NCBI GenBank assembly: GCA_001783145.1
Contig: MFQT01000004.1
Span: 25,206 to 64,464, forward strand
Direction: 5' to 3'
Length of the DNA: 39,259 nt
Source of the DNA: Candidatus Magasanikbacteria bacterium RIFOXYB2_FULL_38_10
GTDB taxonomy: Bacteria > Patescibacteriota > Patescibacteriia > Magasanikbacterales > UBA10003
Shown: positions 1-39,259 of the stretch, piece after piece
How positions within the stretch are numbered: the stretch's first letter is position 1
How the letters are laid out: each line of letters opens with the position of its first letter
Program-made: the position numbers and the translations under genes
Notes under the pieces: model-generated
Seen by the model: only the letters and a program-made list of their open reading frames with translations
What the model was told of the DNA's origin: nothing
Database searches by the model: none

Positions 1-455
1 TAAAAGAAAAATATAACCAAGAGAATAATGGTATAAAAATTTTGCAGGAAAAAGAGGAAATCCAAATGGCTACTGATCCGCAAAACAGCAGTTTGGTTAA
101 AGAATTTATCAAAGATGAAACCACGGGAGAATTAACCCGACCCTCTTTGGAGGCCTTAACCATCATTGCTTATCGCGGACCCATTACTAAATTGGAATTG
201 GAGCAGATAAGAGGAGTTAATTGCAGTTTGATTTTGCGTAATTTACTTTTACGCGGCTTAATTAAAGAAGAAGACGACAAAGAAAAATTACAAAATGTTT
301 ATTCTATCACTTTTGATTTTCTAAGGTTTTTGGGAGTGGAAGACTCGGCTGGTTTGCCCGATTATGAAAAATTGCACAGCCATAATTTATTGGAAAAACT
401 TTTGGAAGAAATGAATAAGTCTGCTCAAGAAAATACCGTTGTCTCTGATGTTTAA
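1..455 (+). CDS. scpB: Segregation and condensation protein B, 5'-truncated by window edge
   Basis: ScpB is the winged-helix kleisin partner in the SMC-ScpA-ScpB condensin that compacts and segregates the chromosome. The visible part carries the ScpB signature: the stretch around 147-250 (EALTIIAYRGPITKLE, then IRGVN and LLLRGLI) is the second winged helix of the family. The frame stays open to the window start, and the residues before the TTG at 42 (ENNGIKIL) continue the family's first winged-helix domain, so that TTG is not the start; the true 5' end lies outside the window. The stop is followed two bases later by the dacA-like start, so the two are probably one transcript. ScpA would be expected just upstream. 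Confidence 0.9.
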   Translation, partial: KEKYNQENNGIKILQEKEEIQMATDPQNSSLVKEFIKDETTGELTRPSLEALTIIAYRGPITKLELEQIRGVNCSLILRNLLLRGLIKEEDDKEKLQNVYSITFDFLRFLGVEDSAGLPDYEKLHSHNLLEKLLEEMNKSAQENTVVSDV

Positions 456-457
456 AT

Positions 458-1510
458 ATGTTCTTAAATTCCCTTATTGTTAGATTAGTTGTTTCCAAAT
501 TAATCCTTAGTTTAGGCTATGGCGGGTTTTTATTTTATCAGCCAATGATTTTTTCTCAGCCCTTGGTCTTGAACAAAGAAAACGTTCAAGCTTTAATTTT
601 GGAAAAACAAAAAAATAATCAAATTTTTGTAATTAGAGGTTTGCCTTTATCATTTGATAAATTAAAATTAATTCCACGTTTAAGACAGGAAGCCAAGTTT
701 TCTCTAAAATTAAGTGCCCAGAGTTATGCGGTGATTGATGAAAACACTGAAGCCTTGCTGGCAAAACAAGCAGAAAATATACCCCGTTCCATTGGTAGTT
801 TAAGTAAACTTATGACCGCCTTGGTTTTTTTAGAGGGTAACCCTAATTGGGAAAAACAAATTATAATTGAAAAATCTGACGAACGCGAAGGTAAGGTTTG
901 TATTTTGGCAGGGGAAAAAATTACCATTAAAAATCTTTTTTATGCCAGTTTAGTAGAATCCTGCAATACCGCCACTATTGCTTTGGCCAGATCTGGCGGA
1001 TTGACTTTAGAGGAATTTGCTAAGAAAATGAATCAAAAAGCAATAAATTTAGGTTTAAAAACATCCTATTTTGCCGAGCCCACCGGACTTAATTCTCATA
1101 ATTATTCTTCTGCCAGAGAAGTTGCCGTTCTTTTAAAAAATGCCCTCAAAGATGAATTTATTAGCCGAGCTGTTTTGCAAAAAACCTATGATATGGATGT
1201 TGTTAATACTTTGGGTTCAACTGTTAAAAGACGCTTAATCAATACTGATGAGCTTTTATCAAATGATTTTAAAAACAGCAATATTCGGGCGGTAGTGGGG
1301 GCTAAAACAGGATTCATTGAAGAAGCCGGTTATTGTTTTGCGGTAATGACGGAAAATAAAAATACGCAAAGAATAGTTACTGTTGTTTTGGGTGCGGAAT
1401 CGCACTATCGGAGATTTAGTGAGGCCAAAGAATTGGCAGAGTGGGTTTATAAAAGTTATCTTTGGCCCGGTCAGGAGGGATTTGAAAAATTGAGCCAGAA
1501 TATTCCTTAA
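458..1510 (+). CDS. dacA: D-alanyl-D-alanine carboxypeptidase (S11 penicillin-binding protein)
   Basis: Low-molecular-weight PBP that trims the terminal D-Ala from peptidoglycan stem peptides outside the membrane. All three serine-transferase motifs are present: SLSK (residues 114-117, catalytic Ser and Lys), SCN (168-170) and KTG (283-285). Residues 1-30 form a hydrophobic export signal or anchor; the usual C-terminal amphipathic anchor region is not obvious, so membrane attachment may be N-terminal. At 350 aa it is close to the usual catalytic length without the long beta-sandwich tail of E. coli PBP5. The ATG lies two bases after scpB with no Shine-Dalgarno, consistent with translational coupling. 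A bidirectional hairpin at 1553-1581 ends the unit. Confidence 0.9.
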   Translation: MFLNSLIVRLVVSKLILSLGYGGFLFYQPMIFSQPLVLNKENVQALILEKQKNNQIFVIRGLPLSFDKLKLIPRLRQEAKFSLKLSAQSYAVIDENTEALLAKQAENIPRSIGSLSKLMTALVFLEGNPNWEKQIIIEKSDEREGKVCILAGEKITIKNLFYASLVESCNTATIALARSGGLTLEEFAKKMNQKAINLGLKTSYFAEPTGLNSHNYSSAREVAVLLKNALKDEFISRAVLQKTYDMDVVNTLGSTVKRRLINTDELLSNDFKNSNIRAVVGAKTGFIEEAGYCFAVMTENKNTQRIVTVVLGAESHYRRFSEAKELAEWVYKSYLWPGQEGFEKLSQNIP

Positions 1511-1552
1511 AATTGATTTAAAAAACAGTCGGTAGAATTTAAATTTTATATT

Positions 1553-1581
1553 AAAAAACATCTTTGAAAAAGATGTTTTTT
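1553..1581. terminator. Bidirectional intrinsic terminator
   Basis: Perfect 13-bp arms (1553-1565 and 1569-1581) around a GAA loop; the arms begin with six A and end with six T, so the hairpin has a T-run on both strands. It separates the dacA-like gene (plus) from the end of tRNA-Met (minus) and can serve both. Confidence 0.8.
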
Positions 1582-1583
1582 AA

Positions 1584-1657
1584 TAGCTGGGGCCGGGATT
1601 GAACCGGCGACCTAACGCTTATGAAGCGCTCGCTCTAACCAACTGAGCTACCCAGCC
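1584..1657 (-). tRNA. tRNA-Met (CAT), elongator type
   Basis: The reverse strand folds into a full cloverleaf: acceptor GGCTGGG/CCCAGCT (one G-U), D arm GCTC/GAGC, anticodon stem AGCGC/GCGTT with loop TTCATAA (anticodon CAT), T arm GCCGG TTCAATC CCGGC, discriminator A. The three G-C pairs of an initiator anticodon stem are absent, so this is elongator Met; tRNA-Ile(CAT) needing lysidine is an alternative that cannot be excluded by eye. CCA is not encoded. It sits 13 bases after the metallophosphoesterase stop and is probably cleaved from that transcript. Confidence 0.93.
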
Positions 1658-1670
1658 GTATTTTAAGAGG

Positions 1671-2606
1671 CTATTTAATTTGTAAAATCAGTATTTCCGG
1701 TCTGTTAAAAAATCTGATAGGGAAACCCGATTCGCCCAGTCCAACCGTATTGGCAATTATGGGCTTATTTTGAAGCAAAACTGCGCCATAATCAACGCGA
1801 GGAAAAACGGTTTGAGCCTCGGCTAAAGAACCAATTAAAGGTAGCCGCATTTGTCCTCCGTGCGTATGACCTGAAAGGATCATATCAAGATTTTGGCTTT
1901 CTGGCAAGTAGGCGGCATCGGGGTTATGGCTTATGCCTATGATTAAAGCAGCCTGTTTTAAACCGGCAATAGCTTTGGCTGGATTTTTTTCCTTATGCCA
2001 AAATTCATCAAACCCAACTAAAGAAATTTCCGAATCTTTGATATTTATAGTGACATTTTCATCAATTAAAACTTTCACCCCCACTTCTTCCAAAAGCTCA
2101 ATAATTTTTTGGTGTTGATCTATATAAAATAATTTTTGGTCAAAATCGGCAATACCATAATCGTGATTACCCAAAACGGCGTAAGTCGGTGCAATATCGG
2201 AGAATTTTTTAAAGGCAGAAAAATCAGGAGTAAATTTTTCCATTTGATCGTGAAAAAGAAAATCTCCGGCCAAAAAAATTAAATCGGGTTTTTTTATTTG
2301 TAGGTTTTGTGCTGTTTTTTCTAAAAACCATCCTCTTTTTAGTGGCCGTAAATGAGTATCGCTAATCAAGGCTACTTGTATTTCCTGCTTTAACTTTCCA
2401 GTTTCTATTGCTTGTTCTCTAATAGTTAATTGATAAGGTTCCAGTTGGATTTTTAGCGACAGAATTAAACCAACAAACAAAAAAAGAGGCAACATAATGC
2501 CTTTAAAAAAATGGGCGCGGTGATTTTTAAGAAGATAAAATCCGCCTCCCAGCGCGCCCAGAAAATAAATGATTGATAATGTTTCAAAAATGTAGAATGG
2601 AAGCAT
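1671..2606 (-). CDS. Membrane-anchored calcineurin-like metallophosphoesterase (YkuE/YaeI type)
   Basis: Dinuclear-metal phosphohydrolase. Metal-ligand motifs are complete and in order: DTH (residues 83-85), GD (114-115), GNHD (146-149), SHNP with His227, and GHTHGGQ (246-252). Two hydrophobic segments (about 5-25 and 35-52) precede the catalytic domain, so it is membrane-tethered. The GHTHGGQ ending and anchored N-terminus resemble the YkuE/YaeI group, some of which act on UDP-2,3-diacylglucosamine or other lipid-linked phosphates; the substrate here is not deducible. 311 aa is normal for the group. The gene lies between tRNA-Leu (16 bases upstream) and tRNA-Met (13 bases downstream) on the same strand, so all three may be one transcript. 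Confidence 0.88.
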   Translation of the reverse strand: MLPFYIFETLSIIYFLGALGGGFYLLKNHRAHFFKGIMLPLFLFVGLILSLKIQLEPYQLTIREQAIETGKLKQEIQVALISDTHLRPLKRGWFLEKTAQNLQIKKPDLIFLAGDFLFHDQMEKFTPDFSAFKKFSDIAPTYAVLGNHDYGIADFDQKLFYIDQHQKIIELLEEVGVKVLIDENVTINIKDSEISLVGFDEFWHKEKNPAKAIAGLKQAALIIGISHNPDAAYLPESQNLDMILSGHTHGGQMRLPLIGSLAEAQTVFPRVDYGAVLLQNKPIIANTVGLGESGFPIRFFNRPEILILQIK

Positions 2607-2622
2607 TTTGGGGATTTAAAAA

Positions 2623-2705
2623 TGCCGAAGGAGGGACTTGAACCCTCATGACCTTTCGGTCGCATGATTTTGAGTCATGTGCGTCTACCATTCCGCCACT
2701 TCGGC
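2623..2705 (-). tRNA. tRNA-Leu (CAA)
   Basis: Reverse strand: acceptor GCCGAAG/CTTCGGC fully paired, anticodon loop CTCAAAA (anticodon CAA), long class II variable arm, T arm with GTTCAAGTC, discriminator A. The long variable arm confirms leucine. CCA is not encoded. A minus-strand promoter (2749-2777) overlaps the parA start and can drive it. Confidence 0.95.
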
Positions 2706-2716
2706 TTAAAAAGGTC

Positions 2717-2745
2717 TTGTTGGTTAAAGAACTTTTTGTTATAAT
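2717..2745 (+). promoter_or_regulatory. parA promoter giving a leaderless transcript
   Basis: TTGTTG (2717-2722), 17-bp spacer, TATAAT (2740-2745). The parA ATG begins at 2752, seven bases after the -10 box, where transcription should start, so the mRNA is probably leaderless; no Shine-Dalgarno is present. Confidence 0.7.
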
Positions 2746-2748
2746 AGC

Positions 2749-2777
2749 ATTATGCCAAAAATAATTTCGCTTGTCAA
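2749..2777 (-). promoter_or_regulatory. tRNA-Leu promoter inside the parA 5' end
   Basis: On the minus strand TTGACA (2777-2772), 17-bp spacer, CATAAT (2754-2749). It would start transcription about 37 bases before tRNA-Leu. It lies across the parA start codon and abuts the parA -10 box, so the two promoters cannot be open at once. Confidence 0.5.
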
Positions 2778-3519
2778 CCAGAAGGGGGGGGTGGGTAAAA
2801 CCACTACTGCAGTCAACCTAGGAGCTTATTTATCGTCCCTGGGTAAGTTTGTGTTGCTGGTAGATATAGATCCGCAGGCTAATGCCACCTCTGGATTAGG
2901 CATAGACCACCGCTCCTTAGAAAAAGGCATTTATGATACTTTAGTAAGTGGCGCTTCTTTAAGAGAAATCATTAAAAATACCAATCATGATGGCTATCGC
3001 GTAGCTCCGGCTACTTTGGCTTTGGCAGGTGCCAATGTGGAGTTAATCAATCTGCCTAACAGGGAATTTAAGTTGCGCGAAGTTTTACAAGAGGCTAAAC
3101 ATGCCTATGATTACATTTTAATAGATTGTCCGCCTTCATTGGGGCTTTTAACCGTTAATGGTTTGGTGGCGGCTGATGAAGTTTTAATTCCCGTGCAGGC
3201 TGAATATTATGCCTTGGAAGGTTTAGGCCAACTTTTGGAAACGGTTAATTTGGTTAAAGACAATTTGCATCCGGATTTAGATATTAAGGGTGCGGTTTTA
3301 ACCATGTTTGATGCTCGCAATAAATTATCTTCCGATGTTTTAGAAGAATTGTATAAATTTTTCCCTAACAAAATTTTTAGATCCGTGATTCCTCGCAGTG
3401 TGCGCTTGGCCGAGGCGCCGTCTTTTGGCAAATCTATCTTGCATTACGATCCCAGCTCTAAGGGCGGTAAGGCCTATGAGCGTTTGGCGCGAGAAATAAT
3501 AGAAATGGATCAGCAATAA
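2752..3519 (+). CDS. parA: Chromosome-partitioning ATPase ParA/Soj
   Basis: ParA ATPase that binds the nucleoid as an ATP dimer and is released by ParB, moving the origin region. The deviant Walker A motif KGGVGKTTT is at residues 11-19 with the signature lysine, followed by VDIDPQANAT (Walker A') and IDCPPSLG (Walker B region). 255 aa and the absence of an N-terminal helix-turn-helix place it in the chromosomal Soj group, not the plasmid P1/F type. The ATG sits at the predicted transcription start. parB follows after seven bases. No parS-like 16-mer was found by eye in the window, so parS sites should lie elsewhere. Confidence 0.96.
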   Translation: MPKIISLVNQKGGVGKTTTAVNLGAYLSSLGKFVLLVDIDPQANATSGLGIDHRSLEKGIYDTLVSGASLREIIKNTNHDGYRVAPATLALAGANVELINLPNREFKLREVLQEAKHAYDYILIDCPPSLGLLTVNGLVAADEVLIPVQAEYYALEGLGQLLETVNLVKDNLHPDLDIKGAVLTMFDARNKLSSDVLEELYKFFPNKIFRSVIPRSVRLAEAPSFGKSILHYDPSSKGGKAYERLAREIIEMDQQ

Positions 3520-3526
3520 TTTTTAT

Positions 3527-4423
3527 ATGCCTTTAGGAAAAGGTTTAGGTTCTTTAATCCCCAATTTTAAACAAACTGGTGCAACCGCGGAAACCACCAC
3601 CAAGTCTTTTGCTGGCGGTAATAATTTTGCAGGAGGTTCTGCCGGCAGTAAAGAAAATCAGTTATGGAATATCCCGGTTTCTTTAATTAAGGCCAACGCT
3701 TATCAGCCGCGTCAAGTTTTTGAACATCAAGATTTGGAAGACTTGGTAAATTCCATTAAAGAGCACGGAATTTTGCAACCGCTACTAGTGACAGAAAATG
3801 AAGATGGCAGTTATGAGTTGGTGGCAGGGGAACGCCGTTTTAGAGCCGCTCAAATTTTGGGCCTTTCCACTGTTCCGGCTTTGATAAAAAAAATAAAGGG
3901 ATCGGCTAAATTGGAGTTGGCTTTGATAGAAAATATTCAGCGCAAAAATCTTAACCCCTTGGAAGAAGCCTTTGCTTATCAACGATTGATTAACGAATTT
4001 GCTTTAACTCAAGAAGAAGTGGCCAAAAAAGTTGGCAAAAGCCGCCCCTACATTGGAAATCATTTAAGGCTTTTGTCTTTGCCGGAAGAAATTAAAAATG
4101 GTTTAATTGAAGGGGAAATTTCCAGTTCCTCGGCGCGCGCCATTTTGGGTTTGTCTTCGGCTAAGGAACAAATTAAATTTTATCATAAATTAAAAGGCAA
4201 TGGCGCTACGGTGCATCAAGTAGAAACGCAAGTGGCGGCTGAACGTTTAAAAAAGACGGGTTTGACCCGTCGTGATCCTTTAGTTTTGGATTTTGAAAAA
4301 AGATTGAGGGAAAAATTAGGCACCAAAGTAGAAATTACCAAAAACGGTGCAAAAGGAAAAATTACTATAGAATATTATTCTGATGAAGAATTGCGACGCT
4401 TGGTTAAAGAAATAATTGACTAA
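3527..4423 (+). CDS. parB: Chromosome-partitioning protein ParB
   Basis: CTP-dependent DNA clamp that loads at parS and stimulates ParA. The N-terminus (PLGKGLGSLIP) matches the ParA-contacting segment of the family. The CTP-binding motif GERRFRA is at residues 101-107, NIQRKNLNPLEEA follows at 137-149, and the parS-reading helix-turn-helix is around 157-182 (EEVAKKVGKSRPYIGNHLRLL). The C-terminal 40 residues form the dimerisation segment. A low-complexity Gly/Ser/Asn linker (about 20-44) is unusual but compatible with a flexible tether. The start has no Shine-Dalgarno and depends on parA. The stop is only 10 bases from the convergent relA-type gene, with no terminator between. Confidence 0.96.
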   Translation: MPLGKGLGSLIPNFKQTGATAETTTKSFAGGNNFAGGSAGSKENQLWNIPVSLIKANAYQPRQVFEHQDLEDLVNSIKEHGILQPLLVTENEDGSYELVAGERRFRAAQILGLSTVPALIKKIKGSAKLELALIENIQRKNLNPLEEAFAYQRLINEFALTQEEVAKKVGKSRPYIGNHLRLLSLPEEIKNGLIEGEISSSSARAILGLSSAKEQIKFYHKLKGNGATVHQVETQVAAERLKKTGLTRRDPLVLDFEKRLREKLGTKVEITKNGAKGKITIEYYSDEELRRLVKEIID

Positions 4424-4433
4424 AAAATAAAAA

Positions 4434-5942
4434 CTAAGAAGAAGGGGAAGACGTATGTTCCTCTTCTTCTTTTTTGTCTTTCTTCATGATAGAAAGTTTG
4501 TCTTTAAACCAATCGGTTAAAGATGAGCGGGCAAATGTTTTGATGCGGGATCTGGCGCCGTTGGTTTTGACGAATTTTAACCAAGCCGGATTAGGTCCTT
4601 TGCGTTTTTTATCTATAATAATATCTACAATGTCGCCATTGCGCAGGGGTGTATCCAAACTATTTAATTGATTGTTAATGCGACAACCGGTACATTTATT
4701 ACCTACATCGGTGTGAATGGCGTAAGCAAAATCAACAGGTGTGGCTTCTTCGGGCAGATCTATAATATCGCCTTTGGGCGTCCAAACAAAAATGCGGTTT
4801 TGGAAGAAATCTATTTTTAAATTTTCAATGTCTTTGATATTTTTAAAAACCGTTTTTTGAATTTGTGCCAGTTCGTTAATCCAAGCTAATTGTTTAAGGC
4901 GTTTTTCTTTTTTGCCTTCTTTGTACTGCCAGTGGGCGGCAATACCATATTCGGCTTCCTCGTGCATTTTTTCCGTGCGGATTTGAAATTCCACAATTTG
5001 CCCTTCTAAACAAATGGTGGCGGTATGCAAAGATTGATAGCCGTTGGGTTTGGGTTGGGCGATATAGTCTTTTATGCGACCCGGCACCGGACGCCAAAGT
5101 TTATGCACAATTCCTAAAGTAGCATAACAATCGGCAATGGTGGGTACGATAATGCGCAAGGCCACAATGTCGTAGACCTTTTCAATTTCTTTGTTGTAGC
5201 GTAAGAGTTTTTTATATAAACTGTAAATATGTTTAACGCGTCCGTGAAAAGACACCAAAGGCACACCGGCTCCGCGTAATTCTTTTTCTGTATTTTTTTG
5301 AGTCTCTTCCAAATGTTGTTTGGATTGTTCAAAGCTTTCTTTTTGTATTTTAGTAATCCAATTAAAATTTTCCGGGTCAACATATTTAAAAGATAAATCT
5401 TCCAGCTGACCCTTAATTTCGCCCATGCCGAGGCGTCCGGCAATGGGGGCAAAAATTTCCAAACTTTCCAAAGCAATGCGTTGTCTTTTGTTTTCTGGCA
5501 AAGCATCTAAAGTTTTTAGATTATGCAGGCGATCGGCAAATTTAATAATCATGATACGCACGTCTTGAGCAATGGCAATAAACATTTTGCGCAAATTTTC
5601 TATGTAACGTTCCACGCCGCGGTATTTTAATTTACCAAGTTTTGTAATGCCGGAAACCATAGAGGAGACTTCTTTGCCAAAGTTTTTTTCCACGTCTTCT
5701 ATGGTGATGGATGTGTCTTCCGGGACATCATGCAGAAGGCCGGCAATGATAATGGATGTATCCAAGCTCATTTCGGCCAGGTATTCGGCTACAGCCAGAG
5801 GGTGGGTGATATAGGGCTCGCCTGAAGCGCGGTTTTGCCCTTCGTGGGCCTTGGCGGCATAATCATAAGCCAGGCGGATTAAATCTAAATCCGCTTCAGG
5901 GTTGTTTTTTTGGACTGTATTTAAGAGGTTTTCTATACCCAT
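4434..5942 (-). CDS. Bifunctional (p)ppGpp synthetase/hydrolase, RelA/SpoT family, without ACT domain
   Basis: Makes and degrades the stringent-response alarmone (p)ppGpp. The N-terminal HD hydrolase is intact: RASGEPYITHP (38-48), HDVPED (71-76) and DRLHN (137-141). The synthetase is also intact: GRVKHIYS (234-241), DIVALRIIV (258-266), RIKDYIAQPKPNGYQSLH (289-306) and FQIRTEKMHEEAEYG (319-333). A TGS domain follows at about 383-445 (VWTPKGD, DFAYAIHTDVG). After about 60 more residues the protein ends in a Lys/Glu/Ser tail; the helical zinc-finger and ACT regulatory domains of the usual ~730 aa enzymes are missing, so ribosome- and amino-acid-linked control is probably reduced. The start ATG has no Shine-Dalgarno and its leader contains an inverted repeat. 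Confidence 0.95.
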   Translation of the reverse strand: MGIENLLNTVQKNNPEADLDLIRLAYDYAAKAHEGQNRASGEPYITHPLAVAEYLAEMSLDTSIIIAGLLHDVPEDTSITIEDVEKNFGKEVSSMVSGITKLGKLKYRGVERYIENLRKMFIAIAQDVRIMIIKFADRLHNLKTLDALPENKRQRIALESLEIFAPIAGRLGMGEIKGQLEDLSFKYVDPENFNWITKIQKESFEQSKQHLEETQKNTEKELRGAGVPLVSFHGRVKHIYSLYKKLLRYNKEIEKVYDIVALRIIVPTIADCYATLGIVHKLWRPVPGRIKDYIAQPKPNGYQSLHTATICLEGQIVEFQIRTEKMHEEAEYGIAAHWQYKEGKKEKRLKQLAWINELAQIQKTVFKNIKDIENLKIDFFQNRIFVWTPKGDIIDLPEEATPVDFAYAIHTDVGNKCTGCRINNQLNSLDTPLRNGDIVDIIIDKKRKGPNPAWLKFVKTNGARSRIKTFARSSLTDWFKDKLSIMKKDKKEEEEHTSSPSS

Positions 5943-5946
5943 AATC

Positions 5947-5982
5947 AGGCTTAATTTTAAGCCTCTACTTATATTTATACCA
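5947..5982 (-). promoter_or_regulatory. Promoter and leader hairpin of the (p)ppGpp enzyme gene
   Basis: On the minus strand an extended -10, TGG-TATAAA (5982-5974), lies about 32 bases before the ATG. The leader between them is largely filled by an inverted repeat (AGGCTT 5947-5952 / AAGCCT 5959-5964) ending five bases before the start codon. It could be an operator or a translation-controlling hairpin. A promoter for the divergent gene starts at 5988. Confidence 0.4.
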
Positions 5983-5987
5983 GCCTA

Positions 5988-6016
5988 TTGACAAAAAGGC
6001 AAAAAAGTGCTATTAT
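5988..6016 (+). promoter_or_regulatory. Strong extended -10 promoter of the 6105 gene
   Basis: TTGACA (5988-5993), 17-bp spacer, TATTAT (6011-6016) preceded by TGC (extended -10). The expected leader is about 80 bases and ends in AAGGAG (6093-6098). The same TTGAC(A/T)-N14-TGCTA design occurs before the genes at 34006 and 38976. Confidence 0.8.
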
Positions 6017-6104
6017 AAACTGTTCGTTTATCGCCCTAAAAAGGCCTAAATGATGGTTTTTGACAACTAAAACCGCGCTAAAAAAGGCGCAAAAGGAGTT
6101 TTTC

Positions 6105-6707
6105 ATGGAATACATCCCGCTCATTCTTCTTTCGTTCCTGTTTGGGGCCATTCTCATTCCGGGATATGAATTCTCGGCGCGTTTGGTTGAGAGGACCAAG
6201 ATCAGCAAACAGGAGAAGTTTTTCCGCAAGCTGACGCTTGGCGTTGCGTTTTGGGTCCTTTACGGCACAGTGTCCTTCATTGTCCCAGACGCTTATCAGA
6301 ATATCATGGGTTTGGAAAAAATAACTACTCCCAACGTATGGATATTGTTTTATTTTATTTCTTTCCTGTTCTCGGGAATCTTTACCCATAAATACCTGCT
6401 CAAGCCCTGGCTTAACAAAAACTACCCTCCTATCAGGCGCGGTTTGAAAACGGGGGAGAAGAAGTACCAGGGCACCGTGTATGATAGGAGCCACCACGAC
6501 TTCTGTGGCTACGGATTGACCATTCGGATCAACGGAATTGATGCTGACTGTTCCGTCTTTGCTGTCCCACAGGGAATTTTTGCGGGCAGCTTTGATGAAT
6601 ATCCAACGGTGGGACAACGTGTAATTCTCTACGCTAAGGAAACTCATCGGCCTGACGTCAAGGCCTTGACCGGGGTGTTCTCGGAATACAGCCAGGAGGA
6701 GGCGTAG
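6105..6707 (+). CDS. Membrane protein of unknown family, three helices plus soluble C-terminal domain
   Basis: I do not recognise this 200 aa protein. Three hydrophobic segments (about 3-22, 42-63 and 80-100) are followed by a basic stretch (PPIRRGLKTGEKK) and a soluble, beta-rich C-terminal half (about 125-195) with YQGTVYD, YGLTIRING and VGQRVILYAKE, which read like strands of a small OB-like barrel; that fold is a guess. The ATG at 6105 is chosen because AAGGAG precedes it by six bases; an upstream in-frame start (6060) has no such site. Base composition is visibly richer in G+C than the neighbours and none of about 19 leucine codons is TTA. It is an isolated unit with a consensus promoter and its own terminator, which suggests an acquired or separately controlled gene. 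Confidence 0.75.
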   Translation: MEYIPLILLSFLFGAILIPGYEFSARLVERTKISKQEKFFRKLTLGVAFWVLYGTVSFIVPDAYQNIMGLEKITTPNVWILFYFISFLFSGIFTHKYLLKPWLNKNYPPIRRGLKTGEKKYQGTVYDRSHHDFCGYGLTIRINGIDADCSVFAVPQGIFAGSFDEYPTVGQRVILYAKETHRPDVKALTGVFSEYSQEEA

Positions 6708-6732
6708 AACAGGCCTTACTGCCTGGAAGTTG

Positions 6733-6782
6733 CCGGCGGCCAAAGAAATGTCTAACGACAATTCTGCGGTTGCCGGTTTTTT
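6733..6782 (+). terminator. Terminator of the 6105 gene
   Basis: Outer stem CCGGCGGCC (6733-6741) with GGTTGCCGG (6768-6776, two G-U pairs), inner stem GAAATGTC/GACAATTC with one mismatch and a TAAC loop, then a six-base T-run (6777-6782). Confidence 0.75.
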
Positions 6783-6816
6783 ATTTTTGAAAATTTTTAT
6801 AAATAAATTTTTTTAT

Positions 6817-6845
6817 TAAAAAACCGCCCCAACAAGAGGCGGTTT
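6817..6845 (-). terminator. Terminator of topA
   Basis: Read on the minus strand: AAACCGCC (6845-6838), nine-base loop, GGCGGTTT (6828-6821), with the T-run continuing to 6817. It lies about 40 bases after the topA stop. Confidence 0.8.
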
Positions 6846-6885
6846 AAAATTGAAAATTTTTCAACTAATCATCTCTAGAATAAAA

Positions 6886-9111
6886 TTATTTTTTCTTTTT
6901 ACTCTTGGCTTTAACATTAGCATTGCTTGGACATTCTTTATTACTGCAAACAATTTTTTCTTTGGCTCCTTCCACCATTAAAGATTCGCAAACCTCGCAT
7001 TTTTCTCCGGTTGGTTTGTTCCACAGGGCAAAATCACAATCCGGATAGCGGCTGCAGGAAAAGAAAATTCTTTTGGCTCGAGTGCGGCGTTCTATAATAT
7101 CTCCCTTCTCGCATTTGGGGCATTTGACTCCCGTGCTTTTTACTTCTTTTTTAATGTATTTGCATTTAGGATAATCACTGCAACTAATAAACAAACCAAA
7201 GCGGCCGCGGCGGCGCATTAAGGGTGAGCCGCATTCCGGACATTTTTCGTCTATGGGCGGCAAATCTTTTTCTTCGCCCAAAGGTTTGGTATTTTTGCAA
7301 GTTGGGTAGTTAGAACAAGCCATGAATTTGCCAAAGCGGCCAATTTTAATAATCATCGGCGAGCCGCATTTTTCGCAAATTTCTTCAGTGGCTTCTTCGG
7401 TTAATTCCTTTTTAGAAAGTTCTTGGGTTTTTTCTTCCAAGTTTTTGGCAAATGGTTCATAGAAATTGGCAATAATATCGCGCCAATTATCTTGGCCTTG
7501 GGCCACTGTATCAAAATTATCTTCCATTTTGGCGGTAAATTCATAGTCGGTAATTTGAGGAAAATGCGCCACTAAAATATCGTTTACTAAAAAGCCTATG
7601 TCCGTAGGTTTAAAACGTTTCTTTTCATCGCGCTCTACGTATTTGCGGGCAATGATGGTGGAGATAGTAGGCGCGTAAGTAGAAGGGCGGCCAATGCCGT
7701 ATTCTTCCATTATTTTAACCAAGCCGGCATCGTTATAGCGGGCTGGCGGCTCGGTAAAATGTTGTTCGTTGTTTAATTCCACTAAAGGCAAAACATCTTT
7801 TTCGGCAAGTTCCGGTAAGAGGGTTTCTTTCTGCGCGTCGGGGTAAAGCGCCATATAGCCGGGGAAAGTGATAATATTGCCGGTGGCTCTAAAAGTATAT
7901 TTTTGATTTTGATTTTCTATATCAACAGTGGTGCCGTTAAAAATTGCCTCAGGCATTTGAGAAGCCACCGCTCTTTTCCAAATTAAATCGTAAAGTTTCC
8001 AGAGTCTTGGTTCCAAGACATCTTTTAAAGAAGCTGGATCGCGCACTGCCTCGGTAGGTCGGATGGCTTCATGTGCTTCTTGAGCCAGTTTAGATTTGGT
8101 GCTATAAAAATTGGGTTTTTCAGGTAGATATTTTTCTCCAAATTTGTTTTTAATCACTTCCCTGACATCACTTAAAAATTTGCCGGATAAAATTACCGAG
8201 TCAGTTCTCATGTAAGTAATTAAGCCTACATGACCCTGGCCTTTTAAATCTATACCTTCGTATAGTTGTTGGGCCAGCATCATGGTTTGTTTGGCAGAAA
8301 AACCCAAGCGGCGATTAGCCTCCTGTTGCAATGTAGAAGTAGTAAAAGGCGCAGCCGCTCTTTTCTTTAAGATTTTTTTGGTAATAGAAGCAACTTGATA
8401 TTTAGCATCCTCCAGTTCTTTTAAAATTTTATCGGCTTCTTCCTTGTTTTTAATTTCTAATTTTTCTAAATTTTTACCATCAATTTTGTGCAATTTGGCG
8501 TCAAAATTTTCTTTATTTTTTTCAAACACCGCTTCTACTATCCAGTATTCTTCTGGCTTAAAAGCTTGAATTTCTCTTTCGCGTTCTACAATTAAACGTA
8601 CGGCCACGGACTGCACACGTCCGGCAGATAAGCCCCTGGCCACTTTTTTCCACAGAAAGGGTGAGAGTTTATAACCAACCAGGCGGTCTAAAATGCGGCG
8701 CGCTTGTTGGGCGTTAACCAAATTTAAATCCAAAGGCCGAGGATTTTTTAAGGCCTCATCAATGGCAGTTTTAGTGATTTCATGAAAAACCAGGCGTTTA
8801 ACTTTTTCCGCAGGTATGTCTAAGATGTTGGCCAAATGCCAGGAAATAGCTTCTCCTTCGCGGTCTTCATCGGTTGCCAGTAATACTTCATCGGCTCCTT
8901 TGGCACTCTTTTTTAAATCCGTGACAATTTTTTGCTTGTCCTTGGGAATGACATAATGGGGTTCAAATTTGTTTTCCACATCCACACCCAATTCCGATTT
9001 GGGTAAATCCCTAATATGGCCAAAAGAAGATTTGACCACAAACTTTGTTCCCAAAAATTTGGAAATGGTTTTGGCTTTGGTAGGAGACTCGACAATTAAA
9101 AGTTGAGACAT
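6886..9111 (-). CDS. topA: DNA topoisomerase I (type IA)
   Basis: Relaxes negative supercoils through a transient 5'-phosphotyrosyl link. The Toprim domain opens the protein (LLIVESPTKAKTISKFLG at 4-21; acidic DEDREGE at 81-87). The catalytic tyrosine is Tyr300 in ITYMRTDS. Four cysteine-based modules end the protein: two textbook Topo_C zinc ribbons (C-x2-C...GRFGKFMACSNYPTC and C-x2-C...GRFGLFISCSDYPKC), a third with CPKC...FFSCSRYPDC, and a final C-x2-C...CSNKEC, then a Lys-rich tail. 741 aa is typical. It has its own promoter (9141-9169) and terminator although dprA ends just upstream on the same strand, so it is probably its own transcription unit. Confidence 0.97.
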   Translation of the reverse strand: MSQLLIVESPTKAKTISKFLGTKFVVKSSFGHIRDLPKSELGVDVENKFEPHYVIPKDKQKIVTDLKKSAKGADEVLLATDEDREGEAISWHLANILDIPAEKVKRLVFHEITKTAIDEALKNPRPLDLNLVNAQQARRILDRLVGYKLSPFLWKKVARGLSAGRVQSVAVRLIVEREREIQAFKPEEYWIVEAVFEKNKENFDAKLHKIDGKNLEKLEIKNKEEADKILKELEDAKYQVASITKKILKKRAAAPFTTSTLQQEANRRLGFSAKQTMMLAQQLYEGIDLKGQGHVGLITYMRTDSVILSGKFLSDVREVIKNKFGEKYLPEKPNFYSTKSKLAQEAHEAIRPTEAVRDPASLKDVLEPRLWKLYDLIWKRAVASQMPEAIFNGTTVDIENQNQKYTFRATGNIITFPGYMALYPDAQKETLLPELAEKDVLPLVELNNEQHFTEPPARYNDAGLVKIMEEYGIGRPSTYAPTISTIIARKYVERDEKKRFKPTDIGFLVNDILVAHFPQITDYEFTAKMEDNFDTVAQGQDNWRDIIANFYEPFAKNLEEKTQELSKKELTEEATEEICEKCGSPMIIKIGRFGKFMACSNYPTCKNTKPLGEEKDLPPIDEKCPECGSPLMRRRGRFGLFISCSDYPKCKYIKKEVKSTGVKCPKCEKGDIIERRTRAKRIFFSCSRYPDCDFALWNKPTGEKCEVCESLMVEGAKEKIVCSNKECPSNANVKAKSKKKK

Positions 9112-9140
9112 AAATTCATTTTTTCAAACAATTGTTTTAC

Positions 9141-9169
9141 ACTATACTACTATTAGGCTCTTTTGTCAA
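9141..9169 (-). promoter_or_regulatory. topA promoter
   Basis: Minus strand TTGACA (9169-9164), 17-bp spacer, TATAGT (9146-9141). The start codon lies about 30 bases from the -10 box. No Shine-Dalgarno is visible in the leader. Confidence 0.75.
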
Positions 9170-9194
9170 TCCGCGGACTTTTTTTACAAATTTT

Positions 9195-10286
9195 TTAATT
9201 GATAATGTAATTCATTCCGCCGCTGTTTTTAATTTTATTTTTAAGCTCCATTAAGGCGATAGCGGAAACTAAAACATTGGTGGGAAATTTGGTTTCTTGG
9301 GCAATTTTTTCCAGATTTTTGGGCTCTTTAGAAAGCACTTTCAAAATTGCTTCTTCAGTGGGGTTTTCCGCCAGAGGTTTTATCTCACTAAAAAGATCTT
9401 TATTTTTTTCAATTTTTAAAAAGTCTAAGATATCTTCGGCCGAGGTAATAACCTGCGCTCCTAGTTTTAAGAGGTTGTTGGGCCCCTCGGAAAGAGGGGA
9501 GAAGATATTCCCAGGAACGCTAAAAACTTCGCGGTTTTGATCTAAAGCCAATTTAGCGGTAATTAAAGAGCCGGAGTCTTCTGCGGCTTCTATAATAATG
9601 GTGCCTAGTGATAAGCCGGAAATAACGCGGTTTCTAATAGGAAAATTAAATCTTAAGGGCAAGGTGCCGATGGGAAATTCAGAAATTACCGCTCCACCGT
9701 TATTTATAATTTGTTGGGCTAGGCGGTAGTTTTCTTTAGGATAGATGCTGTTATTATTTGCTCCTGATCCCAGTACGGCGATAGTGCGTCCGCCCGCCTG
9801 CAAAGTGGTGGCATGAGCCGCGGCATCTGCCCCCAAAGCCAGGCCACTGATAATGGTGGCGCCGTTTTGTGAAAGCGGAGGAATAATTTCCTCTATTACT
9901 TGTTTGCCATAAAAACTTAAGCGACGCGAACCGACACAAGCCAAAGGATATTTATCTTTGTTTAAAGTTCCTTGATAAAACAAGAGTGGCGGCGGGTCAT
10001 AAATTTGTTTTAAAAGAGTAGGGTAGAGTTCTTCATCTAAAGAAATGACTTTTAATTTTTCTTTTTCCAGTTTTTGCCACTCTTTTTCCGGGTCAAGTTT
10101 TGCCCTTTCTTCTATAATTGCGCGTATTGTTTCAACTCCCAATCCTATTTTTAAAAAATCCTCGGAATTGGCGCGCCAGACATCTTGTAAATCAATAAAA
10201 GCCCGCTTAATTTTAAGCAGACTTTTAGAATTCATTTTAGAGATTGTAGAGAGTGCTACTAATCGCGCCAATTCCTCCTTGCTCAT
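9195..10286 (-). CDS. dprA: DNA-processing protein DprA (Smf)
   Basis: Loads RecA on incoming single-stranded DNA in natural transformation. The Rossmann-like core is complete: VGSR (118-121), SGLALGADAAAH (147-158), AVLGSG (170-175), SEFPIGTLP (202-210), the ssDNA-binding FPIRNRVISGLS (215-226) and EAAEDSGSLITA (233-244). A helical N-terminal segment (1-75) and a winged-helix C-terminus (about 300-363, TEEAILKVL...) flank it, as in the full-length family. It starts three bases after the pth stop, third in der-pth-dprA. With radA and recG nearby it supports a competence or recombination role. Confidence 0.95.
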   Translation of the reverse strand: MSKEELARLVALSTISKMNSKSLLKIKRAFIDLQDVWRANSEDFLKIGLGVETIRAIIEERAKLDPEKEWQKLEKEKLKVISLDEELYPTLLKQIYDPPPLLFYQGTLNKDKYPLACVGSRRLSFYGKQVIEEIIPPLSQNGATIISGLALGADAAAHATTLQAGGRTIAVLGSGANNNSIYPKENYRLAQQIINNGGAVISEFPIGTLPLRFNFPIRNRVISGLSLGTIIIEAAEDSGSLITAKLALDQNREVFSVPGNIFSPLSEGPNNLLKLGAQVITSAEDILDFLKIEKNKDLFSEIKPLAENPTEEAILKVLSKEPKNLEKIAQETKFPTNVLVSAIALMELKNKIKNSGGMNYIIN

Positions 10287-10289
10287 ATT

Positions 10290-10856
10290 TTAATTAAATT
10301 TGTTCATGGCCGCGGCCAGTCCGTTTTGCAAAGCCTCTTTTAAGGCTTCAATTGTTTTTTGCAATCCGGTTTCTAAATCCTTTTTCTCAGCTAAAGAAAA
10401 TTTAGCCAAAACCAAATCGGATCCTTCCGCAAATGTTTCTTTTAAGGGTTTGATGCCAATTCTAAAACGCGCAAAATTTTGTCCGCCAATTTTTTCTATG
10501 ATGGATTTTACGCCGTTATGTCCGGCGGCCGAGCGATCAATTTGCACTTTTATTTTTCCCAAAGGCAGGTCCAAATCGTCGTGCACCACATAAATACTGG
10601 TTGAAGGAATCTTATAAAATTTGGCCAGAGCCGCCACGGCTACGCCAGATTCGTTCATGAAAGTTTGCGGCAAAACCAATTTTATTTTTTTGTCTGCGGA
10701 TTCAGCCATTAAAGATTGAAATTTTTTATTTTCCTTCCATTGGGAAAAAACTCCTTCCCCAGAGGCATAAAATTTTTCCAAGGCCAAAAAACCGGCGTTA
10801 TGCCTGGTATTTTGATATTTTTTGCCCGGATTTCCCAGGCCAACAATTAGGATCAT
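10290..10856 (-). CDS. pth: Peptidyl-tRNA hydrolase
   Basis: Releases tRNA from stalled peptidyl-tRNA. The N-terminus MILIVGLGNPG begins directly with the family motif; catalytic residues are present as Asn9, His19 (TRHNAGF), Asn68 (FMNESG), Asp93 (VHDDLDLP) and the AGHNGVKSI segment (111-119). At 188 aa it is full length. Its ATG overlaps the der stop in an ATGA, indicating translational coupling; dprA follows after three bases. Confidence 0.96.
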   Translation of the reverse strand: MILIVGLGNPGKKYQNTRHNAGFLALEKFYASGEGVFSQWKENKKFQSLMAESADKKIKLVLPQTFMNESGVAVAALAKFYKIPSTSIYVVHDDLDLPLGKIKVQIDRSAAGHNGVKSIIEKIGGQNFARFRIGIKPLKETFAEGSDLVLAKFSLAEKKDLETGLQKTIEALKEALQNGLAAAMNKFN

Positions 10857-12211
10857 ACTCTTACTTTGCGCACATAGACCACTACCGGCACGCCGGTAAA
10901 ATCAAATATCTGGCGCAAATTATTTTGAATAAATTTAAGATAGGATTCATGCAAAGAGGTTTTTTGTTTAATGGTTACTTCAAAGGTTGGGGGATTGATT
11001 CCCATTTGGCGCAGGGCAAAAATTTTAGGATGTCTTACTCCTTTGCCGCGGGTAGGCAATTTAAAACGCACCAATTTTTCCATAAAATGCCGTAAATCTT
11101 TTTCTTCTATTTGTTTATTTAAATTGGTGGCCACTTGGTTTAACAGAGGAAAAAGATGTTGAATGTTTTTATGGGTTAAAGCGCTGGTAAAAAAGATGGG
11201 GGCAAAAGACAAGGGCGGAAACAAATTAAATAACTGTTTAGTGATAACATCTTGTGTATCGGTTTGCTTATCAGGAATCAAATCCCATTTGTTGATTATA
11301 ATAATCAATCCTCGGCGGTGTTCGGAAATAATTTGAATTAAGTGCTTGTCTTGTGTAGTAAAAGGCTCACTGGCATCTAAAACTAATAAAACTATATCAG
11401 ATTTTTCTATGCTTTCCACAGCTTGTCCCACGCCGCCAAATTCTAAACCCCTCTGAACCCTGTTTTGTCTTCTTATGCCGGCCGTATCAACAAAAATATA
11501 GGGTTCATCATCTTTTATTATTAAAGTGTCATGGGATTCTCTGGTGGTGTGGGCCACAGGACTCGTTATTACTCTTTCTTCACCAATTAAAGAATTAAAC
11601 AAAGTGGATTTACCTACATTAGGGCGACCGATTAAGGCAATTTTTAAAGGTTTTTTCTCCGGAATTTTATTTTTGCTTTCTTTTGCCGGTTTAACTTTTT
11701 TAATAAGTATATCCAGCATATCGCCAATTCCCGAACCGTTAACCGAAGAAATAGCTAAGGGTTCTCCCAGGCCCAAACTTAGCCATTCGGGGTTATGGAC
11801 GTTGGCTCTAATTTTGGCATTGTCAGCTTTGTTGCCAATTAAAATGATGGTTTTTTTTAAAGCCCGTAAAGCCTTAGCCCATTCTTTTTCTTGCGGCAAA
11901 AGATTTTGTTTTAGGTCTACTACAAAAACAATTACCGAGGCTTCGGCAAAAGCTTTGGTAACTTGTTTTTTAATTTCTTTTTCTAAAAGATCACCCTTGG
12001 TAAAATCAACTCCGCCTGTGTCAATTAAACGATAAGATAATCCTCGCCAATTAAAAATTCCCACATTGCTGGTTCTGGTGGTTCCGGCTACGGGCGAAAC
12101 CAAAGCCTTTCTTTCTTCCATTAGGCGATTGAAAAGGGTTGACTTCCCCACATTGGTGCGTCCGACAATAGCCACGGTAGGCAAATTTTTTTCCGGAATT
12201 ATAATTGGCAT
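10853..12211 (-). CDS. der: Ribosome biogenesis GTPase Der (EngA)
   Basis: Tandem GTPase needed for 50S maturation. G domain 1 has GRTNVGKST (17-25), DTGG (64-67) and NKAD (127-130). G domain 2 has GRPNVGKST (195-203), DTAGIRR (242-248) and NKWD (307-310). A C-terminal KH-like domain (about 345-452) follows, ending in VVVYVRKVRV. Domain 1 carries GRTN where GRPN is usual, a conservative change. The stop is TGA within an ATGA overlap with pth. First gene of der-pth-dprA. Confidence 0.97.
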   Translation of the reverse strand: MPIIIPEKNLPTVAIVGRTNVGKSTLFNRLMEERKALVSPVAGTTRTSNVGIFNWRGLSYRLIDTGGVDFTKGDLLEKEIKKQVTKAFAEASVIVFVVDLKQNLLPQEKEWAKALRALKKTIILIGNKADNAKIRANVHNPEWLSLGLGEPLAISSVNGSGIGDMLDILIKKVKPAKESKNKIPEKKPLKIALIGRPNVGKSTLFNSLIGEERVITSPVAHTTRESHDTLIIKDDEPYIFVDTAGIRRQNRVQRGLEFGGVGQAVESIEKSDIVLLVLDASEPFTTQDKHLIQIISEHRRGLIIIINKWDLIPDKQTDTQDVITKQLFNLFPPLSFAPIFFTSALTHKNIQHLFPLLNQVATNLNKQIEEKDLRHFMEKLVRFKLPTRGKGVRHPKIFALRQMGINPPTFEVTIKQKTSLHESYLKFIQNNLRQIFDFTGVPVVVYVRKVRV

Positions 12212-12215
12212 AAGA

Positions 12216-12243
12216 ATTGTTTAATTAAATTAGCGCTTGTCAA
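12216..12243 (-). promoter_or_regulatory. Possible der promoter
   Basis: Minus strand TTGACA (12243-12238), 16-bp spacer, AACAAT (12221-12216), four bases before the der ATG. The -35 is perfect but the -10 is weak; if real, the transcript is leaderless or nearly so. Confidence 0.4.
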
Positions 12244-12280
12244 ATCGTGTAGTGTGGGGGGTGCTTTTTAAAGGAGTAAT

Positions 12281-13675
12281 TTAAATATTTTGATTAGCTC
12301 CTACAATAATTAAAATATCCGGGGTGGAAGAAGAGGAGAAGGGAGCCTGTGAAGTAGTTTTTATTTCCGCCTCTTTTAATTGTTTTTTAATTATATCCAT
12401 TTCTTTTTTAAATTTGCCCGAACTCAAATCGTAAATGACGGTTTTTTCTTGATCGCGCAGGGTGGCGTTACCTAAGATATTAACCAGCACTCCTTGTTCT
12501 TCTATGGTTTGTCTTACGCGGGATCCCAATCCTAAAACCCAAGTGCCATTTTGTATTTCTATGATAGGAAATTTTTTATCTTCAATTTTACCAGTGAAGG
12601 CTGGGGAGGCCAGTTTAGCTGTGTCGGGCTGAAAGATGTCCTCTGCTAATTTTTGTAACTTAGAAAAATTTCCTTCGCGCGGGCGTAGCACTTCGGCGCT
12701 GTTATAGTAAGAGGCCATCAAGGGTTGGTTGGGACCAACACCTAAAACCAAATTGATAATATTTTGATAATCTAATTTTTTGCTTAGTTCAAAAAAGCGG
12801 CTGATTTCCCATAACTCTACATTGGTGTTGACGTGAGCGTTCAGACTGTCCATTAAATTTTGCACGCGTCCCGGATGCCATAAAGAAGCAGAAGAAAAAA
12901 TTTTGTCTTTTAGGGCCAGGATTATTTTTTGTTGGCGGCGGCTGCGGGCAAAATCAGAATTTTCTCCGTTGGTGCCGTGGCGGCTGCGGGTAAACTTTAA
13001 GGCTGTTTCTCCATCCATATTTTGCCAGCCTTTTTCAAAAGATATCGTTTGATATTTGTAATCGTAAGTGGGATAAAAAGCATCGGTGAAACTTTTTTCT
13101 ACGTTTATTTTAACCCCGCCCACCGCATCCACCATTTCTTTAAAAGCGGAAAAATCAATTCTTAAATAATAATCAATCGGTTGATTTAAGGTTTTACCTA
13201 TTACCTCGCTGGCCAAAATCGGTCCATAGCCTTTTTCTCTGGCTTCGCCAAAGGCATCGGCGGCGTTGATTTTACCAAATCCGTATCCTGGGATTTCTAC
13301 CAGTAAATCCCGCGGTATGGAAAAAAGGGCCACCTGGTTAGTGGAAGGTTTGAGGCTGGCTAAAATAATGGTGTCAGAAAGATAGGGTCCATCATGCTCT
13401 TCTCCGCCAATTCCCAAAATTAAAATGTTAATGCGGTCAGTTTCCTCTCCTTTAAGGCCCCTTTCACGGCTTAAGATTAAATTTTTAATTTGGGTTAAAA
13501 GGTTTGGTTTAGGCTGGACCAAGCCTACTTCGCGCGGTGATTCTTTAAACCAGCCTTTAATTCCTCCTATAATCAAGAAAAAAATTGCTAAAGTTAAAAA
13601 GAGAAAGATATAGCGCCATATCTTTCTTTTTGGTTTTTCCTGGGATTGCATTAAGTTTAAATCAATTTCGGACAT
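12281..13675 (-). CDS. LytR-CpsA-Psr (LCP) family cell-envelope protein
   Basis: LCP enzymes transfer lipid-linked polymers to peptidoglycan or other acceptors outside the membrane. From the ATG at 13675 the protein is 464 aa: cytoplasmic N-terminus, one transmembrane helix (about 20-38), LCP domain (about 80-235) with DTIILASL, SIPRDLLVEIPGYG, KINAADAFG, VDAVGG and the arginine-rich TRSRHG, then a C-terminal LytR_C-like domain (IEIQNGT, VLVNILGNA). A longer frame starting at 13735 is rejected because the -10 box lies between the two starts. The terminal carrier polymer in this organism is unknown. Transcription is divergent from tRNA-Val. Confidence 0.92.
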   Translation of the reverse strand: MSEIDLNLMQSQEKPKRKIWRYIFLFLTLAIFFLIIGGIKGWFKESPREVGLVQPKPNLLTQIKNLILSRERGLKGEETDRINILILGIGGEEHDGPYLSDTIILASLKPSTNQVALFSIPRDLLVEIPGYGFGKINAADAFGEAREKGYGPILASEVIGKTLNQPIDYYLRIDFSAFKEMVDAVGGVKINVEKSFTDAFYPTYDYKYQTISFEKGWQNMDGETALKFTRSRHGTNGENSDFARSRRQQKIILALKDKIFSSASLWHPGRVQNLMDSLNAHVNTNVELWEISRFFELSKKLDYQNIINLVLGVGPNQPLMASYYNSAEVLRPREGNFSKLQKLAEDIFQPDTAKLASPAFTGKIEDKKFPIIEIQNGTWVLGLGSRVRQTIEEQGVLVNILGNATLRDQEKTVIYDLSSGKFKKEMDIIKKQLKEAEIKTTSQAPFSSSSTPDILIIVGANQNI

Positions 13676-13681
13676 AGTTTT

Positions 13682-13710
13682 ATTATAAACAAAAAAAAGC
13701 AGGGTGGCAA
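13682..13710 (-). promoter_or_regulatory. LCP-gene promoter giving a leaderless transcript
   Basis: Minus strand TTGCCA (13710-13705), 17-bp spacer, TATAAT (13687-13682), then six bases and the ATG. The geometry is the same as at parA, putting the transcription start on the A of the ATG. Confidence 0.75.
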
Positions 13711-13711
13711 T

Positions 13712-13735
13712 ATGTATGGACAAATGTATGGACAA
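13712..13735. repeat. Exact 12-bp tandem repeat between divergent promoters
   Basis: ATGTATGGACAA occurs twice head to tail (13712-13723, 13724-13735). Each copy holds a TGGACA hexamer; the second is correctly placed to be the -35 of the tRNA-Val promoter. The repeat directly abuts the -35 of the LCP promoter on the other side. Confidence 0.85.
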
Positions 13736-13756
13736 AACTTTAAAATATGGTATACT
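13729..13756 (+). promoter_or_regulatory. tRNA-Val promoter
   Basis: TGGACA (13729-13734), 16-bp spacer, extended -10 TGG-TATACT (13748-13756). It should start about 40 bases before tRNA-Val and may also transcribe the 13911 gene and tRNA-Arg. Confidence 0.65.
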
Positions 13757-13805
13757 TAAAACTAAAGAAAGTAAAGCTTTAAGAGCGGACAGCCTTTAAG
13801 CTAGA

Positions 13806-13882
13806 GGACGGCTAGCTCAGCTGGTTAGAGCGTACGATTCACATTCGTAAGGTCACAGGTTCGATCCCTGTGCCGTCCACCA
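13806..13882 (+). tRNA. tRNA-Val (CAC) with encoded CCA
   Basis: Acceptor GGACGGC/GCCGTCC, D arm GCTC/GAGC, anticodon stem TACGA/TCGTA with loop TTCACAT (anticodon CAC), T arm ACAGG TTCGATC CCTGT, discriminator A13879 followed by CCA (13880-13882). It is the only one of the four tRNAs here with an encoded CCA end. Confidence 0.96.
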
Positions 13883-13910
13883 TAAATATAAATCTATGGA
13901 GGAAAATCAA

Positions 13911-14399
13911 ATGTCAGTTTTTGACAATTGGGGCAATGTTTTACATACTTGGCAAATTCCCGAATATCATCAGCCCGAGCGCGGCCGCACTTGGTATATA
14001 GTGGCCTCTATTATTTTTGTTGCGCTGTTAGGCTATAGCATCTTTGCCCAGAATTTTCTTTTTGCTTTTTTAATTTTGTTGTTTGCCGCGATTATCTTTA
14101 TGCATAGCACACGGGAACCTTTGTATTTAAACATTGGTGTTTCCGATAAGGGAGTAATTTTAAATAAACGCCTTATAGTTTACAGTGGTTTGAGCGCGTT
14201 TTGGATAATTAATGAACCGCCTTTAACTAAAAATTTGTATTTAAAATTTAATGGCGGGGTTCAGCCGCCGCTGTCCATTCATTTGGCTGAGGAAGACGCG
14301 GAAGAGGTGCGGGCCACTTTAGGACAATTTTTAAAAGAAGATAAAAGACAAATTGAAGAACCGTTGAGTGATTTATTATGGAAGGTATTGAAGTTATAG
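13911..14399 (+). CDS. Small membrane protein, two helices plus soluble C-terminal domain
   Basis: Family not recognised. The 162 aa product has two closely spaced hydrophobic helices (about 27-45 and 47-64) forming a hairpin, preceded by an aromatic N-terminus (VFDNWGNVLHTWQIPEY). The remaining residues (about 70-150) alternate strands (YLNIGVSDKGVILNKRLI, LYLKFNG, LSIHL) and end in a helix (EDAEEVRATLGQFLKE), which looks like a PH-like fold; that is an inference. The ATG at 13911 is preferred over the one at 13896 because GGAGG (13898-13902) lies eight bases before it. The gene sits between tRNA-Val and tRNA-Arg on the same strand and probably shares their transcript. Confidence 0.75.
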   Translation: MSVFDNWGNVLHTWQIPEYHQPERGRTWYIVASIIFVALLGYSIFAQNFLFAFLILLFAAIIFMHSTREPLYLNIGVSDKGVILNKRLIVYSGLSAFWIINEPPLTKNLYLKFNGGVQPPLSIHLAEEDAEEVRATLGQFLKEDKRQIEEPLSDLLWKVLKL

Positions 14400-14449
14400 A
14401 TAATTTTTGTTAGAGTGAATTTATTATTGAAAAAGATTAAAAAGATTAG

Positions 14450-14521
14450 GCACCCGTCGTTCAACGGATAGGACACAAGATTGCGGATCTTGTAATCGAG
14501 GTTCGATTCCTCGCGGGTGCA
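14450..14521 (+). tRNA. tRNA-Arg (GCG)
   Basis: Acceptor GCACCCG/CGGGTGC, D arm GTTC/GGAC, anticodon stem CAAGA/TCTTG with loop TTGCGGA (anticodon GCG), T arm CGAGG TTCGATT CCTCG, discriminator A. CCA is not encoded. An intrinsic terminator follows at 14560. GCG is notable because most bacteria read CGN with an inosine-modified ACG tRNA. Confidence 0.93.
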
Positions 14522-14559
14522 AATGAAAAAAAGTAATATTAGAATATTTGAAATCAAAG

Positions 14560-14586
14560 AACAATTCTTAAAAGAGTTGTTTTTTG
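14560..14586 (+). terminator. Terminator after tRNA-Arg
   Basis: Stem AACAATTCTT (14560-14569) / AAGAGTTGTT (14572-14581) with one T-G pair, then a T-run to about 14585. It ends the tRNA-Val / membrane protein / tRNA-Arg unit. Confidence 0.7.
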
Positions 14587-14653
14587 CTTTAAATCAATCT
14601 TTGGGTTAAAATACAGTCAGTGAAATTTTGAAATAAAATAAGCCTTTTTATTG

Positions 14654-14659
14654 TATAAT
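14654..14659 (+). promoter_or_regulatory. Likely -10 box of the sigma-factor operon
   Basis: TATAAT about 24 bases before the ATG at 14684; no good -35 at 16-18 bp. The upstream context (AGC-TT, T-rich tract, TTGTAT-ATA) resembles the region before the MacA-like gene (16090-16110). Confidence 0.45.
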
Positions 14660-14683
14660 AAATGTGTTCAAAAGTTAGTCTTT

Positions 14684-15244
14684 ATGCCTTTTAGCCAATT
14701 AACCGATGAAGAGGTAGTGGTGGCCGTGCGAGAAAAAAATAAAGAATTATATTCGGAGATAGTTCGCCGTTATCAAACAAAATTGGCGCATTATCTGCGT
14801 AAGTTTATAATTGATCCCGATCAATTGCAAGACGTCTTACAAGATGTTTTTATTAAAGCCTATCGCAACCTTTTTGGTTTTAATGCTGAAAGAAAATTTT
14901 CGCCTTGGATTTATCGCATCGCTCACAATGAAGCCCTCAATTATCTTAAAAAGCACTCAAGGGAAGTTTTAAGTTTAGATCCGGAGGAACAAGATATTGT
15001 TGATAAAAAAATAGATATTAAAGAGGGAACTGATAAGGTCTTAACCAAAGAAAAAATAAACAAAGCCCTGTCCCTCTTAAAGGAAAAATATCGCACGCCG
15101 TTGATTTTATATTTTTTTGAACAAATGTCTTATGAAGAAATTAGTGATGTTTTAGAGACGCCTAAAAGCAGTGTGGGCGTACTGATTATGCGCGCCAAGA
15201 GTCAGCTTAAAAAAAACTTAGAAGAAAAATTTTATGGAAAATAA
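14684..15244 (+). CDS. ECF-type sigma-70 family RNA polymerase sigma factor
   Basis: Two-domain alternative sigma factor. Region 2 covers about residues 15-85 (YSEIVRRYQTKLAHYLRK, DQLQDVLQDVFIKAYRNL, FSPWIYRIAHNEALNYLKK), with the core-binding and -10-melting motifs typical of ECF sigmas. Region 4 covers about 125-180 (LSLLKEKYRTPLILYFFEQMSYEEISDVLETPKSSVGVLIMRAK), a clear helix-turn-helix. The acidic linker between them is about 25 residues. At 186 aa it is standard size. The ATG at 14684 is preferred over a TTG at 14651 because the -10 box lies after that TTG. The last 11 bases overlap the next gene, a membrane protein likely to be its anti-sigma factor. Confidence 0.92.
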   Translation: MPFSQLTDEEVVVAVREKNKELYSEIVRRYQTKLAHYLRKFIIDPDQLQDVLQDVFIKAYRNLFGFNAERKFSPWIYRIAHNEALNYLKKHSREVLSLDPEEQDIVDKKIDIKEGTDKVLTKEKINKALSLLKEKYRTPLILYFFEQMSYEEISDVLETPKSSVGVLIMRAKSQLKKNLEEKFYGK

Positions 15245-16073
15245 AGAGCCTAATAATTTAGAAAAAGAAGTGATGTCAAAAATTACCAGTGGTAAAATTA
15301 AATTGCGCTCGCGTTATATTTTTTTAGCTGAAAAATTAGGTTTAGATAGCGTTTTGATTTTAACTGTTGTTTTAGCCGTCTTGTTTTTTAATTTGATTCT
15401 TTTTTATCTTAAATCTTCTGATAATTTAAATTATTTAAGTTTTGGCAGTCGCGGACTCTTGGCTTTCTGGGAAACTTTCCCTTATCCCTTGATCATTGTT
15501 TTTATTGTTTTAATTTTGGGTGGGGGTTTCTTTTTGAAGAGGAGCGAATTTTCTTATAAGAAACCTTTTGGTTTTTTAGCTTTGGCTTTAATTGGTTCCA
15601 TCCTTATGGTTGGCGCAATTTTAACCTTTACCGGCCTTAACGAAAAAATTGAAAAGAATGTTTTCGGACCTCGTCCCGGAGTGCCTTTTTCACGTTGGTT
15701 TTTACGCGGCGGATTAGAAGAAAGACATAATAGTTTGGCCGGTTTAGTGGTAGAGATGAATGATGGATATGTGGTGGTGCAGACTCCGCGTAATTTACAA
15801 AAAGTTGATTTTAAAGATGTTTTGAATAAAGTTTCCAATGAAAAATTATATCCAGGTGTTTTAGCTGTTTTTATTGGTGAAAAAAAAGAAGAAGTATTTT
15901 TTGCTCGCGATTGGCGCGTTTTAAATCAGGGAGAAATACCTTTGATAGATCGTAATATTCATCGACGTTTTGGCTCTTTTGAAATGAAGATTCCCGCCGA
16001 CCCTCATTGTTTGGGCAATTGTCTTAATTTAGGCACACCACCGAATTTTTGTTGGCAAAATTGCAATAAATAG
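15234..16073 (+). CDS. Membrane protein, candidate anti-sigma factor
   Basis: A 279 aa protein whose start overlaps the sigma-factor stop by 11 bases. N-terminal cytoplasmic segment (1-37) contains LEKEVMSKITSGKIKLRSRY, followed by three hydrophobic helices (about 39-58, 82-101, 112-131), placing the C-terminal 145 residues outside the cell. That part has beta-strand character (LAGLVVEMNDGYVVVQTP, GVLAVFIGEKKEEVFF) and ends with four cysteines within the last 21 residues. No zinc-binding anti-sigma motif (HxxxCxxC) is present, so the assignment rests on gene overlap and topology: a cytoplasmic stub that could hold the sigma factor and a sensor domain outside. Release by proteolysis or by a redox change at the cysteines is speculation. 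Confidence 0.6.
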   Translation: MENKEPNNLEKEVMSKITSGKIKLRSRYIFLAEKLGLDSVLILTVVLAVLFFNLILFYLKSSDNLNYLSFGSRGLLAFWETFPYPLIIVFIVLILGGGFFLKRSEFSYKKPFGFLALALIGSILMVGAILTFTGLNEKIEKNVFGPRPGVPFSRWFLRGGLEERHNSLAGLVVEMNDGYVVVQTPRNLQKVDFKDVLNKVSNEKLYPGVLAVFIGEKKEEVFFARDWRVLNQGEIPLIDRNIHRRFGSFEMKIPADPHCLGNCLNLGTPPNFCWQNCNK

Positions 16074-16102
16074 TTTTTGTAATAAATTCAGCTTATTTTT
16101 TG

Positions 16103-16140
16103 TATTATATTAAGGCTAGGATTGGAAGATCCTAGCCTTA
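16103..16140 (+). promoter_or_regulatory. -10 box and 30-base palindrome before the exporter operon
   Basis: TATTAT (16103-16108) is followed directly by a perfect inverted repeat with 12-bp arms (16111-16122 and 16129-16140) and a TGGAAG loop. The repeat covers the expected transcription start. There is no T-run after it, so it is a poor terminator and fits a repressor operator or a leader hairpin. The adaptor ATG follows 35 bases later. Confidence 0.55.
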
Positions 16141-16175
16141 ATACTAACTTATTAAAAGCAAGAGCCGAAGAAATT

Positions 16176-17948
16176 ATGAAAAAAATTTTAAAATTATTCA
16201 AAATAGTTAAAAGACACAAATGGATTTCCATTGTTGTTTTTATTGTAGTAGTGGGTGTGGGCTATTTTGTTTATGGCAAATTTTTTGCCGCTCAAGCATT
16301 TGTTAAATATATTACCTCTAAGGTGGAAAAGGGGCCTCTTATAACTTCTATCAGCGGTACCGGACAAATTTCTGCATCTAATCAAATAGATTTAAAAACC
16401 AAGGTTTCGGGAAACATTGTTTATTTAAATGTTTTGACCGGTCAAGAAGTAAAGGCCGGTACTATTTTAGCGCGCCTTGATTCACGCGATGCTTACAAGA
16501 GCGTGCGTGACGCCGAGGCTAGTTTGGAATCCGCTAAACTATCTTTAGAAAAAATTAAACAACCGGCCGATGCCTTAACTATTTTACAAGCAGAGAATTC
16601 TTTAACTGCGGCCCAAGAATCTAAACAACAAGCCGAGTATAATTTAAAAAAGAGTTATGAAGACGGTTTTAACGCCGTTTCCAATGCCTTTTTGGATTTG
16701 CCTTCAGTCATGTCCGGTTTAAAGGATCTTTTGTATGGTTATGATTTTAGTGATAACTATTCCAATATTGATTGGTATACTAATCAAGGAATTTATCTTA
16801 ATTCTCACAACGCGGAAATATACGACAAGGTAATAAGATACCGCGATGATGTTAATATTTCTTACGCTAAAGCCAGGGAAAAATACGACACTAATTTTGA
16901 TTTGTATAAAAGTGTTTCCAGAAATTATGATTCCACTACCATTGAAAATTTAATTTTGGAAACTTATGAAGCTACTAAATCCATAGCCGAAGCCATAAAG
17001 AATTCTAATAATTATTTGGATTTGATTCAGGATTTGATGCAGACGTATTCCATTAAAATTGCCATTCCCGCTTTAATGAATACCCATCAGAGTTTTTTGG
17101 ATTCATATACTTCCAAATCCAACGGTCATTTGACCAATTTGTTGTCTATTACCAACACTATTGATAATTCCAAAAAATCTTTAGTTACTTCCGACAGATC
17201 CATCGCGGAAAAAATACAATCTTTAGCTAACTTAAAGGCAGGGGCTGACGCTCTAGATATAGCTTCCCAAGAATTATCCCTTAGGCAAAAACAAAATACT
17301 TTATTTGATGCTCAAGAAAAATTGTCCGATTATACAGTAGTGGCTCCTTTTGACGGAGTAATTGCCAAGGTTAGTGTTAAAAAGAATGACGAAGTTTCTT
17401 CCGGTGCTTCTGTTATTATTTTTATTACTAAACAGCAAACTTCTTTTATTGCCCTTAATGAAATGGATATTGCCAAAGTCAAGGTTGGTCAGAAAGTCAC
17501 CTCGACCTTTGATGCTGTTGGAGATCTTACCATTACCGGAGAAGTGGCCGAAGTTGATGCTTTGGGTACAGTGAACCAAGGAGTGGTCAGTTATAATGTA
17601 AAGATTGTTTTTGATGTGCAAGATGAGAGGGTTAAGCCCGGTATGAGTACCATCTCTAATATAATTTTAGATTCCAAATCCGATGTTTTAATGGTACCTA
17701 GCGGTGCCGTCAAGAGTCAAAACGGGTCTAATTACGTGGAAGTTTTGGTTAATGACGTGCCACAAAAAAAAGACGTGGAAATTGGTTCTAATAATGATAC
17801 TATGACCGAAATTACCAAAGGATTGGCCGAAGACGAAGAAATAATTACGCAAAAAATAACCGTTACCAGCGGGACAACTAATAGCGGTGTTTCTTCCAGT
17901 GGTAACCAGGGAGGTTCGCCTCAAAATGTTTTTAGAATGATGCGGTAA
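16176..17948 (+). CDS. Periplasmic-adaptor-like subunit of an ABC exporter (MacA/HlyD family)
   Basis: Membrane-fusion/adaptor protein working with the ATPase and permease encoded next. The 590 aa product has an N-terminal transmembrane helix (about 16-34), the first half of a lipoyl/hairpin domain (about 55-104, SASNQIDLKTKVSGNIVYLNV, VKAGTILARLD), a very long helical insert (about 105-380) and the second lipoyl half (about 385-415, VVAPFDGVIAKVSVKKNDEVSSG), then a beta-barrel and a membrane-proximal domain (to about 570) with a Ser/Gly-rich tail. Start: ATG at 16176, directly before the basic residues of the anchor; an upstream TTG at 16122 lies inside a palindrome. MacA-like proteins occur in cells with a single membrane too, where the adaptor gates or tethers the permease. 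The substrate is unknown. Confidence 0.88.
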   Translation: MKKILKLFKIVKRHKWISIVVFIVVVGVGYFVYGKFFAAQAFVKYITSKVEKGPLITSISGTGQISASNQIDLKTKVSGNIVYLNVLTGQEVKAGTILARLDSRDAYKSVRDAEASLESAKLSLEKIKQPADALTILQAENSLTAAQESKQQAEYNLKKSYEDGFNAVSNAFLDLPSVMSGLKDLLYGYDFSDNYSNIDWYTNQGIYLNSHNAEIYDKVIRYRDDVNISYAKAREKYDTNFDLYKSVSRNYDSTTIENLILETYEATKSIAEAIKNSNNYLDLIQDLMQTYSIKIAIPALMNTHQSFLDSYTSKSNGHLTNLLSITNTIDNSKKSLVTSDRSIAEKIQSLANLKAGADALDIASQELSLRQKQNTLFDAQEKLSDYTVVAPFDGVIAKVSVKKNDEVSSGASVIIFITKQQTSFIALNEMDIAKVKVGQKVTSTFDAVGDLTITGEVAEVDALGTVNQGVVSYNVKIVFDVQDERVKPGMSTISNIILDSKSDVLMVPSGAVKSQNGSNYVEVLVNDVPQKKDVEIGSNNDTMTEITKGLAEDEEIITQKITVTSGTTNSGVSSSGNQGGSPQNVFRMMR

Positions 17949-17976
17949 ACCATCTCAAAAATATATTGAATTAATT

Positions 17977-18660
17977 ATGATTAAGTGTCTTAACATCACT
18001 AAAATATATAACAGTTTCGGTAATGAGTTGCCTGTTTTAAAGGATATTAGTTTTGAAATTCAAAAAGGTGAATTTGTGGCTATTGTAGGTCCGTCGGGAT
18101 CGGGAAAATCTACATTAATGCATATTTTGGGCGCTTTAGATAGGCCAACTAGCGGCCAGTATTTTTTGGACGGCCATGATGTCTCTACTTTATCTGATGA
18201 AGATTTAGCTGACATTCGTTCGCAGAAAATAGGTTTTGTCTTTCAGTCTTTTAATTTATTGCCGCGTTCTACGGTTTTGCGTAATGTTATTTTGCCTTTT
18301 ATCTATGACACCAAAATTTCCAAAGAGGATCGTTTGACTAAGGCGGAGAAAGCTTTAATCGCGGTAGGTTTAGATGCGGACCGTTGGAATCATCTTTCCA
18401 ATCAACTGTCTGGCGGACAAATGCAAAGAGTGGCCATTGCCAGAGCTTTGGTTAATGATCCGGATATAATTTTAGCCGATGAACCTACGGGTAATTTGGA
18501 TTCTAAAACAGGACAAGTTGTTTTGGAGACTTTTAAAAAAATTAACCAAGAAGATGGCCATACTATTATTCTTATTACTCATGACAAAACCGTAGCTTCC
18601 CATGCCAGCCGAGTAATTGAAATGAAAGATGGATCTATTGTTTCCGACATTAAACGCTAA
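17977..18660 (+). CDS. ABC transporter ATPase, MacB/LolD type
   Basis: Nucleotide-binding subunit of the exporter. Walker A GPSGSGKS (38-45), Q-loop Gln90 (FVFQSFNLL), signature LSGGQ (144-148), Walker B IILADE (164-169), D-loop and H-loop His202 are all intact. The family-typical features of the MacB/LolD/FtsE branch ([18 protein letters not shown]) are present. 227 aa, 28 bases after the adaptor and five bases before the permease. No Shine-Dalgarno. Confidence 0.95.
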
Positions 18661-18665
18661 GATTT

Positions 18666-19889
18666 ATGAAAATACCCGACTTGTTTGAAGAAACTTTTTT
18701 TTCTTTATCTGCTAATAAATCGCGTTCCGCGCTGACTATTTTAGGAATCGTTATTGGTATTGGCTCGGTGATTGCGATGATTTCCATAGGGCAAGGTGCT
18801 ACTAAAAACATTACCAGTCAGATTGAATCTTTAGGTACTAATTTGTTGGTGGTTATGCCCGGTTCTCAAAGACAAGCCGGTAATTTGGTTAGGGGAGGTA
18901 TGGGTTCTTCTCAAAATTTAACCATGGAGGATGCTGCCGCAATTAAATCTATTGGTAATGATGTGGCGGCAGTTGCCCCTATAGTTAATTCGCGTAGACA
19001 AGTTACTAGCAAGGGTAAAAATACCAATACCAGCGTTTATGGGATTGACGGTAATTATTTTGGAATTAAAACAATTGAGATAGAGATGGGCTCAAATTTT
19101 ACCGAGAAACAGATAAAATCTTTATCTAAAACAGCTATCTTAGGACCTACTGCCAATGCCGATTTATTCGGTGAGGGGATCAATTCCGTGGGGCAAAAAA
19201 TTCGCATCAGCAATCAAGAATTTGCGGTGATCGGCATTACTAAAACCAAAGGCGGATCGGGTCTGGGCAGTTCTGATGATTTAATTTATATGCCAATTTC
19301 TACCGCCCAACAATATATTTTAGGTAATCAGTCTGTCAGTGCTATCAACATTCAGGTTTCTTCGGAACAGTTGATGAGTACTGTTCAGCAGGAAGTGCAA
19401 AGTTTGCTTTTGGAAAGACACAGAATTAGCGACCCTAATAACGCGGATTTTAGCATTATGAATCAAGCCGATATGCTTTCTGCCATGTCTTCGGTGGCAG
19501 GAACAATGACATTGCTTCTAGGCGCCATTGCCGGTATTTCTTTAGTTGTGGGTGGTATTGGAATTATGAATATGATGTTAACTACCGTCACCGAGCGCAC
19601 TAGAGAAATTGGTTTACGTAAATCTTTAGGAGCTAAAAATCAGGATATCAGTGCGCAATTTTTATTTGAATCAGTAGCCTTGACTTTTATCGGCGGAGTT
19701 TTTGGTATTCTTATAGGCTGGCTTTCATCAATGCTAATAAGTAAATTAGGCGGATTAATTACCTCTGTCTCTTATTCTTCCGTAGGTTTGTCTTTCGGTA
19801 TTTCGGCTTTAATCGGAATTATTTTTGGTTATTATCCGGCTAGACGCGCTTCCAAATTAGACCCTATAGAAGCCTTGCGTTATCAATAA
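18666..19889 (+). CDS. ABC transporter permease, MacB-like with FtsX domain
   Basis: Mechanotransmitting permease of the MacB superfamily. One N-terminal helix (about 22-42, ALTILGIVIGIGSVIAMISI) leads into a large extracytoplasmic MacB core domain (about 43-275), then three C-terminal helices (about 280-305, 335-357, 370-390) holding the FtsX signature (GGIGIMNMMLTTVTERTREIG) and ending with ARRASKLDPIEALRY, the family's terminal motif. 407 aa is normal for permeases whose ATPase is encoded separately. It lies five bases after the ATPase gene and 17 before the lipoprotein gene. Confidence 0.95.
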   Translation: MKIPDLFEETFFSLSANKSRSALTILGIVIGIGSVIAMISIGQGATKNITSQIESLGTNLLVVMPGSQRQAGNLVRGGMGSSQNLTMEDAAAIKSIGNDVAAVAPIVNSRRQVTSKGKNTNTSVYGIDGNYFGIKTIEIEMGSNFTEKQIKSLSKTAILGPTANADLFGEGINSVGQKIRISNQEFAVIGITKTKGGSGLGSSDDLIYMPISTAQQYILGNQSVSAINIQVSSEQLMSTVQQEVQSLLLERHRISDPNNADFSIMNQADMLSAMSSVAGTMTLLLGAIAGISLVVGGIGIMNMMLTTVTERTREIGLRKSLGAKNQDISAQFLFESVALTFIGGVFGILIGWLSSMLISKLGGLITSVSYSSVGLSFGISALIGIIFGYYPARRASKLDPIEALRYQ

Positions 19890-19906
19890 TTGATTTTAAT
19901 TTTTCT

Positions 19907-20488
19907 ATGCGTAAAATTTTTCTGTTCATCTTATTAGTTGGAGGCGTTTTCACCCTAGCCGGCTGTGCCACTAATAAAGGTAAAAAAAATTTAGATAATT
20001 TTGGAAAATTACAAAAATCAGGTAACTTTTCTACCTCCGCACCTTTTAAAATAGATTTACCTAAAGGTTCGGTTGATAATTTAATTGTGGGGCAGAAAGT
20101 ACTGGTTATGAGTACTGCCGGTCAAGATGGAATTTTAAACGCCAACCGCATTATGGCGGGAGAAGGTGATCCTGGAGTATTTTTTGGTAATGGTAGATAT
20201 TTTGCTTCTAGCAGCACTGGCACAGCCTTTAGTGCCGGACAAAGAGCCAATTCTGATCTTTCGGGAAACATTCCTCGCGGTAGTGTTGGTGGCGGCAATC
20301 GGGCAAATAAAGGACAACGCACAGTAGACAAACAGGGGGCAAGTAATGTCAGGGGAGAAATAATCAAGAAAGATACCACTAGCTTGGTGATTAAAACGGA
20401 CGATGGGGGATCAAAAATAGTTTATTATTCTGATAAGACAGAAATTTTTCTTTTGCCAGACTCTAAGCCGGAAGATGCAAAAAAATAA
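19907..20488 (+). CDS. Small lipoprotein with DUF5666-like segments
   Basis: Residues 1-19 form a type II signal peptide with lipobox LAGC (Cys20), so the mature protein should be lipid-anchored on the outer face of the membrane. The 193 aa product has an N-terminal beta-rich part (DLPKGSVDNLIVGQKVLVMS, DGILNANRIM), a long Gly/Ser/Asn-rich middle (about 75-140) and a C-terminal strand group (VRGEIIKKDTTSLVIKTDDGGSKIVYYSDKTEI) resembling the DUF5666/OB-like repeats often found in small-genome bacteria. It is the last gene of the exporter operon, 17 bases after the permease, so a role as an accessory exporter component or sensor is plausible but unproved. Confidence 0.7.
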   Translation: MRKIFLFILLVGGVFTLAGCATNKGKKNLDNFGKLQKSGNFSTSAPFKIDLPKGSVDNLIVGQKVLVMSTAGQDGILNANRIMAGEGDPGVFFGNGRYFASSSTGTAFSAGQRANSDLSGNIPRGSVGGGNRANKGQRTVDKQGASNVRGEIIKKDTTSLVIKTDDGGSKIVYYSDKTEIFLLPDSKPEDAKK

Positions 20489-20499
20489 TTTTGTTTACT

Positions 20500-20532
20500 A
20501 AAATTCCTCGAGAGATCGGGGAATTTTAAATT
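20500..20532 (+). terminator. Terminator of the exporter operon
   Basis: Eleven-pair stem (20500-20510 with 20517-20527, one T-G) around AGAGAT, followed by a short interrupted T tract (TTTTAAATTTTT). Confidence 0.65.
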
Positions 20533-20562
20533 TTTCCACACATTTCATCTTTAATCTTTTTT

Positions 20563-20571
20563 TGCTAGAAT
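20563..20571 (+). promoter_or_regulatory. recG extended -10 box
   Basis: TGC-TAGAAT ends nine bases before the recG ATG at 20581, so the transcript is leaderless or nearly so. The -35 (TTTCAT region) is weak, as allowed by an extended -10. Confidence 0.55.
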
Positions 20572-20580
20572 ATAAGCTAT

Positions 20581-22647
20581 ATGGTTAGTTTGGATACTCC
20601 TTTAGCTCAATTTCCCACAGTTAAAAAAACAATTTTAAAAAAATTGCATTCTTTGGATTTATTTAAAGCGCGTGATTTGTTGTATTATTTTCCCTTTCGC
20701 TATGATGATTTTAGCAAGATTGTGGAGATAAAAAATTTGGAGCCCGATATATCTTTAACTGTTCACGGCCGTTTACAGCTTCTTTCTAATCGGCGCAGTT
20801 TTGTTCAGCGTAAAATGATGACCGAAGGCATTGTGGCAGATAATACCGGCCAGATAAAAGTGGTGTGGTTTAACCAACCATATTTGATAAAAAATTTAAA
20901 AGTAGGGGACAAGATTTTTTTAGCCGGCAAGGTGGAATTAAGTAAATATGGTTGGCAATTGGTTAATCCAACTTATGAAAAAGAAAGAAAAGACGGAAGT
21001 ACTTTAAATACAGGCCGTTTGGTGCCGGTTTATCCCACTACCAGCGGTTTATCCCAAAAACAAATTAGGTTTTTAATTAAAACGGCTTTGGGGGTGGCCA
21101 ATTTTTTGCCGGATTGGCTACCGGAAAAATTATCAACGCAGTTTAATTTTTTGTCCCTGGCCTTATCCTTGAGTGAGGTACATTTTCCAACCACGAACAC
21201 AAAATTTGTTCAGGCTAAAAATAGATTTCAATTTGAAGAATTATTTTTAATTCAACTTTCTAATGAAATATGGCGCAGGGATTTATTTAAAACCAATGCA
21301 TCTAAAATTAAATTTCAAGAAGAAACCACACGCGCCTTTGTGGATCATTTACCTTTTAAATTAACAACCGATCAGCGTGCCGCCGCTTGGGAAATTTTGC
21401 TGGACTTAGAAAAAAAACGTCCAATGAATAGATTACTTGACGGTGATGTGGGGTCAGGGAAAACCGTGGTGGCCGCTATGGCCGTTTTAAACTGTGTTAT
21501 TAACGGCACTCAAGCGGCCTTGATGGCGCCAACAGAAATTTTGGCCGCCCAGCACTATGAAACCTTAAGTTTTTTATTTAAAGATTTTTCCATCAAGATT
21601 GCCCTGTTAACTTCTCATCAATCTAAATCTATTGAAACAGAAAATAAAAAAGAAATTTTAGAAAAAATTGGGTCTGGCCAAGTAGAATTGGTTATTGGCA
21701 CTCATGCCCTAGTTGAAAAGAAAATAAAATTTAAAAAATTGGGTCTGGCAATTGTTGATGAACAACATCGTTTTGGCGTGGAACAAAGACATAAATTACA
21801 GCAAAAAGGCAAGGGTAGTAAAATGCCGCATTTTTTATCTATGACCGCTACGCCTATTCCGCGCTCCTATGCTTTATCTTTGTATGGTGATTTGGATTTA
21901 TCGTTAATTAAGCATAAACCTTTAGGCAGAAAAATAATAATTACTAAACTAGTGGAAGAACTCAATCGTTCCAAAGCTTATGATTTTATAAGAAATCAAA
22001 TTAAAGCGGGCCGACAAGCTTTTGTGATTTGTCCTTTGATAGAAGAAAAAGAAAAAAGCGATAAAAAAAGCGTTTTAGCCGAATATAAAAAATTAAGCGA
22101 GGAAATTTTTCCGGACTTGCGGATTATTTTTTTGCACGGCAGGATGCCGGCGGCGGACAAGGAAGAAGTGATGAAAAAATTTTTGGCTCGGGATTTTGAT
22201 ATTTTAGTTTCTACTTCTGTAGTGGAGGTGGGCGTGGATGTGCCCAACGCCAGTGTCATGATGATTGAGGGGGCGGACAAATTTGGCTTGGCCCAGTTGC
22301 ATCAATTTAGAGGCCGTGTAGGTAGAAGCGGGTATCAATCATATTGTTTGTTGTTTTCTAATGCTAATGGACCAAAAACCAAACAACGTCTGCAGTATTT
22401 TGTGGAAAACAGCGATGGATTTGTCTTGGCGGAAAAAGATTTGGAAATGCGCGGCCCTGGTGAGGTTTTTGGCACCAGCCAGCATGGTTTTCCGGAATTA
22501 AAAATCGCGGATTTATCTAATTTGGAAATGGTTAAAAAAAGCCGCGAGGTGGCGCGAGAATTTTTAACAGAGGCGGGGGATTTGGCAAAGTATCCTTTAT
22601 TAAAAGAAAAAATGAAGAATTGGGAAAAAACAGTGCATTTGGAATAA
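20581..22647 (+). CDS. recG: ATP-dependent DNA helicase RecG
   Basis: Branch-migration helicase for stalled forks and recombination intermediates. An N-terminal wedge/OB domain (about 55-155, TVHGRL...GQIKVVWFNQPYL) precedes the superfamily 2 motor: Walker A GDVGSGKT (about 286-293), DEQH box with RFG (about 391-397), SMTATPIPRS, and motif VI QFRGRVGRSGYQSYC. The TRG segment (PGEVFGTSQHGFPELKIADL) is intact at the C-terminus. 688 aa is full length. It ends two bases from the convergent radA stop, with no terminator between. Confidence 0.97.
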   Translation: MVSLDTPLAQFPTVKKTILKKLHSLDLFKARDLLYYFPFRYDDFSKIVEIKNLEPDISLTVHGRLQLLSNRRSFVQRKMMTEGIVADNTGQIKVVWFNQPYLIKNLKVGDKIFLAGKVELSKYGWQLVNPTYEKERKDGSTLNTGRLVPVYPTTSGLSQKQIRFLIKTALGVANFLPDWLPEKLSTQFNFLSLALSLSEVHFPTTNTKFVQAKNRFQFEELFLIQLSNEIWRRDLFKTNASKIKFQEETTRAFVDHLPFKLTTDQRAAAWEILLDLEKKRPMNRLLDGDVGSGKTVVAAMAVLNCVINGTQAALMAPTEILAAQHYETLSFLFKDFSIKIALLTSHQSKSIETENKKEILEKIGSGQVELVIGTHALVEKKIKFKKLGLAIVDEQHRFGVEQRHKLQQKGKGSKMPHFLSMTATPIPRSYALSLYGDLDLSLIKHKPLGRKIIITKLVEELNRSKAYDFIRNQIKAGRQAFVICPLIEEKEKSDKKSVLAEYKKLSEEIFPDLRIIFLHGRMPAADKEEVMKKFLARDFDILVSTSVVEVGVDVPNASVMMIEGADKFGLAQLHQFRGRVGRSGYQSYCLLFSNANGPKTKQRLQYFVENSDGFVLAEKDLEMRGPGEVFGTSQHGFPELKIADLSNLEMVKKSREVAREFLTEAGDLAKYPLLKEKMKNWEKTVHLE

Positions 22648-22649
22648 AA

Positions 22650-24002
22650 TTATTTTATAATCTTCTCAATAATCTCCTTAACGTTTTGCAAGGGTGCAAT
22701 TTTTAGTCCGCTCATGGTTGGTAAATCTTTGGTTGGCGGCATTACCACAAATTTAAAACCCATTTTTTTAATCTCCATCAATCTTTTTTCAACTTGTCCG
22801 ACCATTCTTAATTCTCCTCCCAAACCAATTTCTCCAAAGGCCGCCAAATCTTGCGGCAAAGTTTTATTTTTTAAAGCCGAAGCAATGGCCAAAACTACCG
22901 CTAAATCCGCCGCCGGTTCATCGGCTTTTAATCCTCCAACCACATTAATGAAAATATCGTGCGTTTCTAAGGGTAGGCCGGTGCGTTTGGCTAAAACCGC
23001 AATTAAAACTTGCAAACGGTTTAAATCAAAACCCGAGGCGCGGCGTTGCGGATAGCCAAATTGTGTGCGCGTCACTAGTGCTTGAATTTCTATTAAAAGT
23101 GGACGGCTGCCTTCTACCAGGCAGGTGACAGCAGAACCGGCAATGGAAGAATTGCGTCCGGATAAAAAGGCTACGGAAGGATTTTTAACTTCTATAAGTC
23201 CGGTTTGTTTCATTTCAAATACTCCAATTTCATTAGTGGAGCCAAAACGATTTTTAACTGCGCGTAAAATTCTAAATTGATGATGCCTCTCTCCTTCTAA
23301 ATACAAAACCGTATCCACCAAATGTTCCAAAGTTTTGGGCCCGGACAGATTGCCTTCTTTTGTCACATGTCCAATAATGATTATTGGCGTGTGTGTAGCC
23401 TTGGCCGAGGCCATTAGTTTGGCGCAAACCGCTTTTATTTGAGTAGGATTGCCGGCTGGACCGTCAACTTCTATGGAGGAAATTGTTTGAATGGAATCTA
23501 TAATTGCCAGAGATGGTCTGACTTGTTCAATGGTAGCGCAAATGGTTTCCACATTTGTTTCTTCCAAAAATTCCAAATTTTTGGGTTTTAGTTCTAATCT
23601 GTCAAACCGCAGTTTTATTTGTTCAGCCGATTCCTCACCGGAAACGTAAAGAGATTTATTTTTTATTTGTGAAGCAATTTGTAAAACTAAGGTTGATTTA
23701 CCAATACCCGGTTCGCCGCCCAAAAGGGTGAGTGAACCGGGAGCAAAGCCGCCTCCTAAAACCCTATCAAATTCTTCTACTTCCGTTTTAAGACGTGTAG
23801 TTTCTTTACCAATAACAGTATTTAAATTTAAAGTTTTGCCGGCTGGCACGGGTGGTTTTTTATTTTTTACTCGGGAAATTTTTACTGCCGCTTCGGAGTT
23901 TTCTTTAATTGTACCCCAACCACCACACTCCAAACATCGTCCAGTCCATTTAGTGTACTGAGCATCGCATTTGGAACAAGAATAAATAGTTTGGGGTTTC
24001 AT
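22650..24002 (-). CDS. radA: DNA repair protein RadA (Sms)
   Basis: Branch-migration helicase acting with RecA in repair and transformation. The ATG at 24002 is chosen because the protein then begins as the family does: MKPQTIYSCSKC with the zinc finger Cys9, Cys12, Cys23, Cys26. Walker A GGEPGIGKS is at 95-103, Walker B AIIDSIQT near 166-173, the RadA-specific KNRFG at 250-254, and a Lon-protease-like domain fills the C-terminal third (about 275-450, LETHDIFINVVGGLKADEPAADLA). 450 aa is standard. A longer frame would overlap the upstream peptidase gene. It is the last gene of the run beginning with the ClpC-like gene. Confidence 0.96.
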   Translation of the reverse strand: MKPQTIYSCSKCDAQYTKWTGRCLECGGWGTIKENSEAAVKISRVKNKKPPVPAGKTLNLNTVIGKETTRLKTEVEEFDRVLGGGFAPGSLTLLGGEPGIGKSTLVLQIASQIKNKSLYVSGEESAEQIKLRFDRLELKPKNLEFLEETNVETICATIEQVRPSLAIIDSIQTISSIEVDGPAGNPTQIKAVCAKLMASAKATHTPIIIIGHVTKEGNLSGPKTLEHLVDTVLYLEGERHHQFRILRAVKNRFGSTNEIGVFEMKQTGLIEVKNPSVAFLSGRNSSIAGSAVTCLVEGSRPLLIEIQALVTRTQFGYPQRRASGFDLNRLQVLIAVLAKRTGLPLETHDIFINVVGGLKADEPAADLAVVLAIASALKNKTLPQDLAAFGEIGLGGELRMVGQVEKRLMEIKKMGFKFVVMPPTKDLPTMSGLKIAPLQNVKEIIEKIIK

Positions 24003-24009
24003 AATATAG

Positions 24010-25137
24010 TTACTGCGCACAGGGACCAAGCCATTCAAAATGCATAGCATCACAAACTGATTTATAATCACCTCCCCAGCCGAATCCATGTTTTTTTAGA
24101 GCATTTATGATGTCATCGGGAATATCATGCCGACAAGGCCTTTCAGTAGAGGCGTAGTTGGGGTTATCCTTTGGATTAATATCAATAGCTATAGCAAAAG
24201 AATGCAAGCTTAAAATTTTAGGATTGTTTACATTATATCGCCAATTAAAAGATCCAGAGGATGGATCTGTAATTTTATAGGTACTTGACTGTATTTCTTG
24301 AGCAGCAGCTTGCAAGGCCGAAGCCATTTTTTTATGTACATAAAAAGTAGATCCTAAAAAAGGGACAGGGGTTAATTGTTTGCTTACTTCAGTGGCAGAA
24401 GTACCAAATTCATTTAAAAAGCATTCTGAACCTTTGGATTGTCCTGTGGTGACTGGTTCCGAAGTTTCATTTCCCGGTTCTATACTTATTGGCTGTATTA
24501 CTTTTAATTTTAAACTGGTAAAATTTACCAAATCCGGATTGATAATATAAAGAATGGAGTAAGAACTTAAAAGAAGAATTAAACCCAAAATAGCCTGGGT
24601 GATTCTTTTTTTCCCCTCGTCAAGCCTTTGTTTGTTGCCGCCAGAAGTCATATATACAAAGCCGCCAAAAATAATCAGAGCCAAAGTTAAAATTCCGGCT
24701 ATCAAGAGCGCCCAGCGGTAGATGGCGGAAAAATATTGGCCAATAAAAGGCAAAGCCACGTTTCCTTGCGCGTCAATTTCTATTCCCTTGGTAGTAAACG
24801 GTTGCAGGGTGGGAATGTTTATTTCTAAACGCGGGGCTACTGGTGTAAATTTTAAGGAACCGGGCCCTGTTTGGGGATTAACGCATTTTTTTTCACCCCC
24901 CGCTAACGTTTGGCAAGCGCCCGTTCGGCACTGGATGTCTCTATCGCAGTTTTCTCCGTCGTTTAGTTTGGCCGGGGCGCAGGTGGTGGGGGATCCTACA
25001 TTTTTTCCGGGAGAACAAAAGGTGCCGGGACATTCTTCATCCTTAACACATAGGGCCAAAACAGGGCTAGTTAAAAAAAATAAAAACAAAAAAACCGCCG
25101 CGCCACAAAATATTTTAATTATTTTTTTGTTTGTCAT
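24010..25137 (-). CDS. Secreted Cys-rich fusion: secretion-pilin-like membrane segment plus M15 peptidase
   Basis: A 375 aa three-part protein. (1) Signal peptide (about 1-29), then a cysteine-rich module with eight cysteines between 30 and 85 (C30, 36, 41, 53, 64, 70, 75, 85). (2) Two hydrophobic helices (about 138-163 and 180-203) joined by GGNKQRLDEGKKRITQA, the layout of VirB2/TrbC-like type IV secretion pilins common in small-genome bacteria. (3) A C-terminal peptidase of the M15 (VanY/M15_4) type: His312 and Asp319 in LHSFAIAIDINP, Asp363, His366 and Glu368 in DAMHFEW, and GFGWGGDY between. That enzyme class cuts peptidoglycan stem peptides. All catalytic residues are present. It lies between a DsbA-like gene and radA. 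Confidence 0.82.
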   Translation of the reverse strand: MTNKKIIKIFCGAAVFLFLFFLTSPVLALCVKDEECPGTFCSPGKNVGSPTTCAPAKLNDGENCDRDIQCRTGACQTLAGGEKKCVNPQTGPGSLKFTPVAPRLEINIPTLQPFTTKGIEIDAQGNVALPFIGQYFSAIYRWALLIAGILTLALIIFGGFVYMTSGGNKQRLDEGKKRITQAILGLILLLSSYSILYIINPDLVNFTSLKLKVIQPISIEPGNETSEPVTTGQSKGSECFLNEFGTSATEVSKQLTPVPFLGSTFYVHKKMASALQAAAQEIQSSTYKITDPSSGSFNWRYNVNNPKILSLHSFAIAIDINPKDNPNYASTERPCRHDIPDDIINALKKHGFGWGGDYKSVCDAMHFEWLGPCAQ

Positions 25138-25212
25138 ATTTTAAAAAATCTTGAAATTTCGTCGGGTCTTACAAGGGTAAAAATGAATTTTTTATTTGGT
25201 CAGCCCTTGGAA

Positions 25213-25869
25213 TTATAAAAGTTCTTGAATAGCCGCAACATTTAATTCTCCGGAAAAAACCTTGCCATTAACATAAAAGAAGGGCGTACCTTCAATGCCC
25301 AGCGCCTTGCCTTCGTCGTAGGCTTTTTGCACCAAAGGTCTGGTTTCCTCGTTGCTTAGGCAAGTTTCAAAGGATGTAATATCTAAATTAAGTTTTTGGG
25401 CAAAAGAAATAAATTGCGCCGCATTTAAATTATTTTGATTGGCAAAAATTAAATCATGGTATTCCCAAAATTTATTTTGTTTGCCGGCGCAACGGCTGGC
25501 CATATGCGCTTGCCAGGTAATATCCAGTGGTGGTAAAAAAGGGAAATCCTTCCAGACAATTTTTACATCTTGGGGAAATTTTTGGGCAATGGCTTTTATC
25601 TGGTCGTTAACCGCTACGCAATGGCTGCAATTAAAATCGGCAAATTCTACAATTGTAATCTTGGCATTGCTTGGTCCAAGTTGAGGGTCCGCTATGGTGA
25701 CAGAAGGGGAAAGTGCTGCCGGAGTTGCATCATTGGTGTTTTTTTGATTGCGGGTTAAAATTTCCTCCAGCGGCGGCGGAGTATTTAATCTAACAGAAAG
25801 ATAAAAAAGAGAAGCTGTGGCAACAATTAAAATAATCAGAGTCCAACCTATTTTGGTATTTTTCTGCAT
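25213..25869 (-). CDS. Membrane-anchored DsbA-like thiol oxidoreductase
   Basis: Thioredoxin-fold protein of the DsbA family acting outside the membrane. N-terminal anchor helix (about 8-27), Pro-rich linker, then a domain beginning near 60 with active site C81-S-H-C84 (VEFADFNCSHCVAVND) and the cis-proline loop GTPFFYVNG near 193-201. The inserted helical domain has one Cys (MASRCAG) and a second at FETCLSN. 218 aa is usual for DsbA_4/BdbD-like members. The neighbouring downstream product has a dozen extracytoplasmic cysteines, a natural client. The start is four bases after the propeller gene stop. Confidence 0.9.
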   Translation of the reverse strand: MQKNTKIGWTLIILIVATASLFYLSVRLNTPPPLEEILTRNQKNTNDATPAALSPSVTIADPQLGPSNAKITIVEFADFNCSHCVAVNDQIKAIAQKFPQDVKIVWKDFPFLPPLDITWQAHMASRCAGKQNKFWEYHDLIFANQNNLNAAQFISFAQKLNLDITSFETCLSNEETRPLVQKAYDEGKALGIEGTPFFYVNGKVFSGELNVAAIQELL

Positions 25870-25873
25870 AAAA

Positions 25874-27088
25874 TTATTTTAATTTTAATTGATGAAGCTG
25901 TCCGCTTTTATCGGTAAAAAAGATGACCGATTTATCGCCGGTTATCATTAAACTGCTTACGGAAGAATTGGAATCGGGGGTGGCGATTAAGGTTTTTAAA
26001 TTATTTGTCAGATCTATTTTATAGATTTGATCGGGTGTTTTGTCCGCCACGCTGGGTTCAAAACCGGCGCCATATTGTAATTCCGTGGGTACGGCGCAGT
26101 ACAGAGTGTTATTATCGGCAAAGGCGCATTTTTCCGCCCAGGTATCCACGTTTAATTTGTGGCGGCCGGTTCCGGTTTCATTTCCTTGGGCATTGGTTAC
26201 CCAAAGAGTAGGTTTTAAATCAGAACTTTGATTAAAGGTGCTGTACACCAGTTTGTCTCCTTCTTTAGACCAGAGCGGATGAAAATCCAATCCCTCAACC
26301 AAAAGAGGATTTAAAGTGTCGCCGGAACGAGTTAAGGTGATTATTTGTTTTTTACCAAAATCTTGCGGTACGCCGGTGTTGGAAAAACCAATTATTTCAC
26401 CTGCCGGAGACCAGCTTACTTGCACTTTATCGGCGTTGTTGCCCAAGGGAAAAATCGTTTGGGCGTTGGTGCCGTCCGGATTGGCAACTAACAGCCAGCG
26501 GTTGTTGTAGTCTAAGCCAATGCTTTTGGCGGCGATTTCGTTTCCATTTTTAGAAAAAGAAAAACCTTCCCAGTGCTTAGGCAGTGTCACTTGCTTGTCG
26601 GTGGTAAAATCATAAAATATTTTGGACGCATCGGGATATTCTAAAATTCCCTTATTGCCTTGCGGAGACCAGGTGACTTTTTGCACATTAAAAAATATTT
26701 TATTGGAAAGGATTTGCGGAGTTCCATCAGTTTCCACCCGGTAGAATTTTCCATCCTCGGTGTTGTAATAGTTTACTTTTTGGCCGTCGGAAGAAAGGAA
26801 AGGATTTTGAGCAGGGCTGACTGTGACTAAAGGTGCTTGGGTTAAACCGCCTTGAGCTACCGGAGAAGCGGTGGGCAGAGGAGAAATTGTTGAGGGTACG
26901 TTGGTAATGGTACCCGGAGGCAAACCAGTGATAGCTGATGGCAAACCATTGATTGGAATATTTGCCAAGGGCGCGTTAGTAATTGGCGGCGGAGCTGGTT
27001 TGCGGATAAAAACATAATAAAAAGCAAAACCGATCAATCCCACTGCCACAATAAAAAGGATTATATAAAGCAGTCGTTTTTTGTCCAT
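25874..27088 (-). CDS. Membrane-anchored TolB/WD40-like beta-propeller protein
   Basis: One N-terminal transmembrane helix (about 7-28) is followed by a Pro/Thr/Ser-rich linker (about 31-90) and a domain of repeated four-strand blades (about 95-404). Blade motifs such as VTWSPQGNKGILEY, FSFSKNGNEIAAKS, VSWSPAGEIIGFSN and PLWSKEGDKLVYST are the W-S-x-x-G-x-x-I/L pattern of TolB-like propellers. No catalytic residues are expected, so it is probably a binding or scaffold protein outside the membrane. The ligand is unknown. It sits in the clpC-to-radA run. Confidence 0.8.
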   Translation of the reverse strand: MDKKRLLYIILFIVAVGLIGFAFYYVFIRKPAPPPITNAPLANIPINGLPSAITGLPPGTITNVPSTISPLPTASPVAQGGLTQAPLVTVSPAQNPFLSSDGQKVNYYNTEDGKFYRVETDGTPQILSNKIFFNVQKVTWSPQGNKGILEYPDASKIFYDFTTDKQVTLPKHWEGFSFSKNGNEIAAKSIGLDYNNRWLLVANPDGTNAQTIFPLGNNADKVQVSWSPAGEIIGFSNTGVPQDFGKKQIITLTRSGDTLNPLLVEGLDFHPLWSKEGDKLVYSTFNQSSDLKPTLWVTNAQGNETGTGRHKLNVDTWAEKCAFADNNTLYCAVPTELQYGAGFEPSVADKTPDQIYKIDLTNNLKTLIATPDSNSSVSSLMITGDKSVIFFTDKSGQLHQLKLK

Positions 27089-27141
27089 ATTTTTTTAAAT
27101 AATTTATTAGTAGTTCATCATTATTGGGTTGATGCCCCGGT

Positions 27142-27585
27142 TTAGCCCCAAATTATGGCGCAAAGATTTACATCAAAATAGGAACAAGTATCCTTCATTA
27201 ACATTAAAATCATTACCGGTACTAAGAAAAATAAAAAAGGAAAAATGATCCAACCAAACATTAGTGCCCCTTTTTCCAAATCGTTCATGGGCATAGTTAA
27301 ATAATCTATAATTAAAGCCCAGATATTGGCTTTAGAGGCTAAGCCGGCCGCTCCTCCGGTTGGTTTGGGTTCTTCATCCGATGATTGTCCTGGTAGCATT
27401 GAGCCGGCAGTACCTTTAACTTTAGAAATAAATTTTCCAATAAACATTTTAATTGTCAAACATAAAAGAATGGCAAAACCAACCATGCCTCCAAAAATGG
27501 GTGGGAAAAGACAAAGCCCCCAAGCTGAAATAATTAAAATTACCGTCACCACCTGATAGACTTTGTTTACTGTTTTTTCTATCAT
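27142..27585 (-). CDS. Three-helix membrane protein of unknown function
   Basis: 147 aa, not recognised. Hydrophobic segments at about 11-28, 33-50 and 107-129, with a hydrophilic Gly/Pro/Lys loop (about 55-85, GSMLPGQSSDEEPKPTGG) between the second and third. Cysteines are at 24, 42 and near the C-terminus (DTCSYFDVNLC). The start overlaps the Clp ATPase stop in an ATGA, so it is translated with that gene. The next gene starts 53 bases later. Confidence 0.7.
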   Translation of the reverse strand: MIEKTVNKVYQVVTVILIISAWGLCLFPPIFGGMVGFAILLCLTIKMFIGKFISKVKGTAGSMLPGQSSDEEPKPTGGAAGLASKANIWALIIDYLTMPMNDLEKGALMFGWIIFPFLFFLVPVMILMLMKDTCSYFDVNLCAIIWG

Positions 27586-30080
27586 ATTATAATTTTAATT
27601 TCACCATCCTCCAAATTAAAAATTATCTTTTTCGTCGATTTATTTTTATTTTCCATTAACCAGGTTCCCAATTTTTCTTCTAAATTTTCAGAGATGATTT
27701 TGTTTACACCACGTGCCCCTTGTTCATTTTTTTGCGAAAGATTGGTTAAGAAATTTACGGCGGCGTTTGTCACCTGTATCTCTATATTTTTTTGCGACAG
27801 CTTTTTATTTAAAGAATCAATTTGCAATTTGATTATTTTTTCTAAATTTTCTTCATTTAAAGAATTAAATATAATGATTTGGTCAAGGCGATTGAGAAAA
27901 TCCGTGCGGAAACGGCGCTTCAATTCTTCTTTAACGTTAATATTGATGGTTTTTGAAGCAGGATTGATGGAATTATCACCAAAGCCCAAGGTTTGGTTTT
28001 TAAAAATTTCCTCATTAAGATTGGCTGTCATTACGACGATGGTATTTTTGAAATTTATTTTTTTACCCCCGGCATCGGTTAAGTGTCCTTCATCTAAAAT
28101 TTGCAGGAAAAGATTAAAGATATCCGAATGAGCCTTGTCTATTTCATCTAAAAGAACTACCGAATAAGGGTGGTTTTTAATTTTATCGGCTAAACTGTTA
28201 CTATCCTTGTAGCCTATGTATCCGGCTGGCGCGCCAACCAATTTGGAAGAATGGAAACTTTCACCAAATTCGGACATATCCAGCCTAATAAAATTGGAAC
28301 GACCCGATTGTTCGGGGAAATATTCCGCCGCCAAGACTTTGGCCAGTTCGGTTTTGCCGACTCCCGAGGGTCCCACAAAAATAAAAGAGGCGATAGGGCG
28401 ATTGGGATTGCCAAGCCCTAAACGGTGGCGGCGTAGAGTTTGAGAGATTTTTTGCACAGCCTCATCTTGTCCTATTATTTTTTGTTTTATTTTTTCTTCC
28501 AGTTTTTTAAAGAAATCGGTTTCTTCCGTCTCTAATTCTTCAAAGGGTATGTTTAAGGTTTGAGAAATTATTTTTTTTATATCCACGGCCAAAAGTTCAC
28601 CTTTGGGCCGGATGGTTTTGGCTTTATTTTGTTTTTCCAACTGTTCTATTTGTTTTAAAATTTTGTCTTCAGCTTTTTTGTTTTGTCCGGCTTTGGCAAA
28701 AGCTTCATTTAAAATGGCCTGTTCTTTTTGTTGCTGTACCTCTTGCAATTCTTTTTTTAGTATTTTTATTTTTTTTATGTAGCTTTGTCCGGCATAAGAA
28801 AGCTTTTTGGCGGCCGAGGCCTCGTCTATTAAATCTAGAGCTTTATCCGGGAAAAATTTTTCCGGATAATAGCGGTCGGCCAGGCTGACGGCTTCATTAA
28901 TGGCTTCGGCGGTTATTTTTATTCCGTGAAATGTTTCATAGTTTTTAGATACGCCCTTTAAAATTTCCCGTGTTTCTTCCAAATTTGGCTCAGCTACCAC
29001 AATTGGCTGAAAACGACGCTCTAAAGCCGGATCTGATTCAATGTGTTTTTTGTATTCTTCAAAAGTCGTGGCGCCAATGCAGCGCATTTCTCCGCGCGCC
29101 AGCGCCGGTTTTAAGATGTTGGCGGCATCTAACGTTCCAGAAGCAGACCCTGCGCCGACAATGGTGTGCATTTCATCAATAAAAATTATGAGATTAGGAT
29201 CGTTTTTAATTTCCTCCATTAATTGTTTGAGGCGATTTTCAAATTCTCCGCGATAAATTGTTCCGGCAATAAGCAAGCCTAAATCCAATCTTAAAACTTT
29301 TTTATTTTGCAATTCATCAGGTACGTCACCTAAGACAATACGCGCGGCCAATCCTTCTACAATGGCTGTTTTGCCTACGCCGGGATCGCCTAAAAGTACG
29401 GGATTGTTTTTTTGACGACGACAAAGAATTTGAATCAAACGAGTAATTTCTTTTTCTCGCCCGATGATAGGATCCATGTTTTTAGCTGCTTGTGCCGAAG
29501 TTAGATCGGCAGTAAAGTGGCCTAAAACAGAATTTTTTTTATTTTTGCCAGGGGTTTGAGCCAGGGGAGACAAAGATGAACCAAAAGGCATTTCTGCGGG
29601 TTGCATGTTATTTAACAAAGAAGATATTTCCGGAAAACGATTAGTACTGGCTATGATGTTAGTTAGCTCTTCGTCAATGTTTATTATATTGATTTGAAAA
29701 TTTTCTAAAAATTCCAAAATTTTTTCTCCGGGATTTTCTAGTAGAGCCCACAATAAATGCTCTGTGCCAATATAACGATGACGGTTTTTAAAAGAACAGA
29801 GGGCGGCTTTTTCTAAAATTTTTTCTCCGGCCGAGCTCATTGTGGGCAAGGATTGCACCACCGGTTCCGGATAGTCTAAAAGAAAAGAAATTATTTTATT
29901 TTTATCAATTTTTTCTTTTCTTAAAATTTCTCCGGCAATAGAACCTTTTTCTAAAACCAAGCCATATAAAAGGCATAAAGGAGTAACTTCTGTTTGCTTT
30001 AAATCCGTTGCCAATTTAAAAGCGGTTTTTAGGCTTTGTTTTAAGTGACCCGTGAATTTATTTAAGAGTGGTTTAGACAT
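27582..30080 (-). CDS. ClpC-like AAA+ ATPase (Clp/Hsp100)
   Basis: Unfoldase with an N-terminal Clp_N double repeat (about 5-145), AAA module D1 with Walker A GDPGVGKT (231-238) and Walker B LIIFIDE (297-303), a mid-region coiled coil (about 430-490), and module D2 with Walker A GPSGVGKT (570-577), then the C-terminal D2-small domain. The middle segment is short, as in ClpC, not the long ClpB propeller. A ClpP-docking IGF-like loop was not obvious, so use as a ClpP partner is uncertain. 832 aa is normal for ClpC. The stop TGA overlaps the next ATG. This is the head of the run ending in radA, the pairing seen in Firmicute clpC-radA operons. Confidence 0.9.
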
Positions 30081-30095
30081 ATTAAATGTTAAGTT

Positions 30096-30124
30096 ATTAT
30101 ACTAAATTTTAAGGAAAAAGTAAA
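30096..30124 (-). promoter_or_regulatory. Promoter of the ClpC-like gene
   Basis: Minus strand TTTACT (30124-30119), 17-bp spacer, TATAAT (30101-30096). The leader would be about nine bases. No CtsR-like heptad repeat (GGTCAAA pattern) or CIRCE element is visible. Confidence 0.6.
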
Positions 30125-30151
30125 AAATCTTCTTGCTTTTTTAGTCTAATT

Positions 30152-30180
30152 TTGTTAAATTAAATGTTAGAAAGTAAAAT
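30152..30180 (+). promoter_or_regulatory. Promoter of the phosphohexomutase gene
   Basis: TTGTTA (30152-30157), 17-bp spacer, TAAAAT (30175-30180), about 24 bases before the ATG at 30205. No Shine-Dalgarno is present. Confidence 0.55.
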
Positions 30181-30204
30181 TAAACATAAGTAATTTTAAA
30201 CCAT

Positions 30205-31629
30205 ATGCAAGTTAATCCCTATATGTTTCGCGGTTATGATTTAAGAGGTTTGGTGGATAAAGATTTAAATTTAGAAATTGTGGAACATTTAGGCAAGGCT
30301 CATGGTACAGTCTTAAGAAGAAAGGGTATAGTTAAGGCGGTGGTGGGCTATGATTGCCGTAAAACCAGTCCGGAATACAGCCAGGCCATTGCTCGCGGAT
30401 TAAACGCCACGGGCGTGGATGTTATCAATATTGGTATGACCATGGTGGGTACTTTTTATTGGTCGCAATATTTTTTAAATTGCCAGGGTGGAATTTTTGT
30501 GACCGCTTCGCATAATCCGGCGGAATACAACGGTTTTAAATTTGCCATTGATTTTTCTGAAACCTTGGTTAGCGAGGGGATTCAAGAATTAAGAAAGATT
30601 GTAGAAAATGAAGATTATTTTGTTTCCGAAAGACAAGGAACAGAGGAAAAAAGAGACATTCGCGCTGATTATTTTTCCGCCTTGCTCCAAAAATTTAAGA
30701 TCAAAAAATTTAAAGTAGTGGTTGACCCTAGCAATGCCACTCCAGCTGCGCTCGTGCCCGATTTATTGCGTGAGGCTGGTTGCGAGGTGATAGAAAAAAA
30801 TTGTAATATTGATCCAGCCTTTCCCTTAGGTACGCCAGATCCCACAGAAAAAATAGTAGCTAGCCGTTTGGCGCAGGAAGTGCTGGAAAGCGGAGCAGAT
30901 ATTGGCTTTAGTTATGATGCTGATGGTGATCGTATTGGTATTACCGATGAAAAAGGCAGAATTATTTGGAATGACGTTTTGGTGGCACTATTTGCCGCTG
31001 ATGTCTTGGATCATCATGCCGGGGCTACCATTATGTACAATACTTTGTGTTCTAAAATGGTGGAAGAAACAATTATGGCCAAAGGCGGGCGTCCTTTTAT
31101 GTGGCGCACCGGCCATTCCTTTTTGAAAAAGAAAAATCAGGAAGTTGGAGCGGCTTTCATTGGTGAACTTTCCGGCCATTTCTTTTTTTCTGCCGACTTT
31201 TACAACCATGACGACGGCTGTTATTCCACTTTGCGCCTGTTGGACTATCTATCACGTTCTGGCAAGAAATTAAGTGAGGCTTTAGATGAATTGCCTTTGT
31301 TTATTTCCAGCCCGGAAATAAAAATAGTTTGTCCCGATGATAAAAAAGTCGCTTTGATGGCCAAGATTGCGCCAATTTTAAAACAAGATTTTCCCGAGGC
31401 CGAGGTGATTGATGATGAAAGAGCGGGGGACGGTGTGCGTTTGGATTTGGCTGATGGTATGTTCATTATCAGATATTCGCAGAATGGACCATATCTGACT
31501 ATTAAATTTGAAGGTAAAAATCAAGAGAGGTATGATGGGCTAAAAAAATATTTGGCTGGATTATTACATCGTTTTGAAGAAATTGATTGGAGTGCCAAAA
31601 GTAATACCAATGTAGAAGCCTTAGAATAA
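30205..31629 (+). CDS. Phosphomannomutase/phosphoglucomutase
   Basis: Alpha-D-phosphohexomutase interconverting hexose 6- and 1-phosphates for sugar-nucleotide synthesis. The active-site serine is Ser102 in TASHNPAEYNG; the metal loop DADGDR is near 237-242; the sugar-binding loop GELSGH near 320-325; and the phosphate-binding C-terminal loop RYSQNGPYLTIKFEG near 422-436. The sugar loop GE(L/M)SGH fits the PMM/PGM group rather than GlmM, which has different spacing. 474 aa is typical. murD starts four bases after the stop, so both feed envelope building. Confidence 0.92.
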   Translation: MQVNPYMFRGYDLRGLVDKDLNLEIVEHLGKAHGTVLRRKGIVKAVVGYDCRKTSPEYSQAIARGLNATGVDVINIGMTMVGTFYWSQYFLNCQGGIFVTASHNPAEYNGFKFAIDFSETLVSEGIQELRKIVENEDYFVSERQGTEEKRDIRADYFSALLQKFKIKKFKVVVDPSNATPAALVPDLLREAGCEVIEKNCNIDPAFPLGTPDPTEKIVASRLAQEVLESGADIGFSYDADGDRIGITDEKGRIIWNDVLVALFAADVLDHHAGATIMYNTLCSKMVEETIMAKGGRPFMWRTGHSFLKKKNQEVGAAFIGELSGHFFFSADFYNHDDGCYSTLRLLDYLSRSGKKLSEALDELPLFISSPEIKIVCPDDKKVALMAKIAPILKQDFPEAEVIDDERAGDGVRLDLADGMFIIRYSQNGPYLTIKFEGKNQERYDGLKKYLAGLLHRFEEIDWSAKSNTNVEALE

Positions 31630-31633
31630 ATTT

Positions 31634-33025
31634 GTGGATTACAAAGACAAAAAAATATTATTGATGGGACTGGGTGGGTTTGCCAAAGGCAGTGGCGTGT
31701 CCTGTGCCGAGTTTTTGGCGAGCCGCGGTGCGGATTTGACTATTACCGATTTAAAAAGCACTAAAGATTTGACGCACAATTTGCGGCCGCTCAAAAAATT
31801 TAAAAACATTAAATATGTTTTGGGTGAACATCGGACGAGTGATTTTGAAAATACACATTGGGTAGTAAAAAATCCAGATGTGCCACCATCTTCAGCTTTT
31901 TTGAGTGTGGCGCGCGTGCGTAAGACACCTATTGATAATGACATTACTTTATTTTTTCGCGAATATGGGGTGGGGCGTGTGATTGGCGTCACAGGTACGC
32001 GCGGCAAAAGTACCACCACGGCCTTGATTTATGAAATGGCGCGTCGTCAATTTAAGAGCGCGCGGTTTGGAGGTAATATTGGTGAGTCACCTCTAAGGTT
32101 TTTAGACGAAATTAAAAATGGTCCGGCAGTTTTGGAATTGTCCAATTTTCAATTATCAGATTTAGATACTATAAAAATGAGTCCGCATGTGGCTGTTTGG
32201 ACAAATCTTTACCCAGACCATTTAAATAAATATCCTTCTATCGCGGAATATATTGCTGATAAAGAAAAAATTTTTCAGTATCAAAAAGCAGGGGACGTGG
32301 CTGTGTTGAATTTAGATAATGAGATAACTAAAAAAATTGGTGAAGGGTTAAAAAAAGCTGTAAAAGGGCGGCACGTTTTGTTTTTTTCTTTGCAACAAAA
32401 ACCGCGTGACGGCGCGTATATTAAAAACAACTGGTTTGTTTTTGTGGAGGGTGGCAAGGAAACAAAAATTTGTCGGACAGCGGAAACTAAATTACTCGGC
32501 GAGCATAATTTGGCTAACACCTTGGCCGCCATTTGCGCCGCCCGTTTTTTTGGTGTTGGCTGGCCAGCCATCAAATTAGCAATTAAAAAATTTAAAGGAG
32601 TACCCAATCGGTTGGAGGTTATAAAGAAAATCGGCGGTATCACTTTTATTAATGATTGCACAGCTACCTCGCCGCAAGCCACTATTGCTGCGCTTCGCTC
32701 TTTTGCTCTGCGGCGCGTGGTTTTGATTACTGGTGGAAATAGCAAAGGCTTTTCTTTGGAAGAGATGATTGAAGAGATAGGGGAAAAGGCCAAAGCGGTG
32801 GTATTGATGCCGGGTAATGTTAGCGGCGAAATTTTAAGAGGCGCACAAGGAGCACAAATTCCTGTTAAAGAGGTCAAAGATTTAAAAGAGGCGGTTCGCA
32901 CGGCGCGAAAGTTGGCGCAAAAAGGTGATTATATAATTTTATCGCCTGGTTTAACCTGGCTACCGCGGCAAAATGAGTTTGCCAGGGGTGAAGAGTTTAG
33001 AAAAATTGTTAAAAGATTGAGTTAA
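31634..33025 (+). CDS. murD: UDP-N-acetylmuramoylalanine-D-glutamate ligase MurD
   Basis: Adds D-Glu to UDP-MurNAc-L-Ala in the cytoplasm. N-terminal Rossmann domain (LLMGLGGFAKGSGVSCAEFL, 9-28), central ATPase domain with P-loop GTRGKST (121-127) where GTNGKTT is usual, then NLYPDHLNKY and the C-terminal domain with NDCTATSPQATIAAL where NDSKATN is usual. These deviations are conservative and the Lys of the P-loop is kept. The start is GTG at 31634, four bases after the mutase stop, with no Shine-Dalgarno. 463 aa is standard. A strong terminator overlaps the stop. Confidence 0.92.
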   Translation: MDYKDKKILLMGLGGFAKGSGVSCAEFLASRGADLTITDLKSTKDLTHNLRPLKKFKNIKYVLGEHRTSDFENTHWVVKNPDVPPSSAFLSVARVRKTPIDNDITLFFREYGVGRVIGVTGTRGKSTTTALIYEMARRQFKSARFGGNIGESPLRFLDEIKNGPAVLELSNFQLSDLDTIKMSPHVAVWTNLYPDHLNKYPSIAEYIADKEKIFQYQKAGDVAVLNLDNEITKKIGEGLKKAVKGRHVLFFSLQQKPRDGAYIKNNWFVFVEGGKETKICRTAETKLLGEHNLANTLAAICAARFFGVGWPAIKLAIKKFKGVPNRLEVIKKIGGITFINDCTATSPQATIAALRSFALRRVVLITGGNSKGFSLEEMIEEIGEKAKAVVLMPGNVSGEILRGAQGAQIPVKEVKDLKEAVRTARKLAQKGDYIILSPGLTWLPRQNEFARGEEFRKIVKRLS

Positions 33026-33053
33026 AACCGAGCGCACTTGCGCTCGGTTTTTA
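33026..33053 (+). terminator. Terminator of the mutase-murD operon
   Basis: Perfect ten-pair stem AACCGAGCGC (33026-33035) / GCGCTCGGTT (33040-33049) with loop ACTT and a T-run. It directly abuts the murD stop codon. Confidence 0.9.
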
Positions 33054-33056
33054 GTA

Positions 33057-33084
33057 TTGACATTTTTTCTCTTTGATTTATAAT
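33057..33084 (+). promoter_or_regulatory. Near-perfect promoter of the 33129 gene
   Basis: TTGACA (33057-33062), 16-bp spacer, TATAAT (33079-33084). Both boxes are consensus. The leader is about 38 bases. Confidence 0.8.
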
Positions 33085-33128
33085 GTATAACACAAGTCCG
33101 GGTAATGCCACTAATAGGGGAATGGACC

Positions 33129-33464
33129 ATGAGTGACTTAATGAGAGAATGGTTACTGATTTTCCTCTGTTCTTGCCGGGAAAAATTGTGGGGATTAATT
33201 TTCAGTTTTTTGTTTTTTTTCCTGCTAATCATGGCAACGTCGGGCGCCGTCTTCACAATTTTTCATAACATCATCAAGGTATTAACGGAAGATTCTTTCA
33301 CTATTAGTTGGGGGGTGTTTTTCTACCAATATTTTTGGTCTTCTCTTTGTCTCACAACTGTGATATTACTAGCTTTTTTGATCTTTTTCCTCGGTTCTTA
33401 TAAAAATATAATGCCTCTGGTGCGTAGCCGAGAGTATCGTAAACATTGTTTGGATATTTATTAG
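33129..33464 (+). CDS. Small two-helix membrane protein of unknown function
   Basis: 111 aa, not recognised. Two long hydrophobic segments (about 20-42 and 62-88) flanked by charged ends (MREW, SREYRKHC), with a short loop between, so probably both ends face the cytoplasm. The ATG at 33129 is preferred to the one at 33105 because AGGGGA (33116-33121) lies seven bases before it. It is a monocistronic unit between two terminators with a consensus promoter. Confidence 0.65.
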   Translation: MSDLMREWLLIFLCSCREKLWGLIFSFLFFFLLIMATSGAVFTIFHNIIKVLTEDSFTISWGVFFYQYFWSSLCLTTVILLAFLIFFLGSYKNIMPLVRSREYRKHCLDIY

Positions 33465-33474
33465 TAAGTATTCT

Positions 33475-33502
33475 GCCTTGGTCTAACAGCCGAGGCTTTT
33501 TT
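33475..33502 (+). terminator. Terminator of the 33129 gene
   Basis: Stem GCCTTGG (33475-33481) / CCGAGGC (33490-33496) with one T-G pair, then a six-base T-run. Confidence 0.8.
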
Positions 33503-33503
33503 A

Positions 33504-33845
33504 TTACAAAAATTTTACAAATTTATTTTCCTTATCGACCAAAATATTTTTTGATTTGATTGGCTTTTTAGTTAGCTCAAAACCCATAATAATAATCTCC
33601 TCGCCGGATTTTATTAAATGCGCCGCGGCGCCGTTCATACAAATGATCCCGGAATTTTTAGGACCGGAAATTACGTAAGTTTCCAGCCTCGCGCCGGAGG
33701 TATTGCTGACCACCAGTACCTTTTCTCCTTCCCAAAAATCAACTTTTTTTATCAAATTTTCATCAATGGTAATACTGCCGATGTAATCTAAATTTGCTTC
33801 GGTTACGGTTGCCTTATGAATTTTAGCATGTAATACAAAGCGCAT
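33504..33845 (-). CDS. panD: Aspartate 1-decarboxylase
   Basis: Pyruvoyl-dependent enzyme converting L-aspartate to beta-alanine for pantothenate and CoA. From the ATG at 33845 the protein is 113 aa and aligns with the family from its first residues (MRFVLHAKIHKATVTEANLDYIGSITI). The self-cleavage site Gly-Ser is in YIGSITI (Ser25), and the conserved GARLETYVISG and NGAAAHLIKSGEEIIIMGF follow. The C-terminal extension (about 95-113, Lys-rich) goes slightly beyond the usual end. A TTG nine codons upstream is rejected because its frame runs through the -10 box. No other pantothenate gene is in the window. Confidence 0.93.
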   Translation of the reverse strand: MRFVLHAKIHKATVTEANLDYIGSITIDENLIKKVDFWEGEKVLVVSNTSGARLETYVISGPKNSGIICMNGAAAHLIKSGEEIIIMGFELTKKPIKSKNILVDKENKFVKFL

Positions 33846-33863
33846 ATTAATTTTGATTATCTT

Positions 33864-33892
33864 ATTATACAAAAATTATCAAAATAAGGCAA
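33864..33892 (-). promoter_or_regulatory. panD promoter
   Basis: Minus strand TTGCCT (33892-33887), 17-bp spacer, TATAAT (33869-33864), with a leader of about 12 bases and no Shine-Dalgarno. Confidence 0.65.
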
Positions 33893-33923
33893 AAATTAAG
33901 TTTATTGGAAATCCACAGGCCTG

Positions 33924-33952
33924 TTGACTTTATTAGGCGTTCGTGCTACAAT
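33924..33952 (+). promoter_or_regulatory. Extended -10 promoter of the 34006 gene
   Basis: TTGACT (33924-33929), 17-bp spacer, TGC-TACAAT (-10 at 33947-33952). The leader of about 47 bases ends in the full Shine-Dalgarno TAAGGAGG (33993-34000). Confidence 0.8.
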
Positions 33953-34005
33953 CACCGTCTGGCTAAAAAGGCCGGTGGAACTTGAGAAACCATAAGGAGG
34001 TTCCT

Positions 34006-34641
34006 ATGTTCATGTTCCTTAGACGAAGATGGAAGGCTCTTGATGGAACAAATCTTAGGCATGTTCTTATACCCCCGGGTGTATATGAAATGGAACGTTT
34101 CCTCGATCCTCTTGGTTCAGTTTGGCTGGTTATTAAGGGTACTTCATATGGCGCTACGGAAAATTTTTGGCGCCGATGGATTAATACTCCCGGTACCAAT
34201 TACGGCGATTTTGCAGTGGTAATCATTGAGGAATTGCCTGCGGGAATGAAACTAGCTGATCCTAAAAGGATTGGTCCTGCTCCCAAGGAACAAGGGGGTG
34301 TCTTCGCGACCGAACTTCGTGAGGACAAACTGACCGTGGCTTTTCTTTGGGCACCGGATGGTAGTCATGCCTCCAGCGTCAGTATTCTCAAGGAAGTTTG
34401 GGTCAAAGCCGGTAGAAAGGAATACGAATCGGACGGAGATGATCCGCGTTACCTCGTTTTCCACGTTTACAACTACCTTGATCCCAGCAAGACCATTCCT
34501 GACTCTGGCTGTAGAGTCAATCCGCGTGAAAAGCCATTTTTGAACTTTGAAGAGGCCTTGGCCGTGGCCGAACAGCACGCTACTGAAGCCCTAGCGAGCG
34601 GCAGGTGGGTGCCGGTAGAGGCAGTAGCCAGGCCGGCTTAA
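34006..34641 (+). CDS. Soluble protein of unknown family
   Basis: 211 aa, no domain recognised. No signal peptide or transmembrane helix is apparent. Visible features are an N-terminal basic patch (FLRRRWK), several aromatic strand-like segments (SVWLVIKGTSYG, FAVVIIEELPAGM, LVFHVYNYLD) and a C-terminal helix (FEEALAVAEQHATEALASG); there is one cysteine (GCRVNP). The ATG at 34006 is fixed by TAAGGAGG five bases upstream. None of about 18 leucine codons is TTA, unlike the core genes here. Isolated unit with consensus promoter and terminator; an acquired or specially expressed gene is likely. Confidence 0.7.
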   Translation: MFMFLRRRWKALDGTNLRHVLIPPGVYEMERFLDPLGSVWLVIKGTSYGATENFWRRWINTPGTNYGDFAVVIIEELPAGMKLADPKRIGPAPKEQGGVFATELREDKLTVAFLWAPDGSHASSVSILKEVWVKAGRKEYESDGDDPRYLVFHVYNYLDPSKTIPDSGCRVNPREKPFLNFEEALAVAEQHATEALASGRWVPVEAVARPA

Positions 34642-34669
34642 TGCCAATTAACAATTAATGGAACTTCAT

Positions 34670-34700
34670 AGAGGGGTGAGTAAACCAACCCCTCTTTTTT
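34670..34700 (+). terminator. Terminator of the 34006 gene
   Basis: Perfect stem AGAGGGGT (34670-34677) / ACCCCTCT (34688-34695) and a T-run to 34700. Confidence 0.9.
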
Positions 34701-34711
34701 AATCTACAAAA

Positions 34712-34758
34712 TTGACGTAAAGTTGACGTAAAGATAAAAACATGCCATGATATATAAT
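34712..34758 (+). promoter_or_regulatory. Tandem 11-bp repeat and -10 box before the SemiSWEET-like gene
   Basis: TTGACGTAAAG occurs twice head to tail (34712-34722, 34723-34733). TATAAT lies at 34753-34758, 24 bases after the second TTGACG, too far for a simple -35; CATGAT at 34746-34751 would give 17 bp. Direct repeats with an 11-bp period near a promoter are the layout of OmpR/PhoB-type activator sites. Confidence 0.55.
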
Positions 34759-34791
34759 CAGGAATTTTTATTAAATCAATGGAGGCTCTAA

Positions 34792-35070
34792 GTGGAAATA
34801 TTTAAGGAGTTTCTGAAAACGCTCTTTGACCTTGGCATGTGTCTGAATATTCTGGTGATTTTGCCACAGCCCATTAAAATTTGGCGTTTAAAAAGCGCTG
34901 AAAATGTGTCTGCTTGGACTTGGTTCTTTTTCTTTATCTTTCAAACAGCTACCAGTTTGCACGGTGTTTTAAACTTGCATTCCACTGCCATGTTTCTGGG
35001 AATGGGCGGTAGCGCCCTAATTTCGCTAATTACTTTAATACTTTGCTTAGTTTACAAGAGTAACAAATAA
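34792..35070 (+). CDS. SemiSWEET-like PQ-loop transporter
   Basis: A 92 aa protein with three hydrophobic helices (about 13-30, 41-60, 66-87) and the PQ-loop motif LPQPIKIWRLKSAENVS at the end of the first. This is the half-size unit of SWEET sugar carriers, which works as a dimer; the substrate could be a small sugar, but PQ-loop proteins of other specificity exist. The start is GTG at 34792, six bases after GGAGG (34781-34785). It is flanked by terminators on both sides, so it is a single-gene unit. Confidence 0.8.
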   Translation: MEIFKEFLKTLFDLGMCLNILVILPQPIKIWRLKSAENVSAWTWFFFFIFQTATSLHGVLNLHSTAMFLGMGGSALISLITLILCLVYKSNK

Positions 35071-35076
35071 AACATT

Positions 35077-35108
35077 ACCCCCTATGGATTCTCCATTTGG
35101 GGTTTTTT
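35077..35108 (+). terminator. Terminator of the SemiSWEET-like gene
   Basis: Outer stem ACCCC/GGGGT (35077-35081 with 35099-35103), two mismatches, inner stem ATGGA/TCCAT, loop TTC, then a six-base T-run. Confidence 0.8.
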
Positions 35109-35217
35109 ATAAATCTGTTGCACCATCATTGCCAATTATTTAATTACACTTTTGATATTTATGCCTTTTTATTTTAATCCTTTCAATAATTAATGGTTTG
35201 AGTATATCGGGGGAAAT

Positions 35218-35634
35218 TTATTTTTTATTTGATATTAGATTAGATAACCAAACTCCAATGATAAAAAAAAGAGTGTGTCCCAACCACCAAGTACCACTGA
35301 ATAAAATTAAATTAGTTCGTGCTATACCAATAATATTTGGCGCTCTTGAACCAAAAGGCACTCCTGCTTCCCCTAATTCCCAAGATCTATAATAAATACT
35401 CATTAGCGCGCTGAAAAATAAACCGGTTATAAAGATAATTAGCCAGCGCCGGTCAATTTTATTTTTATAAATATTAGAACCTAATATTGCTGATGCCACG
35501 AAAAATGCCAGCAAAAATTTGATGACAAAATAAGTTAACGATTCCATTGGATGAGTCAAAAAGTAGTGGAACAAAAAATCTATCATTATGGTTGTGGAGG
35601 CGACAACGAGTGATTTTTTGAAAATTAAATCCAT
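35218..35634 (-). CDS. Four-helix membrane protein of unknown function
   Basis: 138 aa, not recognised. Hydrophobic segments at about 8-26, 33-52, 63-80 and 108-132. A polar stretch between the third and fourth (YYRSWELGEAGVPFGSRAP) holds conserved-looking charged residues and may be the functional loop. It starts five bases after the cupredoxin stop, so it belongs to that operon; a role in copper handling or electron transfer is only suggested by this context. Confidence 0.7.
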   Translation of the reverse strand: MDLIFKKSLVVASTTIMIDFLFHYFLTHPMESLTYFVIKFLLAFFVASAILGSNIYKNKIDRRWLIIFITGLFFSALMSIYYRSWELGEAGVPFGSRAPNIIGIARTNLILFSGTWWLGHTLFFIIGVWLSNLISNKK

Positions 35635-35639
35635 AAATA

Positions 35640-36017
35640 TTATTTAATAATAATTCTTCCGTTCATTGATGGGTGAATTTCGCAGTAGTAATTGTATTCT
35701 CCAGTTTTTGTGAAAACAAAGCTGAATTCATCGCCAGTTTTTAAATCGTTACTAGAAAATATTCCTTCTCTGGAAACTATTTTATGATTGGCCTGATCAT
35801 TTTGTTTCCAGGTAACTTTTGTTCCGATTGATGCATTTAGTGTTGCGGGTGAAAAAGTAAAATTTTTAATATTTATTTCATTAGCTATCTGCGAAGTGTT
35901 TATGGGCGCATTTTTGCCGCCAGTTAAGGAATAAGGCTTCAAATAATTTTTCATTAAAATTGCTCCCCCAATAATGACAATGATTACTGTTATCAATAGT
36001 ATAATTTTTTTGTCCAT
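35640..36017 (-). CDS. Membrane-anchored cupredoxin (plastocyanin-like)
   Basis: A 125 aa blue-copper protein. N-terminal anchor helix (about 4-22) exposes a beta-sandwich domain (about 45-125). Type 1 copper ligands are all present and correctly spaced: His78 (QANHKIV), Cys112, His115 and Met118 (YYCEIHPSM). The fold pattern FTFSPATLNASIGTKVTWKQND is standard for the family. The ATG at 36017 is chosen because the anchor begins there (MDKKIILLIT); the frame extends upstream to 36131 without a signal sequence. Likely partner or electron donor/acceptor is unknown; no terminal oxidase gene is in the window. Confidence 0.88.
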   Translation of the reverse strand: MDKKIILLITVIIVIIGGAILMKNYLKPYSLTGGKNAPINTSQIANEINIKNFTFSPATLNASIGTKVTWKQNDQANHKIVSREGIFSSNDLKTGDEFSFVFTKTGEYNYYCEIHPSMNGRIIIK

Positions 36018-36110
36018 GGTTTTATTGTTAATTAAATTAAAAATAAATTTGTCTTGAAAGAAAAAGTAAAAATATCTTTCGCGATACTTGTAAAATTCAA
36101 TCCGCTCGCT

Positions 36111-36226
36111 CGATTCGTCCCCCCTCGTCAATCACCAGTCACAAAAAACAAAAAGTGAAAAAACAATTTTGTTTTTTGTAGTTTTAGGCGAAAGGGGACA
36201 GAGGGGAATTTAAAGGGGCGAATGAC
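36111..36226. repeat. Nested inverted repeats between cupredoxin and fic
   Basis: Perfect 13-bp arms (36141-36153 and 36167-36179; A-rich and T-rich) form a central hairpin. Outside them CCCCTCGTC (36122-36130) can pair with GACAGAGGGG (36198-36207) with one bulge, and ATTCGTCCCC with GGGGCGAAT (36216-36224). The whole could fold into one long imperfect hairpin of about 115 bases. No gene is seen inside. Confidence 0.5.
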
Positions 36227-36248
36227 CCGAAGCCAAGATGTTTTTTTA

Positions 36249-37133
36249 CTATTTTTTTTGTGCGACGCCGATCTTCCACACACCTTTTTCCAGAAATGCC
36301 TCTATTGTCTGGCGAGTTGCTTTATTAATTAAATTAGAGTGTGATATTTTATTTATTTTTCCGTATTCCGCAAGCGTCGTTATTTGTGCACCTTCAAGAT
36401 AAGCAAGCCGTTTATAGTAGCTATTAGTAAGTGCTTTGCCAACAATTTCTTCCATAATGGCAGTTACATCATTAGCGTCAAATTCTCTAAACGCCTCATA
36501 GTATTTTTTTCGGTCAATAAATTTTATATTTATTGGTACAAATCCTTCTCGGATTAACAAATAATTGTTTATAACGCGCCCAATACGACCATTGCCGTCA
36601 CAAAATGGGTGAGTGTATTCAAAAGTAAGATGTAACTTCGCTATCCGTTTGATGATATTTTCATGACTGGTGGCGTTATACTCGGACAACATTTTTTCCA
36701 AACGGTCCACCACTTCTTTAGGATTAGGTGCAATATGGCTGCCCACGCGCACAAATTCATTGTCCTTTCTAAACCGACCGGCAATGTCATTGCGAATATT
36801 GGCAATTAACATTTTGTGAAGTGATAATATTATCTCAAGACTAAGTTCTTGCTCTTTGGCTCTTTTATCAATATATGTTACTACCCGCGCCAGATTTTTT
36901 GCTTCAAAAATTTCCCTTTCAGTGATATATCTGTCCAAGTTTATTTGCAAAAGTATTTTTTCGGTTTCCTCAAAAGTAAGAGTGCTATTTTCAATAGCGT
37001 TGGAGTTGTATACCTGTTCTGCTACTTCTGCTTCACTAAGTAATCTTAAAAGATTCTGTTTTCCAATAGACGCGGTATAGAAACGCTCTCTTAAGAGAGA
37101 AATTATGTTTAAAACATGTAGTGTTTTTGGCAT
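36249..37133 (-). CDS. Fic-family protein, likely AMP transferase, with N-terminal inhibitory motif
   Basis: Fic enzymes transfer AMP (or another nucleotide moiety) to hydroxyl side chains. The active-site loop HPFCDGNGRIGR (175-186) is a perfect match to HPFx(D/E)GNGRxxR. The class II inhibitory motif (S/T)xxxE(G/N) is present as SNAIEN (44-49), with Glu48 expected to block ATP placement. The substrate-binding flap is around 119-134 (GRFRKDNEFVRVGSH), and a winged-helix C-terminal domain (about 245-290) may bind DNA. 294 aa is usual for the Fic/DUF4172-like group. The gene lies behind a perfect consensus promoter and downstream of a truncated KilA-N gene; a chromosomal regulator or a mobile toxin are both possible. 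Confidence 0.92.
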   Translation of the reverse strand: MPKTLHVLNIISLLRERFYTASIGKQNLLRLLSEAEVAEQVYNSNAIENSTLTFEETEKILLQINLDRYITEREIFEAKNLARVVTYIDKRAKEQELSLEIILSLHKMLIANIRNDIAGRFRKDNEFVRVGSHIAPNPKEVVDRLEKMLSEYNATSHENIIKRIAKLHLTFEYTHPFCDGNGRIGRVINNYLLIREGFVPINIKFIDRKKYYEAFREFDANDVTAIMEEIVGKALTNSYYKRLAYLEGAQITTLAEYGKINKISHSNLINKATRQTIEAFLEKGVWKIGVAQKK

Positions 37134-37162
37134 ATTATATGAATAATGAGTAATATAACCCT

Positions 37163-37191
37163 ATTATACACTATTTTCACTCTTTTGTCAA
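37163..37191 (-). promoter_or_regulatory. Perfect consensus promoter of fic
   Basis: Minus strand TTGACA (37191-37186), 17-bp spacer, TATAAT (37168-37163). TTATAT/ATATAA (37135-37140, 37153-37158) surround the expected transcription start and could be an operator. Confidence 0.85.
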
Positions 37192-37192
37192 G

Positions 37193-37236
37193 ATAACCGT
37201 GAATAAAGGCTAAAATCGGGCAATATTTACGGTTAT
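37193..37236. repeat. 13-bp inverted repeat abutting the fic -35
   Basis: ATAACCGTGAATA (37193-37205) and TATTTACGGTTAT (37224-37236) are inverted copies with one mismatch (G-U in RNA), separated by 18 bases. It begins one base from the -35 box and has no T-run, so an operator is more likely than a terminator. Confidence 0.65.
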
Positions 37237-37356
37237 GGGAATTAAATTGTGAGATAGATACAAACTTGTGGATAATCTTTTTAAAATGGTTTAGAGAGAA
37301 ATTTATGGTAAACCATATTAAGGAATTTGGGTCAAGTGATTCATTTTTTATTTCGC

Positions 37357-37674
37357 CTAACGTACACTGGTTGCTTTTAGCCCGATAGCATGGGTTTTTT
37401 CTACCCATTCTCTTGCACTTATTTTGTAGTTATTTAAACCCGCTTTACTTTTAATTATGGCGAATTCGCCATAATTAAAATCTGGATTATAAATTCTTTC
37501 CCATATACCCAAAAATTCAACCGTATTCCTATTTCTTAACCAGTCAGAAATAAAAAAATCACCATCTTTTGCCTTGAGCATGTCGGTCAAAGAAATATAA
37601 TCATAGTCGGAATTACCCTGCTTGATGATAGTAATCTTGGTTCCTTTTACATTTATTGTTTTATTTTTTGGCAT
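37357..37674 (-). pseudogene. KilA-N domain protein, 3'-truncated
   Basis: 105 residues match the first two thirds of a KilA-N DNA-binding domain: YISLTDMLKAKDGDFFISDWLRNRNTVEFLGIWE, NPDFNYGEF and WVEKTHAIGL. In intact members the next residues are a Gly-rich GRYGGTYAHKDIAFEFA block and a further 100 or more residues; here the frame ends with an unrelated KATSVR and stop. No continuation was found in the other minus-strand frames down to 37134. KilA-N proteins are common in phages and mobile islands. A short functional protein cannot be ruled out. Confidence 0.65.
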
Positions 37675-37709
37675 ATACTTATTTTATTCTTTTCAATTGC
37701 ACCGCTTTT

Positions 37710-37739
37710 TTTAAAGTTACTGAATTCTGTAACTTTAAA
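37710..37739. repeat. Perfect 11-bp inverted repeat upstream of the KilA-N gene
   Basis: TTTAAAGTTAC (37710-37720) and GTAACTTTAAA (37729-37739) around TGAATTCT, about 36 bases before the KilA-N start (minus strand). No T-run follows, so an operator is the simpler reading. Confidence 0.6.
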
Positions 37740-37801
37740 ATTGATACTTGTCTTAATTTTACCATGTTAGAGGCTAGAGGTGAATTTTTTTAAAAACTCC
37801 T

Positions 37802-38719
37802 TTATTTTTTATTTATCAAAAACGTTCCAATAAGCATAATTGAAATAGCCAGAATTTTATGGGCAAGATGTTTCTTTGTAATATTTTCTTTACTGATATG
37901 CGGGAAAAACAAAGTCAGAATTACCCCATAAATAAAAACAAAAAGCGGTTGAAAGCCGTCAACAATCCAAGTTAAAGTGATTGGTGTTAAAAGTGAAGCA
38001 AAATTGAATGATAGTTTGGCAATCATATTTAAAACTTCATTAATTCCATTTAGAGTTAAGACAGTCAATTTATTAGCTTTAATCACGGAAATGAACTCAT
38101 CTCTATATTTTTTGATAAAAACAAAAAGGAAAAAAGAAAATATCGCGAATCCAACATATTCCCAAAAACTTGTAACCCAGAAAGAAGCGGTTACCGCAAA
38201 GTATTTAAAAAACAAAAAATTTAGCGAGAAAAAAAGTGACGAAATAGTCATTAGCAAGAGGACTTCTTTTTTGATGACAATTTTTTTAGCTTCGGATAAT
38301 TCTAGCGAAATTATAATCGCTCCTAAAATAATTAAAATTCCACCAAATAACTGATTACCATTCAGAGTTTCACCTAAAATTAACCATGCTAAAAAATATG
38401 TGAATACGGGAATCAACTGAAACATCGGGACAGCGATTGAAGTTTCATCTTTTTTTAAAGCATAAAGATACGGTAGTGTAGCCAAAAGGTACATAAACCC
38501 GTTCGACGCAATAAAGATACCTTTGCTGAATGGGAAGCTTAAAACTTCGGGGTGCACAATCGCGATGATGCTCAAAATAAACACGCCTATAATAGAAGAA
38601 AACATCATTAAGGCACCTACTCCGCCACCTTTGAAGTATTTACTTATTAGATATTTATCAAAATGATTTGTTGCACTCCAGATTGCTGGAGGGATAAGTG
38701 CAATCAAAAACCAATTCAT
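37802..38719 (-). CDS. EamA-family (DMT superfamily) transporter
   Basis: 305 aa integral membrane protein with ten hydrophobic helices in two five-helix repeats, the EamA layout. Helix 1 (LIALIPPAIWSATNHFDKYLISKYF), the motif YALKKDETSIAVPMFQLIPVFTYFLAWLILGE in the fourth helix region and the Lys-rich gap (about 145-152) between the two repeats are typical. EamA proteins export amino acids, nucleosides or other metabolites; no specific substrate can be read from the sequence. It is a single gene with a weak AAGGA about 12 bases before the ATG. Confidence 0.88.
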   Translation of the reverse strand: MNWFLIALIPPAIWSATNHFDKYLISKYFKGGGVGALMMFSSIIGVFILSIIAIVHPEVLSFPFSKGIFIASNGFMYLLATLPYLYALKKDETSIAVPMFQLIPVFTYFLAWLILGETLNGNQLFGGILIILGAIIISLELSEAKKIVIKKEVLLLMTISSLFFSLNFLFFKYFAVTASFWVTSFWEYVGFAIFSFFLFVFIKKYRDEFISVIKANKLTVLTLNGINEVLNMIAKLSFNFASLLTPITLTWIVDGFQPLFVFIYGVILTLFFPHISKENITKKHLAHKILAISIMLIGTFLINKK

Positions 38720-38900
38720 AATTTATTTTTTCCTTAATTTTTAAAATATTCTGAGCGCTAGCGAACTCCCATTTTCCCTTTTAATTTTTAAAAAATTTAA
38801 TTTCATTATTGTAGGATAAATCACTAAAAACATACATGGTTAAGAGGAAAACCGATATTCTCAGCAGACGCAAAAGGAAACGCTATCGTAATAATTGCTA

Positions 38901-38929
38901 TTGACTTACTATTCTAAATATGCTAATAT
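38901..38929 (+). promoter_or_regulatory. Extended -10 promoter of the zinc-ribbon gene
   Basis: TTGACT (38901-38906), 17-bp spacer, TGC-TAATAT (-10 at 38924-38929). Same design as before the 6105 and 34006 genes. The leader is about 40 bases and ends in AAAGGAGG (38958-38965). Confidence 0.75.
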
Positions 38930-38975
38930 TATCTGTTTCGTGGTTTCCCAGATTTTCAAAGGAGGGAATGGAGTC

Positions 38976-39203
38976 ATGCATTACAAATGCTATAATTGTG
39001 GAAAAGAACGTGGAGGAATGTCGGTTTATGAGGCACGTAATAGCAAGTGCCCGAGTTGTGGCGGAGACTGGAATCCGTGCTACGCTGAAAATCCTGATCT
39101 TAAGCCACGTTCTTGTTGGAATTGTGGAACATCACAGGGAACGATGACTTATTATGATTTCAGGAACAGTAAATGTAGCAAGTGTGGTGTATCCCTGTGT
39201 TGA
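38976..39203 (+). CDS. Small protein with two tandem zinc ribbons
   Basis: 75 aa made of two copies of one unit: CYNCGKERGGMSVYEARNSK followed by CPSCGG, and CWNCGTSQGTMTYYDFRNSK followed by CSKCG. Each copy has two C-x2-C pairs about 18 residues apart and the shared core Y-x-x-R-N-S-K-C, so each should bind one zinc. A third C (NPCYAE) lies in the linker. The ATG at 38976 is supported by AAAGGAGG ten bases upstream; a longer frame to 38895 would run through the promoter. The stop is TGA. Function unknown; nucleic-acid or protein binding is the usual role of such ribbons. Confidence 0.75.
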   Translation: MHYKCYNCGKERGGMSVYEARNSKCPSCGGDWNPCYAENPDLKPRSCWNCGTSQGTMTYYDFRNSKCSKCGVSLC

Positions 39204-39224
39204 TTGGTATTTTCACGAAACTAC

Positions 39225-39255
39225 AGCCGTATGGTCCGCCCAGCGGCTTTTCTTT
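39225..39255 (+). terminator. Possible terminator of the zinc-ribbon gene
   Basis: AGCCG (39225-39229) / CGGCT (39244-39248) with a T-rich tail (TTTTCTTTT). The stem is short and the loop long, so this is a weak call at the window end. Confidence 0.4.
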
Positions 39256-39259
39256 TCAA

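Follow-up and report, generated by a model that had tools for sequence, protein, structure and literature searches.

A pilin-like module with exchangeable, mostly wall-degrading enzymes at a fixed locus in Candidatus Magasanikbacteria

Across an order of Patescibacteria, a pilin-like module is kept at one fixed locus while the enzyme fused to it is swapped among mostly wall-degrading families. The case from which the analysis started is a 375-aa protein encoded in a stretch of 39,259 nucleotides (the window) from Candidatus Magasanikbacteria bacterium RIFOXYB2_FULL_38_10, a very small member of the Candidate Phyla Radiation; the enzyme in this protein is an M15 peptidase. That this enzyme part is exchangeable between relatives is our main point, and one beyond the reach of the preliminary description, which was made from the single sequence. 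Those relatives that bear names are Ca. Magasanikbacteria, which we take to belong to class ABY1.

RESULTS

A pilin module fused to an M15 peptidase

The open reading frame of the fusion occupies 24010..25137 on the minus strand, as do all the parts described here. Its N-terminus (residues 1–29, 25051..25137) is signal-peptide-like, with a KK n-region, a hydrophobic core and the sequence SPVLA, and is modelled as a helix over residues 4–22. It is followed by a putatively extracytoplasmic region (residues 30–88, 24874..25050) with eight cysteines at positions 30, 36, 41, 53, 64, 70, 75 and 85; the length of the N-terminal region and the number of cysteines vary among relatives. The conserved pilin-like module (residues 93–216, 24490..24861) contains the T4SS_pilin (PF18895) hairpin (residues 137–197, 24547..24729), as judged by Pfam, model helices and hhalign. 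The remainder (residues 217–375, 24010..24489) is the exchangeable enzyme cassette, the place of which is taken by unrelated enzymes at the same locus in relatives.

Within this cassette, a Peptidase_M15_4 domain (PF13539) was detected by Pfam at residues 306–369 (24031..24222; E 1.4e-16, 61.3 bits for a cut-off of 25). The motifs H312...D319 (H-x6-D) and D363-x-x-H366 (D-x2-H) are both complete; all seven proteins with this M15 cassette type, the window protein included, retain the D..H motif. By profile and active-site motif, this part is a complete predicted peptidoglycan peptidase. The nearest solved structure by sequence is the L-Ala-D-Glu endopeptidase Ply500 (2vo9), which was also matched, weakly, in a foldseek search of the enzyme part against the PDB (E 0.065). 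An eight-cysteine module, a helix pair and a complete M15 peptidase with residues conserved in homologues, as proposed in the preliminary description, are thus all present, as shown by the frame, the cysteines, Pfam and the motifs.

An AlphaFold2 model built from 74 aligned sequences contains two confident helices, 130–163 and 169–199, in a block with pLDDT mostly above 90. For the whole protein the overall pLDDT was 77.7 and the pTM 0.50, with linkers poorly predicted. Between the two helices lies a stretch with many lysines and arginines, which would fit a topology in which both termini of the protein are outside the cell.

The hairpin is related to T4SS pilins

PF18895 matches the fusion protein above its cut-off (E 1.6e-7, 31.7 bits for a cut-off of 26.6; 35.9 bits in the genome-wide search), and 47 of 74 related fusions match it with E<=1e-3. 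In the genome as a whole, 13 places score above this cut-off. Nine form a tandem array of small, divergent T4SS_pilin proteins adjoining a sugar-binding-protein-like gene (L009:10169-14548, contig C16). Profile alignment of the module with this array by hhalign gave a probability of 98.8% and an E of 7e-17 over 71 columns, with the glycine pattern and the loop common to both. Over the 74 proteins, residues P102, P109, F114, G125, G159, G185, L186, Y193, N200 and P201 are at least 90% conserved. The classical TrbC family (PF04956) gave no Pfam match to the window fusion protein and sub-cut-off matches to two small pilins encoded in the same genome. A foldseek search of the helices against the PDB returned a conjugation pilus (8dfu) without significance (E 8.7).

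Homology of the hairpin to pilins is therefore supported at the level of profiles, and the hairpin might assemble into a pilus. The 'VirB2/TrbC-like' helix pair of the preliminary description was thus named correctly as to its kind, the direct match being to PF18895 and not to classical TrbC. A simple anchor without similarity to pilins, which that description had set against its own reading, does not agree with the profile homology. A chance pair of hydrophobic stretches was likewise ruled out by the PF18895 score and the alignment to the genome's own pilins. An ordinary small pilin consists essentially of the hairpin; with 375 aa and regions on both sides of it, the window protein is a pilin-domain protein instead.

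The module is kept at one locus and carries different enzymes

At this locus the gene order is PD40 protein – DsbA-like – fusion gene(s) – RadA. In the window, all on the minus strand, the upstream neighbour encodes a DsbA-like thioredoxin-fold oxidoreductase (25213..25869; PF13462 E 1.9e-28, PF01323 E 2.2e-23), next to a membrane-anchored, beta-propeller-like PD40 protein (25874..27088; PF07676 E 0.005, below cut-off). The downstream gene (22650..24002, start codon read at 24002) we take to be radA from general knowledge of the family. Between the PD40 gene and a ClpC-like gene, a 147-aa membrane protein without Pfam match (27142-27585) was detected in close relatives only.

In the family's three other genomes, this locus encodes the same N-terminal part, with an amidase or a lytic transglycosylase in place of the M15 peptidase. 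A profile of the module (~120 aa) matched 78 of the 86 genomes of the order and 53 of its 57 genera (E<=1e-18), nearly all matches lying in long reading frames, so that a one-off fusion or a gene-calling error was ruled out. The pairing of pilin and M15 domains, for which the preliminary description had suggested a domain search, is accordingly both real and recurrent.

We surveyed the cassettes of 74 complete fusion proteins from 60 loci, window included. These loci are flanked by the DsbA-like gene in 55, the PD40 gene in 54 and RadA in 48 of the 60 cases; where a flanking gene is absent, the locus often lies at a contig end. The C-termini fall into 13 sequence clusters. Pfam recognised SLT (16 proteins), Amidase_2 (11), VanY (11), C39_2 (8), M15_4 (5), M15 (5), M23 (2) and GH18 (1) domains, together with a GDSL esterase domain in eight proteins, N-terminal in the case checked. 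Active-site motifs are largely retained, E-x-W-H-F-[EQ] for instance in 16/16 VanY-type members. Some C-termini have no Pfam match, and the GH18 and alpha/beta-hydrolase-like cassettes are not obvious wall enzymes. The GH18 (chitinase/endoglycosidase-like) fusion, at L078:3544-5112, may point to another kind of wall, or a glycoprotein, as its target.

The window's own genome encodes a second pilin-fusion protein of 472 aa beside a DsbA-like gene (L011:4217-5635 and 5825-6532, contig C2); many genomes of the order contain matches of similar length.

Close pairs with different enzymes

The strongest evidence for exchange came from tandem or congeneric copies with nearly identical modules. In the tandem pair of L105, the modules are 98% identical and carry an alpha/beta-hydrolase-like and a C39 domain, respectively. 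Modules of L106 and L108 (96% identical) are followed by SLT and by an unrelated, unassigned domain, those of L056 and L057 (93%) by SLT and amidase, those of L064 and L065 (93%) by C39 and VanY, and those of the L081 pair (92%) by C39 and SLT. In 5/5 pairs tested, DNA homology stops at most 4 residues from the C-terminal edge of the module.

We also mapped enzyme classes on trees. The module tree required 49 class changes (shuffled labels: mean 49.7, range 44-55), a count inflated by the poor resolution of this tree, in which 31 of 71 inner forks are open. The PD40 tree required 26 changes compared with 25.7 after shuffling, and the RadA tree 21 compared with 20.4. Enzyme class is thus distributed on module and flank trees like random labels. 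Since they do not depend on the poorly resolved module tree, the close pairs weigh more. Assembly chimeras are an unlikely source of the swapping, as different cassettes were found in dozens of genomes, among them genomes with no more than two contigs (G066, G099), and copies in tandem on the same contig are unlike each other.

Distribution beyond the order

Across the class, the module profile matched 356 of 381 genomes (E<=1e-12), a count that includes other pilin-domain proteins. Twenty loci with high scores were sampled from other orders, and 19 of them had one or more of the locus neighbours close by, in the same layout. A further 38 fusions, a few of them from other classes, carry SLT, M15, M23, VanY, M15_4, C39 and Glucosaminidase domains. 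Over the phylum, 59 of 144 matched, mostly through small pilins, and a few fusion loci keep the PD40/RadA neighbours. The cassette locus is therefore strongest in the window's class, outside of which mostly small pilins or other fusions were found.

In phage and plasmid sets, the nearest relatives of the window's M15 cassette are M15 domains inside phage tape-measure proteins, where they plausibly would serve to breach the wall from outside. These tape-measure relatives belong to Rhizobium phages (records H1-H8).

T4SS genes in the same genome

The preliminary description had called for a check of VirB4, VirB6 and VirD4 genes. Contig C2 (15.4-23.3 kb) holds a VirB4-like ATPase (P-loop_TraG, E 1.5e-29) and a PrgI protein, the VirB3 homologue (E 1.5e-8), both above the Pfam cut-offs, together with a polytopic, 1009-aa VirB6-like protein matching TrbL below cut-off (E 4e-4). 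On contig C15 there is a VirD4-like match that exceeds the cut-off (E 4e-6). VirB4 and VirD4 were thus found, with VirB6 represented by a sub-cut-off match. VirB4 is present in 77 of the 86 genomes of the order. The fusion gene is on contig C4 and is therefore not encoded with virB4. No SLT domain of the VirB1 type was detected in the genome, the window enzyme being an M15 peptidase; two M23 proteins are encoded. A second, divergent VirB4-like ATPase (G000:C8:463-2139, 805-aa frame, 26% identity) was observed in this genome and also in G043, G049 and G055.

DISCUSSION

What the carrier may do

We propose, at a probability of about 0.5, that the module is a pilin-derived carrier, linked to the T4SS, on which interchangeable wall hydrolases are displayed at the cell exterior; their most likely task would be to breach the wall of a host with which the cell is in contact. 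The fusion protein would use Sec for export, and the DsbA-like enzyme encoded beside it, a plausible disulfide maker, would oxidise the cysteine-rich region. The hairpin would insert with both ends outside and the lysine/arginine-rich loop inside. The fusion could then become a minor component among the T4SS pilins, or remain at the base of the T4SS, so that the enzyme would be held outside the cell and cut peptidoglycan at the contact site. The target would most likely be the wall of the host cell to which the epibiont attaches, and enzyme exchange would track differences between host walls. No host of this lineage is known to us. Action on a host wall is favoured by the observation that the enzyme varies within a genus, across which the wall of the producing cell probably does not vary, and that holder, disulfide enzyme and T4SS are retained. 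On the other side, large domains flanking the hairpin may hinder packing into a filament, the fusion gene is not beside virB4, and a few cassettes are not obvious wall enzymes.

The main rival, which we regard as unlikely, is that the enzyme acts on the cell's own wall, opening it locally for passage of the T4SS or pilus, with the hairpin targeting it to the machine. VirB1 plays such a role in other T4SSs, and its known Gram-positive homologues are all membrane-anchored with extracellular enzyme domains (PMC12857230). A survey of the T4SS in 3,035 Patescibacteria genomes recorded, in its accessible part, VirB2 arrays and few VirB1 homologues, and considered that the pilus may not need VirB1 (PMC12102498); in favour, too, is the absence of any SLT domain from the window's genome. 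This VirB1-like role is at odds with the change of enzyme class between species of one genus, among which the bacterium's wall itself probably does not differ, and with the position of the fusion gene outside the virB4 cluster, and the two M23 proteins could serve the cell's own wall.

Rather improbable is a reading in which the hairpin, once that of a pilin, now serves as an all-purpose two-helix membrane anchor for extracellular enzymes and adhesins and is no longer linked to a T4SS; it arises since the hairpin also anchors adhesin-like giants. In the same genome, N-terminal T4SS_pilin hairpins are found on a 2928-aa protein with TIG, Big_5 and LamG-like lectin domains (L010:2287-11073, minus strand, contig C11) and on an adhesin-like, 657-aa Big_5 protein (L010:11081-13054, same strand and contig), and elsewhere in the phylum the hairpin occurs on GH5 and PKD proteins. 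In the GH5 cellulase-like proteins (L181:4543-8295 and L183:718-3720) it is C-terminal, so that the parts are arranged the other way round. Drift would be expected of a simple anchor, whereas conservation of at least 90% over the 74 module proteins extends beyond hydrophobicity and the loop and glycine pattern are shared with the pilin array. Least probable of all is a polymorphic antibacterial toxin or released effector, in which the module would deliver a variable C-terminal toxin against competitors. The constant N-terminal part, swapped C-termini and sharp junctions have the layout of such toxins. However, no changing immunity gene accompanies the cassettes, the DsbA and RadA neighbours being constant across loci; nucleases and pore formers are absent among recognised cassettes, and the hairpin should hold the protein at the membrane.

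Relation to known systems

The fusion shares parts with several described systems. Patescibacterial VirB2-like T4SS_pilin (PF18895) proteins and their arrays, as covered in the accessible part of the T4SS survey (PMC12102498), have a homologous hairpin, and the window's genome has its own nine-gene array. Those small proteins (114-181 aa) have no catalytic domains, whereas in the fusion the hairpin is internal, preceded by the cysteine-rich region and followed by the enzyme. Gram-positive VirB1-type hydrolases (PrgK, pIP501 TraG, Tn916 Orf14) belong to monoderm-type T4SSs and, as predicted for the fusion, are membrane-held and extracellular; in contrast to these, the fusion is anchored by a pilin hairpin, is not encoded with virB4 and has its enzyme family swapped between close relatives. 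The M15 endolysins, such as Ply500 of a Listeria phage (2vo9), and the tape-measure M15 domains share the catalytic family and motifs and gave the best PDB and phage matches, but the compared structures and phage proteins have no pilin module. Polymorphic toxin systems also combine a constant delivery part with a swapped C-terminal enzyme; unlike in these, no immunity genes were seen at the fusion loci, and most of the enzymes recognised are wall hydrolases, held on a membrane hairpin. Exchange of peptidases is known from the same phylum, in a patescibacterial operon where two unrelated peptidases alternate on one membrane-anchored coiled coil (PMC12419801); the anchor there is not a pilin and the context is VanZ/ABC.

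The preliminary description knew of no protein with this combination, and our literature search, outside of which lay supplementary tables, most subscription papers and a key Saccharibacteria genetics study, found no description of a pilin-hydrolase fusion either. On PF18895, it returned the T4SS survey alone, the accessible part of which does not mention such fusions (PMC12102498). The fusion is apparently undescribed, the absence of an earlier description being not proven.

Significance

The locus touches on two open questions: how Patescibacteria, which make up a large share of bacterial diversity, pass the host wall, and what stands in for VirB1, which their T4SS mostly lacks, a point left open by the 2025 survey in its accessible part (PMC12102498). 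It provides concrete candidates for wall cutters in almost all genomes of an order and, probably, in the greater part of a class, and the same holder with different enzymes amounts to a natural experiment. More tentatively than for the carrier itself, we suggest that a specialised subclass of T4SS pilins may serve as a tool holder in host-dependent ultrasmall bacteria, the hydrolase being exchanged to match the wall of the current host. If enzyme type tracks host wall chemistry, the cassette would report wall type and would help to predict the hosts of uncultured lineages.
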